Assembly: GCF_013375535.1 (NCBI RefSeq)
Contig: NZ_JABXJG010000001.1
Span: 744,001-808,000, forward strand
Source of the DNA: Sphingobium sp. 15-1
GTDB taxonomy: Bacteria; Pseudomonadota; Alphaproteobacteria; Sphingomonadales; Sphingomonadaceae
Reading direction: 5' to 3'
Length of the DNA stretch: 64,000 bases
Each line of letters begins with the position of its first letter. Position 1 is the first letter of the stretch. A program made the position numbers and the translations under genes. The notes below the pieces were generated by a model. The model was not told the origin of the DNA, made no database searches, and saw only the letters and a list, made by a program, of their open reading frames with translations. This document shows positions 1-64,000 of the stretch, in pieces.

Positions 1-206
1 TTGAGCGCGGACATGATGTCCTCGATCTGCTCGGAGGACATCTGGTCCTGCGGCAGCGCATCGTTCAGCTCGTCATAGGTGATATAGCCGCGCTTCTTGG
101 CGCGGGCGATCAGCTTCTTGACCGACGCTTCATTCAGATCCAGCAGCGGCGCATCGCCGGTATCCTGATCCTCGCCCGCACCCTTGCCGTTCGCCTTGCT
201 CGCCAT
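1..206 (-). CDS. rpoD: RNA polymerase sigma factor RpoD, N-terminal fragment (runs off the window)
   Basis: Reading the minus strand from the ATG at 206 gives a protein beginning MASKANGKGAGEDQDTGD, followed by a segment with VKKLIARAKKRGYITYDELN and LPQDQMSSEQIEDIM. This is the region 1.1 helical module of the primary (housekeeping) sigma-70 factor, which keeps free sigma from binding DNA and gates the RNA polymerase channel. Only about 68 residues are inside the window; the rest lies beyond base 1. It follows dnaG on the same strand with a gap of about 42 bases, the classical macromolecular-synthesis arrangement (dnaG-rpoD). The family call rests on the N-terminal motif and the dnaG neighbour; the sigma core domains cannot be seen. 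Confidence 0.9.
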   Translation of the reverse strand, partial: MASKANGKGAGEDQDTGDAPLLDLNEASVKKLIARAKKRGYITYDELNDALPQDQMSSEQIEDIMSAL

Positions 207-248
207 TTATTCGCCTTAACTCCGCCAACCCGACAGGGTTGAACCCAA

Positions 249-2147
249 TCATACAATATCTTCGGACTGCGCCAGTTCCGCCAGGCGGCTATCATGATCC
301 AGCTTCAACTGCCGGACCCTTTGCTGCTCGGCAAAGGTATCCTCGTTGAGGTCGTCTCTCGCCCGCCGGGTGGCTTCCGCCAACGCCGCCTCCAGCTCTG
401 GTCCTTGCGCCATCACCCGAATGGCCTCGTCCAGATCGCGCTGCACGCGATCCGAGTCGGCCTTGCTTCTGTGAGGGGTGAATGTGAACGTGTCGGCCCG
501 AAGCATCCCCTTCGCCATATTATACACTTCACCTTGCCCCAATATGGTAAGGAGGCCACCTGTTTCAACTGTTTCTTTGCCGAAAGAGGCGGCGATCATC
601 ACGTTCAGCAGTTCGGCAAGCGCGGCATCAGCGATTCGCAGGCCGGAAAGCATTTCCCGGTGCAGCGCGATCTGCTCCGGATGCCGCAGCAGACTGGCGA
701 GAACGGCCCGCAGCAGCCGCTGTTCCATGCCGCTGGCGCCAATCGCCCGAGCCTCGTTCCCGGCGGGCGGGAGAGGGGGCTTCCAATTGCCCCGCCGGTC
801 CCGCTGCCATCCCGAGCGGGCGCCGCCGCCGCGCTGATGCCTGGGCGCAAAAGCCGGGCGCGCAAAGAACAGCGCATCATAACGTTCGCGGAATGCATGG
901 ACATAATGCGCCCGGACATCGGGATGCGCGATGGCGTCGGTGATCGTGGAAAGCCGTTGTTTGAGCGCGGCTTTCTGCTCCGGCGTGTCTAGTGGGGCGG
1001 CCGATTGCTCATATTTCCAGAGGCGTTCGACCAACGGTTCGGCCGCGCTCAGCACAGCCTCCATGGCCGCGGGCCCTTCGTTGCGGATCAGGTCGTCGGG
1101 GTCCTGCCCGCCCGGCAGGGTCGCAAAGGCGAGGCTCATGCCGGGCCGCAGCAAGGGCAGGGCGCGGGTCGCCGCCCGGATCGCGGCCTTCTGACCGGCC
1201 GAATCGCCGTCGAAACAGAGGATCGGCACATCGGCCATCTTCCACAGCCGTTCGATCTGATGCTCGGTGAGCGCGGTTCCGAGCGGCGCAACCGCCTCGC
1301 CAAAACCCGCCTGCGCCAGCGCGATCACATCCATATAGCCTTCGACGACGATGATCCGCCCGGCCTGGCGGCTGGCCGGTGACGCCCGGTCGATATTGTA
1401 GAGCGTCCGCCCCTTGTCGAAGAGCGGCGTGTCAGGCGAGTTCAGATATTTCGGCTCGCCCGCGCCCAGAATCCGCCCGCCAAAGGCGATGACCCGGCCC
1501 CTGATGTCCCGGATCGGCAGCATGAGGCGGCCCCGGAAACGATCGTAACTATCGCGCTTTCTGGTTTTTTCGTCATCCGGCTCGGCGCCGTCCGGATCGA
1601 TCAGCAACCCCGCTTCGACCAGCAAGGGCTCGCCCAAATCCTTGAGCGCGGTCTTGAGCCGCCCGCGCCCATCCGGAGAGAAGCCGAAGCCGAAGGTCTT
1701 GAGCGTCGCCGCTTTGATCCCGCGTTTCTCTAGGTATGCCCGCGCCTCCGCGCCTTCAATGCCGCCAAGCTGCTCTTCGAAAAAGCCCTGTGCCGCCGCC
1801 ATGACATCGTGCAGCCCCTTGGCCTGCTCCGCCCGTTTCGCCGCCCGGGGATCGGGAGCCGGGACGTCCATGCCGGCCACCTGCGCCAGCTCGTTGACGG
1901 CCTCCATGAAGGGCAGGCCGCGCTGATCGGTCATCCAGCGGATCGCATCCCCATGCGCGCCGCAACCGAAGCAATGGTAGAAGCCCTTCTCGTCATTGAT
2001 GGTGAAGCTGGGCGTCTTCTCATTATGGAAGGGGCAGCAGGCCTTATATTCACGGCCTGCCTTCTGCACCTTCACTGTCCGCCCGATCAGGGTGGAGAGC
2101 GAAGTCCGGGCACGCAATTCGTCGAGGAAAGCGGGGGAGAGACTCAT
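249..2147 (-). CDS. dnaG: DNA primase DnaG
   Basis: A 632-residue primase that makes RNA primers for lagging-strand replication. The N-terminal CHC2 zinc-binding domain is visible at about residues 38-65 (CCPFHNEKTPSF, then YHCFGCGAHGD). The catalytic core begins around residue 115 (EARAYLEKRGI). The TOPRIM metal-binding motifs follow as IIVVEGYMDVIAL near residue 265 and ILCFDGDSAGQKAA near 312. The C-terminal part, after a basic low-complexity linker (about residues 435-465), is the helicase-interacting domain. Length is normal for the family. The gene lies upstream of rpoD, and its ATG overlaps the stop of the upstream GIY-YIG gene by four bases, so the three are probably cotranscribed. 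Confidence 0.98.
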   Translation of the reverse strand: MSLSPAFLDELRARTSLSTLIGRTVKVQKAGREYKACCPFHNEKTPSFTINDEKGFYHCFGCGAHGDAIRWMTDQRGLPFMEAVNELAQVAGMDVPAPDPRAAKRAEQAKGLHDVMAAAQGFFEEQLGGIEGAEARAYLEKRGIKAATLKTFGFGFSPDGRGRLKTALKDLGEPLLVEAGLLIDPDGAEPDDEKTRKRDSYDRFRGRLMLPIRDIRGRVIAFGGRILGAGEPKYLNSPDTPLFDKGRTLYNIDRASPASRQAGRIIVVEGYMDVIALAQAGFGEAVAPLGTALTEHQIERLWKMADVPILCFDGDSAGQKAAIRAATRALPLLRPGMSLAFATLPGGQDPDDLIRNEGPAAMEAVLSAAEPLVERLWKYEQSAAPLDTPEQKAALKQRLSTITDAIAHPDVRAHYVHAFRERYDALFFARPAFAPRHQRGGGARSGWQRDRRGNWKPPLPPAGNEARAIGASGMEQRLLRAVLASLLRHPEQIALHREMLSGLRIADAALAELLNVMIAASFGKETVETGGLLTILGQGEVYNMAKGMLRADTFTFTPHRSKADSDRVQRDLDEAIRVMAQGPELEAALAEATRRARDDLNEDTFAEQQRVRQLKLDHDSRLAELAQSEDIV

Positions 2148-2479
2148 TTTGGGTGTGTCTCCCGAACTCCGTTCGTTTCGAGCGAAGTCGAGAAACGCTC
2201 ACGCGGCGGCCGAGCCAGAAGCGACACCAAGGACCAGTTCCCCACGATCATCGCCTCTTTCTTGGCTCTGGACCAGCCACCCACGATCCGTTCCGCTTCC
2301 AAAGCCTCGACCCGCGAAGAAAAGGCCTCGTTCCAGACTAGCGTCACTGGCAAGCGCCTGCGCGTGAACTGGCTGCCCTGGCCAATCAGATGCTGTCCGA
2401 TCCGATGCTCAAGATTATCAGTATGCCCGGTGTAATAGCGCCCATCCGAGCATCGCAGCATATAGGTCCAGAACGCCAT
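2144..2479 (-). CDS. GIY-YIG family endonuclease-like protein with a repeat-encoded tail
   Basis: A 111-residue protein of the small stand-alone GIY-YIG type (UPF0213/YhbQ-like). From the chosen ATG at 2479 it starts MAFWTYMLRCSDGRYYTGHT, giving the Y-x-x ... Y-x-G signature. LEHRIGQH carries the conserved arginine and LEAERIVGGW the metal-binding glutamate, so it looks catalytically intact. A longer start at 2524 is possible but adds residues outside the domain. The last 20 or so residues (ERFSTSLETNG and onward) are not part of the fold: they are encoded by a copy of a dispersed palindromic repeat also found just upstream of the gene. Its stop overlaps the dnaG start. Cellular role is unknown; DNA repair or a role linked to the repeats are both possible. 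Confidence 0.85.
   Translation of the reverse strand: MAFWTYMLRCSDGRYYTGHTDNLEHRIGQHLIGQGSQFTRRRLPVTLVWNEAFSSRVEALEAERIVGGWSRAKKEAMIVGNWSLVSLLARPPRERFSTSLETNGVRETHPK
2169..2197. repeat. Dispersed palindromic-family repeat unit inside the GIY-YIG gene
   Basis: A 29-base unit with core TTTCGAGCGAAGTCGAGAAA. It matches the two arms at 2531-2559 and 2576-2604 except for one base (GCGAAG here, GCGTAG there). It lies within the coding sequence and encodes the tail ERFSTSLETNG. Confidence 0.85.
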
Positions 2480-2526
2480 GATTTGATTATGCCGGAACAC
2501 ACGCTCATGTCGAGCCACCCGCACCC

Positions 2527-2608
2527 ACCTCCGTTCGTTTCGAGCGTAGTCGAGAAACGATATGTGAGTGCTTCCCGTTTCTCGACTACGCTCGAAACGA
2601 ACGGAGGT
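2527..2608. repeat. Perfect 33-bp inverted repeat (REP-like hairpin)
   Basis: The arms 2527-2559 and 2576-2608 are exact reverse complements, separated by 16 bases. The arm core is TTTCGAGCGTAGTCGAGAAA. It fills most of the gap between the GIY-YIG start and the 3' end of the yqeY-type gene. No transposase is encoded nearby. The structure would form a very stable hairpin on either strand, as in REP/BIME-type elements. Confidence 0.9.
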
Positions 2609-2652
2609 TAGGGAGGAAATCGCCAGATGCTATTTCCTTTCCCGCAAAATCC

Positions 2653-3105
2653 TTAAGAAAGAGCCGCCTTCACCAAGCCACTGGCCTTGCTCATATCGAT
2701 CACCGACCCGTGGCGCTCCTTCAGCGCGGCCATGACTTTGCCCATATCCTTGACGCTGGCCGCGCCCACCTCAGCCTTGATCCCCTCGATTGCGGCCTTG
2801 GTCTCATCCTCGCTAAGCTGCTGCGGCAGGAAGCTGTCGATCACCTCCAGCTCGGCCTGCTCCTTCGCGGCCAGCTCATCGCGCCCGCCGCTCTTGAACA
2901 TGTCGATGGATTCGCGCCGCTGCTTCGCCATCTTCTGGAGCACCTCGACCACGATCACATCGTCATCCGGCACATTGGAAGCGGTGCGCAGCTCAATATC
3001 CCGGTCCTTCAGCTTCGCCAGGATCAGGCGCACAGCGGCCAGCCGATCCTTTTCCCCGGCTTTCATGGCGGCGACCTGGGCGCTCTTAATCTCGTCGCGA
3101 ATCAT
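2653..3105 (-). CDS. GatB/YqeY domain-containing protein
   Basis: A 150-residue YqeY-type protein starting MIRDEIKSAQVAAMKAGEKD. It has the usual features: MKAGEKDRLAAVRLILAKLK near the N terminus, VVEVLQKMAKQRRESIDMF in the middle, and a C-terminal tRNA-binding-like module (LSEDETKAAIEGIKAEVGA, then DMGKVMAALKERHGS). YqeY is the free-standing relative of the C-terminal domain of the amidotransferase subunit GatB and is thought to help aminoacyl-tRNA handling; its exact role is unsettled. The reading frame stays open far upstream, antisense to carA, but only the part from 3105 belongs to the family, so the start is set there. It is transcribed divergently from carA. Confidence 0.93.
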   Translation of the reverse strand: MIRDEIKSAQVAAMKAGEKDRLAAVRLILAKLKDRDIELRTASNVPDDDVIVVEVLQKMAKQRRESIDMFKSGGRDELAAKEQAELEVIDSFLPQQLSEDETKAAIEGIKAEVGAASVKDMGKVMAALKERHGSVIDMSKASGLVKAALS

Positions 3106-3258
3106 GCGAATGAATCCTGTTTCTTCCGGAAAGGTCCAGATATAACGCCAAAAGAGATTTTTAACAGGAGTTGACCGCAGGGCCTCACCCGCATAGGTGA
3201 CCGGCCGTTTAACCCGCTTGAGACGGGTTCCCGCAAAAGCATAAAGGACGATACGACC

Positions 3259-4419
3259 ATGGCTGACGCCAAGACCCTCATTGTGCCCAAAGGAGCGACA
3301 GGGGTATTGGTTTTTGCCGATGGCTCCGCGGTGTTCGGCCGCGGTTTCGGCGCGAGCGGCGATGCGGTGGGCGAACTGTGCTTCAACACGGCGATGACCG
3401 GCTATCAGGAAGTGATGACCGACCCCAGCTATGCGGGCCAGATCGTCACCTTCACCTTCCCGCATATCGGCAATGTCGGCACCAATCTGGACGATGTGGA
3501 GGCGGACCTGCCCCACGCGCTTGGTTGCGTCGTGCGTCAGGACGTCACCGAACCGAGCAATTTCCGCAATGTCGAACCCTTCGATCAGTGGATGAAGGAA
3601 AAGGGCCGCATCGGCCTGGCTGGTGTCGACACCCGCGCGCTGACGCGGTTGATCCGCCTCAAGGGCGCGCCCAATGTCGTGATCGCGCACGATCCGGAAG
3701 GCCGGTTCGACCTGGAAGCGCTCGCCGCCAAGGCCGCTGGCTGGCCGGGCCTGGAGGGCATGGACCTCGCCATCGAAGTGTCGGGCAAGGAACGCCTCTG
3801 GAAAGACGGCGTGTGGAAGCTGGGTTTCGGCTACGGCCTCGATGAAGCGGGTGAAGAACGCCCCCATGTCGTCGCGCTCGATTATGGCGCGAAGAACAAT
3901 ATCTTCCGCAATCTGGTGAAGGCCGGCGCCCGGGTCACCGTGCTGCCTGCGACTGCCTCCTTCGAGCAGGTGATGGAGCAGAAGCCCGACGGCGTGTTCC
4001 TCTCCAACGGCCCCGGCGATCCGGCCGCGACCGGCGAATATGCCGTGCCTGTGATCCGCAAGGTGCTGGAAGCCGACAAGCCCGTTTTCGGTATCTGCCT
4101 TGGCCACCAGATGCTGGCGCTCGCGGCGGGCGCGAAGACGATCAAGATGCATCAGGGCCATCGCGGCGCCAACCACCCGGTCAAGCGCCTGTCCGACGGT
4201 CTGGTCGAGATTACCTCGATGAACCACGGCTTCGCGGTCGATGCCGACACGCTGCCCGCCAATGTGAAGCCGACCCATGTGTCGCTGTTCGACGGCAGCA
4301 ATTGCGGCATCGAACTGACGGATAAGAGAGCCTTCTCGGTCCAGTACCACCCCGAAGCCTCGCCCGGCCCGCAGGACAGCTTCTACTTGTTCCAGCGCTT
4401 CGTAGAGGGGCTTAAGTGA
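3259..4419 (+). CDS. carA: Carbamoyl-phosphate synthase small (glutaminase) subunit
   Basis: A 386-residue glutamine amidotransferase subunit. It releases ammonia from glutamine and channels it to CarB to form carbamoyl phosphate for pyrimidine and arginine synthesis. The N-terminal CPSase small-chain domain (about residues 1-150) is followed by a class I glutaminase domain with the catalytic cysteine in FGICLGHQMLALAAG (about residue 282) and the His/Glu pair in VQYHPEASPGP near 365. An ATG preceded by AAAGGA at 3244-3249 sets the start. Its stop overlaps the GTG of the next gene. The upstream 5' region contains a short hairpin at 3211-3229 of unknown meaning. Confidence 0.98.
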   Translation: MADAKTLIVPKGATGVLVFADGSAVFGRGFGASGDAVGELCFNTAMTGYQEVMTDPSYAGQIVTFTFPHIGNVGTNLDDVEADLPHALGCVVRQDVTEPSNFRNVEPFDQWMKEKGRIGLAGVDTRALTRLIRLKGAPNVVIAHDPEGRFDLEALAAKAAGWPGLEGMDLAIEVSGKERLWKDGVWKLGFGYGLDEAGEERPHVVALDYGAKNNIFRNLVKAGARVTVLPATASFEQVMEQKPDGVFLSNGPGDPAATGEYAVPVIRKVLEADKPVFGICLGHQMLALAAGAKTIKMHQGHRGANHPVKRLSDGLVEITSMNHGFAVDADTLPANVKPTHVSLFDGSNCGIELTDKRAFSVQYHPEASPGPQDSFYLFQRFVEGLK

Positions 4420-4784
4420 GCCTCAACCTGCCCTCGGTTGACGAAGCCCGCCTCGCAGCAGAGTGGGAGGCGGACAAGGAAGTCCTCGCCAATCTCGCGG
4501 CGAATGGCGACGTGGCGCGCATCGCGCGCCCGGTCGACGTCAGCTTCAAGGGCAGCGAGAAGGATTTCGAGCGCGTTCTCACTATCGCCAGCCAGTTCGG
4601 CTTCGTCGAGCTGGACCGCGAGGAAGATGAGGAGGGCGACCTCTTCCTGTTCCTCGAATGCGAGCAGCCGGTCGATGAACAATCGATCCGCGCCCTGACG
4701 AAGAAATGCCTCCAGATCGAAATCCTCTGCGGCGTCGAATATGACGGCTGGGGTTGCGAAGCCCGGACGGGGGGCGTGCATTGA
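4416..4784 (+). CDS. RraB-like ribonuclease E inhibitor family protein
   Basis: A 122-residue acidic protein starting at GTG 4416, overlapping the carA stop (GTGA). It resembles the RraB family (regulator of RNase E): paired acidic stretch LDREEDEEGDLFLFLECEQP near residues 69-88 and the C-terminal hallmark VEYDGWG at about 108-114, which E. coli RraB also has. RraB binds the C-terminal region of RNase E and modulates mRNA decay; whether this alphaproteobacterial member does so is inference. Codon use and GC match carA, so it is a long-standing member of the operon. Its stop overlaps the probable TTG start of the AT-rich gene that follows. Confidence 0.75.
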   Translation: MSLNLPSVDEARLAAEWEADKEVLANLAANGDVARIARPVDVSFKGSEKDFERVLTIASQFGFVELDREEDEEGDLFLFLECEQPVDEQSIRALTKKCLQIEILCGVEYDGWGCEARTGGVH

Positions 4785-5530
4785 GCGATTCAAAAAGGAT
4801 CGAAGACTACGCGCTTGTATATTTTCTATCGCAGGCTGAACAGCTTGGGTTTGCCGGTGGATATATTCGGGTTGACGAGTTTCGTCGTTCGCTTGAAGAG
4901 AGTTTTTCAAATTACTTCCGGGATAGCGACTACGATAAGGTAGTCAGCGTGCGTGATATGTCGGCATCTTTGTTTGACAGCATGTTGAGCGCTAGCATGA
5001 TCGATACTGTCAGTGATGAATACGCTGGAGATTATTTTTGTCTGCGCGCCCCTAAGTACAGCAAATTTAGAGCGGACTTTTTATCCTCTAGTTCGATCTA
5101 TGCCATGGCATCGAAAGTAGGCGATCGATTCTATAAGGATGTATTGGATAATTATATCCATAATTATCTTGCTGATGAGGGCGCTGTCCAAGTTGGGTTA
5201 AGTGACGAAATAGCGCCTGCTTCAGATAGGGTTGTTACGTTCTCCGATAATCAGATTTCAGAACTTGATCAGAAAGCTACAGAGGTAATTAACGCTGTTT
5301 CTGATCAAAACCAAATCGCTGATGAACCGGGTCTCAGAGAGATCGTTCTGGGACAGCTTAAGGCTGGTCGAGAATTGGTGAGAGCTGGTAGCTTTAAGCT
5401 ATACGTGCTTGAAATTACTCTGATCGAAACGCTCCGCTTCTTGGTTAAGCGATACGAACGGGAAGCAATTGGCGGGTTAGCCGCTGCACTAATAACTGCG
5501 CTGATAAAGCATATCGGGATTGACGCATAA
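4781..5530 (+). CDS. AT-rich orphan protein with C-terminal hydrophobic helix, inserted between carA/rraB and carB
   Basis: I do not recognise the family. The frame is open from 4754; the TTG at 4781 fits best because it overlaps the preceding stop (TTGA) and gives a 249-residue protein starting [15 protein letters not shown] after the initiator. Residues 1-110 resemble a winged-helix-like alpha/beta segment with many aromatics. The middle is acidic and polar. The C-terminal 60 residues hold a charged helix ([19 protein letters not shown]) followed by a hydrophobic helix, [19 protein letters not shown], that could sit in a membrane. A sampled stretch is about 45% GC while carA and carB are clearly above 60%, so it was probably acquired recently. 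Its stop overlaps the carB ATG by one base (TAATG). A conflict or defence role is only a guess. Confidence 0.8.
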
Positions 5531-8500
5531 TGCCCAAACGCACCGACATCTCCTCCATCCTCATCATCGGCGCTGGCCCGATCATCATCGGCCAGGCTTG
5601 CGAGTTCGACTATTCGGGCACGCAGGCGGTGAAGGCGCTCAAGGAAGAGGGCTATCGCATCATCCTGGTGAATTCCAACCCGGCCACCATCATGACCGAC
5701 CCGGAATTTGCCGACGCGACCTATGTCGAGCCGATCACGCCCGAAATCGTGGCGAAGATCATCGAAAAGGAACGCCCCGACGCGGTGCTGCCGACCATGG
5801 GCGGCCAGACCGCGCTCAACACGGCGCTGGCGCTGTTCAATGACGGCACGCTGGAAAAATATGGCGTCAAGATGATCGGCGCCGACGCGCGCGCCATCGA
5901 CAAGGCCGAAGATCGCCTGAAGTTCCGCGACGCGATGGACAAGATCGGCCTGGAATCCGCCCGCTCGCGCATTGCCCACACGATGGAAGAGGCGCTGGAG
6001 GCGCTGGAGTTCACAGGCCTGCCCTCGATCATCCGCCCCAGCTTCACGCTCGGCGGCACCGGCGGCGGCGTCGCCTATAACAAGGAAGAGTTCAAGCGGA
6101 TCGTCTCCGAAGGCCTCGACGCTTCGCCCACCACCGAAGTGCTGATCGAAGAATCGCTGCTCGGCTGGAAAGAATATGAGATGGAGGTCGTCCGGGACCG
6201 GAACGACAATGCCATCATCATCTGCTCCATCGAAAATGTCGATCCGATGGGCGTCCATACCGGCGACTCCATCACCGTCGCGCCCGCGCTGACCCTGACC
6301 GACAAGGAATATCAGATCATGCGCAACGCGAGCATCGCGGTGCTGCGTGAAATCGGCGTAGAAACAGGCGGTTCGAACGTGCAGTTCGCAGTCAATCCGA
6401 AGGACGGTCGCCTGATCGTCATCGAGATGAACCCGCGCGTTTCCCGCTCCTCGGCGCTGGCGTCGAAGGCGACCGGCTTCCCCATCGCCAAGGTCGCGGC
6501 GAAGCTGGCCGTCGGCTACACGCTGGACGAGATCGAGAATGACATTACCGGCGCGACCCCGGCGTCGTTCGAACCGACCATCGACTATGTCGTGACCAAG
6601 ATTCCGCGCTTCGCCTTCGAGAAGTTCAAGGGGAGCGAGCCGCTGCTCGGCACCGCGATGAAGTCGGTGGGCGAGGTGATGGCGATCGGCCGCAACATCC
6701 ATGAATCGATGCAGAAGGCGCTGCGCGGTCTGGAAACCGGCCTGTGTGGTTTCAATGAGGTCGAGCATCTGGCCGGCGCAGCGAAGGACGACATCATCGC
6801 CGCCCTGGCGCAGCCGACCCCGGACCGTCTGCTGGTCGCCGCTCAGGCTTTGCGCGAGGGGCTGACCGTCGCGGAAATCCACGGCATCGCCAAGTTCGAC
6901 CCCTGGTTCCTGGAACGGATCAAGGAAATCATCGACGCCGAAGCCGAAATCCTCTCCAACGGCTTGCCGCAGGATGCGGACGGCATGCGTCGCCTGAAAT
7001 CCATGGGCTTCTCTGACAAGCGGCTTGCCTGGCTGGCGCTCAAGTCGGCCAATCTGCGCGGCATGGAGCGCGGCATCGCGCACGGTTCGGGCCTGATCCA
7101 CGAAGCGGTCAAGGCGATGACCGGCGGCGTTACCGAAGATGAAGTGCGCGCGCTGCGCCACAGGCTGGGCGTGCGTCCGGTCTTCAAGCGCATCGACACC
7201 TGCGCGGCTGAGTTCGAGGCGAAGACGCCTTATATGTACTCGACCTATGAAGCGCCGATCTTCGGTGAAGCCGAGAATGAAGCGCAGCCCAGCGACCGCA
7301 AGAAGGTCGTGATCCTGGGCGGCGGTCCCAACCGCATCGGGCAGGGGATCGAGTTCGACTATTGCTGCGTCCACGCCTGTTTCGCGCTCAGCGAGGCCGG
7401 CTATGAGACGATCATGGTCAACTGCAACCCGGAAACGGTGTCGACCGACTATGACACGTCCGACCGTCTCTATTTCGAGCCGCTAACCGCTGAGGACGTC
7501 CTCGAAATATTGAGCGTCGAAATGTCGAACGGCACTCTGGCGGGCGTCATCGTCCAGTTTGGCGGCCAGACGCCGCTGAAGCTTGCGCAGGCGCTGGAGG
7601 ATGCGGGCATCCCGATCCTCGGCACTTCGCCCGACGCCATCGACCTGGCCGAAGATCGCGAGCGTTTCGCCGCCCTCATCGACAAGCTCAAGCTCAAGCA
7701 GCCCGCCAACGGCATCGCCCGCAGCCGCGAGGAAGCGATCGCGGTCGCCAACCGCATCGGCTATCCGGTCCTCATGCGTCCGTCCTATGTCCTTGGCGGC
7801 CGCGCCATGGAGATTGTCGACGGTCAGGCGCAGTTGGAGGAATATATCGCCACCGCCGTTCAGGTGTCGGGCGACTCCCCGGTGCTGATCGACCAATATC
7901 TGCGCGACGCGATCGAGGTGGACGTGGATGCGCTGTGCGATGGCGACGATGTTGTCGTGGCGGGCGTGCTCCAGCATATCGAGGAGGCGGGCGTCCATTC
8001 CGGCGACTCCGCCTGCTCGCTGCCGCCCTACAGCCTGTCGGATGACATCATCGCGGAAATCGAGCGCCAGACCGAAGTGCTGGCCCGTGCCCTGTCGGTG
8101 CGCGGCCTCATGAACATCCAGTTCGCGGTCAAGGATGGCGTGGTCTATCTGATCGAGGTCAACCCCCGTGCCAGCCGCACCGTGCCCTTCGTCGCCAAGG
8201 CCATCGGCACCCCCATCGCCAAGATCGCCAGCCGCGTCATGGCGGGCGAAAAGCTCAAGGACCTGCCGAAGATCGACCGCAACGCGATCGATCATATCGC
8301 GGTCAAGGAAGCCGTATTCCCCTTCGCGCGCTTTGCTGGCGTCGACCCCGTGCTGTCGCCGGAAATGAAGAGCACCGGCGAAGTCATGGGCATCGACAGC
8401 GATTTCGCGACTGCCTTTGCCAAGGCGCAGCTCGGCGCGGGCACCGTCCTGCCCAAGAGTGGCACCGTGTTCGTGTCGGTCAAGGACAGCGACAAGCCGG

Positions 8501-8865
8501 TGATCCTGCCCGCCGTCCAGAAGATGGCGGCTCTGGGCTTCACCATCATCGCGACCGGCGGCACCGCCCGCTATCTGGAAGAACAGGGTATCGCCGTGCA
8601 GGGCGTGAACAAGGTGGCCGAAGGCCGTCCGCATATCGTGGACAAGATCACCGACGGCGACGTCGATCTGATCTTCAACACGACCGAGGGCTGGCAGTCG
8701 CTGAAAGACAGCAAGGCGATCCGCACCAGCGCGCTGCGCGCGAAGGTCGCCAGCTTCACCACGGCGGCCGCCAGCCTTGCCGCGGCGGACGCGATCGAGG
8801 CGCTTCGGGGACATGCCCTTGAAGTGCGGTCGCTCCAGTCCTATTATCCCGTGTCGCAAGCCTGA
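5530..8865 (+). CDS. carB: Carbamoyl-phosphate synthase large subunit
   Basis: A 1111-residue ATP-grasp enzyme that joins ammonia from CarA with bicarbonate and two ATP to make carbamoyl phosphate. The duplicated halves are visible: the first opens with [20 protein letters not shown] near residue 9, the second with [20 protein letters not shown] near residue 596. Each has an ATP-grasp metal site of the type [20 protein letters not shown] (about 297) and [20 protein letters not shown] (about 876). The last 150 residues are the MGS-like allosteric domain ([17 protein letters not shown]). Length is normal. It is separated from carA by an RraB-like gene and an AT-rich orphan but remains in a tight, overlapping operon. 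Confidence 0.98.
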
Positions 8866-8945
8866 TCCCCTGCATAGGAAACACGCTGCGGGTGGCCCCA
8901 AGGTCGGGGCCGCCAAAGGGAAGTTTTGACGAAGGATTTGCAAGA

Positions 8946-9422
8946 ATGGCGACCGTCGAGAAGATGCCGATGCTGCAAATGGGCTATGACAAACTCAACA
9001 CGCAGCTCCGCGAATTGAAGGCCGAGCGGCCCTTGATCGTGGACGCCATCGAAGAAGCGCGCGCGCATGGCGACCTCTCTGAAAATGCCGAATATCATGC
9101 GGCGAAGGAACGGCAGGGCCAGGTCGAAGCGACGATCGCGGACCTGGAGGACAAGCTGTCCCGCGCCCAGATCATCGACCCGACCACCCTGTCGGGCGAC
9201 AAGATCGTGTTCGGCGCGACCGTCACGCTGCTGGATGAGGACGAGAAGCCGGTCAAATATCAGATCGTGGGGCAGGCCGAGGCGGATGCCAAGGCAGGCA
9301 TGATCAGCTATAACAGCCCGATCGGCCGCGCGCTGATCGGCCGCCAGATCGGGGAAGAGGTTGAAGTGTCGGTGCCCGCGGGCGACAAATTCTACCTGGT
9401 CGACAAGATCGATTTCATCTGA
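8946..9422 (+). CDS. greA: Transcription elongation factor GreA
   Basis: A 158-residue GreA that rescues backtracked RNA polymerase by stimulating transcript cleavage. From the ATG at 8946 it starts [20 protein letters not shown]. The N-terminal coiled coil carries the tip acidic residues in [20 protein letters not shown] (about residues 38-57). The C-terminal FKBP-like domain holds [14 protein letters not shown] near 123. An upstream in-frame start at 8892 would add a non-conserved leader, so the shorter start is used. It lies about 80 bases after carB, the common alphaproteobacterial carAB-greA order. Confidence 0.97.
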
Positions 9423-9427
9423 AACCC

Positions 9428-10081
9428 ATGAAACTGCCTGCCGGGCGCATGACCAACGGGATTGCGGCGATCACCTTCGTCGCCTTCCTGCTGATCTATC
9501 TGACGGGGCAGGTGGATAATGCCGCGATCATGGCCGGTTTCATCCCGGCCCGGGTAGAGGATGGGGCGCTGCTCGCCGGCATGGCGGCGGTGCCTGTCTG
9601 GCTGACGCCGATCAGTTGCACGCTGGTGCATGCCAACTGGCTGCATATCGGTTTCAACCTGTTCATGTTCGTCTTTTGCGGACGACAGGTGGAGCATGTG
9701 CTGGACAAGGGCGCGACGCTCATCCTTTATCTGGCGGGCGCTTATGGCGCGACGGCGCTGCAATGGGCTGTCGATCCGCAGTCGACCAGTCCCATGGTCG
9801 GCGCGAGCGGCGCGATTTCCGCGATCATCGCCACCTACGCGCTGCTCTACAGCCAGCAGAATGTCCGGCGGATCGGCCCGCTTTCGGCCAGTCTTGTCCG
9901 CGCGCTGTGGCTGGCAGCAAGCTGGATCGCGATCCAGTTGATGATCGGCCTGGCTGGAGGATTTGGCGATCTGGGCCAGATCGCCATTGCCGCGCACATT
10001 GGGGGCTTTCTGGTGGGGCTGGCGCTGACGCGGCCGCTGCTCCGCTGGCGTTTCCGCAAGCGTCCCCAGCCCCTGTCCTGA
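9428..10081 (+). CDS. Rhomboid family intramembrane serine protease
   Basis: A 217-residue membrane protein with about six hydrophobic segments. The rhomboid signature is present: HANWLHIGFNLFMFVFCG in TM2 with its HxxxN motif near residues 70-86, the catalytic serine in MVGASGAISAI near 123, and the catalytic histidine in IAAHIGGFLVGLAL near 191. Rhomboids cleave transmembrane substrates within the bilayer; the substrate here is unknown. It begins six bases after the greA stop, so it is probably read from the same transcript. Catalytic residues look intact. Confidence 0.92.
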   Translation: MKLPAGRMTNGIAAITFVAFLLIYLTGQVDNAAIMAGFIPARVEDGALLAGMAAVPVWLTPISCTLVHANWLHIGFNLFMFVFCGRQVEHVLDKGATLILYLAGAYGATALQWAVDPQSTSPMVGASGAISAIIATYALLYSQQNVRRIGPLSASLVRALWLAASWIAIQLMIGLAGGFGDLGQIAIAAHIGGFLVGLALTRPLLRWRFRKRPQPLS

Positions 10082-10117
10082 ACGATTTAGGCCTGAACAA
10101 TCTTGTCCTGAACGCCC

Positions 10118-10339
10118 TTAGCCGTTCGGCAATTCCGGTTCCAGCAAGCGGTGCAGATGCACGATCACATAGCGCATCTCCGCATCGTCGACCGTGCGCT
10201 GCGCCGCGCCGCGCCAGGCATTTTCGGCCGCCGCATAATCGGGATACACCCCAACCAGCTCGATGGAGTTCAAATCTTCGAATTCGAGCGTCTGGGGATC
10301 TTTGACGCGACCGCCCATCACAAGATGCAGCTTGCTCAT
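10118..10339 (-). CDS. DUF4170 domain-containing protein
   Basis: A 73-residue protein, MSKLHLVMGGRVKDPQ..., with the DUF4170 pattern: a short N-terminal strand MGGRV, then SIELVGVYPDYAAAENAWRG and MRYVIVHLHRLL. Members are common single-domain proteins of alphaproteobacteria with no established function. It reads convergently with the rhomboid gene and is separated by about 100 bases from the next minus-strand group. No signal peptide or membrane segment is seen. Confidence 0.85.
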   Translation of the reverse strand: MSKLHLVMGGRVKDPQTLEFEDLNSIELVGVYPDYAAAENAWRGAAQRTVDDAEMRYVIVHLHRLLEPELPNG

Positions 10340-10444
10340 GGTCTCTTATGTTCTCCTGTTCGGTGAACGCGGACATTAGCAGGCCGCCCGCGCCCATCCA
10401 AGGGCTGAGGCAGGCGTGCGAGCATGCTTTTGATGACGAAGCGA

Positions 10445-11068
10445 TTACGTTTTGGGCAACCGCGCCTTCAACGCATCGCTGATCGCCTCGACCTTGGCCG
10501 CCACCAGCGCGACGACATCATCGGCAAGGCGGGAGGTTTTTCCCGTCAGGTCGGCGGACGCCACCACGTCCCGTGCGGAGGCGGCGGCTTCCTTCGTCCC
10601 TTCGGCGGCGTTGTTCAGCGCTTCGCCCGTGCTCGATTTCAGGCTTTCCGCGCTTTCCGCCGCGGCGGCCTTGGCGGCCAGGGCGGCCTCCAGCACTTTC
10701 GCGCCCGCGCTCGACGCCAGGCCGGGCAGCGCCTTCATCGCGGCGCGGCTCTTGGGGAACATCCAGGCGATGACAGCTCCCGCCGCCACGGCTCCGGCCA
10801 CGGCGGCGATGGGATGTTCCTGGACGATCTCATTGGCGCGCGTGGCCACGCGCTGCGAACGGTCCCGCGCGTCGGCATAGGCGGCGCTGGCCTTGTCGCG
10901 CGCCCGATCCCGCGCATCCCCGGCCCGTTCCCGGCTGGTCTGGATCAGGCCGCCGGCGCCCTCCATGGCCCGGTCCGCCGTGTCGCGGAACTTGCCCGAT
11001 GCGGTCTCGGCAATGTCGTTCGCCGCTTCGCGGGCGCGGGTGAGTTGAGCGCGGATGTCAGCCATCAT
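10445..11068 (-). CDS. Alanine/lysine-rich helical protein with one membrane anchor (ElaB/YqjD-like)
   Basis: A 207-residue, strongly helical protein rich in Ala, Arg, Asp and Lys. Residues 1-80 form an amphipathic coiled-coil-like region (ARDRARDKASAAYADARDRS). A single hydrophobic segment follows, EHPIAAVAGAVAAGAVIAW, at about residues 84-102. The rest is another Ala-rich helix ending DALKARLPKT. The phrase VQEHPIAAVAGA preceding a small-residue helix is typical of the DUF883/ElaB/YqjD group, membrane-anchored proteins known in E. coli to bind stationary-phase ribosomes. The assignment here is by pattern only. It overlaps the next upstream gene by 11 bases. Confidence 0.7.
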   Translation of the reverse strand: MMADIRAQLTRAREAANDIAETASGKFRDTADRAMEGAGGLIQTSRERAGDARDRARDKASAAYADARDRSQRVATRANEIVQEHPIAAVAGAVAAGAVIAWMFPKSRAAMKALPGLASSAGAKVLEAALAAKAAAAESAESLKSSTGEALNNAAEGTKEAAASARDVVASADLTGKTSRLADDVVALVAAKVEAISDALKARLPKT

Positions 11069-11381
11069 CAGTCTCCGAAATCTCTTCTGTGCGGTTCCTT
11101 ACCCGAACGTATAGCCGCTGGAAAAGGGTCCCAAGGGGGCGGCGCAGCAAATAAAGCGCCAAAGCGCCCACCGCTGCGGCGGTTGCGGCGGGCCGTTGCC
11201 GGACCTTCGCGGCCGCATAGGCGGTGCCGTCCAGCAGGGTCTCCGTTGCCTTCTCCTTCGCATCTCGTTTCAATCGGGCAGGCGCGACGCGGGCCTTGGC
11301 AGCCAGGGCGCTGGAAACAAGGGCGGCCTTACGCGCATCCGCCCGCGCCGCCGCCTCCCGATAGACCTGTTCCTGCTTCAT
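11058..11381 (-). CDS. Small YqjK-like membrane protein
   Basis: A 107-residue basic protein. Its N-terminal half is a charged helix (MKQEQVYREAAARADARKAAL), followed by a hydrophobic segment, RPAATAAAVGALALYLLRRP, at about residues 63-82, and a charged tail. Size and position, between a YqjE-like and a YqjD-like gene, suggest the counterpart of YqjK in the enterobacterial yqjD-yqjE-yqjK group. Sequence evidence for homology is weak. It overlaps both neighbours by a few bases, indicating one operon. Confidence 0.65.
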   Translation of the reverse strand: MKQEQVYREAAARADARKAALVSSALAAKARVAPARLKRDAKEKATETLLDGTAYAAAKVRQRPAATAAAVGALALYLLRRPLGTLFQRLYVRVRNRTEEISETDDG

Positions 11382-11734
11382 GCCCTCACCGCCTTTTTCA
11401 TCCGGTCGATCCGTCCCTTGGCGATCAGCAGCAGCAGCAATGCGACGATCAGAGCGCCCCCGAACACCGCGCCGGTCGCCCAGCCCGTGCCCAGATGGGG
11501 CGCCAACGCCAGGATAAGGCCGACAAGACCAGCGACGATCGCGGCGAAGATGAGCATGATGCCCACCGCCGCGAAGATCACTGCGTCGCGCACCCCCATG
11601 CCGACAATGCCTGCCCGCAGCTTCTGCCGTTCGACTTCCGCTTCCGCATAGGCGCGCCCATCGCTGTACAGGCGGGTGAAGACGTCGCGGACGGACTCGT
11701 CCTGCGCCTCGGTCTGCATGGGCTCTTGCGTCAA
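11378..11734 (-). CDS. YqjE/phage-holin-like family membrane protein
   Basis: A 118-residue protein with an N-terminal cytoplasmic helix (YSDGRAYAEAEVERQKLRAG) and two long hydrophobic segments, about residues 48-75 and 82-107, then a basic end (KGRIDRMKKAVRA). This is the layout of the YqjE/holin-superfamily-III-like family. Despite the family name nothing phage-like lies nearby. It sits in the middle of the small membrane-protein operon, overlapping the next gene by 4 bases. Confidence 0.75.
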   Translation of the reverse strand: MTQEPMQTEAQDESVRDVFTRLYSDGRAYAEAEVERQKLRAGIVGMGVRDAVIFAAVGIMLIFAAIVAGLVGLILALAPHLGTGWATGAVFGGALIVALLLLLIAKGRIDRMKKAVRA

Positions 11735-11790
11735 AACTTCCTCCGCCCCGGAACTGGGGCTTTATCGTCCGTCACCCGGGAAGGGCGGCA

Positions 11791-12411
11791 TCAGGCGTCG
11801 TCGTCGGACCCTTTGGCCAGGCGCATCAGCACGAAGCCGACCACCGCAGCCGCGCCGATCGCCACGGCGGGGCTCTTGCGCACGAAATCGCGCGCTTCGG
11901 TCATCAACTGGTCGACATCCTTGCTGTCCAGCGTCTTTGCGGCGCCGGCGACCGATTCGGCGGCCTGGCGGGCATAATCGCCATATTGCGGGCCAAGCTT
12001 GGCGTCGACCGTGCCGGCCGTGTCGGAAATCAGCTTGGCCAGGCTCTGCATGGCCGATCCGGTCTTGTCCTTGGCGACGCCGGCGGCCGACTTGGCGGTT
12101 TTGGATGCCTGATCCTTGAGCGGATCGATATGCGCCTTCCAGTCGACCGCGTTGATCTTGTCCGCCGCCGCCTTCGCCGCTTTTTCGGCCTGCGCCTTGA
12201 TCGGCGCGATCTGCGCGGTCCAGCCATGGGCGGCGGTGCCGTTGCCGGGCTTCTTCGGGGTGGCGGCCTTGCGGGTGGCGGCGGTCTTGACGGGGGCAGC
12301 CTTCACCAGCGTGCCCGACGCAGCGGACTTTGCCGGTTTGGCCTTGGGGGTCTTGGCCGGGCTGGCTTTTCCGGCGCGCTTGACGGGTGGGGTTTCCGGG
12401 GTGTCGGCCAT
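11791..12411 (-). CDS. Lysine/alanine/proline-rich protein with C-terminal membrane helix (DUF883-like)
   Basis: A 206-residue protein starting MADTPETPPVKRAGKASP at 12411. Residues 1-60 are a histone-tail-like, Lys/Pro/Ala-rich stretch (KTPKAKPAKSAASG). Residues 65-170 are Ala-rich helix. The C-terminal 30 residues carry a DUF883-like end: RDFVRKSPAVAIGAAAVVGF, then VLMRLAKGSDDDA. It is probably a distant paralogue of the protein at 10445-11068. The reading frame is open further upstream to 12648 but that part lacks family features and would cover the enolase promoter. The basic N-terminus could bind nucleic acid; that is inference. Confidence 0.7.
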   Translation of the reverse strand: MADTPETPPVKRAGKASPAKTPKAKPAKSAASGTLVKAAPVKTAATRKAATPKKPGNGTAAHGWTAQIAPIKAQAEKAAKAAADKINAVDWKAHIDPLKDQASKTAKSAAGVAKDKTGSAMQSLAKLISDTAGTVDAKLGPQYGDYARQAAESVAGAAKTLDSKDVDQLMTEARDFVRKSPAVAIGAAAVVGFVLMRLAKGSDDDA

Positions 12412-12520
12412 CGTCCTAAGTCTCCCTTTTTGAGATACGGTGGAATTTGCGAAGCGGGCGCGCGGCTTTGCCTCTAATGCTTCGCCACCGCTCACAGTTC
12501 CGTTGCCGTTACTATTTTGA

Positions 12521-13912
<1,392 letters not shown>

Positions 13913-13930
13913 GTTAATTTTTCGACGGTC

Positions 13931-13962
13931 GGCCGCACGGGCAATAAATTTTGCTTGCGGCC
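13931..13962 (+). terminator. Possible hairpin after eno
   Basis: GGCCGCACGGGCAA at 13931-13944 can pair imperfectly with TTGCTTGCGGCC at 13951-13962. No clean T-run follows, so it may be a weak terminator or an mRNA-stabilising structure between eno and the ftsB-like gene. Confidence 0.35.
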
Positions 13963-13989
13963 GGCCCGTCTGTGTGATTCAACTGGTCC

Positions 13990-14301
13990 ATGGCGCATAT
14001 CGCGAAACTCCGCATGTTGCTTTTTTCGGCTTTCGGGCCGGCGATTGCGGTGCTTCTTCTTCTATTCTTCGCCGGCTATGTGGTGCTGGGCTCCAACGGC
14101 GTCCTGGCCTGGGGCGACTATAAGCGGCAGCTCCATCATGCGCAGGCTGAGCTAAAGCAGGTCCAGGGCCATCGGCAGGAGCTCAAGAACCGGGTGGATC
14201 TGCTCAATCCGCGGCGCGTCGACCCCGATCTTTCCGACGAATTGATCCGCCGCGAGCTGGGCGTCGTCCATCATGACGAAGTGATCGTCCCGTTGAACTG
14301 A
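13990..14301 (+). CDS. FtsB/DivIC-type septum formation initiator
   Basis: A 103-residue bitopic membrane protein: a short cytoplasmic N terminus, one membrane helix at about residues 13-34 (FGPAIAVLLLLFFAGYVVLG), then a periplasmic coiled coil (QLHHAQAELKQVQGHRQELK) and a C-terminal segment LSDELIRRELGVVHHDEVI. This is the architecture of FtsB in the FtsQBL divisome complex, which controls septal peptidoglycan synthesis. The eno-ftsB-pdhA position supports it. The symbol is left empty because the family is recognised by layout, not close identity. Confidence 0.88.
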   Translation: MAHIAKLRMLLFSAFGPAIAVLLLLFFAGYVVLGSNGVLAWGDYKRQLHHAQAELKQVQGHRQELKNRVDLLNPRRVDPDLSDELIRRELGVVHHDEVIVPLN

Positions 14302-14360
14302 TTATCCTGCCGGAACGCCGGTCCAAGCGCTTTTGCTGCGTTTTGAGGCTCCATGCCGCG

Positions 14361-14390
14361 TTGCATTTGGAGGTGAACTGCCGCTATACC
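14361..14390 (+). promoter_or_regulatory. Candidate promoter for pdhA-pdhB
   Basis: TTGCAT at 14361-14366 and TATACC at 14385-14390, with an 18-base spacer, lie about 40 bases upstream of the pdhA start. The match to sigma-70 consensus is fair, not strong. Confidence 0.4.
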
Positions 14391-14431
14391 GGCCTTCCTT
14401 CCATCCTCACCCACGCAAAAGGATAAAAGCC

Positions 14432-15499
14432 TTGGCGAAACCAACAACGCCGCGTTCGTCACGCGCAAAGGCAGCCAGTCCGGCTGGCGCGGACCATAAC
14501 CGGCCGCGCCCCGACGCTCCCAAAGATTATAAGGCCACCAAAGAAGAGCTGCTGGAATTTTACCGGCAGATGGTCCTCATTCGCCGCTTCGAGGAAAAGG
14601 CGGGGCAGCTTTACGGCCTCGGCCTGATCGGCGGCTTCTGTCACCTCTATATCGGCCAGGAAGCGGTCGCCGTCGGCATCCAGTCGGCGCTGAAACCCGG
14701 CAAGGACAGCGTCATCACCGGCTATCGCGACCATGGCCACATGCTGGCCTATGGCATCGATCCCAATCTTATCATGGCCGAACTGACCGGCCGTGAAGCC
14801 GGCATCTCCCGCGGCAAGGGCGGTTCGATGCATATGTTCAGCGTCGAGCATAAATTCTACGGCGGCCACGGCATCGTCGGTGCGCAGGTGTCGCTGGGCG
14901 CTGGCCTGGGCTTTGCGCATAAGTACAACAATGACGGCGGCGTCTGCGTCGCCTATTTCGGGGACGGCGCGGCCAATCAGGGCCAGGTCTACGAAAGCTT
15001 CAACATGGCCGAGCTGTGGAAGTTGCCGATCATCTTCGTGATCGAAAACAACCAGTACGCCATGGGCACCAGCGTCAATCGCTCGTCGGCCGAAGACCAG
15101 CTCTATCGCCGGGGCGAAAGCTTCCGCATTCCGGGCATCCAGGTGAACGGCATGGACGTTCTGGCAGTGCGCGGCGCGACGGAAGAAGCGCTGAAATGGG
15201 TGCAGGGCGGCAACGGCCCGATCCTGCTGGAAATGAAGACCTACCGCTATCGCGGTCACTCCATGTCCGATCCGGCCAAGTACCGATCGCGCGAGGAAGT
15301 GCAATCGATGCGCGAAAAGTCCGATCCGATCGAAGGCGTCAAGAAATATCTGGCCGATATGGGCGTTGCCGAAGACGAGCTCAAGAAGATCGATCAGGAC
15401 ATCCGCAAGATCGTCAGCGATTCCGCGGACTTCGCTGAAACCTCTCCCGAACCGGAACTGCACGAGCTGTATACGGACGTGCTGGTGGAGCAATATTAA
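14432..15499 (+). CDS. pdhA: Pyruvate dehydrogenase E1 component, alpha subunit
   Basis: A 355-residue thiamine-diphosphate-dependent E1 alpha subunit of pyruvate dehydrogenase. A TTG at 14432 preceded by AAAGGA at 14418-14423 gives the start [15 protein letters not shown]; the frame stays open upstream to 14333 without a plausible RBS. Family motifs: [19 protein letters not shown] near residue 46, [30 protein letters not shown], and the ThDP/Mg motif [19 protein letters not shown] at about 185-203 ending with [10 protein letters not shown]. It works as an alpha2beta2 heterotetramer with PdhB, whose ATG overlaps its stop (TAATG). Confidence 0.96.
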
Positions 15500-16866
15500 T
15501 GGGTATCGAAATCAAGATGCCGGCGCTGTCCCCGACCATGGAGGAAGGCACGCTGGCGAAATGGCTGGTGAAGGAAGGTGACGAGGTCCGCTCGGGCGAC
15601 ATATTGGCCGAGATCGAGACCGACAAGGCGACGATGGAATTCGAAGCCGTCGATGAAGGCAAGATCGGCCAGATCGTCATTGCCGAAGGGACCGAAGGCG
15701 TGAAGGTCGGCACCGTCATTGCGACCATGGCGGGTCAGGGGGGCGAAGCGGCTCCGGCTCCCAAGGCGGCAGCGCCCAAGGCCGAGGCGGCTCCTGCGCC
15801 GAAAAAGGCGGAAAGCGGGACGGCGAAGCTGGTCACCCAAGCCAAGGCCACCGTCAAGGACCCTTCGCTTCCTGAAGGCACGGAATATCTCAAGACCACC
15901 GTGCGCGAAGCGCTGCGCGACGCCATGGCGGAGGAAATGCGCCGCGACGAACGCGTGTTCGTGATGGGCGAAGAGGTTGCCGAATATCAAGGCGCCTACA
16001 AGGTCACGCAGGGCCTGCTGGAAGAATTTGGCGACAAGCGCGTCATCGACACGCCGATCACCGAATATGGCTTTGCCGGCATTGGCGCGGGCGCGGCGAT
16101 GGGCGGTCTGAAGCCGGTCATCGAGTTCATGACCTTCAACTTCGCGATGCAGGCGATCGACCACATCATCAATTCGGCGGCCAAGACCAATTACATGTCC
16201 GGCGGCCAGATGCGCTGCCCGATCGTGTTCCGCGGTCCCAATGGCGCGGCGAGCCGCGTCGCGGCCCAGCACAGCCAGAATTACGGCCCCTGGTATGCGG
16301 CGGTTCCGGGTCTGATCGTGATCGCGCCCTATGACTCGGCCGATGCGAAGGGCTTGCTGAAGGCGGCGATCCGGTCGGACGATCCGGTCGTGTTCCTGGA
16401 AAATGAGCTGGTCTATGGCCGCAGCTTCGACGTGCCGAAGGTCGACGACTATGTCCTGCCGATCGGCAAGGCGCGCATCGTCCGCGAGGGCAAGGATGTG
16501 ACGCTGGTCAGCTACTCGATCGGTGTGGGCGTCGCGCTGGAGGCGGCTGAAACGCTGGCCGCTGAAGGCATTGACGCGGAAGTCGTCGACCTGCGCACGC
16601 TGCGTCCGCTGGACACCGCAACGGTTCTGGAAAGCCTGAAGAAGACCAACCGCCTGGTGGTGGTCGAGGAAGGCTGGCCGGTCTGCTCGATCGCGTCGGA
16701 AATCGCCGCCGTGGTTATGGAGCAGGGCTTCGACGACCTCGACGCTCCGGTGCTGCGCGTCACCAATGAGGACGTGCCGCTGCCCTATGCGGCCAATCTG
16801 GAAAAGGCCGCCCTGATCGACGCCGCCCGCGTGGTCGAGGCGGCGAAGAAGGTCTGCTACAAATAA
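15499..16866 (+). CDS. pdhB: Pyruvate dehydrogenase E1 component, beta subunit with N-terminal lipoyl domain
   Basis: A 455-residue E1 beta. Unlike most E1 beta subunits it begins with a lipoyl domain: [20 protein letters not shown] with the lipoylation lysine in [13 protein letters not shown] near residue 43. A flexible Ala/Pro/Lys linker follows (about residues 82-115), then the transketolase pyrimidine-binding and C-terminal domains ([39 protein letters not shown]). Such lipoyl-E1beta fusions are known in alphaproteobacteria and may help dock E1 to the complex. A terminator follows directly. Confidence 0.96.
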
Positions 16867-16874
16867 GAGAAAGA

Positions 16875-16906
16875 GGGGGCAGTGCCGATGCGCTGCTCCC
16901 TTTTTT
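16875..16906 (+). terminator. Rho-independent terminator after pdhB
   Basis: GGGGGCAG at 16875-16882 pairs with CTGCTCCC at 16893-16900 (one G-T pair), followed by six T. It lies 9 bases after the pdhB stop and also ends short of the convergent TadE-type gene. Confidence 0.8.
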
Positions 16907-16920
16907 GGTCGCTGCGACGA

Positions 16921-17616
16921 TCAGGCCGAAAAATAGTTGCAGGTCGCCTTCGCCGTTCCCGACAGATTCTGGGCATTTTGCAGAGTCTGGAGCGTGCGGT
17001 CGCGAACCGAGAAGGCCGAAGAATAGTGGATCGTGATCGGTCCGAACCAACGGTCCGTCATGATGGGCCTGTAATCGTAGAAGATGTCGACGACGACGAC
17101 CGGGTTGCCCGGCGTCGCTGCGACCTGACTGCCCGCCGTTCCAATCCCGCTGGTCAATACCTGCCCTTCGCTGCCGATGGTCTGCGCGCTCGGCACATCT
17201 TTGATCCCCTTGCAACGTTGCCAGGTGATCTTCTGGTCGTCGGCGGGCGTTGTGGTCGCCGCATTATCTTCCAGCGTCGAAATGATGATCCGGCCGCGAG
17301 AGGTCAAATCCAGCGAATCCGCCGCATATTTCGCGCCGATGATGACATCGTTGATGTCATTCTCATCGATCCGGTCGCGCACGCGGGCCACGCCATCGGC
17401 AACCATGCTGGTGATGGCGCTGATCCGCGCATGGGTGATCGCGATGTTGGCGAGTTCCGCACCCCCGAAGGTCAGCAGAATGAGGAAGGGCAGCGAATAG
17501 GCGAATTCGATCAGGGCAAGGCCGCTCTGGTTCCGCCAAAGCTGACGCATAAGCATGATGGCGCTCCGTTCGATCCTGTTGGAAGGTTGTGCGCGCGGCA
17601 TTTTCATACTCCGCAC
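16921..17616 (-). CDS. TadE-family pilus assembly / pseudopilin protein
   Basis: A 231-residue protein; inner starts at 17604 (MKMPRAQ) or near MLMRQLWRNQSGLALIEFA are also possible. The TadE-like signature is WRNQSGLALIEFAYSLPFLI, a short positively charged N terminus followed by Gly-Leu-x-x-x-E-F and a hydrophobic helix, as processed by prepilin peptidase. The remainder is a periplasmic globular domain with few cysteines (WQRCKGIKD, ATCNYFSA). In Tad/Flp pilus systems TadE and TadF are minor pseudopilins. The gene is the last of three overlapping Tad-type genes; no ATPase or secretin lies in the window. Confidence 0.85.
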   Translation of the reverse strand: MRSMKMPRAQPSNRIERSAIMLMRQLWRNQSGLALIEFAYSLPFLILLTFGGAELANIAITHARISAITSMVADGVARVRDRIDENDINDVIIGAKYAADSLDLTSRGRIIISTLEDNAATTTPADDQKITWQRCKGIKDVPSAQTIGSEGQVLTSGIGTAGSQVAATPGNPVVVVDIFYDYRPIMTDRWFGPITIHYSSAFSVRDRTLQTLQNAQNLSGTAKATCNYFSA

Positions 17617-18200
17617 TTCACGGGCGGATCGACGACGCCCGCATAGGGTTCGTTGCGCATGAAGGTCGTCCGGGAAATCGTCACGCTATTCCCCATGCCG
17701 GCGAGGCGGGGAACCGGCGACAGGCGGTTGTAGGTGACGCTGATCTGATAGCGCACCACGTCTTCGGCCGTGCCGATGCCGGACGCGCCCTGGCTGGCCG
17801 CATCATAGCTGTTGTTGCGATTGTCATCGATGAAGCAATCGGGCCCGCTTTTGTCGTAAAGGCCGTTATTGTTGACGTCGGTGGTCAGCTTCTCCGGTTT
17901 GCCGATCTTGTTGTAAGTCAGGAAGTTGGAGGCGCTTATCTGCACGTTGGAGCCGCTGGCGATGCTGCTGAGCCGGTCCCGGACATAGGTTTCGACGGTA
18001 GCGGCGGTCGCGCCTTCCAGCGTCGCCTGGCGGGCGGCGGTATTGGCCGTTCCCTGAACGACTGCCGTCGCATAGGCCTGATAGCCCAGATCGAGCGCGC
18101 CCAGGATCAGGACGATCAGCGGCGTCGCGACCACCGCGAACTCCACGATGGTCACGCCTTCCTCATGGCGGACGAGGCGCTTCAGGCAGGCGGCGATCAT
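17604..18200 (-). CDS. TadE-like pseudopilin protein
   Basis: A 198-residue protein with the N-terminal motif RHEEGVTIVEFAVVATPLIV (about residues 11-30), the classic TadE Gly-x-x-x-x-E-F helix. A second part probably lies in the periplasm and contains VQGTANTAARQATLEGATAA. It overlaps the upstream vWA gene by 4 bases (ATGA type) and the downstream TadE gene by 13 bases, so the three are cotranscribed. Function as a minor pseudopilin is inferred from the family. Confidence 0.85.
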   Translation of the reverse strand: MIAACLKRLVRHEEGVTIVEFAVVATPLIVLILGALDLGYQAYATAVVQGTANTAARQATLEGATAATVETYVRDRLSSIASGSNVQISASNFLTYNKIGKPEKLTTDVNNNGLYDKSGPDCFIDDNRNNSYDAASQGASGIGTAEDVVRYQISVTYNRLSPVPRLAGMGNSVTISRTTFMRNEPYAGVVDPPVKCGV

Positions 18201-19747
18201 GCGCCGATCCTCAGATTGCCGACCTTGTCGGATATGCGCTTGAATGCGTTGGCGAGGTCAGTGGCGTTGCTGACCGAAATGGCCTGGCTGCTGTTGGACG
18301 CGCAGGACGCAATATCCGAATTCATGGTCTGGCCGGACAACACCCCGATGACCCAAATATCGACATAATAGGGATCGGACTTCGCCTTCGCGCACATCAG
18401 CTTGAAGCGTTGCGTGTGAATGGTTTCGAGGTTCGTGTCGGATGTGCCGGTTGAGGCGGTTCTGCCGGCATATCGCGCGACGCCATAGGCGCTGTACGCG
18501 TCACGGAACGGCGACATTTCGCCATCGGTCATGAAGACGATCGTGCGGCGAACCTTCACATTATTATATTTGTCGGGGTTGCGCGTGCCGAAAATGCCGT
18601 TGTTCGCGATCATCCGCAGGCCCCAGATGATGCCGATGTCATGATAGGTTGCGCCGTCGCCCTGCACGATGGTGTCGACCTGCGTATCGAACTCGGACTG
18701 ACTAGCCCATGCCTTCATGTGAACGGCGGGCTTGGGGCAGGCGGTCATATAATATCCCGAGCCGTAATCCTGCTCACCCGAAGAGGAAAAATCATAAGGC
18801 GCCCAGCGCGTGGCGTCGCTGTCGGGGATCTTCGCAATATCCAGATCCCATGCGTCGGACGGTATGGTCGTGCTGGTGGCGGTCAGGGCCGTGGATGTAC
18901 CGCGCTCTTCGATGCAGCCCGCCCAGCTATTGTCGAACCAGTTCGTCGACCAGTCGGTGGCCGTCTTCAAGCTGCCGCTGCTGTTCCTATATGAATAGGA
19001 GGAGCGGACATAGGCGGTATTTTCAGCGCGGATCAGCTTACCCACGTTCACGGTACTGGAAAATTGCAGAAAGCCGATCCTCATGCGGAGATTCTTGGCT
19101 TCGAGCGCCACCTGAGCCGGGCGCAAGTTGGAGTATAAGGTCTTGAGAGCCTCGCGCATCTCGCGCATCTTCGATTTCTTGGTGCCGCTGGTGGTTTTCT
19201 CGGTCTCCTGCGAACAGGATAAGGCGTCCGAAAGATAGCAGTTCATCGAACCCGTCGTATCGAGAACCAGCATGAGGTCGGTATTGACATAATATTCCTC
19301 GCCCAGACATTCGGCGTTCACGCGCATCTGGTTGATGCCCACCACTTTGAGCAGCGTGGTCGGCACGCTGGTGGTGGCTTTCATGCGAAGCTGACCGTTA
19401 TCCAGTTCGGTCGTCACGCGGTTGGCGGCGGTGCTGTCGGTCGTCGACATGACGGCGGAGCCCATCAGTCCGCTGGGGAAGTTGAAGTTGAAATATTTCA
19501 GGGCTTCATTCTTGTCCGCGGTCGCCAATATCGTCCCGCTCATCGAACGCCGCCCGGCAAGCACGCCCGCATCGCAGGCCTGCTGCATGCGCGCCTTCAC
19601 CAGATAGGTTCGGCTGAAGTCGACGGCGGCGCCCACCATGCCTGTCAGCGGGATCATCGCCGCCGCCACGATCGCCAATGTATTGCCCGCCTGATTGCGG
19701 TGAAGCCGCATCAGAATGAACAGCGCGCGCTTGATCCGATCGCCCAT
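18197..19747 (-). CDS. TadG-like protein with von Willebrand factor A domain
   Basis: A 516-residue protein starting MGDRIKRALFILMRLHRNQA at 19747; the open frame extends to 19807 but that part is not family-like. The N terminus has the pseudopilin type QAGNTLAIVAAAMIPLTGMV near residues 18-37. A vWA domain spans roughly residues 150-500 with the metal-binding MIDAS start LMLVLDTTGSMNCY near 163 and a later VFMTDGEMSPF. The C terminus ADVAN-like stretch NAFKRISDKVGNLRIGA closes it. TadG proteins are exported and anchor or adhere in Tad systems. First gene of the three-gene set. Confidence 0.88.
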   Translation of the reverse strand: MGDRIKRALFILMRLHRNQAGNTLAIVAAAMIPLTGMVGAAVDFSRTYLVKARMQQACDAGVLAGRRSMSGTILATADKNEALKYFNFNFPSGLMGSAVMSTTDSTAANRVTTELDNGQLRMKATTSVPTTLLKVVGINQMRVNAECLGEEYYVNTDLMLVLDTTGSMNCYLSDALSCSQETEKTTSGTKKSKMREMREALKTLYSNLRPAQVALEAKNLRMRIGFLQFSSTVNVGKLIRAENTAYVRSSYSYRNSSGSLKTATDWSTNWFDNSWAGCIEERGTSTALTATSTTIPSDAWDLDIAKIPDSDATRWAPYDFSSSGEQDYGSGYYMTACPKPAVHMKAWASQSEFDTQVDTIVQGDGATYHDIGIIWGLRMIANNGIFGTRNPDKYNNVKVRRTIVFMTDGEMSPFRDAYSAYGVARYAGRTASTGTSDTNLETIHTQRFKLMCAKAKSDPYYVDIWVIGVLSGQTMNSDIASCASNSSQAISVSNATDLANAFKRISDKVGNLRIGA

Positions 19748-19887
19748 GGTCCGCTTGCCTTTACTTGCCCCGCACCCCCAATTCAGGCAGGGCAGCCCCA
19801 TGCCCAAAAAAGGGCCCTTGCCAGGATCACTATGTCGTTCGGGGTTAAAAAGCGGATAATTTCGGCAAAAACTATGTCTATCGGCAT

Positions 19888-20535
19888 ATGGGGTTGGTTA
19901 TCTTGAGCGACGATCTTTCCCCATTGGCCTCGCTGCTGAGCGCCTATGCCGGGCCGGACGCGCCTCGCCATCGGCTTGTCTGGGCGCTCGACGCGCGGTT
20001 CGCCCGGCTGGTGGCGACGACCCGCGAGCCGATGATCGGCCAGATGCGCCTGGCCTGGTGGAACGATGCACTGACTGACGAAAGCGGCGTCAAAGGGCTG
20101 GGCGAACCGCTGATCGACGCGATGCGGGAACTGGCCGTGGCCCCGCCTTATGGGCTTTCCCAATGGCTGGATGGGTGGGATTCCCTGATCGGGGAGGTCG
20201 ATCTGCGCAGCTATGCGGAGGGGCGGGGCGGGGGCCTGTTTCGCGCCTTGGCAGGGGCAGAGGATGTTCCGCTGTGGCTGGCTCAGGCAGGAGCCGCCTG
20301 GGCGCTGTGGGATTTGTCGGGACATATCAGTGACCGGGACATGGTCGCCCGGGCGATTGCCACGGCGCAGGACTATATATCGAAGGAAAGACCGATCTGG
20401 CCCAAGCAATGGCGCCCGTTGCGTATCGCTTATCATCTTGCGCGCCATGACATTGAAAAGGGCCGCTGCGCCCCGGCGGGATTGACCCCCGCACTGTATC
20501 TGAGATTGATGCGCGTCGCGTTTACGGCACGATAG
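19888..20535 (+). CDS. Squalene/phytoene synthase-like protein (probably lacking the catalytic Asp motifs)
   Basis: A 215-residue protein. The segment LDARFARLVATTREPMIGQM, then RLAWWNDAL, matches the squalene/phytoene synthase superfamily pattern in its short bacterial and NDUFAF6-like branch. True synthases carry two Asp-rich motifs (DxxxD). I see no first motif here; HISDRDMV is the only acidic cluster in the second half. It may therefore be a non-catalytic relative. A start at 19888 (ATG) or the internal TTG at 19902 is possible. It is divergent from the TadG gene and close to an EF-hand gene on the same strand. Confidence 0.7.
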   Translation: MGLVILSDDLSPLASLLSAYAGPDAPRHRLVWALDARFARLVATTREPMIGQMRLAWWNDALTDESGVKGLGEPLIDAMRELAVAPPYGLSQWLDGWDSLIGEVDLRSYAEGRGGGLFRALAGAEDVPLWLAQAGAAWALWDLSGHISDRDMVARAIATAQDYISKERPIWPKQWRPLRIAYHLARHDIEKGRCAPAGLTPALYLRLMRVAFTAR

Positions 20536-20547
20536 GGGGATTTTGAG

Positions 20548-21012
20548 ATGGGGCGGGTTCTGGGGGGCGCGATGGCCGCTCTATTGTTGGCGGCTGGCGG
20601 ACTGTTCTGGTGGCAGGGACGCGCCAGCAATGAAGCCGTGCCTCAGCTGCTGATCGGATCGCCTCCGCCGCCCGCTTTGGAGGCTCTGCCCGAAGGCGAT
20701 CCCGATGCCGTGGGCGACGCGCCGCCCATGCCCGGCGAGGCTTCGCCGCAGAGCCGCGAGCAGAAGCGCTTCGGCCGCTATGACCGCAATCGCGACGGCG
20801 TCATCACCCGGGTCGAGATGATGGGCAGCAGGGTCAAGGCGTTCAAGGCACTCGACAGCAACAACGACAATCTCCTCTCTTTCGAGGAGTGGGCGGTGAC
20901 GACGTCGGACCGCTTCGCCAAGGCTGACGGCAATGGCGATGGCAAGCTGACCCCCGCCGAGTTCGCGACGACCGCGCCCAAACGCGCGGCCGCCCCGAAG
21001 TGCAAATGCTGA
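20548..21012 (+). CDS. EF-hand domain protein with N-terminal signal anchor
   Basis: A 154-residue protein. Residues 1-23 are hydrophobic (GGAMAALLLAAGGLFWW), so it is exported or anchored. A Pro/Gly/acidic linker follows. Three EF-hand loops are visible: DRNRDGVITRVEM near residue 76, DSNNDNLLSFEEW near 100 and DGNGDGKLTPAEF near 124. The loops keep Asp at positions 1, 3 and 5 and Glu at 12, so calcium binding is likely. Such proteins are common in sphingomonads; their role is unknown. It is convergent with trmFO with a gap of four bases. Confidence 0.85.
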   Translation: MGRVLGGAMAALLLAAGGLFWWQGRASNEAVPQLLIGSPPPPALEALPEGDPDAVGDAPPMPGEASPQSREQKRFGRYDRNRDGVITRVEMMGSRVKAFKALDSNNDNLLSFEEWAVTTSDRFAKADGNGDGKLTPAEFATTAPKRAAAPKCKC

Positions 21013-21016
21013 AATA

Positions 21017-22381
21017 TCAGGCGGGCTGAAGCTCGCCCAGCCCCTCACCCAACCATTGCCCCAGAGCGGCGCGGGCGCGGGCGGTCATGGCTTCCTTGCG
21101 CTGCTTCTTCTTGACGTCGTCCAGCGGTGGGAACAGGCCGAAATTGACGTTCATCGGCTGATAGTCGGCCGTCTCGACATTGCCGATGACATGCCCCAGC
21201 AGCGCGCCCAGCGCCGTTTCGGGCGGCAGCGGCGCGAGCGGCTGGCCCAATATCTCCGCCGCGGTAAAGCGCCCCGCGAGCAGCCCGATGGCCGCGCTCT
21301 CGACATAGCCCTCGCAGCCCGTCACCTGTCCGGCAAAGCGAATATGCGGCGCGCTTTTCAGACGCAGCGTGGCGTCGAGCAGCTTGGGGCTCTGGATGAA
21401 GGTGTTGCGGTGCAGCCCGCCCAGCCGCGCAAACTCCGCTTTCTCCAGACCGGGGATCGTGCGGAACAATTCGGTCTGCGCGCCATGCTTCAACTTGGTC
21501 TGGAAGCCGACCATGTTCCAGAGCGTGCCCGACGCATTGTCCTGCCGCAACTGGACCACGGCATAGGGCCAGCGCCCGGTGCGCGGATCGTCCAGGCCCA
21601 TCGGCTTCATCGGCCCGTGGCGCAGCGTTTCGGGGCCACGCGACGCCATCACCTCGATCGGCATGCAGCCCTCGAAATAGGGCGTGTCCTTTTCCCACTC
21701 CTTGAACTCAGTCTTCTCGCCGTCCAGCAGACCCTGGATGAAGGCCTGATATTGCTCCTTGTTCATGGGGCAGTTGATATAATCCTTGCCCTCGCCGCCG
21801 CCGGGGCCGATCTTGTCCCAGCGATTGGCCATCCAGCATTTGTCCATGTCTATGCTGTCGAAATGCACGACCGGCGCGATGGCGTCGAAAAAGGCGAGAT
21901 GGTCGATCCCCGCCGCCTGGCCGATGCTGGCGGCGAGCGCGGGCGCGGTCAGCGGACCGGTGGCGACGATGGTCATGCCCTCCGTCGGCAGCACGTCGAT
22001 GCGTTCGCGCGCGATCTCCACATTGGGATGGTCCGCCAGCGCGCGGGTGACGCCGTCGGAGAAAATATGGCGATCCACCGCCAGCGCCGATCCGGCGGGC
22101 ACCTTGGCCGGTTCCGCCTGCGCCATGATGAGCGAGCCCAGCCGCCGCATTTCCTGATGCAGCAGGCCCACCGCATTCTTGTCCGCGTCGTCGGATCGGA
22201 AGCTGTTGGAGCAGACCAGTTCAGCCAGCCCCTCGGTCTGATGCGCGGGCGTCATGTCGCCGCTCCCGCGCATTTCCGACAGGCGGACCTTCACGCCGGC
22301 TTGCGCCAACTGCCATGCCGCTTCCGTGCCTGCCATGCCGCCGCCGATGATGTGAACCTGATGCTTCGCCACTTTGCCCAT
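21017..22381 (-). CDS. trmFO: Methylenetetrahydrofolate--tRNA-(uracil(54)-C5)-methyltransferase TrmFO
   Basis: A 454-residue FAD- and folate-dependent enzyme that makes 5-methyluridine at position 54 of the T-loop in tRNA. The N-terminal dinucleotide-binding motif [19 protein letters not shown] is at about residues 8-26. Further family blocks include [20 protein letters not shown] near 55, [13 protein letters not shown] near 207, [20 protein letters not shown] near 264 and [18 protein letters not shown] near 350. Length is typical. It is monocistronic and convergent with the EF-hand gene. Confidence 0.97.
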
Positions 22382-22443
22382 TCTTCAATTCAAGCGTTGT
22401 GGTGGGGCGTTTAGGTCAAAAGCGAGAAAAAGGAGAGCGCAAA

Positions 22444-22866
22444 ATGATCGACCATATCGGCTTTGCGGTCAGTGACGCCGGACGATCGCGCGATTTCTAC
22501 GATGAACTGCTGGGCGCGATCGGCCTTAGGCGGTTGCGCACGGTCCCGGCGGCGGAAAATGGCAGCGGCGGGGACGCCTATGGCTATGGCCGGGATGAGG
22601 ATGCTTTCTTCTGGTTTGGCGACAATGAAGCGGTGGGTGAGGGGACGCATGTCGCCTTTCGCGTCGAGAACCGGGCGATGGTCCACGCCTTCCATGCGGC
22701 GGGGCTGCGCGCCGGGGGCAAGGATAATGGCGCGCCCGGCCTGCGGCCCCGCTATGGCGCGAGCTATTATGCGGCCTTCATCCTCGATCCCGACGGCATC
22801 AATGTAGAGGCGGTCTGCTATGCGATGGAGGAGCCGAGCGCTTCGGTGGACGGGGACGCGCCATAA
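22444..22866 (+). CDS. VOC (glyoxalase/bleomycin resistance) family protein
   Basis: A 140-residue protein starting MIDHIGFAVSDAGRSRDFYD at ATG 22444, preceded by AAAAGGAGAG at 22428-22437; the longer frame from 22399 lacks family match. It has the two paired beta-alpha-beta-beta-beta modules of VOC metalloenzymes, with HIGF near residue 4, HVAFRVENRAMVHAF near 70 and AAFILDPDGINVEAVC near 113. Substrate cannot be told. Its 3' end overlaps the convergent symporter gene by 49 bases. Confidence 0.88.
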   Translation: MIDHIGFAVSDAGRSRDFYDELLGAIGLRRLRTVPAAENGSGGDAYGYGRDEDAFFWFGDNEAVGEGTHVAFRVENRAMVHAFHAAGLRAGGKDNGAPGLRPRYGASYYAAFILDPDGINVEAVCYAMEEPSASVDGDAP

Positions 22867-24137
22867 TAGGCGCTCTCGTCCAAAATTCCCTCTCGCTTGG
22901 CGACGATGGTGGTGACCAGCACCTGCCCGGCGACATTGACGGCGGTGCGGCCCATGTCGAGGATCGGATCGATGGCGAGCAGCAACCCCGCGCCCTCCAG
23001 CGGCAGGCCAAGAGTGGAAAGCGTCAGCGTCAGCATCACGACGGCGCCGGTCAAGCCCGCCGTCGCGGCCGATCCCACGACCGAGACGAAGACGATCAGC
23101 GCATAGTCCGCCGCATGGAGCGAGATGCCGTAGAAGCCGGCGACGAAGATCGCCGCCAGCGCCGGGTAGATGGAGGCGCAGCCGTCCATCTTGGTCGTCG
23201 ATGCCAGCGGAATGGCGAAGGCGGCATAGCCCTTCTCCACACCCATGCGCTCGGTGACGGTTTCCGTGACGGGCAATGTCCCTACTGAGGAGCGGGAAAC
23301 GAAGCCAAGCTGGATCGCCGGCCACGCCTTGGCGAAGAAGGGCAGGGGCTTGAGGCCATTGGCCGCCAGCAGCAGCGGGTAGACGACCAGCAGCACCAGC
23401 GCGAGGCCCAGATACACCGCCCCCGCGAAGCTGCCGAGTTGGGCCAGCGCGCTCCAGCCATAGGTCGCGATGGCGCTGCCGATCAGGGCGGCCGAACCGA
23501 TGGGCGTCAGGCGGATGATCCAGCCCAATATGGCGCGCACCACGGCCAGCAGCGAACGGACGAAAGCCAGAAAAGGCTCCGCTTTCTCTCCGACCTTCAG
23601 CGTCGCAAGGCCGATGGCGATGGAAACGACCAGCAATTGCAGGATGTTGAAGGACAGGCTGGTGGTCGCGCCGGTATCCGTGATCTTGGTGCTGGCGGAC
23701 AGGGCGAAGCTGTTGCCGGGGATCAGCCCTTTCAGGAAATCCAGCCAGCCGCCGACGGAATCGGGTTTTCCCACGGCCAGCGCCTGTCCGTGCAGGCCGG
23801 AGCCCGGCTGGACGATCAATCCGATGGCAAGGCCGATGACGACGGCGATCAGCGCCGTGATCGCGAACCACAACAGCGTCTGCCCCGCCAGCCGCGCCGC
23901 ATTGTCGAGGGCGCGCAGATTGGCGATGGAGGCGACGATGGCCGCGAACACCAGCGGCGGCACGACGGCCTTCAGCAGCGAGACGAAGATCGACCCCGTG
24001 GTCTTGAGCGTGGTCGCCAGCCAGTTGAGGTCGCCATCCGGCCCGGACCCCATGGACCGCGCCAGCAGGCCAAGCAACAGGCCGACCGCCATGCCGACCA
24101 GAACCTGAAATCCGAAACTGCGATAGTTGATGGCCAT
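22818..24137 (-). CDS. Dicarboxylate/amino acid:cation symporter (DAACS family)
   Basis: A 439-residue inner-membrane transporter starting MAINYRSFGFQVLVGMAVGL at 24137; the open frame beyond that is not conserved. The DAACS hallmarks are visible: the re-entrant loop serine motif FVSRSSVGTLPVTETVTER near residue 272, STTKMDGCASIYPA near 310 and the late NVAGQVLVTTIVAKREGILD near 410. These resemble the TcyP/GltT-type branch that moves cystine or acidic amino acids with Na+ or H+. Exact substrate is not determined. About ten hydrophobic segments are present. Next gene upstream is a divergent M20 peptidase. Confidence 0.92.
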   Translation of the reverse strand: MAINYRSFGFQVLVGMAVGLLLGLLARSMGSGPDGDLNWLATTLKTTGSIFVSLLKAVVPPLVFAAIVASIANLRALDNAARLAGQTLLWFAITALIAVVIGLAIGLIVQPGSGLHGQALAVGKPDSVGGWLDFLKGLIPGNSFALSASTKITDTGATTSLSFNILQLLVVSIAIGLATLKVGEKAEPFLAFVRSLLAVVRAILGWIIRLTPIGSAALIGSAIATYGWSALAQLGSFAGAVYLGLALVLLVVYPLLLAANGLKPLPFFAKAWPAIQLGFVSRSSVGTLPVTETVTERMGVEKGYAAFAIPLASTTKMDGCASIYPALAAIFVAGFYGISLHAADYALIVFVSVVGSAATAGLTGAVVMLTLTLSTLGLPLEGAGLLLAIDPILDMGRTAVNVAGQVLVTTIVAKREGILDESAYYGASPSTEALGSSIA

Positions 24138-24328
24138 GGGCTCATTTCCTTCGGGCGACAGGCGCGCGATGTGGGGAGCGACCCGGCCAAATGCGCGCAA
24201 GCAATTCTTTATGGGGGTGAACGCGGATAAGGACGCCCTCTTTCCGCAGCATGACAGCCAAACGGATTGGCCGCCGCAATCCGCTATGCCACATGGAATG
24301 GCGAAATCCAGCATGGAGATGCGATTTG

Positions 24329-25687
24329 ATGAAGTGGTGGGCGGCGTTGATGATCCTGTGCGCGCCGCAGGGGGCGTCGGCGGCGGGCGATCCCGCACTG
24401 GCCAAGGCGGTGTTGATGAAGTCCATTGCCTTCCGGACGGTGGAGGGCGAAGGGCAGGTTCCCCGGCTCGCCGCTTATTATGCCTCCCTGTTGCGGGAGG
24501 CGGGTTTTGCGGCTGCCGATGTGGAGATCATGCCGGTCGGGGAGACGGCAACGCTGGCCGCAACCATCCGGGGCAGTGACCCCCAGCTCAAGCCTCTGCT
24601 GATGATCGGCCATATGGATGTGGTGGCGGCCAATCGGGCCGATTGGACGCGCGATCCGTTCCTTCCTGTCGAAGAGAATGGCTATATTTTCGGCCGGGGG
24701 GCGGAGGACAATAAATATGATGTCGCCATGATGGTGGCGACGATGGCCGGATTCCGGAAAGAGGGCTGGAAACCCCGCCGTAGCGTCATCCTGCTGCTGT
24801 CGGGGGATGAGGAAACCCATATGCGCACGACGCGGGCGCTGGCGGAAAAATATAGGAACGCCGAACTGCTGCTGAACGGCGATGGCGGCGGGGGCCTGCT
24901 GGATGAGAGCGGTCAGGCCGTGCTGTACCAGTTGCAGGCGGGCGAGAAGACCTATGCCGATTTTGAGATCGCCTTCACCGATGCCGGCGGGCATAGCAGC
25001 GCGCCGACGCCGGGCAATCCCATCTACCGGCTGGCGCGGGCGATCGACCGGATCGCGGCCTATCGCTTCGCGCCGATGCGCAATGAGCTGACCAGGGCCT
25101 CATTATTGCTGTCGGCGGACCGCATCGGCGGGGCGGCGGGCGGGGCGATGCGGCGCTATGCGGAGACGGGGGACAAGGAGGCGGCCGATCTGCTGTCCGA
25201 CTATCCCGAATTTGTGGGGCAGGTGCGGACGACCTGCGTGGCGACCATGGCGCAGGCGGGCCACGCGCTTAACGCCTTGCCCCAGAGCGCGAAGGTCGAT
25301 GTGAACTGCCGCATCTTTCCCGGCATCGCCATAGAAGCGGTGAAGGCGGAACTGAGCCAGGCGATCGACGATCCCGGCGCGACGATCACCATGCTTGACG
25401 ATCCCAAGGCCAGCGATGCGTCGCCGTTGCGGAAGGATGTGGTGAAAGCGGTGACGGCAGCGATTGCGGCGCGCTATCCGAATATTCCGGTCATTCCCAC
25501 CATGTCGGCGGGGGCGACGGACAGCCTCTATTTCCGGGCGCTAGGGGTGCCGAGCTATGGCGTGTCCAGCCTGTTCCAGCGGGGCGAGGACGGTTTCGCC
25601 CATGGGCTGGACGAGCGCGTGCCAGTGGCGGAAATAGCGGACGCGCTCGATCAGTGGGAACGGGTGGTGAGGGCGCTGGCGCGTTAG
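24329..25687 (+). CDS. M20/M25/M40 family metallopeptidase, exported
   Basis: A 452-residue zinc peptidase starting at ATG 24329 (MKWWAALMILCAPQGASAAG), which gives a clear signal peptide. The dinuclear zinc site is intact: IGHMDVVAANRADWTRDPF with the first His near residue 96, FGRGAEDNKYDVAMM near 126 and LSGDEETHMRTTRA near 160. The dimerisation domain contains AGGHSSAPTPGNPIYRLARA. M20 enzymes release amino acids from peptides or deacylate aminoacyl substrates; the substrate here is unknown. Its TAG stop lies within the left terminal inverted repeat of the palindromic element at 25684-25807. Confidence 0.93.
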   Translation: MKWWAALMILCAPQGASAAGDPALAKAVLMKSIAFRTVEGEGQVPRLAAYYASLLREAGFAAADVEIMPVGETATLAATIRGSDPQLKPLLMIGHMDVVAANRADWTRDPFLPVEENGYIFGRGAEDNKYDVAMMVATMAGFRKEGWKPRRSVILLLSGDEETHMRTTRALAEKYRNAELLLNGDGGGGLLDESGQAVLYQLQAGEKTYADFEIAFTDAGGHSSAPTPGNPIYRLARAIDRIAAYRFAPMRNELTRASLLLSADRIGGAAGGAMRRYAETGDKEAADLLSDYPEFVGQVRTTCVATMAQAGHALNALPQSAKVDVNCRIFPGIAIEAVKAELSQAIDDPGATITMLDDPKASDASPLRKDVVKAVTAAIAARYPNIPVIPTMSAGATDSLYFRALGVPSYGVSSLFQRGEDGFAHGLDERVPVAEIADALDQWERVVRALAR

Positions 25688-25807
25688 GCTGTATCGACAT
25701 TCAGTCATTTCGTACGATTGGAGCAAACTCCATTCCCAATCGTCATGCTGAACAAGTTCAGCATGACGTCGCTTATATTTTTTAAGCTGAATGTCGATAC
25801 AGCCTAA
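25684..25807. repeat. 124-bp palindromic, MITE-like element
   Basis: The outer 21 bases at 25684-25704 and 25787-25807 are perfect inverted repeats (start TTAGGCTGTATCGACATTCA). Inside is a 13-bp hairpin, CGTCATGCTGAAC at 25741-25753 pairing with 25756-25768 across AA. A partial copy of the end lies at 36531-36548. It encodes no transposase. It sits between the M20 gene and the repeat preceding leuA and provides the M20 stop codon. Confidence 0.85.
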
Positions 25808-25861
25808 ATCACCTCACCCGCAACGTGCTCCTGTGCGACCCAGTCCAAACGGCAGAACTGG

Positions 25862-25881
25862 GTTCCTGCCTTCGCAGGAAC
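25862..25881. repeat. Small hairpin repeat, CCTGCCTTCGCAGG family
   Basis: GTTCCTGC and GCAGGAAC flank the loop CTTC. It is one of three copies in the window (others at 34444-34469 and a degenerate one at 36491-36515). It lies 20 bases beyond the leuA stop and could act as a transcription end on the minus strand, though no T-run is clear. Confidence 0.75.
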
Positions 25882-25901
25882 GCGAAGCATCATTATTCCG
25901 A

Positions 25902-27575
25902 TCAGCGCCCAGCCGCGACGCTGTTCGCCGCCGAGAGCACCGCCTGGACCGAGGCCGTCGCCACATCCGTATCCGTACCGATCCCGAAGATCGTCCGCCC
26001 ATCGGGCGTGCGGCATTCGACATAGGCCGCCGCCGCGACATCCGTGCCCGCGCCGATCGCATGCTCGCTATAATCCGCGACCTCCAGATCGACGCCCAGC
26101 TCGTCCCGCAACGCTGCCAGCACCGAAGAGATCAGGCCATTGCCGCGCCCGGATATGCTCCGCTCGCCGCCCTTATGCGTGATCTTGCCGGTGAAGATGC
26201 GGTCGCCCGCAGCCCCGCTCTCATGATAGTCGATCAGGCTGTAGGGCTGCTCGCCCGCCAGACGGTAATGGGTTTCGAACGCGCCCCAGATGTCCGCGGC
26301 GTTCAGTTCGCGGCTGCTTTCGTCCGCCAGCGCCTGCACGATCTTCGAGAAATCGGCCTGCATCCGCTTGGGCAGCTTCAGCCCCTTATCCTGTTGCAGC
26401 ACCCAGGCGACGCCGCCCTTGCCGGACTGCGAATTGACGCGGATCACCGCTTCGTAATCCCGGCCCAAATCCTTGGGGTCGATGGGCAGATAGGGCACGT
26501 CCCAGATCCGGTCGTTGCGGGCCTCTTGCGCGGCGAAGCCCTTCTTGATCGCGTCCTGATGCGAGCCGGAGAAGGCGGTGAACACCAGCTCGCCCGCATA
26601 GGGATGGCGCGGGTGGACGGGCAGTTGGTTGCAATATTCGACGGTCTGGATGACCTCGTCAATGTCGGAAAAGTCCAGGCCCGGATTGATGCCCTGCGTG
26701 TACATGTTCAGCGCGACGGTCACCAGATCGCAATTGCCGGTGCGCTCGCCATTGCCGAACAGACAGCCTTCGACGCGATCCGCGCCCGCCATCAGGCCCA
26801 GTTCCGCCGCCGCCACGCCGGTGCCCCGGTCATTATGGGTGTGCAGCGAGATGACGACGCTGTCGCGCTTGGAAATATTGCGACAGATCCACTCGATCTG
26901 GTCCGCATAGATATTGGGGGTCGCCGCTTCGACCGTGGCGGGCAGGTTCAGGATCAGCGGGCGATCTGCGGTCGGTTGCAGGATGTCCATCACCGCCTCG
27001 CAGCATTCCAGGCTGAAATCCAGCTCGGCGGTCGAGAAGGTTTCCGGCGAATATTCGAAATGCCAGTCGGTATCGGGCTGCTTCGCCGCATTGTCGCGCA
27101 GCAGCTTGGCCGCAGTGATCGCGATGTCCTTGATCTGCGGCCGGTCCATCTGGAACACGATGTTGCGCCAGGCGGGCGACACGGCGTTGTAGACGTGGAC
27201 GATGGCCTTCTTCGCGCCGCGCAAGGATTCGAAGGTGGTGGCGATCAGGTCTTCGCGGGCCTGGGTCAGCACCTGCGGGAACACATCGTCGGGAATCGCG
27301 CCGTCGCGGACCAGGCCGGAGATGAAGTCGAACTCGGTCGCGCCCGCGCTCGGGAAGCCGACTTCGATCTCCTTGACGCCGACCTTGACCAGCAGGTCGA
27401 AGAAGCGGCGCTTCTTTTCCGCATTCATCGGGTCGATCAGCGACTGGTTGCCGTCGCGCATGTCGGTCGACAGCCAGCGCGGCGGCGCGGTGATGACGTT
27501 CGACGGCCATTGGCGGTTGGGCAGGTCCACCTGGGGGAAGGGGCGGTATTTCAGCGAGGGATCGTTCAGCATCAT
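25902..27575 (-). CDS. leuA: 2-isopropylmalate synthase
   Basis: A 557-residue enzyme condensing acetyl-CoA with 2-oxoisovalerate, the first committed step of leucine synthesis. It belongs to the longer LeuA type that starts with an RxWP-like arm ([20 protein letters not shown] near residue 20). The DRE-TIM signature [15 protein letters not shown] is near 37-51 and the metal-binding [18 protein letters not shown] near 230. A C-terminal LeuA dimer/regulatory domain (about residues 430-557) would bind leucine for feedback control. It is preceded by a leucine-rich leader peptide and a terminator-like hairpin, so attenuation is likely. Confidence 0.97.
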
Positions 27576-27658
27576 GACGAAAATGGCTTCTCTGCATACG
27601 GGCGAGCGTGTCCAAAAGATTGGGGCCTGCCCGGTGGTACGACTATCTGCTTGATTAT

Positions 27659-27723
27659 GCCCTTAGGCGGATTGCCGCGTCATTCAAGCGAAGAGCAGCA
27701 CAAAAACCACGCCTAAGGGCGTG
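27659..27723 (-). promoter_or_regulatory. Probable leucine attenuator upstream of leuA
   Basis: On the minus strand CACGCC-CTTA-GGCGTG (27723-27708) forms a 6-bp hairpin followed by GTTTTTG (27707-27701), a terminator-like signal that overlaps the end and stop of the leader peptide. Further down, GCCTAAGGGC (27668-27659) is fully complementary to GCCCTTAGGC in that hairpin, so an alternative pairing is possible. A ribosome stalled on the leader leucine codons would cover the first hairpin arm. Confidence 0.6.
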
Positions 27724-27757
27724 TAAGTCGTAGCAGGGGAAGAAGCGCACGCTGCAT
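27713..27757 (-). CDS. Leucine-rich leader peptide for leuA
   Basis: A 14-codon reading frame, MQRALLPLLRLTRP, beginning at ATG 27757 and ending with TAG at 27713. Five of its 14 residues are leucine, four of them in two adjacent pairs. It lies about 140 bases upstream of leuA and overlaps a terminator-like hairpin. No strong ribosome-binding site is visible before the ATG. Leader peptides rich in the regulated amino acid are the known basis of attenuation in proteobacterial amino acid operons; this instance is inferred from sequence only. Confidence 0.6.
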   Translation of the reverse strand: MQRALLPLLRLTRP

Positions 27758-27842
27758 GATGGGTGGGCTTTACCCGCATCGGAGGAAAAGCGCAAGTTTC
27801 GTGATTTTGGTTGGCCTGTGGGGAGCAAGGAAGGCGGACGCC

Positions 27843-27879
27843 AAAAATCCTCCCTGCGCCGAAGGCGTAGGGAGGATTT
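27843..27879 (-). terminator. Rho-independent terminator after yceI-type gene
   Basis: A 16-base stem (27845-27860 with 27864-27879, GAA loop on the plus strand) has core TCCTCCCTGCGCC, and five T follow on the minus strand. It lies 15 bases beyond the stop of the YceI-family gene. It is the 3' part of the 318-base stretch 27576-27893, which otherwise holds only the leuA leader. Confidence 0.85.
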
Positions 27880-27893
27880 GTTGTCCGCGCCGC

Positions 27894-28517
27894 TTATTTC
27901 TGGAACGCGACGACGATCTTCAGTTCCACGGCGTCACCGACCATCGGCACGCCATAGCCCATGCCGAAATCGCTGCGCTTGATCGTGGTCGTGGCGACGA
28001 AGCCCACATTCTCCTTGCCGCCCATCATCGCCGGGGCCTTGCCCGCGCCGTAGAATTCGGCGTCGAGCGTCACCGGCTTGGTGATGCCCTTGATGGTCAG
28101 GTTGCCGCTGATTTCCGCCTCGCTGCCCTGCACCTTGACGGCGGTCGACACGAAGGTCGCCTTGGGGAATTTGGCGGAATCGAAGAATTCCGGCTTCATC
28201 AGATGTTCGTCGAGCTTGGCGACGCCGGTCTTCAGGTTCGTCACTGGAACGTCGACCGAAACCTTGGCCGCCGCAGGATTTTTCGGATCGAGCGTCAGCG
28301 TGCCGGTCGATTCGGAAATGACGCCCAGATTGTTGGAAAAGCCCATATGGTCATAGGCGAAGAGGATCTGGGTGTGGCCGGGATCGATCGTATAGGTGCC
28401 GGCGGTGACGCGGGCCGGGTCTTTCGCGCCGGGCGCGGCGGGCATTTGCTGGGCGACGACGACGCTGCCGCCAGCGACGGCGATCAGAACCGCGGCGGGG
28501 ATCAGATATTTGCGCAT
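27894..28517 (-). CDS. YceI family periplasmic protein
   Basis: A 207-residue exported protein. Residues 1-22 form a signal peptide (PAAVLIAVAGGSVVVAQQ). The YceI lipocalin-like domain follows from about residue 40: YTIDPGHTQILFAYDHMGFS, then SVDVPVTNLKTGVAKLDEHL, then KFPKATFVSTAVKV and ending ELKIVVAF. YceI proteins are single beta-barrels that bind polyisoprenoid-like lipids in the periplasm; the ligand here is unknown. It is separated from ilvC by about 140 bases and followed by a strong terminator. Confidence 0.93.
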   Translation of the reverse strand: MRKYLIPAAVLIAVAGGSVVVAQQMPAAPGAKDPARVTAGTYTIDPGHTQILFAYDHMGFSNNLGVISESTGTLTLDPKNPAAAKVSVDVPVTNLKTGVAKLDEHLMKPEFFDSAKFPKATFVSTAVKVQGSEAEISGNLTIKGITKPVTLDAEFYGAGKAPAMMGGKENVGFVATTTIKRSDFGMGYGVPMVGDAVELKIVVAFQK

Positions 28518-28655
28518 GAAGGATATTCTCCGAAAACGATCAAGGGACGCCGCTACGATAAGCGACGCCCCTCGGTTGTTCCAGAGCCGTAACCGGAAAC
28601 AAAGGGTTACCGGATCGACTACCTGCCATCCCGATCCCGGAATGGCGGGCAGGGC

Positions 28656-29687
<1,032 letters not shown>

Positions 29688-29702
29688 TCAAACCGTGCCA
29701 TT

Positions 29703-29882
29703 TTTAGTCCTCGCCCCGGCACGGGGAGAGGATCCGAAATCTTGGCTCGGCGCAGCCGGGCCTAGATGGGGTTGGAGAGGGGCTTTTGCTCCCGCGAGGG
29801 CGCTGCCTCCTCTCCCAGCTTCGACTAGGCGGCAGAGCCGCCAAGTCTGCGCAACCCTCTCCCCCAGGGGGCGAGGGGAAGT
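29703..29882. repeat. Palindrome-rich intergenic repeat between ilvN and ilvC
   Basis: The ilvN-ilvC gap holds palindrome-like segments: CCTCGCCCCGGCACGGGGAG near 29708, GGCGGCAGAGCCGCC near 29830 and CTCTCCCCCAGGGGGCGAGG near 29857. It looks like composite REP-type sequence. Exact borders cannot be set from one copy. No gene is seen in it. Confidence 0.5.
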
Positions 29883-29884
29883 CG

Positions 29885-30400
29885 TTATACCGGCTCCTTG
29901 CCGCGGATCAGGCCGACGACGCCGGTCCGGCCGACTTCGACCAGGCCGATCTGGCGCATCAGGCCGACGAAATTGTCGATCTTGTCGGTCGTGCCAGTGA
30001 TCTCGAAAATGAAGCTCTCGATCGTCGTGTCGACCACCTTGGCGCGGAAGACGTCGGCCAGGCGCAGCGCCTCGATCCGGTCCTCGCCCACGCCCGCGAC
30101 CTTCACCAGCGCCAGCTCGCGCTCGACGAAGGGGCCGTTTTCGGTGAGGTCCGTCACCTTGTGCACCGGCACCAGGCGGTCGAGCTGCGCCATGATCTGG
30201 TCGATCACCTTGGGCGGGCCGCTGGTGACGATGGTGATGCGGCTGATCGCATGGTCGGGGGTGATGTCCGCCACGGTCAGGCTGTCGATATTATAGCCGC
30301 GCGCTGTGAACAGGCCGGCGATGCGCGCCAATATGCCCGCCTCGTTGGAAACCATCAGCGACAGGACGTGCCGCTCGCTCAGTTCTTCCTGGATGTGCAT
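29885..30400 (-). CDS. ilvN: Acetolactate synthase small (regulatory) subunit
   Basis: A 171-residue regulatory subunit of acetohydroxyacid synthase, conferring valine feedback inhibition. It starts MHIQEELSERHVLSLMVSNE. The N-terminal ACT domain spans residues 9-85 (VSNEAGILARIAGLFTARGY, then IDSLTVADITPDHAISRITI). The C-terminal domain follows, with FVERELALVKVAG and a late MRQIGLVEVGRTGVVGLIRG. The symbol ilvH is also used for this type. It overlaps the small unknown gene upstream (ATG within TGATG-like junction), and lies in an ilvB-orf-ilvN order. Confidence 0.96.
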   Translation of the reverse strand: MHIQEELSERHVLSLMVSNEAGILARIAGLFTARGYNIDSLTVADITPDHAISRITIVTSGPPKVIDQIMAQLDRLVPVHKVTDLTENGPFVERELALVKVAGVGEDRIEALRLADVFRAKVVDTTIESFIFEITGTTDKIDNFVGLMRQIGLVEVGRTGVVGLIRGKEPV

Positions 30401-30744
30401 CAGTTCGTTCCGTTATCCGGTTCTTCGCGCTCATGGCGCTCTGAAATCATGCCCGTGAAGGCGTAGTGCCATGCATTGTCGTCGCGATGAGCGATCCGCA
30501 CCGGAAAGCCCGCAATCGCATCGAACATCCGCGCCAGATGCTCGCCCACATAGCGCGGGCTGACCAGCAGGCGGCCGATATGGCGCTCGTGAAAATCGAA
30601 GCCTTCATCCAGATGGACTTCCCACCCCTCATTCTCCGGATCGGCATGGTCCACCGTCCAGCCCGTCAACTCGGCGGTGCCCGCGATCCGTTCGAAATCG
30701 AAGGGCTCGCTCACATGGATGCGGAGCTTCAGATGAGCAGTCAC
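30400..30744 (-). CDS. Conserved-looking hypothetical protein between ilvB and ilvN
   Basis: A 114-residue soluble protein of unknown family. It starts MTAHLKLRIHVSEPFDFERI and is rich in His, Asp and Glu (WEVHLDEGFDFHERHIGR near 41-58). No signal peptide or membrane segment is seen. Base composition matches its neighbours. It fills the space between ilvB and ilvN, whose products form one complex, with an 11-base gap to ilvB and a one-base overlap with ilvN. The tight spacing suggests translational coupling and perhaps a link to branched-chain amino acid metabolism, but nothing in the sequence says what it does. Confidence 0.75.
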   Translation of the reverse strand: MTAHLKLRIHVSEPFDFERIAGTAELTGWTVDHADPENEGWEVHLDEGFDFHERHIGRLLVSPRYVGEHLARMFDAIAGFPVRIAHRDDNAWHYAFTGMISERHEREEPDNGTN

Positions 30745-30754
30745 ACCCCCATCC

Positions 30755-32503
30755 TCACACCAAAGCCTTCGCCTCGTCCGACATGATGCCTTCGACCTGG
30801 CTGGGGTCGAGCAGCATGTCGGTATGCGCCGCGCCCGACGGGATCATCGGGAAGCAGTTGGAAAGCTTCGCCACGCGGCAGTCCACGATCACCGGGCCGG
30901 GCGTGTCGATCATCTGACGGATGCCGGCTGCCAGTTCCTGCGGCCCTTCGATCCGGATGCCGGTCCAGCCATAAGCTTCCGCCAGCTTCACGAAATCGGG
31001 CAGGCTGTCCGAATAGCTGTTGGAATAGCGGCTTTCATAGGTCAGCTCCTGCCACTGGCGGACCATGCCCATATATTCATTGTTCAGGATGAACAGCTTG
31101 ACCGGCGTGCGGTACTGCGTCGCCGTGCCCATTTCCTGGATGTTCATCTGCACCGAGGCATCGCCCGCGACGCAGACGACCAGGCTGTCGGGATTGCCGA
31201 TCTGCGCGCCGATGGCGGCCGGGAAGCCATAGCCCATGGTGCCAAGACCCCCGGAGGTCAGCCATTTGTTCGGTTCGTCGAAGCCGAAATGCTGGGCCGC
31301 CCACATCTGGTGCTGGCCGACTTCGGTGGTGATGATGACGTCCTTGGCGCTGCGCGAAGCCTTGTAGAGCTGGGCGATCGCCTCCTGCGGCATGATCTCT
31401 TCCCGGCTTTCGGGATAGGCGAGGCTGTTGCGCGCGCGCCAGCCGTCGATCCGCGCCCACCATTCGGTGAGGTCCGCCGCCTTGTGCCCGCGATCCTTCC
31501 AGAGCGCGATCATGTCCGCGAGGGCGTTGCCGACGTCCGCGATGATGGGCAGGTCGACCTCGACCGTCTTGTTGATCGAGCTGCGGTCGATGTCGATGTG
31601 GATCTTCTTCGCATGGGGTGCGAAGGCGTCCAGACGGCCTGTCACGCGGTCGTCGAAACGGGCGCCGACGCAGACGATCAGGTCCGCCTTGTTCATCGCC
31701 CAATTGGCTTCATAGGTGCCGTGCATGCCCAGCATGCCGACCCACTGGCCGGACGAAGCGGGGAAGGCGCCCAGACCCATCAGCGTCGAGGTGACGGGCG
31801 CGCCGGTCAGCGCCGCGATCTCCCGCAGCAGGGTCGAGGCTTCCGGGCCGGAGTTGATGACGCCGCCGCCGGTGTAGAAGATCGGCCGCTCGGCAGCCGC
31901 CAGCATTGCGACCGCACTGGCGATGGCAGCCGGGTCCGCCTTGGTCTGCGGGCGGTAGCTGGCATGTTCGAAGCTTTCCGGCTTCTTGTAGGGCGCGGTC
32001 GCGATCTGGACATTCTTCGGAATGTCGACGACGACCGGGCCGGGGCGGCCGGTGGTGGCGATGTGGAACGCCTCATGGACGACGCTCGCCAGCTTGCCGG
32101 GCGACTTCACCAGATAATTATGCTTGGTGCAGTGGCGCGTGATGCCGACCGTGTCCGCTTCCTGGAAAGCGTCGGTGCCGATGAGCTGGGTCGGAACCTG
32201 ACCAGTGATGACGACCATCGGGATGGAATCCATCAGCGCGTCGGTGATGCCGGTGACGGCATTGGTCGCGCCGGGGCCGGAGGTAACCAGGACGACGCCG
32301 GGCTTGCCGGTGGAACGGGCATAGCCCTCCGCCATATGGGTCGCGCCCTGTTCGTGGCGAACGAGCACATGGCGGATCTTCGGATGATTGAAGAGTGCGT
32401 CATAAATGGGCAGCACCGCGCCGCCCGGATAACCGAACACGACCTCGACCCCCAGGTCGATCAGGCACTCAACCAATATGTCCGCGCCGCTCTTTTCGGC
32501 CAC
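30755..32503 (-). CDS. ilvB: Acetolactate synthase large (catalytic) subunit
   Basis: A 582-residue thiamine-diphosphate enzyme making acetolactate or acetohydroxybutyrate from pyruvate. The chosen GTG start at 32503 (VAEKSGADILVECL) follows the strong GGAAGGAA at 32509-32516 on the minus strand; the longer frame to 32563 lacks conservation. Motifs: EVVFGYPGGAVLPIYDALFN with the catalytic glutamate of RHEQGATHMAEGYAR near residue 50, and the ThDP/Mg site VCVAGDASVQMNIQEMGTAT with NNEYMGMVRQWQ near 440-470. The symbol ilvI is used for the same subunit. Confidence 0.96.
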   Translation of the reverse strand: MAEKSGADILVECLIDLGVEVVFGYPGGAVLPIYDALFNHPKIRHVLVRHEQGATHMAEGYARSTGKPGVVLVTSGPGATNAVTGITDALMDSIPMVVITGQVPTQLIGTDAFQEADTVGITRHCTKHNYLVKSPGKLASVVHEAFHIATTGRPGPVVVDIPKNVQIATAPYKKPESFEHASYRPQTKADPAAIASAVAMLAAAERPIFYTGGGVINSGPEASTLLREIAALTGAPVTSTLMGLGAFPASSGQWVGMLGMHGTYEANWAMNKADLIVCVGARFDDRVTGRLDAFAPHAKKIHIDIDRSSINKTVEVDLPIIADVGNALADMIALWKDRGHKAADLTEWWARIDGWRARNSLAYPESREEIMPQEAIAQLYKASRSAKDVIITTEVGQHQMWAAQHFGFDEPNKWLTSGGLGTMGYGFPAAIGAQIGNPDSLVVCVAGDASVQMNIQEMGTATQYRTPVKLFILNNEYMGMVRQWQELTYESRYSNSYSDSLPDFVKLAEAYGWTGIRIEGPQELAAGIRQMIDTPGPVIVDCRVAKLSNCFPMIPSGAAHTDMLLDPSQVEGIMSDEAKALV

Positions 32504-32603
32504 GATGGTTCCTTCCGTTGGATAATTGCTGCGCCCTCTGCTCCAGAAGCGGAACGATGGCAAGGCGGCAGCGTCTATTGGACATAAAATGGCAAGTCAA
32601 TAG

Positions 32604-33548
32604 TTATTGTTGTAATTTTATTACCAATTCTTCCGCAATTTCCATATCAATCTGTCGCTGCTCTCGCGGCCATTCCGCCGGGGGCTGGCGCGAAAACCAG
32701 GTATATTGCCGTTTCGCATATTGGCGGGTCGCGATCCGGCCGCGCTCCATCATGGTCTCGCGGTCGATTTCCTCCGCCATCCAGGCGGCGATTTCCGGCA
32801 CCCCGATAGCACGCATGACCGGCAGGTCGGGGGAGAGATTGCGAGCCAGCAGGGCTTCGACTTCCGCTACGGCGCCGCCGTCCACCATCTGCCCGAAGCG
32901 CAGGTCGCAGCGGGAGATCAGCCAGTCACGCGGAGGCAGCAGGATCATGGGCGATAGGGTGATGTGCTGGCCTATGCCCCCGCTCTTGTGCCGCTGCCAT
33001 TCGGCCAGGGGCTTGCCGGTCGAGCGCATCACTTCCAGCGCGCGGGCGACGCGGCTGGTGTCGGCGGAGGCCAGGCGGGCGGCGGCTGCGGGGTCTTCTT
33101 CCGCCAGCGCGGCATGCGCCTCCGCCACCGGCATGGCGCGGATGGCAGCACGGACGGCGGGGTCTATGTCCGGGACCGGGGCGATGCCGTCGAGCAGGGT
33201 GCGCAGATAAAGCCCCGTGCCGCCCACCAATATGGGCAACCGCCCGGCCCGATGCGCCTTGCCGATTTCAGCGCGGGCTTCGGCGGCCCAGCGGGCGGCG
33301 GTGCAGGCTTCCGCGCCGTCGATATGGCCAAACAGGCGGTGCGGGACGCCGGCCATTTCCTCCTCGCTGGGGCGGGCGGAGAGGATCTGGAGGTCGGCAT
33401 AGACCTGGCTGGCGTCGGCATTGATGACGATGCCGTTCGCCGCGTGGGCGAGGGCGACGGCAAGCGCGCTCTTGCCGCTGGCGGTAGGCCCGGCAATAAG
33501 CGCGACGCGCGGGCGGGATTCGCCCTGTGAAGTGTCAGGAGTATCCAT
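32604..33548 (-). CDS. miaA: tRNA dimethylallyltransferase
   Basis: A 314-residue enzyme adding a dimethylallyl group to A37 of tRNAs that read UNN codons. The P-loop [20 protein letters not shown] is near residue 16, followed by [20 protein letters not shown] near 40 and [16 protein letters not shown] near 106. Late [16 protein letters not shown] marks the C-terminal region. Length is normal. Its ATG on the minus strand overlaps the ATG of the divergent serB gene by two bases, which is unusual. Confidence 0.96.
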
Positions 33549-34425
33549 GTTCGTTGCGACCTTAGTGGCAAGTGGCGCCTTGAGTCAGGAAGATATTGCC
33601 GAAGCGGCCGGGCGGCTGGCCGTAGCGGGTTGCGCGCCGGTGGATAACGACTGGCTGGACGAGGGCAAGGCGGCGGATATTTTCTTTGGGCTTGATCCCA
33701 TTGCCGCGCGCGCCGCGCTGACCGGCATTGGCGACCGGGTGGATGTGATCGTCCAACTGGCCGAGGGGCGGGAAAAGAAGCTGCTGATCGCAGACATGGA
33801 TTCCACCATGATCACCGTCGAATGCATCGACGAGCTGGCCGACTATGCCGGGATCAAGCCTCAGATCGCGGAGATCACCGAGCGGGCGATGCGCGGCGAA
33901 CTCGACTTTGCCGGCGCGCTGCATGAGCGCGTGGCTCTGCTCAAGGGGCTGGCGGATGCGGCCATCGACCAATGCCGGACGGAGCGGGTGAAGATCATGC
34001 CGGGCGCCAGCGCGCTGGTGCGCACGATGAAGGCGAGGGGGGCGAGGACGTTGCTCGTATCGGGCGGCTTCACGCGTTTTACCGGACCGGTGGCGGAGGA
34101 GATCGGCTTCGATGCCGCCGTCGCCAATGTGCTGGAGATTGCGGACGGCGCCCTGCTGGGCACGGTGACGGTGCCGATCGTGGACGCGGCGCGCAAGCGG
34201 GCTGAACTGGAGGCGGCGATCGAGGGCGGGATCGACCGGGCGTTGACCCTGGCCGTGGGCGACGGGGCGAACGACATTCCGATGATCCAGGGCGCCGGGC
34301 TGGGGGTCGCCTATCATGCCAAGCCCAAGACACGCGAAGCGGCGGCTGCGGAGATCGTGCATGGCGACCTGTCGGTGCTGCTCTATGCGCAGGGTATCGC
34401 TTCGGCGGAGTGGGTAGAGGGCTGA
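33547..34425 (+). CDS. serB: Phosphoserine phosphatase
   Basis: A 292-residue HAD-superfamily phosphatase releasing L-serine from phosphoserine. Start [20 protein letters not shown] at 33547; the frame is open upstream but only antisense to miaA. HAD motif I is [20 protein letters not shown] (nucleophile Asp near residue 81), motif [13 protein letters not shown] near 168, motif III around AARKRAE, and motif [22 protein letters not shown] near 236. An N-terminal ACT-like segment of about 70 residues precedes the catalytic domain. It shares its start region with divergent miaA. Confidence 0.96.
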
Positions 34426-34443
34426 CGCTTGCTTTATGCGTTT

Positions 34444-34469
34444 CGTGCTCCTGCCTTCGCAGGAGCACG
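34444..34469. repeat. Perfect 11-bp hairpin repeat, CCTGCCTTCGCAGG family
   Basis: CGTGCTCCTGC at 34444-34454 pairs with 34459-34469 across the loop CTTC. It lies just after serB and could serve as an end-of-transcript structure, but has no T-run. Related copies lie at 25862-25881 and 36491-36515. Confidence 0.85.
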
Positions 34470-34641
34470 TTCCGCAAATTCCGCCCTCTCTAAACGGTTA
34501 ATCGCTGCTTAGGCACGACTCGTCGTCATTGCGCAGCGGTAATGGAATCCAATCCGATTGCCGGTCGTTACACTTGCGCTGCGATCCGCAGTGTCCACAT
34601 TCTAACCGGCGCACGGTCCTTGTGGCGCCAAGGGAGAGGCT

Positions 34642-34902
34642 ATGAAAATCAGCTTTTTGGCACTTCTCGGCGGCACGGCGCTCGCTTTGAGCGCTTGCGC
34701 GTCGACGAGGGATGAGCCTGTCGCGCCTGCGCCGCCGGTCGGTCCGGGCGCGATCAGCGGCACGGTCGCGGCGGACCGCAATGGCGACGGCATTGTCGAC
34801 GGCTATTATTCGCCCGACGGCATGTATCATGAGATCCAGGGCCCGCCCTGTCCGCCGCCCCCGCCGCCTCCGCCGCCCTCGCGTCGTGGAGAACGCGGCT
34901 GA
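34642..34902 (+). CDS. Small lipoprotein with proline-rich tail
   Basis: An 86-residue protein with a lipoprotein signal, MKISFLALLGGTALALSACA, where LSAC is the lipobox and Cys 19 the lipidation site. The mature part carries a calcium-loop-like sequence, DRNGDGIVDGYYSPDGMYHE, at about residues 49-68, then a run of about nine prolines and a basic end. It is likely an inner- or outer-membrane-anchored lipoprotein of unknown role. Its 3' end overlaps the likely original N terminus of the L,D-transpeptidase gene. Confidence 0.8.
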   Translation: MKISFLALLGGTALALSACASTRDEPVAPAPPVGPGAISGTVAADRNGDGIVDGYYSPDGMYHEIQGPPCPPPPPPPPPSRRGERG

Positions 34903-35042
34903 CAAACCCATCCGTTCGGGCGCGGCATCACAGCCGCGCCCCCTTTCTTCGCACGATCCTGGCTTCGGCGCTGCTGCTCGCGCCCTGGCAGGGACAAGCC
35001 ATCGCCCAGACCGCATCCGCTTCCGATGCCGCGCGCACCAGC

Positions 35043-36467
35043 GTGGCGGCGGAAATCCGGTCGTCCGTCGGCGGGAAGCTCAGGGATTTCTACGCCCCTC
35101 GCGGTTACTGGCCGCTATGGGTAGAGAAGGGCAAGGTCGGACCGCAGGCCGATGCGCTGATCGCCTTGATCGAGAGCGCGGACGCGGATGGGCTGAAACC
35201 CAGGGATTATGATCCGCGCGAACTCAGGAGCTTGAGGCAGGAAGCCGAGGCGAGCGGCGATCCCAAGCTGCTGGCGCGGGCCGACCTGGCCTTTTCCAAG
35301 GCCTTCGCCGCGCTGGTGAGCGACATGCGCAAGCCTTCGCGCAAGATGAAGGTGCGCTATCTCGATCCGGAGGTGGAGCCGAAGGACGAGGAACCCAGGG
35401 AGATTTTGCGCGCCGCCGCCGTCACGCCCTCCTTTGCCGACTATGTGAAGAATGTCGGCTGGATGAGTCCCTTCTATGTGAAGCTGCGCGATGCGCGGGT
35501 GGGCTTCGCCAAGCGCTGGGCCAAGCGCCGGGACGGCCTGCCGCAGACGGCGGTGCCGGCTGGTGCGAAGCTACGCCCCGGCATGAAATCCGGCGCCGCG
35601 TCCTTGCGGCTGCGGCTGGGATTGGAAAGCGGCGCCGCCTATGACAAGGCGCTGGTGGCCAGGGTGAAGGCCTTTCAGGGCGACCATGGCCTGAAGCCCG
35701 ATGGCGTCGCGGGTGCGGCCACGATTGCGGCGCTCAATCGCGGCGACGACTATTATGACCGGCTGATCGCGCTCAATTTGGAACGGACGCGCCTGCTGCC
35801 CGGCCCCTATGTGCGGCATGTGGTGGTGGATGCGGCCTCCGCCCGGCTCTGGTATTTCAGCAAGGGCGCGCAGGACGGCACAATGAAGGTGGTCGTCGGC
35901 GCGAAGGAAAGCCAGACGCCGATGATGGCGGGCATGGTGCGCTATGCAACGCTCAATCCCTATTGGAACGTGCCGTCCGATCTGGTCGAGCGGAAGCTGG
36001 CGCCGAAGATGCTGAACGGAGCGTCGCTGACCAGGCTGCATTATGAAGCGCTGTCCGACTGGAGCGCCAATGCGCAGAAGCTTGATCCGGCGACTATCGA
36101 TTGGCGGGCGGTGGCCGACGGGCGGACGGAATTGCGCGTGCGGCAGCTTCCGGGCGGCGACAATGCCATGGGGAAGGTGAAGTTCATGTTCCCCAACGAT
36201 CTTGGCATCTACCTGCACGACACGCCTTCGCGCGATCTGCTGGCTAAACCGGCGCGGCAGTTCAGCAATGGCTGCGTGCGGCTGGAGGATGCGCAGCGGC
36301 TTGGGCGCTGGTTCTTCGGCAAGCCGCTAAAGGCCGGCAGCGACAAGCCGGAGCAGCATGAACCGTTGCCCCAACCGGTGCCGGTCTATCTGACCTATCT
36401 GACAGCCGTGCCTTCGGGGGATGGGGTGCAGTTCCTGCCCGATGTCTACGGACGCGACGGGATTTAA
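35043..36467 (+). CDS. L,D-transpeptidase (YkuD) family protein, 5' end disrupted or frameshifted
   Basis: A 474-residue reading from GTG 35043. A peptidoglycan-binding domain (ALVARVKAFQGDHGLKPDGV near residue 202) precedes a YkuD catalytic domain with IYLHDTPSRD and the active-site SNGCVRLEDAQRLGRWFFG near 410-428. These enzymes form 3-3 crosslinks or attach proteins to peptidoglycan. The start is suspicious: in the same frame, 34950-35030 encodes a good signal peptide (RTILASALLLAPWQGQAIAQ) with no ATG, GTG or TTG before it. A GTG frame at 34886 would join it if one C were absent from the five-C run 34939-34943. The gene may be frameshifted, miscalled, or truly broken. Confidence 0.85.
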   Translation: MAAEIRSSVGGKLRDFYAPRGYWPLWVEKGKVGPQADALIALIESADADGLKPRDYDPRELRSLRQEAEASGDPKLLARADLAFSKAFAALVSDMRKPSRKMKVRYLDPEVEPKDEEPREILRAAAVTPSFADYVKNVGWMSPFYVKLRDARVGFAKRWAKRRDGLPQTAVPAGAKLRPGMKSGAASLRLRLGLESGAAYDKALVARVKAFQGDHGLKPDGVAGAATIAALNRGDDYYDRLIALNLERTRLLPGPYVRHVVVDAASARLWYFSKGAQDGTMKVVVGAKESQTPMMAGMVRYATLNPYWNVPSDLVERKLAPKMLNGASLTRLHYEALSDWSANAQKLDPATIDWRAVADGRTELRVRQLPGGDNAMGKVKFMFPNDLGIYLHDTPSRDLLAKPARQFSNGCVRLEDAQRLGRWFFGKPLKAGSDKPEQHEPLPQPVPVYLTYLTAVPSGDGVQFLPDVYGRDGI

Positions 36468-36490
36468 GGCTTCATCCGCCATCGACCGCT

Positions 36491-36515
36491 TCGTGCTCCT
36501 GCCTTCGCAAGAACA
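36491..36515. repeat. Degenerate copy of the CCTGCCTTCGCAGG hairpin repeat
   Basis: GTGCTCCTGCCTTCGCAAGA resembles the perfect copy at 34444-34469 in its left arm and loop but the right arm has decayed. It sits between the transpeptidase and ruvX ends. Confidence 0.6.
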
Positions 36516-36530
36516 GGAAACCCTAGGCGG

Positions 36531-36548
36531 AATGTCGATACAGCCTAA
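36531..36548. repeat. End fragment of the 124-bp palindromic element
   Basis: These 18 bases, AATGTCGATACAGCCTAA, equal the right terminal repeat of the element at 25684-25807. A poor counterpart may be present near 36466-36487. The fragment supplies the TAG stop of ruvX on the minus strand. Confidence 0.75.
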
Positions 36549-37015
36549 AACCCCGCCATCAGCCCATCGATCGCGCCTTGCAGGATGTAACTCGCCGCAA
36601 GCTTGTCGACCAGTTCATCGCGCCGCGCCCGGCTGGCATCGGCTTCCAGCAGAGTGCGCGTCACCGCCTGGGTGGACCAGCGCTCGTCCCAGAGCAGGAT
36701 CGGCAGGCCCAGATCAGCGATATTCCGCCCGAAGGCGCGGCTGGCCTGGCTGCGCGGACTTTCGCTGCCGTCGAGGTTGAGCGGCAGGCCGATCACCACG
36801 CCCTTCACCTGCTGTTGCTCCATGAAGGCGGCGAGGGCGATCTTGTCCTTGCTGAACTTGCCCCGCGAAACGGTGTGGGCGGGGCTGGCGATCGACCAGC
36901 CCGCGTCGCACAGGGCAAGGCCGATGGTCTTGGTGCCGACGTCTAGCCCGATCAGGCGGCCGCCATGGGGTAATGCTTCGCGGAAAACCGCGCGGTCGGC
37001 GGTGAGGATGGACAT
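36545..37015 (-). CDS. ruvX: Holliday junction resolvase-like protein RuvX/YqgF
   Basis: A 156-residue RNase H-fold nuclease. YqgF is implicated in pre-16S rRNA 5' end maturation and earlier in Holliday-junction resolution. Catalytic motif [20 protein letters not shown] is near residue 22 with the first Asp; [20 protein letters not shown] near 73 and [20 protein letters not shown] near 107 carry the other acidic residues. The last motif region [20 protein letters not shown] is present. The stop codon comes from a repeat end. It is two bases downstream of the DUF3089 gene and probably cotranscribed. Confidence 0.95.
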
Positions 37016-37017
37016 GC

Positions 37018-38136
37018 TTATTTCTTCAGAAAGGCGGTCAGCCGCTGTTTCGCGTCTTCGCGCACATCGGCCCAGAACAGCGCATAGTCATAGACGTGAT
37101 AATTATTGCCCGGCAAGGTGAAGGGGCCCATGTCCACCGGCTCCCCGATCATCAGCACGCCGCTGGTGTCGCAGCGGGCGGGCACGATGCCGGGAACGAG
37201 CCGGGTCGGCTTGTCCGCATCGCGCGCGTCCAGCGTGCCGCGATTGGCGCTCGCCGGGGCGGCGCCGTTGAAGGCGCCGGTAATGGGATTGGTGCAGAGC
37301 ATGTGCGTGCCCTTGTGCGGCTTGCCGGTGAAGCTGGGCTTGCGCTCGAAACTCTCGATCACGGCGGAGGGATCGGCCGGTTCGGCATAGCTCTGCCAGC
37401 TCACGATGCAATGCGACTGGTCGCGCCGGGCGCAGGCGGGAAGGCCCAGGGCAGGGAGGTCGGCCTCGACCGAGATCGGCCAGCCCACGGCATAGACGGC
37501 GGCGATGCGGTCCGCGACCGGCTTGCCCGCGACCTGCTCGCGCAGCAGCCTGAGCAGGTGGAGCGACCCCTGGCTATGGGCGGCGAGGATCAGCGGGCCT
37601 TCGGGATTGGCCTTGAGGAACGCGGCAAAGGCCTGGGCGACGTCGCGATAGGCGGCGGCAAGGGATTGCTCGCCAGCGGGCTTGTCGGTCAGGAACGCCC
37701 CGTAATTGGCCTGGCGGTAGCGGGGCGCCCAGATCGCGCCGACGGCGTTGAAGGCGCTCGCCTGATTCTTCACGAAGCGCCGCGCCGTGGTGAGGGATTC
37801 CTGGTCGTCCAGCCGCATGTTCCAATGCGCGTCGCCCAGCGTGGTGATGTAGGAGGTCGGGTGGATGAAGAAGACCGCCGCCTTTTGCGTTGAAGGCGCG
37901 TCCTTCACGCCCTCGGGAGTCCAGAGGGCGGGATTGTCCTTCACGATGTCGGGTCGGGCGATCCACATCTTCGGATCGTCATAGGCGCTGACGGGGAGCG
38001 GTTCGATTTGCGCAAAGGCCTCCCGCGGGACCATCACCGCGCGGATCATCTGCATGCCCCAGATGCGATAGGCCAGCAATGCCGCGATCACCAGCACGAT
38101 CAGGCCGGTTACGACATAGAGGAACTTGCGGGCCAA
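37018..38136 (-). CDS. DUF3089 family alpha/beta-hydrolase-like protein
   Basis: A 372-residue protein with an N-terminal membrane anchor or uncleaved signal ([20 protein letters not shown], residues 8-27). DUF3089 features: [24 protein letters not shown] near 88-101 and a hydrolase-type nucleophile elbow [20 protein letters not shown] near 190-209. The C-terminal part has paired cysteines ([17 protein letters not shown]). It may be a periplasmic-facing hydrolase; the substrate is unknown. The next gene, ruvX, starts two bases after its stop; gatC lies divergently upstream. Confidence 0.88.
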
Positions 38137-38248
38137 CAGCTACTCTCCAATTGATGGACTGTTTCTGTCTGGCGCAAGCGGCGAGCGTGCGCAAGGTCTC
38201 GGAGGATCGGGACTTGAAGCGGACGTGCCCGGATGGTAGCGGCGGCGC

Positions 38249-38536
38249 ATGTCGATAGACCTTCAGACCGTGAAAAAGATCGCCAGCCTTTCGCGCATTT
38301 CGGTGACCGACGCCGAAGCCGAAGCGATGGTGCCCGAACTCAACAACATCCTTGGCTGGGTGGAGCAATTGGGCGAGGTGGACGTGATCGGCGTAGAGCC
38401 GATGACCGCCGTCATCCCCAACCATCTGCGCTTGCGCGACGATGCCGTCACCGACGGCGACGTCCGCGACAAGGTGCTGGCCAATGCGCCGCAGGCCGAA
38501 CATGGCTTCTTCGCGGTGCCGAAGGTGATCGAATAA
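38249..38536 (+). CDS. gatC: Asp-tRNA(Asn)/Glu-tRNA(Gln) amidotransferase subunit C
   Basis: A 95-residue GatC that wraps around GatA and stabilises the GatCAB complex. It starts [20 protein letters not shown] and contains [18 protein letters not shown] near residue 30 and [18 protein letters not shown] near 51, then the end FAVPKVIE. Length is usual. The TAA stop overlaps the gatA ATG by one base. GatCAB makes Gln-tRNA or Asn-tRNA by transamidation in bacteria lacking the direct synthetase. Confidence 0.97.
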
Positions 38537-40038
38537 TGCCAAATTCTACAGACAAAAGCGCTTTGACCGATCTGACGGTCGCGGAAATCCGCGACGGTTT
38601 CCGCGCGGGCGATTTTTCGGCGCGTGAAGTGGCGGAGGCATTCAACGCCAATGTCGCCGCTGCCAAGGCGCTGAACGCCTTCATCGTGGAAACGCCGGAA
38701 AAGGCGCTGGAAGCCGCTGACGCCGCCGACAAAGCGAAGGCGGCGGGCGAGGCGCTGAAGCCGCTGTCGGGCGTGCCGATCGGCATGAAGGATCTGTTCT
38801 GCACCGAGGGCGTGCAGACGACCGCCGCTAGCCACATGCTGGAAGGCTTCATGCCGACCTATGAATCCACGGTTTCGAAAAAGCTGTGGGATGCAGGCGC
38901 GGGCATGTTGGGCAAGCTCAACCTCGACCAGTTCGCCATGGGTTCGTCCAACGAAACGAGCTATTTCGGCAATGTGATCTCGCCCTGGCGGCGGGGCGGC
39001 GGTGACAATGCCGCGCTGGCTCCGGGCGGCTCCTCGGGCGGTTCGTCCTCGGCCATTGCGGCGCGGCTTTGCCCGGCGGCGACCGGCACGGACACGGGCG
39101 GCTCGATCCGCCAGCCCGCGGCCTTCACTGGCATCAGCGGCATCAAGCCGACCTATGGCCGCTGCTCGCGCTGGGGCATCGTGGCTTTCGCCTCTTCGCT
39201 GGATCAGGCCGGGCCGATGGCGCGGACGGTGCGCGACAATGCGATCCTGCTGGAAAGCATGGCGGGCTTCGACCCCAAGGATTCGACCTCGCTCGATCTG
39301 GCCGTGCCGCAGTGGGAAGGCAATTTGTCGAGCGATCTCAAGGGCAGGAAGGTCGGCATTCCTAAGGAATATCGCCCTGATGGCCTGAACGCGGAAATCT
39401 CCGCCATGTGGGATCGCGGCATCGAGTGGCTGAAGGATGCGGGCGCCGAGGTGGTGGAAGTGTCGCTGCCGCACACCAAATATGCGCTGCCGACCTATTA
39501 TATCATCGCGCCGGCCGAGGCTTCCTCGAACCTCGCCCGCTATGACGGCGTGCGCTACGGCCAGCGCGACCTGCCCGATGGGGCGGGCTTGCAGGACATG
39601 TATGCCGCCACCCGCGCCGCCGGTTTCGGGCCAGAGGTCAAGCGCCGCATCATGATCGGCACCTATGTGCTGTCGGCGGGCTTCTACGACGCTTATTATA
39701 CGCAGGCGCAGAAGGTCCGGGCGCTGATCGCGCGCGATTTCGAACTGGCTTTCGAAAAGTGCGACCTGCTGCTGACGCCGACCGCGCCGAGCGCCTCCTT
39801 CGCGCTGGGCGAAAAGCAGGCCGACCCGCTCGCCATGTATCTGAACGACGTCTTCACCGTTCCGGCTTCACTTGCCGGTTTACCCGCCATGGCGGTGCCG
39901 GGCGGGCTGGACGCGCAAGGGCTGCCGCTGGGACTCCAGATCATTGGCAAGGCGCTGGACGAGCAGACCGTGCTGAACGCGGGCCTCGCGATTGAAGAAC
40001 GTGCGGGCTTCACGGCGCGGCCGAAGAAGTGGTGGTAA
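38536..40038 (+). CDS. gatA: Asp-tRNA(Asn)/Glu-tRNA(Gln) amidotransferase subunit A
   Basis: A 500-residue amidase-signature enzyme that hydrolyses glutamine and passes ammonia to GatB. Start [20 protein letters not shown] at 38536. The Ser-cisSer-Lys triad is visible: the Lys in [19 protein letters not shown] near residue 83, the cis-Ser in [19 protein letters not shown] near 165, and the nucleophile in [20 protein letters not shown] near 183. Length is typical. It is followed by an AT-rich orphan, not by gatB directly. Confidence 0.97.
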
Positions 40039-40040
40039 TC

Positions 40041-40391
40041 ATGTCAGATCACGAGGCAGAAGGCACAGCAGTTGATCTGACAACTTTTATATCCGAAGCG
40101 ATCAACGGCATTGTTGAAGGGATTGCCAAGGGGCAAGCCAAGTTGGCGCCGCCTCGAACTTTGAGGCTTGGTCATCCATTCGCGCATTCTGTTTGTTTCT
40201 CTACGCCCAAAGAAATCAGCTTTGACATTGCCGTAACGGTAAATCGTCATTCTGCGGGAAGCGGAGGGGCAAAAATTGAGGTTATGGGCATCGGGTTAGG
40301 AGCAAAGGGAGAAGTCGCTCGCGACAATTCCATTACTACTCGATTGGCCTTTGCTGTGCCGATTGTGCCAGTTGGAGAAGAAAATGACTGA
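40041..40391 (+). CDS. AT-rich trypco2-like orphan protein inserted between gatA and gatB
   Basis: A 116-residue protein starting [20 protein letters not shown] at 40041. Residues 12-35 form a helix ([19 protein letters not shown]). The C-terminal half is beta-rich, with [20 protein letters not shown] near 67, then [20 protein letters not shown] and [12 protein letters not shown]. This helix plus EIxFDIAVT, [18 protein letters not shown] pattern resembles the trypsin-co-occurring domain 2 (trypco2), known from NTP-dependent conflict systems; the match is by eye. A sampled stretch is about 47% GC while gatA and gatB exceed 60%. It starts three bases after gatA and overlaps the gatB start by 8 bases. 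No trypsin-like partner is nearby. Confidence 0.75.
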
Positions 40392-41880
40392 ATATCGCAT
40401 TCAGGGCGCAACCGGCGAGTGGGAGGTCGTGATCGGCCTGGAAGTCCATGCGCAGGTGACGAGCCAGGCGAAGCTCTTTTCCGGCGCGGCCACGGCTTTC
40501 GGCGCGGAGCCGAACACGCAGGTGTCGCTGGTCGACGCGGCCATGCCTGGCATGCTGCCCGTGCCGAACCGCGAGTGCATCCGCCAGGCGGTGCGCACCG
40601 GCATGGCGATCAAGGCGCAGATCAACAAATGGTCGCGCTTCGACCGCAAGAACTACTTCTACGCCGATCTTCCGCAGGGCTATCAGATCAGCCAGCTCTA
40701 CCACCCGCTGGTGGGCGAGGGCGAGATCGAGATCAGCCTGGACGACAAGAACCCCGACGCCGTAACCAAGAGCATCGGCATCGAGCGCATCCATGTCGAG
40801 CAGGATGCCGGCAAGCTGATGCACGACCAGCATCCGACGCGCTCCTATGTCGACCTCAACCGCTCGGGTGTGGCGCTGATGGAAATCGTGTCAAAGCCTG
40901 ACATGCGCTCACCCGCCGAGGCTGGGGCCTATCTCTCGAAGCTGCGGACGATCCTGCGCTATGTCGGCTCGTGCGACGGCAATATGGATCAGGGCTCGAT
41001 GCGCGCCGACGTCAACGTCTCGGTCCGCAAGCCGGGCGAGGAATTCGGCACCCGCACCGAGACAAAGAACGTCAATTCGGTCCGCTTCGTCATGGCGGTG
41101 GTCGAATATGAAGCCAGCCGTCAGGTCGATGTGCTGGAAGCGGGCGGCAAGATAGTGCAGGAAACCCGCCTCTACGACCCCGACAAGAATGAAACGCGCT
41201 CCATGCGGTCGAAGGAAGATGCGCATGACTATCGCTACTTCCCCGATCCGGACCTGCTGCCGCTGGAACTGGACGACGCCTTCCTGGAGGAATGCCGCCA
41301 GTCCCTGCCTGAACTGCCCGACGCCAAACGCCAGCGCTATGAGCAGGCCCTGGGCCTCTCGGCTTACAACGCCGCGACGCTGACGGCGGACGCCGACACC
41401 GCCCGCTGGTTCGAGGCGCTGCTGGCCGAGGGCGCGCGCATCCAGAAGAAGAGCGAGGGCGAAGTCGCCAAGGCGTCGGCCAACTGGCTGCTGTCGGAGC
41501 TTTACGGTGCGCTCAATCGCCTGGGCAAGAGCCTTGAGGACAGCCCCGTCGGTCCCGAAGAGGGCGCGGAACTGCTGGCGCTCGTCGCGGACGGCACGAT
41601 CAGTGGCACTATCGCCAAGCAGGTGTTCGAGATCATGCTCGAAACCGGCGACCGCGCGCCGAAGATCGTCGAAGAAAAAGGCCTGAAGCAGACCAGCGAC
41701 ACCGGCGCGATTGAGGCCGCTGTGGCCAAGGTGCTGGCCGACAATGGCGACAAGGTCGAGCAGTATAAGGCGGGCAAGGAAGCGCTGTTCGGCTTCTTCG
41801 TCGGCCAGACGATGAAGGCGATGCAGGGCAAGGCCAATCCGCAGGTCGTCAACGAACTGATCAAGAAGGCCTTGAGTTAA
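40384..41880 (+). CDS. gatB: Asp-tRNA(Asn)/Glu-tRNA(Gln) amidotransferase subunit B
   Basis: A 498-residue subunit that phosphorylates the misacylated Asp or Glu on tRNA and aminates it with ammonia from GatA. Start [20 protein letters not shown] at 40384. Family blocks: [20 protein letters not shown] near residue 22, [20 protein letters not shown] near 80, [20 protein letters not shown] near 132 and [20 protein letters not shown] near 155. The C-terminal YqeY-like tRNA-binding domain ends [15 protein letters not shown] clear terminator follows. Confidence 0.97.
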
Positions 41881-41891
41881 GCGACAGGACA

Positions 41892-41926
41892 AGCCTGGCA
41901 TGGAGAATGCCGGGCTTTTTCTTTTT
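41892..41926 (+). terminator. Rho-independent terminator after gatB
   Basis: AGCCTGGCAT at 41892-41901 pairs with ATGCCGGGCT at 41907-41916 (one G-T pair) and is followed by TTTTCTTTTT. It lies 11 bases after the gatB stop. Confidence 0.88.
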
Positions 41927-41939
41927 GGGGGGGGTGAAG

Positions 41940-42827
41940 ATGAACAGGGGGATTTGGGCCGTGGGGCTTTGCCTCGCGGCGGCGATGCTGGCGCCTGCGA
42001 AGGCGAGCGCCGAAACGCTGAACAACGACAGCGTCGTCGCTCTTGTGGCGGCGGGCCTGGGCGATGAGGCGGTGATCGCCAAGATCAAGGCGTCGCCTGC
42101 CCAATATAAGCTTTCCACCGACGATCTGATCGCGCTCAAGAAAAGCGGCGTCTCAGGTTCGGTCATCGCCGCGATGATCGAGGCCGGATCGCAAGGCATC
42201 ACCTCGGCCAAGGCCAGCATGTCGGCAGACTCGCCCGATCCGCTGGTGCCGCATCCCTCGGGCATCTACATGCTGATGGAGAGCGCGCAGCCGGCCCGCA
42301 TGGCGCGGATTGATCCCACCATCTCCAACCAGAGCAAGACTGGCGGCATTTTGGGCTATGCCTTTACCGGCGGCATCGCGTCCCTCAGCATCAAGGCGGT
42401 CATTCCCAATGTCGGCGCCCGGATCGTCTCGGGCAAGGCGCGGCCGACCTTCTATTTCTATTTCGATGAAGCCAATCGCAGCCTGTCGCAAGCCGGGACG
42501 CCTTCGCTGTGGCTGGCTGGCCCGGCGACCGCGATCACTTCGCCCAATGAATTCAGCCTGATCCAGTTCGACGTGAAGAAGGGCCGCCGCGAAACCCGCG
42601 TCGGCAGTATGAATCTGGGCGGCGCCAAATCCGGCGTGATGGACAAGGATCGCATCGCCTTCGACTATGAACAGGTCGCGCCCGGCGTCTTCAAGGTCAC
42701 GCCGAAGGGGGATTTGAGCGCGGGAGAATATGGCTTCCTTTATTCCGTCAGCGCCGGGTCCGGCCCCGGCATGTGGGGCGGCGGAACGGGCGGCGCGCGA
42801 ATATTCGATTTCGCGGTTCGGCCTTGA
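41940..42827 (+). CDS. Exported protein of unknown function
   Basis: A 295-residue protein starting MNRGIWAVGLCLAAAMLAPA at 41940, a good signal peptide cleaved near ASA-ET (residue 24). Residues 27-75 resemble a short helical repeat: LNNDSVVALVAAGLGDEAVI, then DLIALKKSGVSGSVIAAMIE, as seen in SHOCT-like or Sel-type oligomerising helices. The rest is beta-rich, with GYAFTGGIASLSIKAVIPNV near 137 and a C-terminal IFDFAVRP. I cannot assign a family. It sits between two strong terminators, so it is probably transcribed alone; its promoter would overlap the gatB terminator region. Confidence 0.8.
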   Translation: MNRGIWAVGLCLAAAMLAPAKASAETLNNDSVVALVAAGLGDEAVIAKIKASPAQYKLSTDDLIALKKSGVSGSVIAAMIEAGSQGITSAKASMSADSPDPLVPHPSGIYMLMESAQPARMARIDPTISNQSKTGGILGYAFTGGIASLSIKAVIPNVGARIVSGKARPTFYFYFDEANRSLSQAGTPSLWLAGPATAITSPNEFSLIQFDVKKGRRETRVGSMNLGGAKSGVMDKDRIAFDYEQVAPGVFKVTPKGDLSAGEYGFLYSVSAGSGPGMWGGGTGGARIFDFAVRP

Positions 42828-42843
42828 TCGGCGGATAAGAAAA

Positions 42844-42875
42844 AAGGGGCGCTGCCGGGGGAGGCAGCGCCCCTT
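42844..42875 (+). terminator. Strong hairpin terminator
   Basis: A 13-base stem, AAGGGGCGCTGCC at 42844-42856 with its exact complement at 42863-42875, has a loop of six bases. A-rich sequence precedes it and CCATTTTG follows, so it could work in both directions. Confidence 0.8.
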
Positions 42876-42969
42876 CCATTTTGCGCCACGACGCCGTTGG
42901 GAACCGGCTCATGTCATGGCTGACTGGCGGACCGGGAGGGTCTGTGGGGTGTGGCCCGCCAATTCGGTA

Positions 42970-43075
42970 CTAGAGCGATTTCCAAGTGATCGGCATCGAT
43001 CGCTGGTTAAGAAATCGCGGCAAACAAAGGATTTAGAGCGGCGATCTGATTCAATCAGATCGAAAACCGCTCTAG
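42970..43075. repeat. 106-bp inverted-repeat element downstream of the autotransporter gene
   Basis: The element is bounded by CTAGAGCG (42970-42977) and CGCTCTAG (43068-43075). A second TAGAGCGGCGATCTGATTCA lies internally near 43034, followed by its partial complement ATCAGATCGAAAACCGCTCT. Together with the terminator at 42844-42875 it fills the 252-base gap 42828-43079. No gene is seen. It ends 4 bases from the autotransporter stop. Confidence 0.75.
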
Positions 43076-43079
43076 GACG

Positions 43080-46000
43080 TCACAGGATGAAGTTAACCGT
43101 CGCCCGTAAGGAGATGGCGACGTGATTTTGCTGCTGCTCCGCCCCGAATTCGCCACCGATGCGGAAGCTTTCGGTCCCGCCGATCAGGCGCGCGCGTCCG
43201 GTCCAGCCGCTGGTGCGCTTGTCCGCGATCAGGGTGAAGTCCTCGCCGCCGGTGAAATGCGCCGTCGTGGCGCCCAGCGATCCGCCGATGATCTGGCGGC
43301 GGCCGCCTTCCAGCTCGAACCGCATCCAGCCATCCTCGCGGTCGAGGCTGCCGAAATCATAGCCGACCGTCACATTGCCGCTGGCCGTCAGTTCGTCGCT
43401 GGTGCGCCCGTCGACGATCAGGTTGAACGCATCGCCGCCGCCGGTTTCGCTATAGCCGTCTTCCTTCAGGCGGTAATAATCGATGCTGGCCGCCGGACGG
43501 AGAGAGAAGCGGTTGAAGCGCATCTCATAGGAGCCGCCCGCCGTCGCGGACAGCAACTTGCCCGTCCAGTTGCCGTCAGCAGTGCGAACCACATCGCCGC
43601 TTTCGAAATGGCGGCTGCCGTCGAATTTGATGTGGGCCGCCGACAGGCGGGCATAGGTCTGGAGCGGGCCGAAATCTCCGCGCCAGTGCGCCGCCAGTTC
43701 GAACTGGTCCGAATCGACGGCATTGTCGGTGCTGCCCGAGGAATCGCTGCCGTGGATATAGGCGAACGACCCGCCAAAGGCGCCGATCCCCGTCAGATAT
43801 TCCGCGCCGAAGCTCGCGCCCCAGCCGTTGATGTCATAGGAGGCGGTGTCGCCCACGCTCTTGGAACTGCCGAACGCCACCTGCTGCAACCAGAAGCCCA
43901 GACGTCCGTCGGCTGTTCGATAGATGCCGCCGGGATCGGCCAGGATGCGGGCAGTCGCGCGCGAACCCGCCGTCACCGCCTCGAACGTGCCGCCCGCATG
44001 ATCGGGCAGCATCTGTTGCAGATTGGCCTTCAGCGTGTCGCCGTCGGTGATGGCGAGATAGGTGCCGGCGAAGGTGCTGTCCTTGTCGAGCGCGTGGAAG
44101 ATCGCATCATAGGCCCGCGCCTGCGATCCGGTAAGACCCAGTTCGGACACCGTCTTGGCGGCGATCGACAGCGTCACCTCCCCGGTCGAGGCGTTGCTGG
44201 CGATGGCGCCCTTGAACATATAGGGGATCAGCGTCGTGCTGGAGAGGACGGGCGCGCCGCTCAGTGATCCGGCGTGGACGATGACATAATCGCCCTCCGA
44301 GCCGACGACGCTGGTCAGGGTCGCCTTGACCTGCGAACCGCTGGCGAACGACGCGGCCCCGGCGACATTGTAGAGCGTGTTGGTGCCGTTGGCCGTATCG
44401 ATCGTCACGCCGATGACGGAGGAGCCGCCGACCGCGAGCGAGGCCAGCGCGACCGTGCCCTTGTTGCTGGCGTTGAGCGTGCCGCCATTCACGACCACGG
44501 CGGTGTTGGCGGCGTTGCTGATCGCGCCGTTGAGCGCGGCGGTATCGGAAAGGGTCAGCGTCGACGCGCCGCCGCCGAAATCCACTCCGCCATTGATCCT
44601 GGAGCTTCCCGCCAGGCCGAGGCTGGAGCCGTTCCCGCCCAGCGTCACATTGCCCGTCAGGGTGGAGGCGCCGGACAGCGCCAGGCTGTTGCTGCCCGCG
44701 CCCAGATCGACATTGCCCGCGATGCTGCCTGCCGAGACGGTCACGACATCGTTGCCGGAGCCAAGCCGCACGTCGCCAACGATCTTCGGCGCGGCTGCCG
44801 TTGCGGAGGCGAGCGACTGGCTCAACGTGACGCCGCTGCCATTGGCGGTCAGATCGATGGCGACATTCGATCCGCTCTTGCCGCCCGATGCCGAGATGGT
44901 GCCGCTATTGGTCAAGGTCGACACGGTGCCGGAGGAATCGAGAATGGCGATGGCCGCGCCATCCTTGCTGCTGAGCGCCGTGGCGGAGATGGTGCCGCTG
45001 TTGACGATGGCGCGGCTGGTGGCGCCAGCGTCGATCACCAGCGCGCGCGCCGATGTGGAGGCCAGGTTCGAACCGGTCGCGCCGATGGCGCCGCTGACCT
45101 GGATCGTATCGGCGCTCGTGCCGCTGCCCAGGCGAATGGCCGTGGCATTGCTGTCATAGGAAACCGCGCCGACCGATCCCGCGATCAACATGCCCTTGGT
45201 CAGCGTCACATTGCCGCCCAGTCCGCCAATGACCAGGCCATTGGCGTTCACCCCGTCATAAATGCCGTAGCCCGCGATCGAACCCTTGACGATCAGCCCA
45301 TAGCCGGAGCTTTCCGCCGCCACCGCGCCGATGGTCGTGGCGGCCGTGGCCGACCCGATCCGCACGGCGGGGGCGGAGCCATAGCTGATGACCGTGGCGG
45401 ACCCTTCGCTGGTGTCCGTCAGCCCATCATTGTCGACGTCGGTCTTGGTGCTGTCCAGCGTCGGCGGAATGTCGAAGATGATCCCGCCCGTGACATTGCC
45501 CGCAATCGTCACCGCCGATCCGCCTTGCAGCAGGTCGTCCGCGTCCAGTTTCGAAACGTCGCTGGGGCGCGAGGTGGAACGATAGCCAGTGCTGGTGATC
45601 GTGCCCTGGATCTTCACCGCGCCCGCGACATCGCCCTGCAGCGCCACGCCGACGCTGTTCGCGCCCACCGCCGCGGTCGTTCCGCGAATGGTCACATTGC
45701 CGGCGACGGCGTTCGCCAGCACGCCATAGCCATTGTCGCCCACCACGCTGGTGGAACCGCTGGTCGACAGATTGCCTGCCAGCGGGCCGTCGACGCGGAT
45801 GCCGGCGGATTGATTGCCTTCGATGGTGATGGTGCCGCTGCTGTCGATATTGCCGCTATGCGTCGCGCCCGATTGGACCCAGATGCCGTTGCGGTTCGAA
45901 CCCTTGGCGAAGGGGCCATCGAGATCCCCGTCGCTGTCGCTGTCGGTGGCGGTATAATCCTCATCCAGCGTGATCGTGCCGCTGTGCGTGATATTGCCGC

Positions 46001-46289
46001 TGGTGCCCGCCCTCGCGAGGATGCCGGTCGCGCCGTCGGCGCCCGAAATCTTCAGCGTGCCGGCGTTGCTGACCTTGTTGTTGCTGTCCTGGGTGATGGC
46101 GGTGCCGCTCGTCAGCGTGATCGAGCCTGCGGAGCTGACCGTCACGTCATCGGCGGCGCCGTTGGCGGCGGTGGAGGTCTTGACGGCGGTGGTGGTGGCG
46201 GAACCGATGGTGGTTTCCGCCGCGGCGTCGGCCACCGCCAGGGCGGCCATAACGGAAGCGATGGCCGTGCAGGCCAAGAGATTGCGCAT
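43080..46289 (-). CDS. Autotransporter with C-terminal outer-membrane beta-barrel
   Basis: A 1069-residue type Va secretion protein. Residues 1-24 are a signal peptide (LLACTAIASVMAALAVADAA). Residues 25-700 form a Gly/Ser/Thr/Asn/Val-rich passenger with many short repeats of the TITxSGTI and VxLGxGxN type, as in a beta-helix. Two Asp-rich loops, DSDSDGDLDG near 118 and DVDNDGLTDTSEG near 288, look calcium-binding. The autotransporter barrel covers about residues 790-1069 and ends with phenylalanine two residues from the C terminus (ATVNFIL). RBS AGAGGAGAC precedes the ATG. Role unknown: adhesion or surface-layer function are usual. It follows a TonB receptor on the same strand. Confidence 0.9.
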   Translation of the reverse strand: MRNLLACTAIASVMAALAVADAAAETTIGSATTTAVKTSTAANGAADDVTVSSAGSITLTSGTAITQDSNNKVSNAGTLKISGADGATGILARAGTSGNITHSGTITLDEDYTATDSDSDGDLDGPFAKGSNRNGIWVQSGATHSGNIDSSGTITIEGNQSAGIRVDGPLAGNLSTSGSTSVVGDNGYGVLANAVAGNVTIRGTTAAVGANSVGVALQGDVAGAVKIQGTITSTGYRSTSRPSDVSKLDADDLLQGGSAVTIAGNVTGGIIFDIPPTLDSTKTDVDNDGLTDTSEGSATVISYGSAPAVRIGSATAATTIGAVAAESSGYGLIVKGSIAGYGIYDGVNANGLVIGGLGGNVTLTKGMLIAGSVGAVSYDSNATAIRLGSGTSADTIQVSGAIGATGSNLASTSARALVIDAGATSRAIVNSGTISATALSSKDGAAIAILDSSGTVSTLTNSGTISASGGKSGSNVAIDLTANGSGVTLSQSLASATAAAPKIVGDVRLGSGNDVVTVSAGSIAGNVDLGAGSNSLALSGASTLTGNVTLGGNGSSLGLAGSSRINGGVDFGGGASTLTLSDTAALNGAISNAANTAVVVNGGTLNASNKGTVALASLAVGGSSVIGVTIDTANGTNTLYNVAGAASFASGSQVKATLTSVVGSEGDYVIVHAGSLSGAPVLSSTTLIPYMFKGAIASNASTGEVTLSIAAKTVSELGLTGSQARAYDAIFHALDKDSTFAGTYLAITDGDTLKANLQQMLPDHAGGTFEAVTAGSRATARILADPGGIYRTADGRLGFWLQQVAFGSSKSVGDTASYDINGWGASFGAEYLTGIGAFGGSFAYIHGSDSSGSTDNAVDSDQFELAAHWRGDFGPLQTYARLSAAHIKFDGSRHFESGDVVRTADGNWTGKLLSATAGGSYEMRFNRFSLRPAASIDYYRLKEDGYSETGGGDAFNLIVDGRTSDELTASGNVTVGYDFGSLDREDGWMRFELEGGRRQIIGGSLGATTAHFTGGEDFTLIADKRTSGWTGRARLIGGTESFRIGGEFGAEQQQNHVAISLRATVNFIL

Positions 46290-46385
46290 GATGTCTCCTC
46301 TGGGTGCGCCTTTTCATGAGCGCTCATGGGCGGGAGACGGCGCCGGAACGTTCCTTCCGTCAGATAAAAATAATGCGATGCAAGA

Positions 46386-48830
46386 TCAGAAGGCGAAATC
46401 CAGCCCCAGCCGGACAGTGCGCGGGCGCAGCGGCGTCACATAATCCCCGCGCAGGTCGAAGGGCGTGCCGAGCGAAAAGCGGTTGCCGCTGCTGTCCAGC
46501 AGGTTGGAGAGTGACAGCGACCATTGCACCGGCCCGCGCGTCAGGCTGGCGTTGAGCGCGGTGTCGACATAGTCGCCCTGTTCCCGCCCCAATATCGGCC
46601 CGACGCCCAGCCTGGATTTGCCGACATAGCGGGCCGATCCGCCGAGATGGAACCGCATGTCGTCGCCCAGCGGTGCGCGATAGTCGAAGCCGATGCGTCC
46701 GCCCCAATTGGCGACATTGGGCAGGGTCAGCGACTGCCCCTCATAGGACAGCAGCCGCACGAATTGCGCGGGGCGGCTGAGACGGCTGTCATTGTAGATG
46801 ATGCTGCCGTCCAGCGTCAGGCGCGGCACAGGGCGGACTGCGATGCGGCCCTCCACCGTATAAATCCGCCCGTCCCCGATATTGGCGGTGGTGGGAATGC
46901 CGATCCGGTCGGTGACGTCGGCCTGGATGTCCTTCCACCGCGTATAGGCGGCATTGCCGGTCAGCGCGACCGCATCGACGCCCGGCACGCCCTTGCGGAA
47001 GCCGAATTCCAGGGTTGAGGCGCGGTCGTTGCGGAAACGCTGGATATGCTGGTCGTCGACCGCAAGCCCGCCGGGACGGAAGCCCTGCTGGAACCGGGCA
47101 TAGACCGTCATGCCGGGCAAGGCGTCGGTCAGCAGGGAGAAGGAGGGGAGGAAGATCGTTTCGTTCCGGTTCGCCTGCGCCTCCGCCCGCGCAATCGCCG
47201 CCATGGAGAGGACGGCGATGGGGTCGAGCGCCTCGCCCGTCAGGCGGCTGTTGGTCAGGCGCCCGCCGACCGTGGCGATCAGGCCCGTGACGGGTTCGAA
47301 GGAGGCTTCGCCAAACAGGGTCGCCTCCCGGATGCGGTTGCGCACGCCGGTGGAGGTCGCGGGCATGCCGCGCCCATACATCGGCACGCCCGGAATGACC
47401 TCCGACTGGATGGGGGCCGTGCCGTAGGAGGTCAGCGTTCGCTGGATGTCCGACGTGCTTTCCAGATAGGAGGCGCCCAATATCCAGCCCAGGCCATTGT
47501 CCAGATCGCGCACGATGCGGTTTTCGGTGGAGAAGATGTCGACCTTGTTCCTTTGCCGGAACAGCGCGGCGGGCCCATCCAGCCCAGCCGGGTCATACTG
47601 CGTCGCGTCATAGCTTTCCGACAGGATGTTGCGCACGAATCCGGTCGAGGACACGAAGCGCAGATCGTCCCATTGCCGCTCGACCCTGAGATTGGCGAGC
47701 GCATAATCCGACGAATAGGGCTGAGCGACGGCGGAGGCGCGTTCGAGGTTGCCGATCAGCTTGGCGGCATATTGGGCGTCGTCGGCCTTGATCCGCTGGT
47801 AGACGCCGGTGAGATCGATGGTCCAGTTCTCGTCCGGCGCGAACCGCAGCGCCGCACGGCCGCCATAGGTGCGGGTACGGTTGACGTCATCTTTGTGGCG
47901 CAGGACATCGTCGATATAGCCGCCATCCTGCACGCCATAGCCGACGACGCGCAGCGCGATCTTCTCCGTGACGATGGGCAGGTTGATCGTCGCGGCCAGA
48001 TCGCCGCCCGGATCGCCATGCTGCGTCGCGCTGAGCCCGGCGGAAACCTGCCCTCCGGTCCGCGCCAGATTGGGCGCGTTGGGGATCATCCGGACGATCC
48101 CGCCCAGCGAACCCGCGCCGTAAAGCGTGCCCTGCGGCCCCTCCAGCACCTCCACGCCCTGCATGTCGTAAAGCTTCAGGTCCGGGTCCGGCGCGGCATA
48201 GTTGAGGCGCATGTCGCCCAGATATTGTCCCGTCGTCGCCTGGGTCGGCCCGGCGACGCCGCTATCGGCTATGGCGCGGATGAACAGCTTGTTCCGCCCC
48301 GCCCCGGCATGGGTCGAGCTGAGGCTCGCCACGCGGAAGATCAGGCTGGCCGTGCCGCCCGCCGCCTCGCCAGCGGTGAAGGCATTGTCGCCCACCACAT
48401 CGACCATCCCGGCATAGCGGGGGAGGGGCGTGTCCCGCTTGGAGGCGGTGACGATGATCTCCGCCGGTTCCTGCTCCACGTCCGGAATGGGAGCGGCGAC
48501 GGCGGCGCGGGGCTGTTCGCGCACCACCCGTTCCCGCACGATCCGGTAGGTGTTGCCGTCGATCCGCCGCAGGCTGGCGCCGCTGCCCTTGAGCAGCCGC
48601 TTGAGCGCCCCTTCCACCGACATGCGGCCATGGACGGCCGGGGTGGAAATCCCCGCCAGCGATTGATCCGACATGCCGATGCTGGCGCCCGTCTGGCGGC
48701 CGAGCGCTATCGCCGCCTCGCCCAGCCGTCCGGGGGCGATGCTGATCTGCTGTCTTTCCGCCGCTTGCACAGGCGAAGCGGCCATGGTGGCGAGGGCGGT
48801 GACGAAAAGGACGTCAGCGTGGCGGACCAT
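46386..48830 (-). CDS. TonB-dependent receptor with N-terminal STN signalling domain
   Basis: An 814-residue outer-membrane receptor. A signal peptide (about residues 1-24) is followed by an STN domain (ISIAPGRLGEAAIALGRQTG near 29, then VEGALKRLLKGSGASLRRID near 72) that contacts FecR in the periplasm. The plug starts near 130 (EIIVTASKRDTPL) and contains VEVLEGPQGTLYGAGSLGGI near 228. The barrel ends with an aromatic residue (RLGLDFAF). Such transducers both import a ligand, often an iron chelate or glycan, and signal its presence. The ligand here is unknown. It overlaps fecR by 17 bases. Confidence 0.95.
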   Translation of the reverse strand: MVRHADVLFVTALATMAASPVQAAERQQISIAPGRLGEAAIALGRQTGASIGMSDQSLAGISTPAVHGRMSVEGALKRLLKGSGASLRRIDGNTYRIVRERVVREQPRAAVAAPIPDVEQEPAEIIVTASKRDTPLPRYAGMVDVVGDNAFTAGEAAGGTASLIFRVASLSSTHAGAGRNKLFIRAIADSGVAGPTQATTGQYLGDMRLNYAAPDPDLKLYDMQGVEVLEGPQGTLYGAGSLGGIVRMIPNAPNLARTGGQVSAGLSATQHGDPGGDLAATINLPIVTEKIALRVVGYGVQDGGYIDDVLRHKDDVNRTRTYGGRAALRFAPDENWTIDLTGVYQRIKADDAQYAAKLIGNLERASAVAQPYSSDYALANLRVERQWDDLRFVSSTGFVRNILSESYDATQYDPAGLDGPAALFRQRNKVDIFSTENRIVRDLDNGLGWILGASYLESTSDIQRTLTSYGTAPIQSEVIPGVPMYGRGMPATSTGVRNRIREATLFGEASFEPVTGLIATVGGRLTNSRLTGEALDPIAVLSMAAIARAEAQANRNETIFLPSFSLLTDALPGMTVYARFQQGFRPGGLAVDDQHIQRFRNDRASTLEFGFRKGVPGVDAVALTGNAAYTRWKDIQADVTDRIGIPTTANIGDGRIYTVEGRIAVRPVPRLTLDGSIIYNDSRLSRPAQFVRLLSYEGQSLTLPNVANWGGRIGFDYRAPLGDDMRFHLGGSARYVGKSRLGVGPILGREQGDYVDTALNASLTRGPVQWSLSLSNLLDSSGNRFSLGTPFDLRGDYVTPLRPRTVRLGLDFAF

Positions 48831-49761
48831 CCCCCTCCTTCAACAACCATCCGTCGCCCTGCCTGACGGCGCTAAGCCCCATCAGCGGCGCGGCCTGGCC
48901 AAAGAAACGCGTCGGATCGCGGTCCAGGCGGATCGTGCCGGTAAAGCGCATCGCGCCAGCGCCTGGCGTGGCGTCCAGCTTCACGCCCAGCGAACGGGCG
49001 ATGTCGCCGCTGATCTGCGTCACCGGGGCATTGGCATAGGTCAGGCGGCCCTGACGCCAACTTGCGACCGCATCGGTGGCGATGTCCATGACGCGCAGGC
49101 CGTTTTCGTCATTGGTCAGGGCGCGACCCGCTGGCAGAGCTATGGCTTCCGCCTTCGGATTGTAGATCACCTTGCCTTCCGACACGCCGATGCGGGTGGC
49201 GTTGCCGCTATGGACGATGTTGAAGATGGTGCCCGCATCCTCGAACACCGCGTCGCCCACGGTCACGCGGAAGGGATTGGCGGCGTCATGCCGCACGGTG
49301 AAGGCCGCCTCGCCGCTATCCAGCGCCGCGAAGCGCGCATCATGCCGGTCGAAGCGCATGGTCGTGCCGCCGTTCAGCTCGACGCGGGTGCCATCGTCCA
49401 GCGCGATGCTGCGCGTCTCGCCGGGCCGGGTGGCGACGGTGTAGATGTCAGACCGGTTCAGCATGCCAACCGAAACCACCCCGACCAGGGCCGCCGCGAC
49501 CGCGCCGCCCGCCAGCCAGCGCACAGGCCGCCAACCACGCGGCCCCGCATCATTGGCGGGCATAGCGATGGTGACAGGCTCTGCCGGAACGATCTTCGCC
49601 AGACCGGCATCCGCCGCCATCAGCGCGTCATAGGCCGGCGCATGCGCCGGATCGGCCTCCAGCCAAGCGGTGAAGGCTTCCCAATCGGCAAATTCAGGAT
49701 CGCGCGTGCGGATGACCCACCCGAGCGCCTCCTCATTCATCATGGTTCCAGCCCCGTTCAT
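48814..49761 (-). CDS. FecR-type anti-sigma regulator
   Basis: A 315-residue membrane protein; MMNEEALGWVIRTRDPEFAD at 49743 is an equally good start. The N-terminal cytoplasmic FecR_N-like part (WVIRTRDPEFADWEAFTAWL, then EADPAHAPAYD) binds the sigma factor. One membrane helix (AGGAVAAALVGVVSVGMLN) lies at about 83-101. The periplasmic FecR domain follows: TRPGETRSIALDDGTRVELN, FRVTVGDAVFEDAGTIFNI and a C-terminal STN-like part. It transmits receptor occupancy to the ECF sigma factor encoded just upstream. Confidence 0.93.
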   Translation of the reverse strand: MNGAGTMMNEEALGWVIRTRDPEFADWEAFTAWLEADPAHAPAYDALMAADAGLAKIVPAEPVTIAMPANDAGPRGWRPVRWLAGGAVAAALVGVVSVGMLNRSDIYTVATRPGETRSIALDDGTRVELNGGTTMRFDRHDARFAALDSGEAAFTVRHDAANPFRVTVGDAVFEDAGTIFNIVHSGNATRIGVSEGKVIYNPKAEAIALPAGRALTNDENGLRVMDIATDAVASWRQGRLTYANAPVTQISGDIARSLGVKLDATPGAGAMRFTGTIRLDRDPTRFFGQAAPLMGLSAVRQGDGWLLKEGDGPPR

Positions 49762-49798
49762 TGCAGCCCCTCATCTGAGCCAGACGCCGCCGCTCCGC

Positions 49799-50311
49799 TC
49801 ATTCCGTATCCATTTTCTGCTTGAGGGCGATCATGGCGCGATAGGCCTTTTGCAGATCCTTCTCCACGGTGGTCAGGCTGACGCCCAATTCCTCCGCGAT
49901 CAGCCTTTGCCCGACGCCCTCGATGCGGAAACGGCGGAACACCAGTTCGACGCGAGGGCCAAGCGACCGCAGCACGGCGCGGGCTTCCTCCAGCCTTTCG
50001 GTCAGGATCAGCCGTTCGTCTATCGCAATGTCCTCCGACGGGTCGGCCATGACGCCGCCCGCGCCTTCGGCCCAATCCTGTTCCCGCCGCTCCCGCCGCG
50101 TGGCGGAACGGTAGCGGTCCAGCATCAGATTGTTCGCCATGCGGTAAAGATAGGGCAGCGGGTCCGTGACCGGGCCGAGGTCTTTCTCCTCCAATTTCAT
50201 CCACATGTCCTGCAACAGATCCTCGGACTCGTCGCCTGCGCCGCGGGCGCGCAGGAACCGCAGCAGGGCGGGCCGATTGTTCAGGAAGATGGCGGAAAGG
50301 CCGGTAGCCAT
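49799..50311 (-). CDS. FecI-type ECF RNA polymerase sigma factor
   Basis: A 170-residue ECF sigma factor. Region 2 is seen in RARGAGDESEDLLQDMWMKL near residue 21 and LPYLYRMANNLMLDRYRSAT near 52. Region 4 is VELVFRRFRIEGVGQRLIAE near 120, then ELGVSLTTVEKDLQKAYRAM. It should direct transcription of the downstream TonB receptor when the receptor-FecR relay is active; its own start may be iron-regulated, but no Fur box was found by eye. First gene of the fecI-fecR-receptor unit. Confidence 0.94.
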   Translation of the reverse strand: MATGLSAIFLNNRPALLRFLRARGAGDESEDLLQDMWMKLEEKDLGPVTDPLPYLYRMANNLMLDRYRSATRRERREQDWAEGAGGVMADPSEDIAIDERLILTERLEEARAVLRSLGPRVELVFRRFRIEGVGQRLIAEELGVSLTTVEKDLQKAYRAMIALKQKMDTE

Positions 50312-50443
50312 GAAGAACTTGCGTCCAGTGGGATCAGGCGGTTGCCATAAAGGGCCGATGGAGACGTTGCAACGGGCAAGCGGGGAAGGGGGCTTGCGCC
50401 GACGCTCGTTCTGGGGTCAAGGGGCAGGTGGGCAGGAGGCATG

Positions 50444-51655
50444 ATGCAGCTTACAGGGCAGGTTGACGCAGCGGCAGCGCAGGCGGCAGGCACGGATGCC
50501 GGGAAATTGCAGGCGCTGGCTGATTTCGTTCATGAAACCTATATAGCGCCCGGCAAGCTGCCGCATATGCAATTGCTGGTGTCGCGGGATGAGCAGCCGA
50601 TCCTCTCGGTCCGCAGCGGCATAGCGCGGGAGACGGGCGAACCGCTGGCGCAGGATGCGCTCTATCGCATCGCCTCCATGACCAAGCCGGTGACGTCAGT
50701 CGCCTTCATGATGCTGGTCGAGCAGGGGCTGATCGCGCTGGACGATCCGGTGACGAAGATACTGCCGGAATTTGCCGATCTGGCCGTCGGCGCCGACGGT
50801 CGCGGACGGATGCACCGGCCTATGCTGATGATCGACCTGCTGCGGCACACCTCCGGCCTCACCTATGGGCTCCAGCGGCAGACGGCCATCGATGCGCGCT
50901 ATCGCGACCTTGGCCTGGACGAATTTCAGCAGAAGCGCGGTTCCGATGACTTCATCGCAGCGCTTGCCTCGCTGCCGCTGGAATTTTCGCCGGGCGAGCG
51001 GTGGAATTATTCCGTGTCGACGGACGTGCTGGGCGTGGTGGTGGAGCGCCTCAGCGGCCTCGACCTGGAGCGCTATTTCCGGGAGCGCATTTTCGATCCG
51101 CTGGGCATGGTCGACAGCTTCTTCGAACTGCCGGAGGATCGCGTTGGGCGGATGACCGACGCCTGGCAATTGGGGCCGGACGGCAGGCTGTCGCTCTACG
51201 ACCGGGGTTCGCGCAGCGGCTGGCGCAGGCCATTGAAATTGCGGTCCGGCGGCGGAGGGCTGGTCTCCTGCGTTGCGGATTATCACCGCTTCGCTCGGAT
51301 GCTGTTGCGCGGCGGGGAGCTGGACGGCACGCGCCTGCTGAAGCCTGAAACGGTGGCGGCGATGCACGCCAATCATCTGCCGGGCGGCGGCGATCTCGCC
51401 AGCCTGTCCTCCTCCATGTTCAGCGAGGCGGATTATGCCGGGATCGGCTTTGGCCTCGGTTTCGCGACCGACCTTCGGACACAGGAATATTATTGGGGCG
51501 GGGTGTTCTCGACCTTCTTCTTCATCGATCCGGTGGAGCGGGTGATCGGCATCTTCATGACCCAGCATTTCCCCTCCAGCACCTATGCGGTGCGGGCCGA
51601 ATTGCGGCGCGGCATCCGCAATGCGATCGTCGACCGCCGGAGCGATGCGGCGTAA
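50444..51655 (+). CDS. Beta-lactamase-family serine hydrolase
   Basis: A 403-residue penicillin-binding-protein-like esterase (class C beta-lactamase fold). The second of two adjacent ATGs is used because AGGAGG at 50434-50439 is then better spaced; 50441 is also possible. The SxxK nucleophile motif is YRIASMTKPVTSVAFMMLVE near residue 75; the YxN-type motif is WNYSVSTDVLGVVVERLSGL near 187; the late motif region has YYWGGVFSTFFFIDP. No signal peptide is seen, so it is probably a cytoplasmic esterase. Divergent from fecI, 130 bases away, and followed by glgP. Confidence 0.92.
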   Translation: MQLTGQVDAAAAQAAGTDAGKLQALADFVHETYIAPGKLPHMQLLVSRDEQPILSVRSGIARETGEPLAQDALYRIASMTKPVTSVAFMMLVEQGLIALDDPVTKILPEFADLAVGADGRGRMHRPMLMIDLLRHTSGLTYGLQRQTAIDARYRDLGLDEFQQKRGSDDFIAALASLPLEFSPGERWNYSVSTDVLGVVVERLSGLDLERYFRERIFDPLGMVDSFFELPEDRVGRMTDAWQLGPDGRLSLYDRGSRSGWRRPLKLRSGGGGLVSCVADYHRFARMLLRGGELDGTRLLKPETVAAMHANHLPGGGDLASLSSSMFSEADYAGIGFGLGFATDLRTQEYYWGGVFSTFFFIDPVERVIGIFMTQHFPSSTYAVRAELRRGIRNAIVDRRSDAA

Positions 51656-51742
51656 ATTTGCTGCGCTGCAAAATTTGCTGTTGGCGAGGCGCAGGGGCCG
51701 TGCAATCATCTGTCCTGACTCACGGCAAAGGGGCCCATCGCC

Positions 51743-54211
<2,469 letters not shown>

Positions 54212-54229
54212 CGGGAGGGCGCGGTTAGC

Positions 54230-56407
<2,178 letters not shown>

Positions 56408-56457
56408 GACCGACGGGCGGAAGCCAAGCGCTCGCGGGCATGAAGGAGAAGATGCCG

Positions 56458-57717
56458 ATGCAGCCAAGACACCAGCCGATCGCCCGTGACGCCATGGCCT
56501 ATGTGCTGGCCGGGGGGCGGGGCAGTCGTCTGGCCGAACTCACCGACCGCCGCGCCAAGCCCGCCGTCCATTTCGGCGGCAAGGCGCGGATCATCGATTT
56601 CGCCCTCTCCAACGCGCTTAACAGCGGCATCCGCCGCATCGGCGTCGCCACGCAGTACAAGGCGCATTCGCTGATCCGGCACCTCCAGCGCGGCTGGAAC
56701 TTCCTGCGGCCGGAGCGCAACGAAAGCTTCGACATCCTGCCCGCCAGCCAGCGCGTGTCCGAAAGCCAATGGTATGAAGGCACGGCCGACGCCGTCTTCC
56801 AGAATATCGACATCATAGAGGATTATGCGCCCGAATATATGGTCATCCTGGCGGGCGATCATGTCTACAAGATGGACTATGAGCTGATGCTCCAGCAGCA
56901 TGTCGACAGCGGCGCTGACGTCACCGTAGGCTGCATGGAAGTGCCGGTGAAGGAAGCCAGCGGTTTCGGCGTCATGCATGTGGATGAGCGGGACGTCATC
57001 ACCGCCTTCGTCGAAAAGCCGAAAAAACCGCCGCATATCCCCGGCAGTCCGGGCGTGGCGCTGGCGTCCATGGGCATCTATGTCTTCCGCACCGCCTTCC
57101 TGATCGAAGAATTGCGGCGGGACGCGGCCGACCCAGCCAGCAAGCGGGATTTCGGCGGCGACATCATCCCCCATATCGTCGCCCACGGCAAAGCCGTCGC
57201 CCACCGCTTTTCCAACAGTTGCGTGCGCGCCGAAAGCGAGCCGGTGCCCTATTGGCGGGACGTCGGCACCATCGACGCCTATTGGCAGGCGAATATCGAC
57301 CTGACCGACGTGGTGCCCTCTCTGGACCTCTATGACCGGAGCTGGCCGCTCTGGACCTATTCCGAAGTCACCCCGCCCGCCAAATTCGTGCATAATGAGG
57401 AAGGACGGCGCGGGTCCGCGACATCCTCGCTAGTGGCGGGCGGATGCATCGTGTCGGGGTCGTCGTTGCACCGCAGCCTGCTCTTTTCCGGCGTGCGCAC
57501 GCACAGCTTCTCCTCCGTCACGGAAAGCGTGATCATGCCGGATTGCGTCATCGGGCGCGGGGCGCGGCTGCACAAATGCGTGCTGGATTCCGGCGTCATC
57601 ATCCCGCCCGGTCTGATCGTGGGCGAGCATCCCGATCATGATGCGCAGCGCTTCCGCCGCACCGACAGCGGCGTGACGCTGATCACCCAATATATGATCG
57701 AACGGCTGGTGGACTGA
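56458..57717 (+). CDS. glgC: Glucose-1-phosphate adenylyltransferase
   Basis: A 419-residue ADP-glucose pyrophosphorylase, the committed, allosterically controlled step of glycogen synthesis. ATG 56458 is chosen because AGGAG at 56444-56448 has good spacing and the family starts a few residues before [20 protein letters not shown]; 56452 and 56440 are alternatives. Motifs: [20 protein letters not shown] near 36, [20 protein letters not shown] near 102, and the glucose-1-phosphate lysine in [12 protein letters not shown] near 184. A left-handed beta-helix with hexapeptide repeats forms the C-terminal third. Confidence 0.97.
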
Positions 57718-57719
57718 TC

Positions 57720-59180
57720 TTGAGCAAGGCAGCGAAGATGCAGGTGCTTTCGGTCGCGTCCGAAATCTATCCGCTGGTCAAGACTGGCGGGCTGGCCGAT
57801 GTGGCGGGCGCCTTGCCTGGCGCGCTGGCTGGACATGGCATTGCGGTACGGACGCTGGTGCCCGGCTATCCCTCCGTCCTCTCGCGGCTGGGCAAGGCAA
57901 AGGCGGTGCGGCGCTACGACGCGCTGTTCGGAGCGACGGCGTCGGTGTTGGCCGCGAAGCTGGGCGATCTCGACCTGCTGGTGCTCGACGCGCCGGATTT
58001 TTTCGCGCGGGAAGGCGGTCCCTATGGCGATCCCGGCGGCGGCGAATGGAGCGACAATTGGAAGCGCTTTGCCGCCCTGTCCCGCGCAGGCGCGGACATC
58101 GCGGCGGAAGGCGCGAAGGGCTGGCGGCCCGATCTGGTCCATGCGCATGACTGGCAGGCGGCGATGACCGCCACCTATATGCGCTTCGGGCCTGCCCATG
58201 CCGTGCCCAAGGTGGTGACGATCCACAATCTGGCCTTTCAGGGCCGTTTCGGCGCGGACATCTTCCCCCAGCTCGGCCTCCCTCCCGAAGCCTGGGGCGT
58301 CGACGGCGTCGAATATTATGGCGGCACGGGCTATTTGAAGGCGGGCCTGGTCTCCGCCGACGCCATCACCACTGTCAGTCCCACCTATGCCGATGAAATC
58401 CGATCGCCGGTGCATGGCATGGGGCTGGATGGGTTGATCAACGGACGCGCCGACCGGCTGCACGGCATATTGAACGGCGTCGATACAGCCATCTGGAATC
58501 CGGCGACCGATCCGCTGTTGGTGCGGCTGTATAGCGCCCGCGCGCTCAGCGGACGCGGCGCGAATCGCAAAGCGGTGGAGGCGCATTTCGGCTTGGACCG
58601 CGACGACGCGCCGCTCTTCATCATCGTCAGCCGTCTGACCTGGCAGAAGGGCATGGACATGGTGATGGATGCGATCGATCATCTGGTAGGCCTGGGGGGC
58701 AAGCTCGCGGTCCTTGGATCGGGCGACCATCCGCTGGAAGGCGCCTTCCTGGCCGCTGCGGACCGGCATCGCGGCAGGGTGGGGGCGCAGATCGGCTATG
58801 ACGAGCCGCTGTCCCATCTGATGCAGGCGGGCGCCGACGCCATATTGATCCCGTCCCGCTTCGAACCTTGCGGCCTGACTCAGCTTTATGGGCTGCGCTA
58901 TGGCTGCGTGCCGGTGGTGGCGCGGGTCGGCGGGCTGGCCGACACGGTGATCGACGCCAATGAGGCGGCCGTGAGCGCCGGCGTCGCGACGGGCATCGTC
59001 TTCCCGCCGTCTGATCCGCTGGCGCTGCACGGCGCGATTGCCCGGACGGTCCGTGTTCATGCGCATAAGCCGGACTGGCAGGCGATGCAGCGCGCCGGGA
59101 TGCGCGCTGATTTTTCCTGGACCCGCAGCGCGGCGCGCTATGCCGAACTGTTCCATTCTCTGCTCCCCAAGGCGGCATGA
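57720..59180 (+). CDS. glgA: Glycogen synthase (ADP-glucose type)
   Basis: A 486-residue GT5 glycogen synthase. The ADP-glucose-binding motif KTGG is in VASEIYPLVKTGGLADVAGA near residues 9-28. LVHAHDWQAAMTATYMRFGP is near 139, and the C-terminal retaining-GT signature is LIPSRFEPCGLTQLYGLRYG near 377. A TTG at 57720 starts two bases after the glgC stop; an ATG at 57738 would give MQVLSVASEIYPLVKTGG, closer to the usual family start, so the shorter form is possible. It overlaps glgX by 4 bases. Confidence 0.97.
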   Translation: MSKAAKMQVLSVASEIYPLVKTGGLADVAGALPGALAGHGIAVRTLVPGYPSVLSRLGKAKAVRRYDALFGATASVLAAKLGDLDLLVLDAPDFFAREGGPYGDPGGGEWSDNWKRFAALSRAGADIAAEGAKGWRPDLVHAHDWQAAMTATYMRFGPAHAVPKVVTIHNLAFQGRFGADIFPQLGLPPEAWGVDGVEYYGGTGYLKAGLVSADAITTVSPTYADEIRSPVHGMGLDGLINGRADRLHGILNGVDTAIWNPATDPLLVRLYSARALSGRGANRKAVEAHFGLDRDDAPLFIIVSRLTWQKGMDMVMDAIDHLVGLGGKLAVLGSGDHPLEGAFLAAADRHRGRVGAQIGYDEPLSHLMQAGADAILIPSRFEPCGLTQLYGLRYGCVPVVARVGGLADTVIDANEAAVSAGVATGIVFPPSDPLALHGAIARTVRVHAHKPDWQAMQRAGMRADFSWTRSAARYAELFHSLLPKAA

Positions 59181-61045
59181 GCTCAGGCTCGCTCGGCCCG
59201 GATGTCCATGGACGCGGAAGCCGGTTCCGCGTCCAATCCCCGGATGCGGAACGGCTCTGGCTGTGCCTGTTCGATGATGAAGACCGCGAGACGCGCCTGC
59301 CGATGGCGCGAGACGGCGAGGGTGTCTGGTCCATCGATGTGCCGGGCGTGGGGGAGGGCGCGCGCTATGGCATCCGGGCGGATGGACCCTATGATCCCGA
59401 TGCGGGACTGTGGTTCGATCCCGACAAGCTGCTGCTGGACCCCTATGCCACGGCGATCGACCGGGCCTTCGCCCATGATCCCGCCCTGGCGGCGCGGCGC
59501 GGGGAGGGGCCGGATACCGCGGCCCTGATGCCCAAAGGGGTCGCGGCCGCCGCCTTGCCCCCGCTTGCCCCCTCGCCGCCTCTTTTCAGGCCCGGCGGCC
59601 TGATCTACGAAGTGCAGGTTCGCGGCTTCACCATGCTGCATCCCGACGTTCCGGAGGCGCAGCGGGGGACCGTCGCCGCGCTCGCCCATCCCGCCATCAT
59701 CGATCATCTGCGCCGCCTGCATGTCTCCGCGATCGAACTGATGCCGGTCAACGCCTGGATCGATGAGCGGCATCTGGGGCCGCTGGGGCTGCGCAATGCC
59801 TGGGGCTATAATCCGGTCAGCATGTTCTCGCTCGATCCCCGGCTGGCGCCCGGCGGCATGGCGGAACTGCGCGGAGCGGTCCAGGCGCTGCATGAGGCGG
59901 GGATCGGCGTGATCCTCGACATGGTCTATAATCATGACGGGGAAAGCGACCGCCTAGGCCCGACGCTATCCCTGCGCGGCCTCGATGCGCGCAGCTATTT
60001 CCGGCATGAGCCCGATGGCCGCCTGATCAACGATACCGGCACCGGGAACAGCATCGACTGCAACCATCCCGTCGCGCAGCGGCTGATCCTGGATTCGCTC
60101 CGCCATTTCGTCCAAGCGGCGGGCGTGGATGGCTTCCGCTTCGATCTCGCGCCAGCGCTGGGGCGGTTGCCGACCGGTTTCGATCCGCAGGCTCCGCTGC
60201 TGCAGGCGATGCGCGCAGACCCGTTGCTGTCCGACCGCATCCTGATCGCGGAACCTTGGGACATCGGGCCCGGCGGCTATCAACTCGGCCGTTTCGGGGA
60301 GCGCTGGCTGGAATGGAACGACCGCTATCGGGACGATATGCGGCGCTTCTGGCGCGGGGATCGCGGCATGCTTGGCGCCCTGGCGACCCGCCTTGCCGGA
60401 TCGTCGGACATTTTCCGCGACGGCCCAGCCACGCGCACCGTCAATTTCCTGGCGGCGCATGACGGCTTCACCCTGGCGGACCTGACCGCCTATGAACATC
60501 GACATAATGAAGCCAATGGCGAGCAGAATCGCGATGGCCATGGCGAGAATTTCAGTTGGAACAACGGCGTCGAAGGGGCGAGCCAAGACCCCGCGATCCA
60601 GACGGCGCGGCGCCGGGACATCAAGGCGTTACTGGCCACGCTGTTCTGCTCGCGCGGCACGATCATGCTGACGGCAGGCGATGAGTTCGGCCGCTCGCAG
60701 CAGGGCAACAACAATGCCTATGCGCAGGATAATGCGATCGGCTGGATCGACTGGGCCGGTCGCGATCGGGAGATCGAGGCGCACGCCTTCGCCCTCGCCG
60801 GATGGAGGGCGTCGCAACCCGACCTCAAGGAGACGCGCTGGCTTTCCGAAGCGGATGTCGAATGGCTCGACGAACAGGGCAATCCCTTGACCGTAGCGCA
60901 ATGGGAAGACCCTGACCGCCACTGCCTGACGATGCAGTTCCGGCAGTCGGGCCTCACCATCTACATTAACGGCGATGACCGGTCCCGGACCTTTGGCGGC
61001 GTAACGGTCCCAGCCCGAACGGTCCTACCCGTCCCGGCTGAATAA
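59177..61045 (+). CDS. glgX: Glycogen debranching enzyme GlgX
   Basis: A 622-residue GH13 isoamylase-type debranching enzyme that removes short limit-dextrin branches left by GlgP. CBM48-like N terminus (LCLFDDEDRETRLPMARDGE) is followed by YEVQVRGFTMLHPDVPEAQR near residue 143, VDGFRFDLAPALGRLP (nucleophile Asp near 321), ILIAEPWDIGPGGYQLGRFG (Glu near 357) and FLAAHDGFTLADLTAYEHRH near 428. It completes the glycogen block. Its last 21 bases overlap the convergent thiolase-like gene. Confidence 0.96.
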   Translation: MSSGSLGPDVHGRGSRFRVQSPDAERLWLCLFDDEDRETRLPMARDGEGVWSIDVPGVGEGARYGIRADGPYDPDAGLWFDPDKLLLDPYATAIDRAFAHDPALAARRGEGPDTAALMPKGVAAAALPPLAPSPPLFRPGGLIYEVQVRGFTMLHPDVPEAQRGTVAALAHPAIIDHLRRLHVSAIELMPVNAWIDERHLGPLGLRNAWGYNPVSMFSLDPRLAPGGMAELRGAVQALHEAGIGVILDMVYNHDGESDRLGPTLSLRGLDARSYFRHEPDGRLINDTGTGNSIDCNHPVAQRLILDSLRHFVQAAGVDGFRFDLAPALGRLPTGFDPQAPLLQAMRADPLLSDRILIAEPWDIGPGGYQLGRFGERWLEWNDRYRDDMRRFWRGDRGMLGALATRLAGSSDIFRDGPATRTVNFLAAHDGFTLADLTAYEHRHNEANGEQNRDGHGENFSWNNGVEGASQDPAIQTARRRDIKALLATLFCSRGTIMLTAGDEFGRSQQGNNNAYAQDNAIGWIDWAGRDREIEAHAFALAGWRASQPDLKETRWLSEADVEWLDEQGNPLTVAQWEDPDRHCLTMQFRQSGLTIYINGDDRSRTFGGVTVPARTVLPVPAE

Positions 61046-62212
61046 AAAGGCCGTCGATTTCGCCAGTCCGTTGGAGATCGTCGCCAATGACCGCGAAGCG
61101 CCCGGCACCTGCCTTTCGCCTGCGCGATCGGTCACCTGCGCAATCGCTTCGGCCAACTGCGTCATGCCGTGCAGCCGTCCCTCGCCCAGCGCGCCCCCGC
61201 CCGTATTGACCGGCAGCTTGCCGCCCAGATCGCCATGCCCATCTCGCAGGAAAGCCAATCCCTCGCCAGCGCGGCAAAAGCCCATGCCCTCCAGCCAGGT
61301 CAGCACCAGCACGCTGAACCCGTCATAAAGCTGCGCATTGTCCACATCCGCCGGGGACAGCCCGGTCGCCTCCCACAACCGCCGCGCCACATCCTTCGCG
61401 CCGTCCCACATATCCTCCAGGTTCATCGGCGTGCCCCCGGCCCCTTGCCAGGCGGAAGCCACAAAGCCGGTGAGCAAGGCAGGCGGCTGGCGCAAATGCC
61501 GTGCCCGTTCGGTCGAGGTCAGGATCAGCGCGCAGCAGCCATCGACGGGAATGTCGCAATCCAGGATGGACATGGGATCAGCGATCATCCGGGCGCTCAA
61601 ATAATCCTCCGCCGCGATCGTCTTGCCCCGCCAATAGGCATGGGGGTTCAACTGCGCATTGGCGCGATTATTGGCGATATAATGGGCAAAATCGGCCCGG
61701 CTGTAACCGTAAAGCTCGAAATAGCGGCGCAGCACCACTGCCGCCCATGCCGGCGGCATGCTGAAGCCATAGGGCGCCAGATATTGGTCCGCCCCCACCG
61801 CATAAGCGGATTCGAAATTCACATAACGCCCATCGGGAACATGCAAAGCGCGATAGACCAGCACATGGTCGCAAAGCCCGGCGACGATCGCCATCGCCCC
61901 GTCGATCAGGCTCTGCGTTACCATGCCATTGGTCGATCCGATCCATTGCACCCCGGACGTCACGCCCAGCAGGCCGGCCAGATACCAGGGCGTGACGACG
62001 TCGACTCCTTCGTCCACGCCCTTTTTGCCGCCATAACGAGGCATGGCGGGCGACGTCGCGATGCCGTCCAGATCGCTCCGCCGCAGCCCGGCATCGGCCA
62101 GCGCCGAATCGCAGGCGTCCAGCGTCAGCGCCGCCAAAGTCTGGTCAGACCGCCGTTCAAGCTTGCTGTAACCGACCCCCGCGACGGCCACCTTGTCCCG
62201 ATAGTCCCACAT
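61025..62212 (-). CDS. Thiolase-like protein (SCP2-thiolase / lipid-transfer-aldolase type)
   Basis: A 395-residue thiolase-superfamily protein. It starts MWDYRDKVAVAGVGYSKLER and has LAALTLDACDSALADAGLRR near 27. The position of the nucleophile in true thiolases (near residue 90) reads SGVQWIGSTNGMVTQSLIDG with no cysteine, as in SCP2-like thiolases and the retro-aldolase Ltp2. The late motif region contains LPVNTGGGALGEGRLHGMTQ near 335. Next to a DUF35 protein and a crotonase, it may be part of a side-chain-cleaving aldolase or CoA-ester catabolic complex. Substrate unknown. Confidence 0.85.
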   Translation of the reverse strand: MWDYRDKVAVAGVGYSKLERRSDQTLAALTLDACDSALADAGLRRSDLDGIATSPAMPRYGGKKGVDEGVDVVTPWYLAGLLGVTSGVQWIGSTNGMVTQSLIDGAMAIVAGLCDHVLVYRALHVPDGRYVNFESAYAVGADQYLAPYGFSMPPAWAAVVLRRYFELYGYSRADFAHYIANNRANAQLNPHAYWRGKTIAAEDYLSARMIADPMSILDCDIPVDGCCALILTSTERARHLRQPPALLTGFVASAWQGAGGTPMNLEDMWDGAKDVARRLWEATGLSPADVDNAQLYDGFSVLVLTWLEGMGFCRAGEGLAFLRDGHGDLGGKLPVNTGGGALGEGRLHGMTQLAEAIAQVTDRAGERQVPGASRSLATISNGLAKSTAFLFSRDG

Positions 62213-62215
62213 GGC

Positions 62216-62638
62216 TCAGCGCTCCGCCGGGCCGAACTGCACCAATGTGCAGTCGTCCGTCACATCCTCGAACCGCGCCTGGAGCGGCAATCCGATCCGC
62301 AGATCGCCGGGCGCGATGCCGACAAGATTGCTGCTCATCAGCAGGCGCGCCTGTTCCTCCAGCTCGACCACCGCCAGGATCACCGGCAGCCGGTCGCGAA
62401 AACCGGGAGAGGGTGGATCGTGCAACACCGTCCAGCTATGCAATGTCGCCTGTCCCGAAACCGCCACGAAACCCAATCCGCTCCCGCCGCAGGCCCGGCA
62501 GGCGATTTCGGGCGGATAGGCCAGGCGGCCGCAGGCGTCGCATCTCTGCATATGCAGTTCATGGCGCCGCGCCGCCGCCCAGAAGGGATCCGAAAGCGGA
62601 TCGGGCAAAGGGATCGGGCGTTGGGCGGTTTCCGGCAT
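62216..62638 (-). CDS. DUF35 / OB-fold zinc-ribbon protein
   Basis: A 140-residue protein with a rubredoxin-like zinc ribbon, MQRCDACGRLAYPPEIACRA, then CGGSG (two CxxC pairs, about residues 31-52), followed by an OB-fold domain (ATLHSWTVLHDPPSPGF near 69 and late QARFEDVTDDCTLVQFGP). DUF35 proteins bind acyl-CoA and partner thiolase-like or MaoC-like enzymes; the ChsH2-Ltp2 aldolase pair is the best-known case. It sits between the thiolase-like and crotonase genes, 3 and 7 bases away. Confidence 0.9.
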   Translation of the reverse strand: MPETAQRPIPLPDPLSDPFWAAARRHELHMQRCDACGRLAYPPEIACRACGGSGLGFVAVSGQATLHSWTVLHDPPSPGFRDRLPVILAVVELEEQARLLMSSNLVGIAPGDLRIGLPLQARFEDVTDDCTLVQFGPAER

Positions 62639-62645
62639 GGCGCTT

Positions 62646-63416
62646 TTACAATCCCTGAAAATGCGGCGGTCGCTTTTCGCGCGCGGCGGCGATGCCTTCC
62701 TGATGGTCCTGGGTCGTGGCCATCAGCGGCTGCATGGCGAATTCCAGTTCCAGATATTGGTCGAGCGACAGGGCCTGCGCGGCCTCGAACTGCCGCTTGG
62801 CCATGCCCGTCGCCAAAGTCGGCCCCTGCGCCAGCGAACCCGCCATTTCCAGCGCCCGCGCCATCAGCGCGCCGCTCTCGACCAGTTCCAGCACCAGCCC
62901 CAGCCGCAGCGCTTCCTGCGCGTCGACCATGCGGGCGGAATAGACGATTTCCTTGGCCCGCATCGGCCCGACCAGCCGGCTGAGCTGCCAAACGGCTCCC
63001 GCGTCAGGCACATAGCCGATCCGCCCGAAGCTCTGGCAGAAGCGCGCGCCCGGCGTGGCGATGGCGATGTCGCAGGCCAGCGCCAGGCTCCAGCCCGCGC
63101 CAACGCATGCGCCGTCGATCGCCGCGATCACGGGCTTGCGGATGCCGCCGACCGCTTTCACCATCCGGTGCAGCCAGCGCATCCGGCGCAGGAACGCCGC
63201 AGTGCTCTGATGGCCCATGTCGCCGGTATCCGCGCCCGAGCAGAATTGCCCGTTCGCGCCCGTCAGGATGATGGCGCGAACCGCGTCGTCTTCCGCCAAT
63301 TCTTCGAAAATGCGCCAGATTTCCTCGCGCATTGCCATGGTGAAGGCGTTGGCTCGCCCCGGCTGATCGAGCGTGACGATGCCGACGCGCCCCTGGCTTT
63401 CGACCCGGACGGTCAT
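62646..63416 (-). CDS. Enoyl-CoA hydratase/isomerase family protein
   Basis: A 256-residue crotonase. It starts MTVRVESQGRVGIVTLDQPG. The oxyanion-hole motifs are IILTGANGQFCSGADTGDMG near residue 49 and AIDGACVGAGWSLALACDIA near 98. The following motif, FGRIGYVPDAGAVWQLSRLV near 129, has Asp at the place of the second catalytic Glu of hydratases, as in PaaG-like isomerases. It probably acts on an acyl-CoA together with the two downstream genes. First gene of the operon; a good promoter lies upstream. Confidence 0.92.
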   Translation of the reverse strand: MTVRVESQGRVGIVTLDQPGRANAFTMAMREEIWRIFEELAEDDAVRAIILTGANGQFCSGADTGDMGHQSTAAFLRRMRWLHRMVKAVGGIRKPVIAAIDGACVGAGWSLALACDIAIATPGARFCQSFGRIGYVPDAGAVWQLSRLVGPMRAKEIVYSARMVDAQEALRLGLVLELVESGALMARALEMAGSLAQGPTLATGMAKRQFEAAQALSLDQYLELEFAMQPLMATTQDHQEGIAAAREKRPPHFQGL

Positions 63417-63462
63417 GGTGTGGCCCTGCGCTTCACGGCCCTGCTCCCAAAATTTATCTTCG

Positions 63463-63549
63463 GTGCAATATTAAATCCGCAAAGTGTTGCGCTGTCAATT
63501 GAGGAGACGCGTTGACAAGTGCATAATATTGCACGATGGTGCAATAAAA
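63463..63549. promoter_or_regulatory. Candidate operator sites in the divergent control region
   Basis: GTGCAATATTA at 63463-63473 recurs inverted as TAATATTGCAC at 63524-63534, and a third half site GGTGCAATAAAA is at 63538-63549. GTGCATAATATTGCAC (63519-63534) is itself a near-palindrome. The sites flank the control region between the crotonase operon and the PQQ dehydrogenase, suggesting one regulator controls both; no regulator gene is in the window. Confidence 0.55.
63470..63498 (-). promoter_or_regulatory. Sigma-70-like promoter for the crotonase-DUF35-thiolase operon
   Basis: On the minus strand TTGACA (63498-63493), a 17-base spacer and TTTAAT (63475-63470) lie about 55 bases upstream of the crotonase ATG. 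The -10 overlaps a GTGCAATATTA site. Confidence 0.65.
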
Positions 63550-63590
63550 GGCTGCGTCGCGACGCGCCCCGAAGAAAGAGGATGCGATCC

Positions 63591-64000
63591 ATGAAGGCAA
63601 GATTTTCGGCGCTTGCGGCGGGGGCCGCGGTTCTGGCGCTTTCCACCGCCGTGATCTCCCGTTCGGCGGAGAGCGCCGGGCCGGCGGCGGCGAACTGGTC
63701 CAGCTTCGGCGGCGACGACAATGAGCAGCATTACAGCCCGCTCGCGCAGATCAGCGAAGCGAATGTCGGAAAGCTCGGCCTTGCCTGGTCCTATGACGTC
63801 GACACCTATGACAGCTACACCCAGCCGCTGGCGGTGAACGGCGTCATCTATTTTGCCGTGGGACTCAGCGTCGTCCATGCGGTCGACGCGCGCACAGGCA
63901 AGCTGCTGTGGCAATATGATCCCGACGTGGCGAGCCAGCCCGAGGCGAAATGGCGGATGCGCGCCGGTTGGGGCACGCGGGGCATAGCCTATAAGGACGG
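63591..64000 (+). CDS. PQQ-dependent dehydrogenase, methanol/ethanol family (5' part, runs off the window)
   Basis: The first 136 residues of a quinoprotein. A signal peptide MKARFSALAAGAAVLALSTA targets the periplasm. The mature start NWSSFGGDDNEQHYSPLAQI with NVGKLGLAWSYDVDTYDSYT, then QPLAVNGVIYFAVGLSVVHA and DARTGKLLWQYDP, is the first beta-propeller blade typical of PQQ alcohol dehydrogenases. The catalytic and disulfide motifs are beyond the end. It is divergent from the crotonase operon, so an alcohol may be oxidised first and its CoA ester broken down later; that link is inferred. Confidence 0.9.
   Translation, partial: MKARFSALAAGAAVLALSTAVISRSAESAGPAAANWSSFGGDDNEQHYSPLAQISEANVGKLGLAWSYDVDTYDSYTQPLAVNGVIYFAVGLSVVHAVDARTGKLLWQYDPDVASQPEAKWRMRAGWGTRGIAYKD

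Follow-up and report, generated by a model that had tools for sequence, protein, structure and literature searches.

A small GIY-YIG nuclease gene and its matching palindromic repeats in Sphingobium and related bacteria

Introduction

Many bacterial genomes are filled with palindromic repeats. The described enzymes closest to the one treated here are reportedly those of the Ssn family, an account of which by Chenal et al. is said to have appeared in Nat Commun in 2025. Ssn proteins are said to be single-domain GIY-YIG nucleases that take dispersed hairpin repeats as their target and to have been linked to these not only in Neisseria but also elsewhere among bacteria. The Ssn of N. meningitidis is reportedly a site-specific single-strand nuclease of the NTS/dRS3 repeats, and Ssn homologues across bacteria are said to have different targets.

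The closest described repeats are the CGTC-tagged REPs of Di Nocera et al. (2013, PMC3733652), described in that survey as palindromes of 20-40 bp with an unpaired tag (CGTC, TGTC or CCTC), found mostly in alpha-Proteobacteria, often arranged as opposite-orientation dimers and sometimes located inside genes. According to its abstract they "apparently lack a dedicated transposase", so that of the two big classes of palindromic repeats one was left without an enzyme. Two solved protein structures, 1ywl and 1zg2, are treated as bacterial Slx1-family members in the available passages of PMC1564403, from which palindromic repeats are absent ("palindrom", 0 occurrences).

Here we analyze a GIY-YIG nuclease gene of Sphingobium sp. 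15-1, found in a stretch of 64,000 nucleotides (the window), together with the palindromic repeats that surround it. A preliminary description of the locus had coupled the two, proposing that the nuclease may mobilise or maintain the repeat in the manner of a RAYT transposase, though as a different class of enzyme.

The nuclease gene

The gene occupies positions 2144-2479 on the minus strand and encodes a stand-alone GIY-YIG nuclease, as judged from a PF01541 match, a start conserved in relatives and an AF2 model. Its start is the ATG at 2479, which is shared by relatives and gives a protein of 111 aa; the 126-aa reading from the GTG at 2524 is merely the longest open reading frame. For this longer reading the PF01541 match has an E-value of 4.5e-15 and a score of 56.1 bits against a curated cut-off of 22.6, and PF01541 was the sole domain found by Pfam search in the 111-aa protein. 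The nuclease residues had been described as intact, and this holds: Y6, Y16, R26 and E63, which we take to be the GIY-YIG catalytic residues, are invariant across a 64-row alignment and are all present in the window protein. The AF2 model of 111 residues has a mean pLDDT of 90.4, with values of only about 52-63 in the repeat-encoded tail, which is poorly predicted. No NCBIfam family was found for the protein, and the phage and defence libraries gave no match to it, the lone PADLOC match (0.0081) being to a DUF559 protein.

The neighbours, named from their sequences and supported by synteny, are a dnaG primase open reading frame (249-2147, minus strand) and a GatB/YqeY-type yqeY (2653-3102, minus strand); both are context and not part of the nuclease-repeat pair. 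The stop codon of the nuclease gene (2144-2146) shares ATGA with the start codon of dnaG. A reading as an intron homing endonuclease was dropped, since the gene is free-standing and has a host gene on either side.

Repeats in the window and in the genome

The repeat is roughly 31 nt long and has three copies in the window, all of them at the nuclease gene. Unit 1 (2167-2197, plus strand) has its CCGTTC head outward and the loop CGAAG. Units 2 (2527-2559, plus strand) and 3 (2576-2608, minus strand) both have the loop CGTAG and are the first and second arms of a doublet upstream of the gene, the head of unit 3 pointing outward. They form the perfect 33-bp inverted repeat of the preliminary description, with a spacer of 16 nt. 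This doublet had been placed directly upstream of the gene; it does lie upstream, and with the ATG at 2479 as the likely start of the conserved protein, its distance from that start is refined to about 50 bp. The tail ERFSTSLETNG had likewise been assigned to the repeat. Unit 1 indeed encodes RFSTSLETNG near the gene end, but the leading E lies outside it, in the PPRE codons (2198-2209, minus strand), which with the next codon make PPRER, an instance of the PPxER motif. This motif is placed outside the repeat because the sequence beyond that end of the repeat differs from that at the other copies in the genome.

When a 24-nt core was searched with up to three mismatches, three matches were obtained in the window, all at the nuclease gene, and none in 100 shuffles. 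The Sphingobium sp. 15-1 genome (5.8 Mb in three contigs) has 14 copies at the same threshold, three at the nuclease gene and 11 elsewhere, and several of the latter are again inverted pairs; a reversed control of the repeat gave no copies in this genome.

Across genomes, a unit is made up of a CCGTTC head (variant CCGCTC), a short, bulged stem in which the identity of base pairs is free, and a fixed GAG-loop-TCGA centre, with two loop types, CYTG and CGNAG. Sites were collected with a pattern in which three positions of the stem are left open; the most variable of these paired in 160/166 CGNAG sites (31% expected) and in 235/252 CYTG sites (34% expected). The stem covaries, and what is conserved in it is structure. 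With a z-score of -14.6 versus shuffles, the 82-nt doublet forms a hairpin of 33 bp, and lone units folded no better than shuffles (z of +0.35, +0.55 and -0.18). Rfam gave a single match, to a miRNA model, which at 31.2 bits falls short of the cut-off of 60 and was rejected as a hairpin artefact.

Recurrence in relatives

The 90-aa conserved core of the protein (2210-2479, minus strand) was used as the homologue query, and a match was found in 154 of 249 Sphingomonadaceae genomes. All listed genes down to an E-value of about 1e-11 were taken as close homologues, which gave 130 genes from 85 genomes, the window gene included. Units were parsed within 350 bp of each gene as [TC]GAG-loop-TCGA[AG] with at least four stem pairs. 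By this parser, 72 of the 130 genes are flanked by units on either side, the heads pointing outward, and 34 have them on one side (22 downstream only and 12 upstream only), so that at least one side bears a unit in 106; the other 24 have no parsed unit within 350 bp, some of them having variant hairpins. The usual unit position is about 16-20 bp before the start, and just past or over the stop codon. A mismatched-flank control gave 99/647 against 98/130 observed; the sharing of one repeat by unrelated genes inflates this control. At 80 named loci, units were found on both sides in 43, on one side in 24 and on neither in 13. The best named relative is that of Sphingobium vermicomposti (87%), and unit-bearing named loci include Methylobacter, Rhodocyclaceae, Sulfuricellaceae and one Chloroflexota MAG. 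The presence of units on both sides in 72/130 homologues and 43/80 named loci bears out the earlier proposal that repeat and nuclease belong together.

The repeat-encoded tail also recurs: of the 94 genes with a downstream unit, 70 have the start of the unit ahead of their stop codon (long run-on open reading frames counted). Catalytic residues are intact and no stop is present in 117 of the 130 homologues, namely in 99/106 genes with units versus 18/24 without (p = 0.015). A dN/dS of 0.04-0.16 was obtained for 20 of 28 pairs, the other eight being not computable and dS often exceeding 1; the low dN/dS shows that the protein is under purifying selection. Where a TrmJ-type gene starts within 350 bp, it is joined in frame with the nuclease in all 32 cases.

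Loop type and protein motif

For 71 genes with units within 150 bp on both sides, the pairs were 45 CYTG/CYTG, 21 CGNAG/CGNAG, three discordant and two CYTG/other, and loop types thus agree across the gene in 66/71. The 4-nt stem arms match across the gene as well, in 15 of the 21 CGNAG/CGNAG pairs (shuffled mean 5.5) and in 38 of the 45 CYTG/CYTG pairs (shuffled mean 10.3). PPxER is present just past the core in 31/33 CGNAG proteins and in 0/65 CYTG proteins, three CYTG rows shorter than 92 aa having been left out of the original 68. On the protein tree, loop type needs seven changes against a shuffled mean of 28.0, and PPxER needs six. Since the tree is poorly resolved and an independent-pairs test found a single usable pair on well supported branches, the association is strong and the provable independent events are few. 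Across relatives, the form of the repeat changes with a short stretch of the enzyme, and this pattern suggests that each enzyme may read its own repeat.

Copy number and other GIY-YIG genes

Of the 249 genomes, 84 contain CGNAG units and 138 contain CYTG units. Their number tracks the presence of the matching nuclease type: the median number of CGNAG units is 21 in genomes with a CGNAG-flanked nuclease (n = 33) versus 0 in the others (n = 216), and that of CYTG units is 33 with a CYTG-flanked nuclease (n = 61) versus 0 (n = 188). Rank tests, in which kinship is ignored and the flanking units are counted, gave 1.5e-19 for CGNAG and 3.3e-20 for CYTG. Fewer than five matching units accompany the nuclease in 8/33 CGNAG and 8/61 CYTG genomes. 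High repeat numbers in genomes lacking the nuclease, which the preliminary description had regarded as a sign of coincidence, do occur in part: among the 164 genomes without a close nuclease, seven have at least 30 CGNAG units and 11 have at least 30 CYTG units. One of these high-unit genomes (G128) has 38 CYTG units and UvrC as its sole PF01541 match. Repeats thus outlive a close nuclease or do without it, and the nuclease is not needed for them to persist.

The Sphingobium sp. 15-1 genome has six PF01541 genes. UvrC (L020) has no adjoining palindrome. One gene (L015), joined to a TrmJ-type domain, has a CCGTTC-headed variant on both sides; two (L017 and L018) lie between repeats beginning CGTC, those of L018 being 36 nt long and 100% identical; and one (L019) has a doublet beginning CGTG on its upstream side only. 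The five stand-alone GIY-YIG genes, the window gene among them, have five different palindromes. In 15 exception genomes there were 48 PF01541 matches, of which 30 were examined as loci. At the other small GIY-YIG loci of these genomes, an inverted pair scoring at least 17, mostly CGTC-headed, was found in 17/22, and CCGTTC units in 0/22; three of the 22 (L158, L161 and L169) lie near contig ends and are not properly oriented. Neither an inverted pair nor a CCGTTC unit was found at the seven UvrC loci.

The dnaG-yqeY site

The order dnaG-nuclease-yqeY is found in 17 of the 80 named loci; one further locus (L185) is truncated towards dnaG. For the most part the gene is a long-standing occupant of this site rather than a hopping element. 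The dnaG-yqeY gap was surveyed in 30 genomes of the genus, from 60 with a yqeY match. Full-length GIY-YIG genes were found in seven and partial ones in two, one full-length gene (genome G259) having no units and having lost Tyr16. Remains of a GIY-YIG gene and of a DUF559 region were each recognized by eye in 2/30, and five gaps have no gene, three of them being 12-bp gaps. Units and doublets also vary between orthologous gaps, and these comparisons show that gene and units have been gained and lost at one site.

An unrelated nuclease gene of DUF559 type, with palindromes of its own, occupies the same site in 12 of the 30 genomes (11 by motif and one more by Pfam, which confirms four of the 12), and this may be the more novel finding. 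At 30 DUF559 loci, a CTCCC(3-8)GGGAG hairpin was found upstream in 25, downstream in 24 and on both sides in 21, and the same hairpin was found upstream of five and downstream of four of the 130 GIY-YIG genes. An inverted pair scoring at least 18 spans the DUF559 gene in 22/30 cases versus 24/234 mismatched pairs. PF04480 is present in 127 of 149 genomes; CCTCTCCC(3-8)GGGAGAGG has at least five copies in 51 genomes, all with PF04480, and 0-4 copies in the 22 genomes without it (Fisher 4.9e-5, kinship ignored). If this second pair is true, the same arrangement would have evolved more than once.

Mechanism and alternatives

We consider it very probable, from the sequence relations described above, that the nuclease acts on its own repeat. 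The best reading, by analogy, is probably an Ssn-like nuclease that recognizes its own hairpin repeat, and cutting of the single-stranded form of the repeat is also probable; that its action spreads the repeats is a more tentative idea, somewhat less likely than its opposite. Binding, a preference for single strands and cleavage are our inferences, as is copying or mobilisation of any kind. The single-domain GIY-YIG nuclease would have its own family of hairpin-forming repeats as its target and would bind the folded single-stranded repeat when it is exposed in replication or DNA entry, the loop being read partly via the C-terminal PPxER segment, and a nick would be made at or near the hairpin. 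Repeats flanking the gene are kept identical to each other, and doublets, which consist of two units with heads outward, resemble the same element minus the gene. Cutting and then copying from a second repeat would account for the spread of repeats as well as for the matched flanks. RAYT-style mobilisation by the nuclease, as proposed previously, is unsupported, with the gene mostly fixed at the dnaG-yqeY site.

The strongest alternative, which we hold possible though doubtful, concerns a domesticated role: a vertically inherited host nuclease for which the repeats serve as genome marks and their spread is a by-product, for example by cutting incoming or exposed single strands and thereby tuning DNA uptake or recombination, as is reported for the Ssn of Neisseria. 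The fixed dnaG-yqeY position, the low dN/dS and the in-frame joining to TrmJ-type genes all agree with it, but the gene is full-length in just seven of the 30 genomes at the site, one of these with Tyr16 changed, a frequent loss for a host function, and we know of no uptake phenotype in sphingomonads. Such host maintenance is compatible with an Ssn-like nuclease that recognizes its own repeat, and is a rival only over what the cutting is for. It is improbable that another agent, such as a RAYT/Y1 transposase or host replication errors, spread the repeats, the nuclease being no more than their neighbour or having been captured along with them. Repeats do persist in genomes without a close nuclease and the window's genome has five Y1_Tnp matches, but 12 of 20 genomes selected largely for their high copy number are without a PF01797 match, units were found at 0/15 Y1 loci, and chance placement gives no protein motif that follows the loop type. 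RAYT is thus an unlikely driver of these repeats.

Hairpins at gene ends and between genes, and the strong hairpin of the doublet, would also be expected of RNA or transcription elements such as terminators or mRNA stabilisers, the link to the nuclease then being regulation of its expression. We regard this as very improbable; it leaves unexplained why loop and stem match across the gene, why the repeat serves in frame as coding sequence and why the PPxER motif follows the loop, and the sole Rfam match is the sub-threshold miRNA model. Plain coincidence, in which a common repeat landed beside the gene, is almost certainly wrong. More than 100 units are possible in one sphingomonad genome, so that some will land near any gene, but units accompany at least one side of 106/130 homologues and are absent from all 22 other small GIY-YIG loci and all seven UvrC loci, and loop type is linked to the protein motif. 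The alternative offered in the preliminary description, simple insertion of the repeat at the end of the gene, is inadequate for similar reasons, namely the recurring layout, the motif link, the recurring tails and the copy number.

Comparison with known systems

The CCGTTC-headed group, the pairing of loop and motif and the recurrent repeat-encoded tails look new, as do the frequent in-frame joining to TrmJ-type genes and, above all, the DUF559 system; a literature search, which covered few subscription papers, found no paper linking GIY-YIG or DUF559 genes to palindromic repeats. In a wider reading, for which we put the chances slightly under even, each type of palindromic repeat in alpha-Proteobacteria would be under the control of its own type of dedicated small nuclease, the pairing following a readable code (CGNAG loops with PPxER, CYTG loops without it), and this design would have arisen twice from unrelated folds (GIY-YIG and DUF559) that swap at one site. 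Should small nucleases each have a repeat type of their own, the question of what maintains the repeats could be tested using short oligonucleotides. The pairing of loop and motif already predicts how a target might be switched, and a set of natural single-strand cutters that differ in target would make useful tools.

Compared with Ssn as reported, the window protein appears alike in its single GIY-YIG domain and in its gene-linked family of dispersed repeats; the units found here differ in their CCGTTC head, bulged stem and loop (CYTG or CGNAG), and in many cases they code for the tail of the nuclease itself. The nearest solved structures are UPF0213 1zg2 and 1ywl, both by sequence (2.2e-14 and 6.7e-11) and by fold (2.3e-6 and 2.1e-4), Slx1 entries being next by fold at 1.2e-2 and weaker. 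With REP/RAYT and REPINs, the system shares a palindromic repeat, inverted doublets and a repeat-flanked gene of nuclease class, but its enzyme is a GIY-YIG protein and not a Y1 (HUH) transposase, and Y1 genes are without these units. With the CGTC-tagged REPs, as characterized in PMC3733652, the present units share a 20-40 bp palindrome, many copies and opposite-orientation dimers; they differ in having no unpaired CGTC (TGTC, CCTC) tag and in having a CCGTTC/CCGCTC head and a bulged stem. Two other GIY-YIG genes of the window's genome lie between CGTC-beginning repeats, and dedicated nucleases, if the wider reading is true, would fill the place of the "dedicated enzyme" missing from the 2013 REP survey.

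Gene neighborhood and in-frame gene joining

The stop codon of the stand-alone GIY-YIG gene in the window overlaps the start codon of dnaG (ATGA, 2144-2147), and because of this overlap, translational coupling of the nuclease to the primase gene is suggested for this genome. The frame of a TrmJ-type RNA methyltransferase was found to be continuous with a GIY-YIG gene, the repeat serving as the linker. Among the 130 family loci, the two genes shared the same open frame in all 32 cases in which the TrmJ-type gene starts within 350 bp of the GIY-YIG gene; an example in the window's genome is the paralogous locus L015 (670-1719, minus strand). In Sphingomonas parapaucimobilis (NZ_CP155752), the two genes, located downstream of nrdR, are annotated separately with a 4-nt overlap.

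Repeat units and nuclease

Four genomes (G128, G054, G108, and G224) carry 38-100 hairpin units of one type each without a close nuclease, and in these unit-rich genomes the nuclease may have been lost or another agent may be at work. In the dnaG-yqeY gap of G259 (locus L265), a full-length GIY-YIG gene has zero units and has lost Tyr16 as well as His30; the repeats and a catalytic residue are thus absent together in this single case.

Units on either side of one nuclease usually have matching stems, which seems not to hold for many doublets elsewhere. In doublets away from the nuclease, pairs of two differing stem variants appeared to be frequent, and examples are GTGTC with GCCTC and GGGCT with CGCCCT. 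When orthologous dnaG-yqeY gaps were compared (L276 and L281 versus L261, L263, and L277), the extra unit making the doublet was located on the yqeY side or the dnaG side, depending on the genome.

DUF559 genes with their own palindromes

Among 30 genomes from the genus, 12 have a DUF559 (PF04480) gene in exactly the dnaG-yqeY gap where the window carries its GIY-YIG gene (L268, L271, L273, L275, L278, L279, L282, L283, L285, L287, L288, and L290), and further PF04480 loci are L291-L320. Palindromes of the genes' own type, CTCCC..GGGAG, flank these DUF559 genes, and the copy number of this repeat tracks the presence of PF04480.
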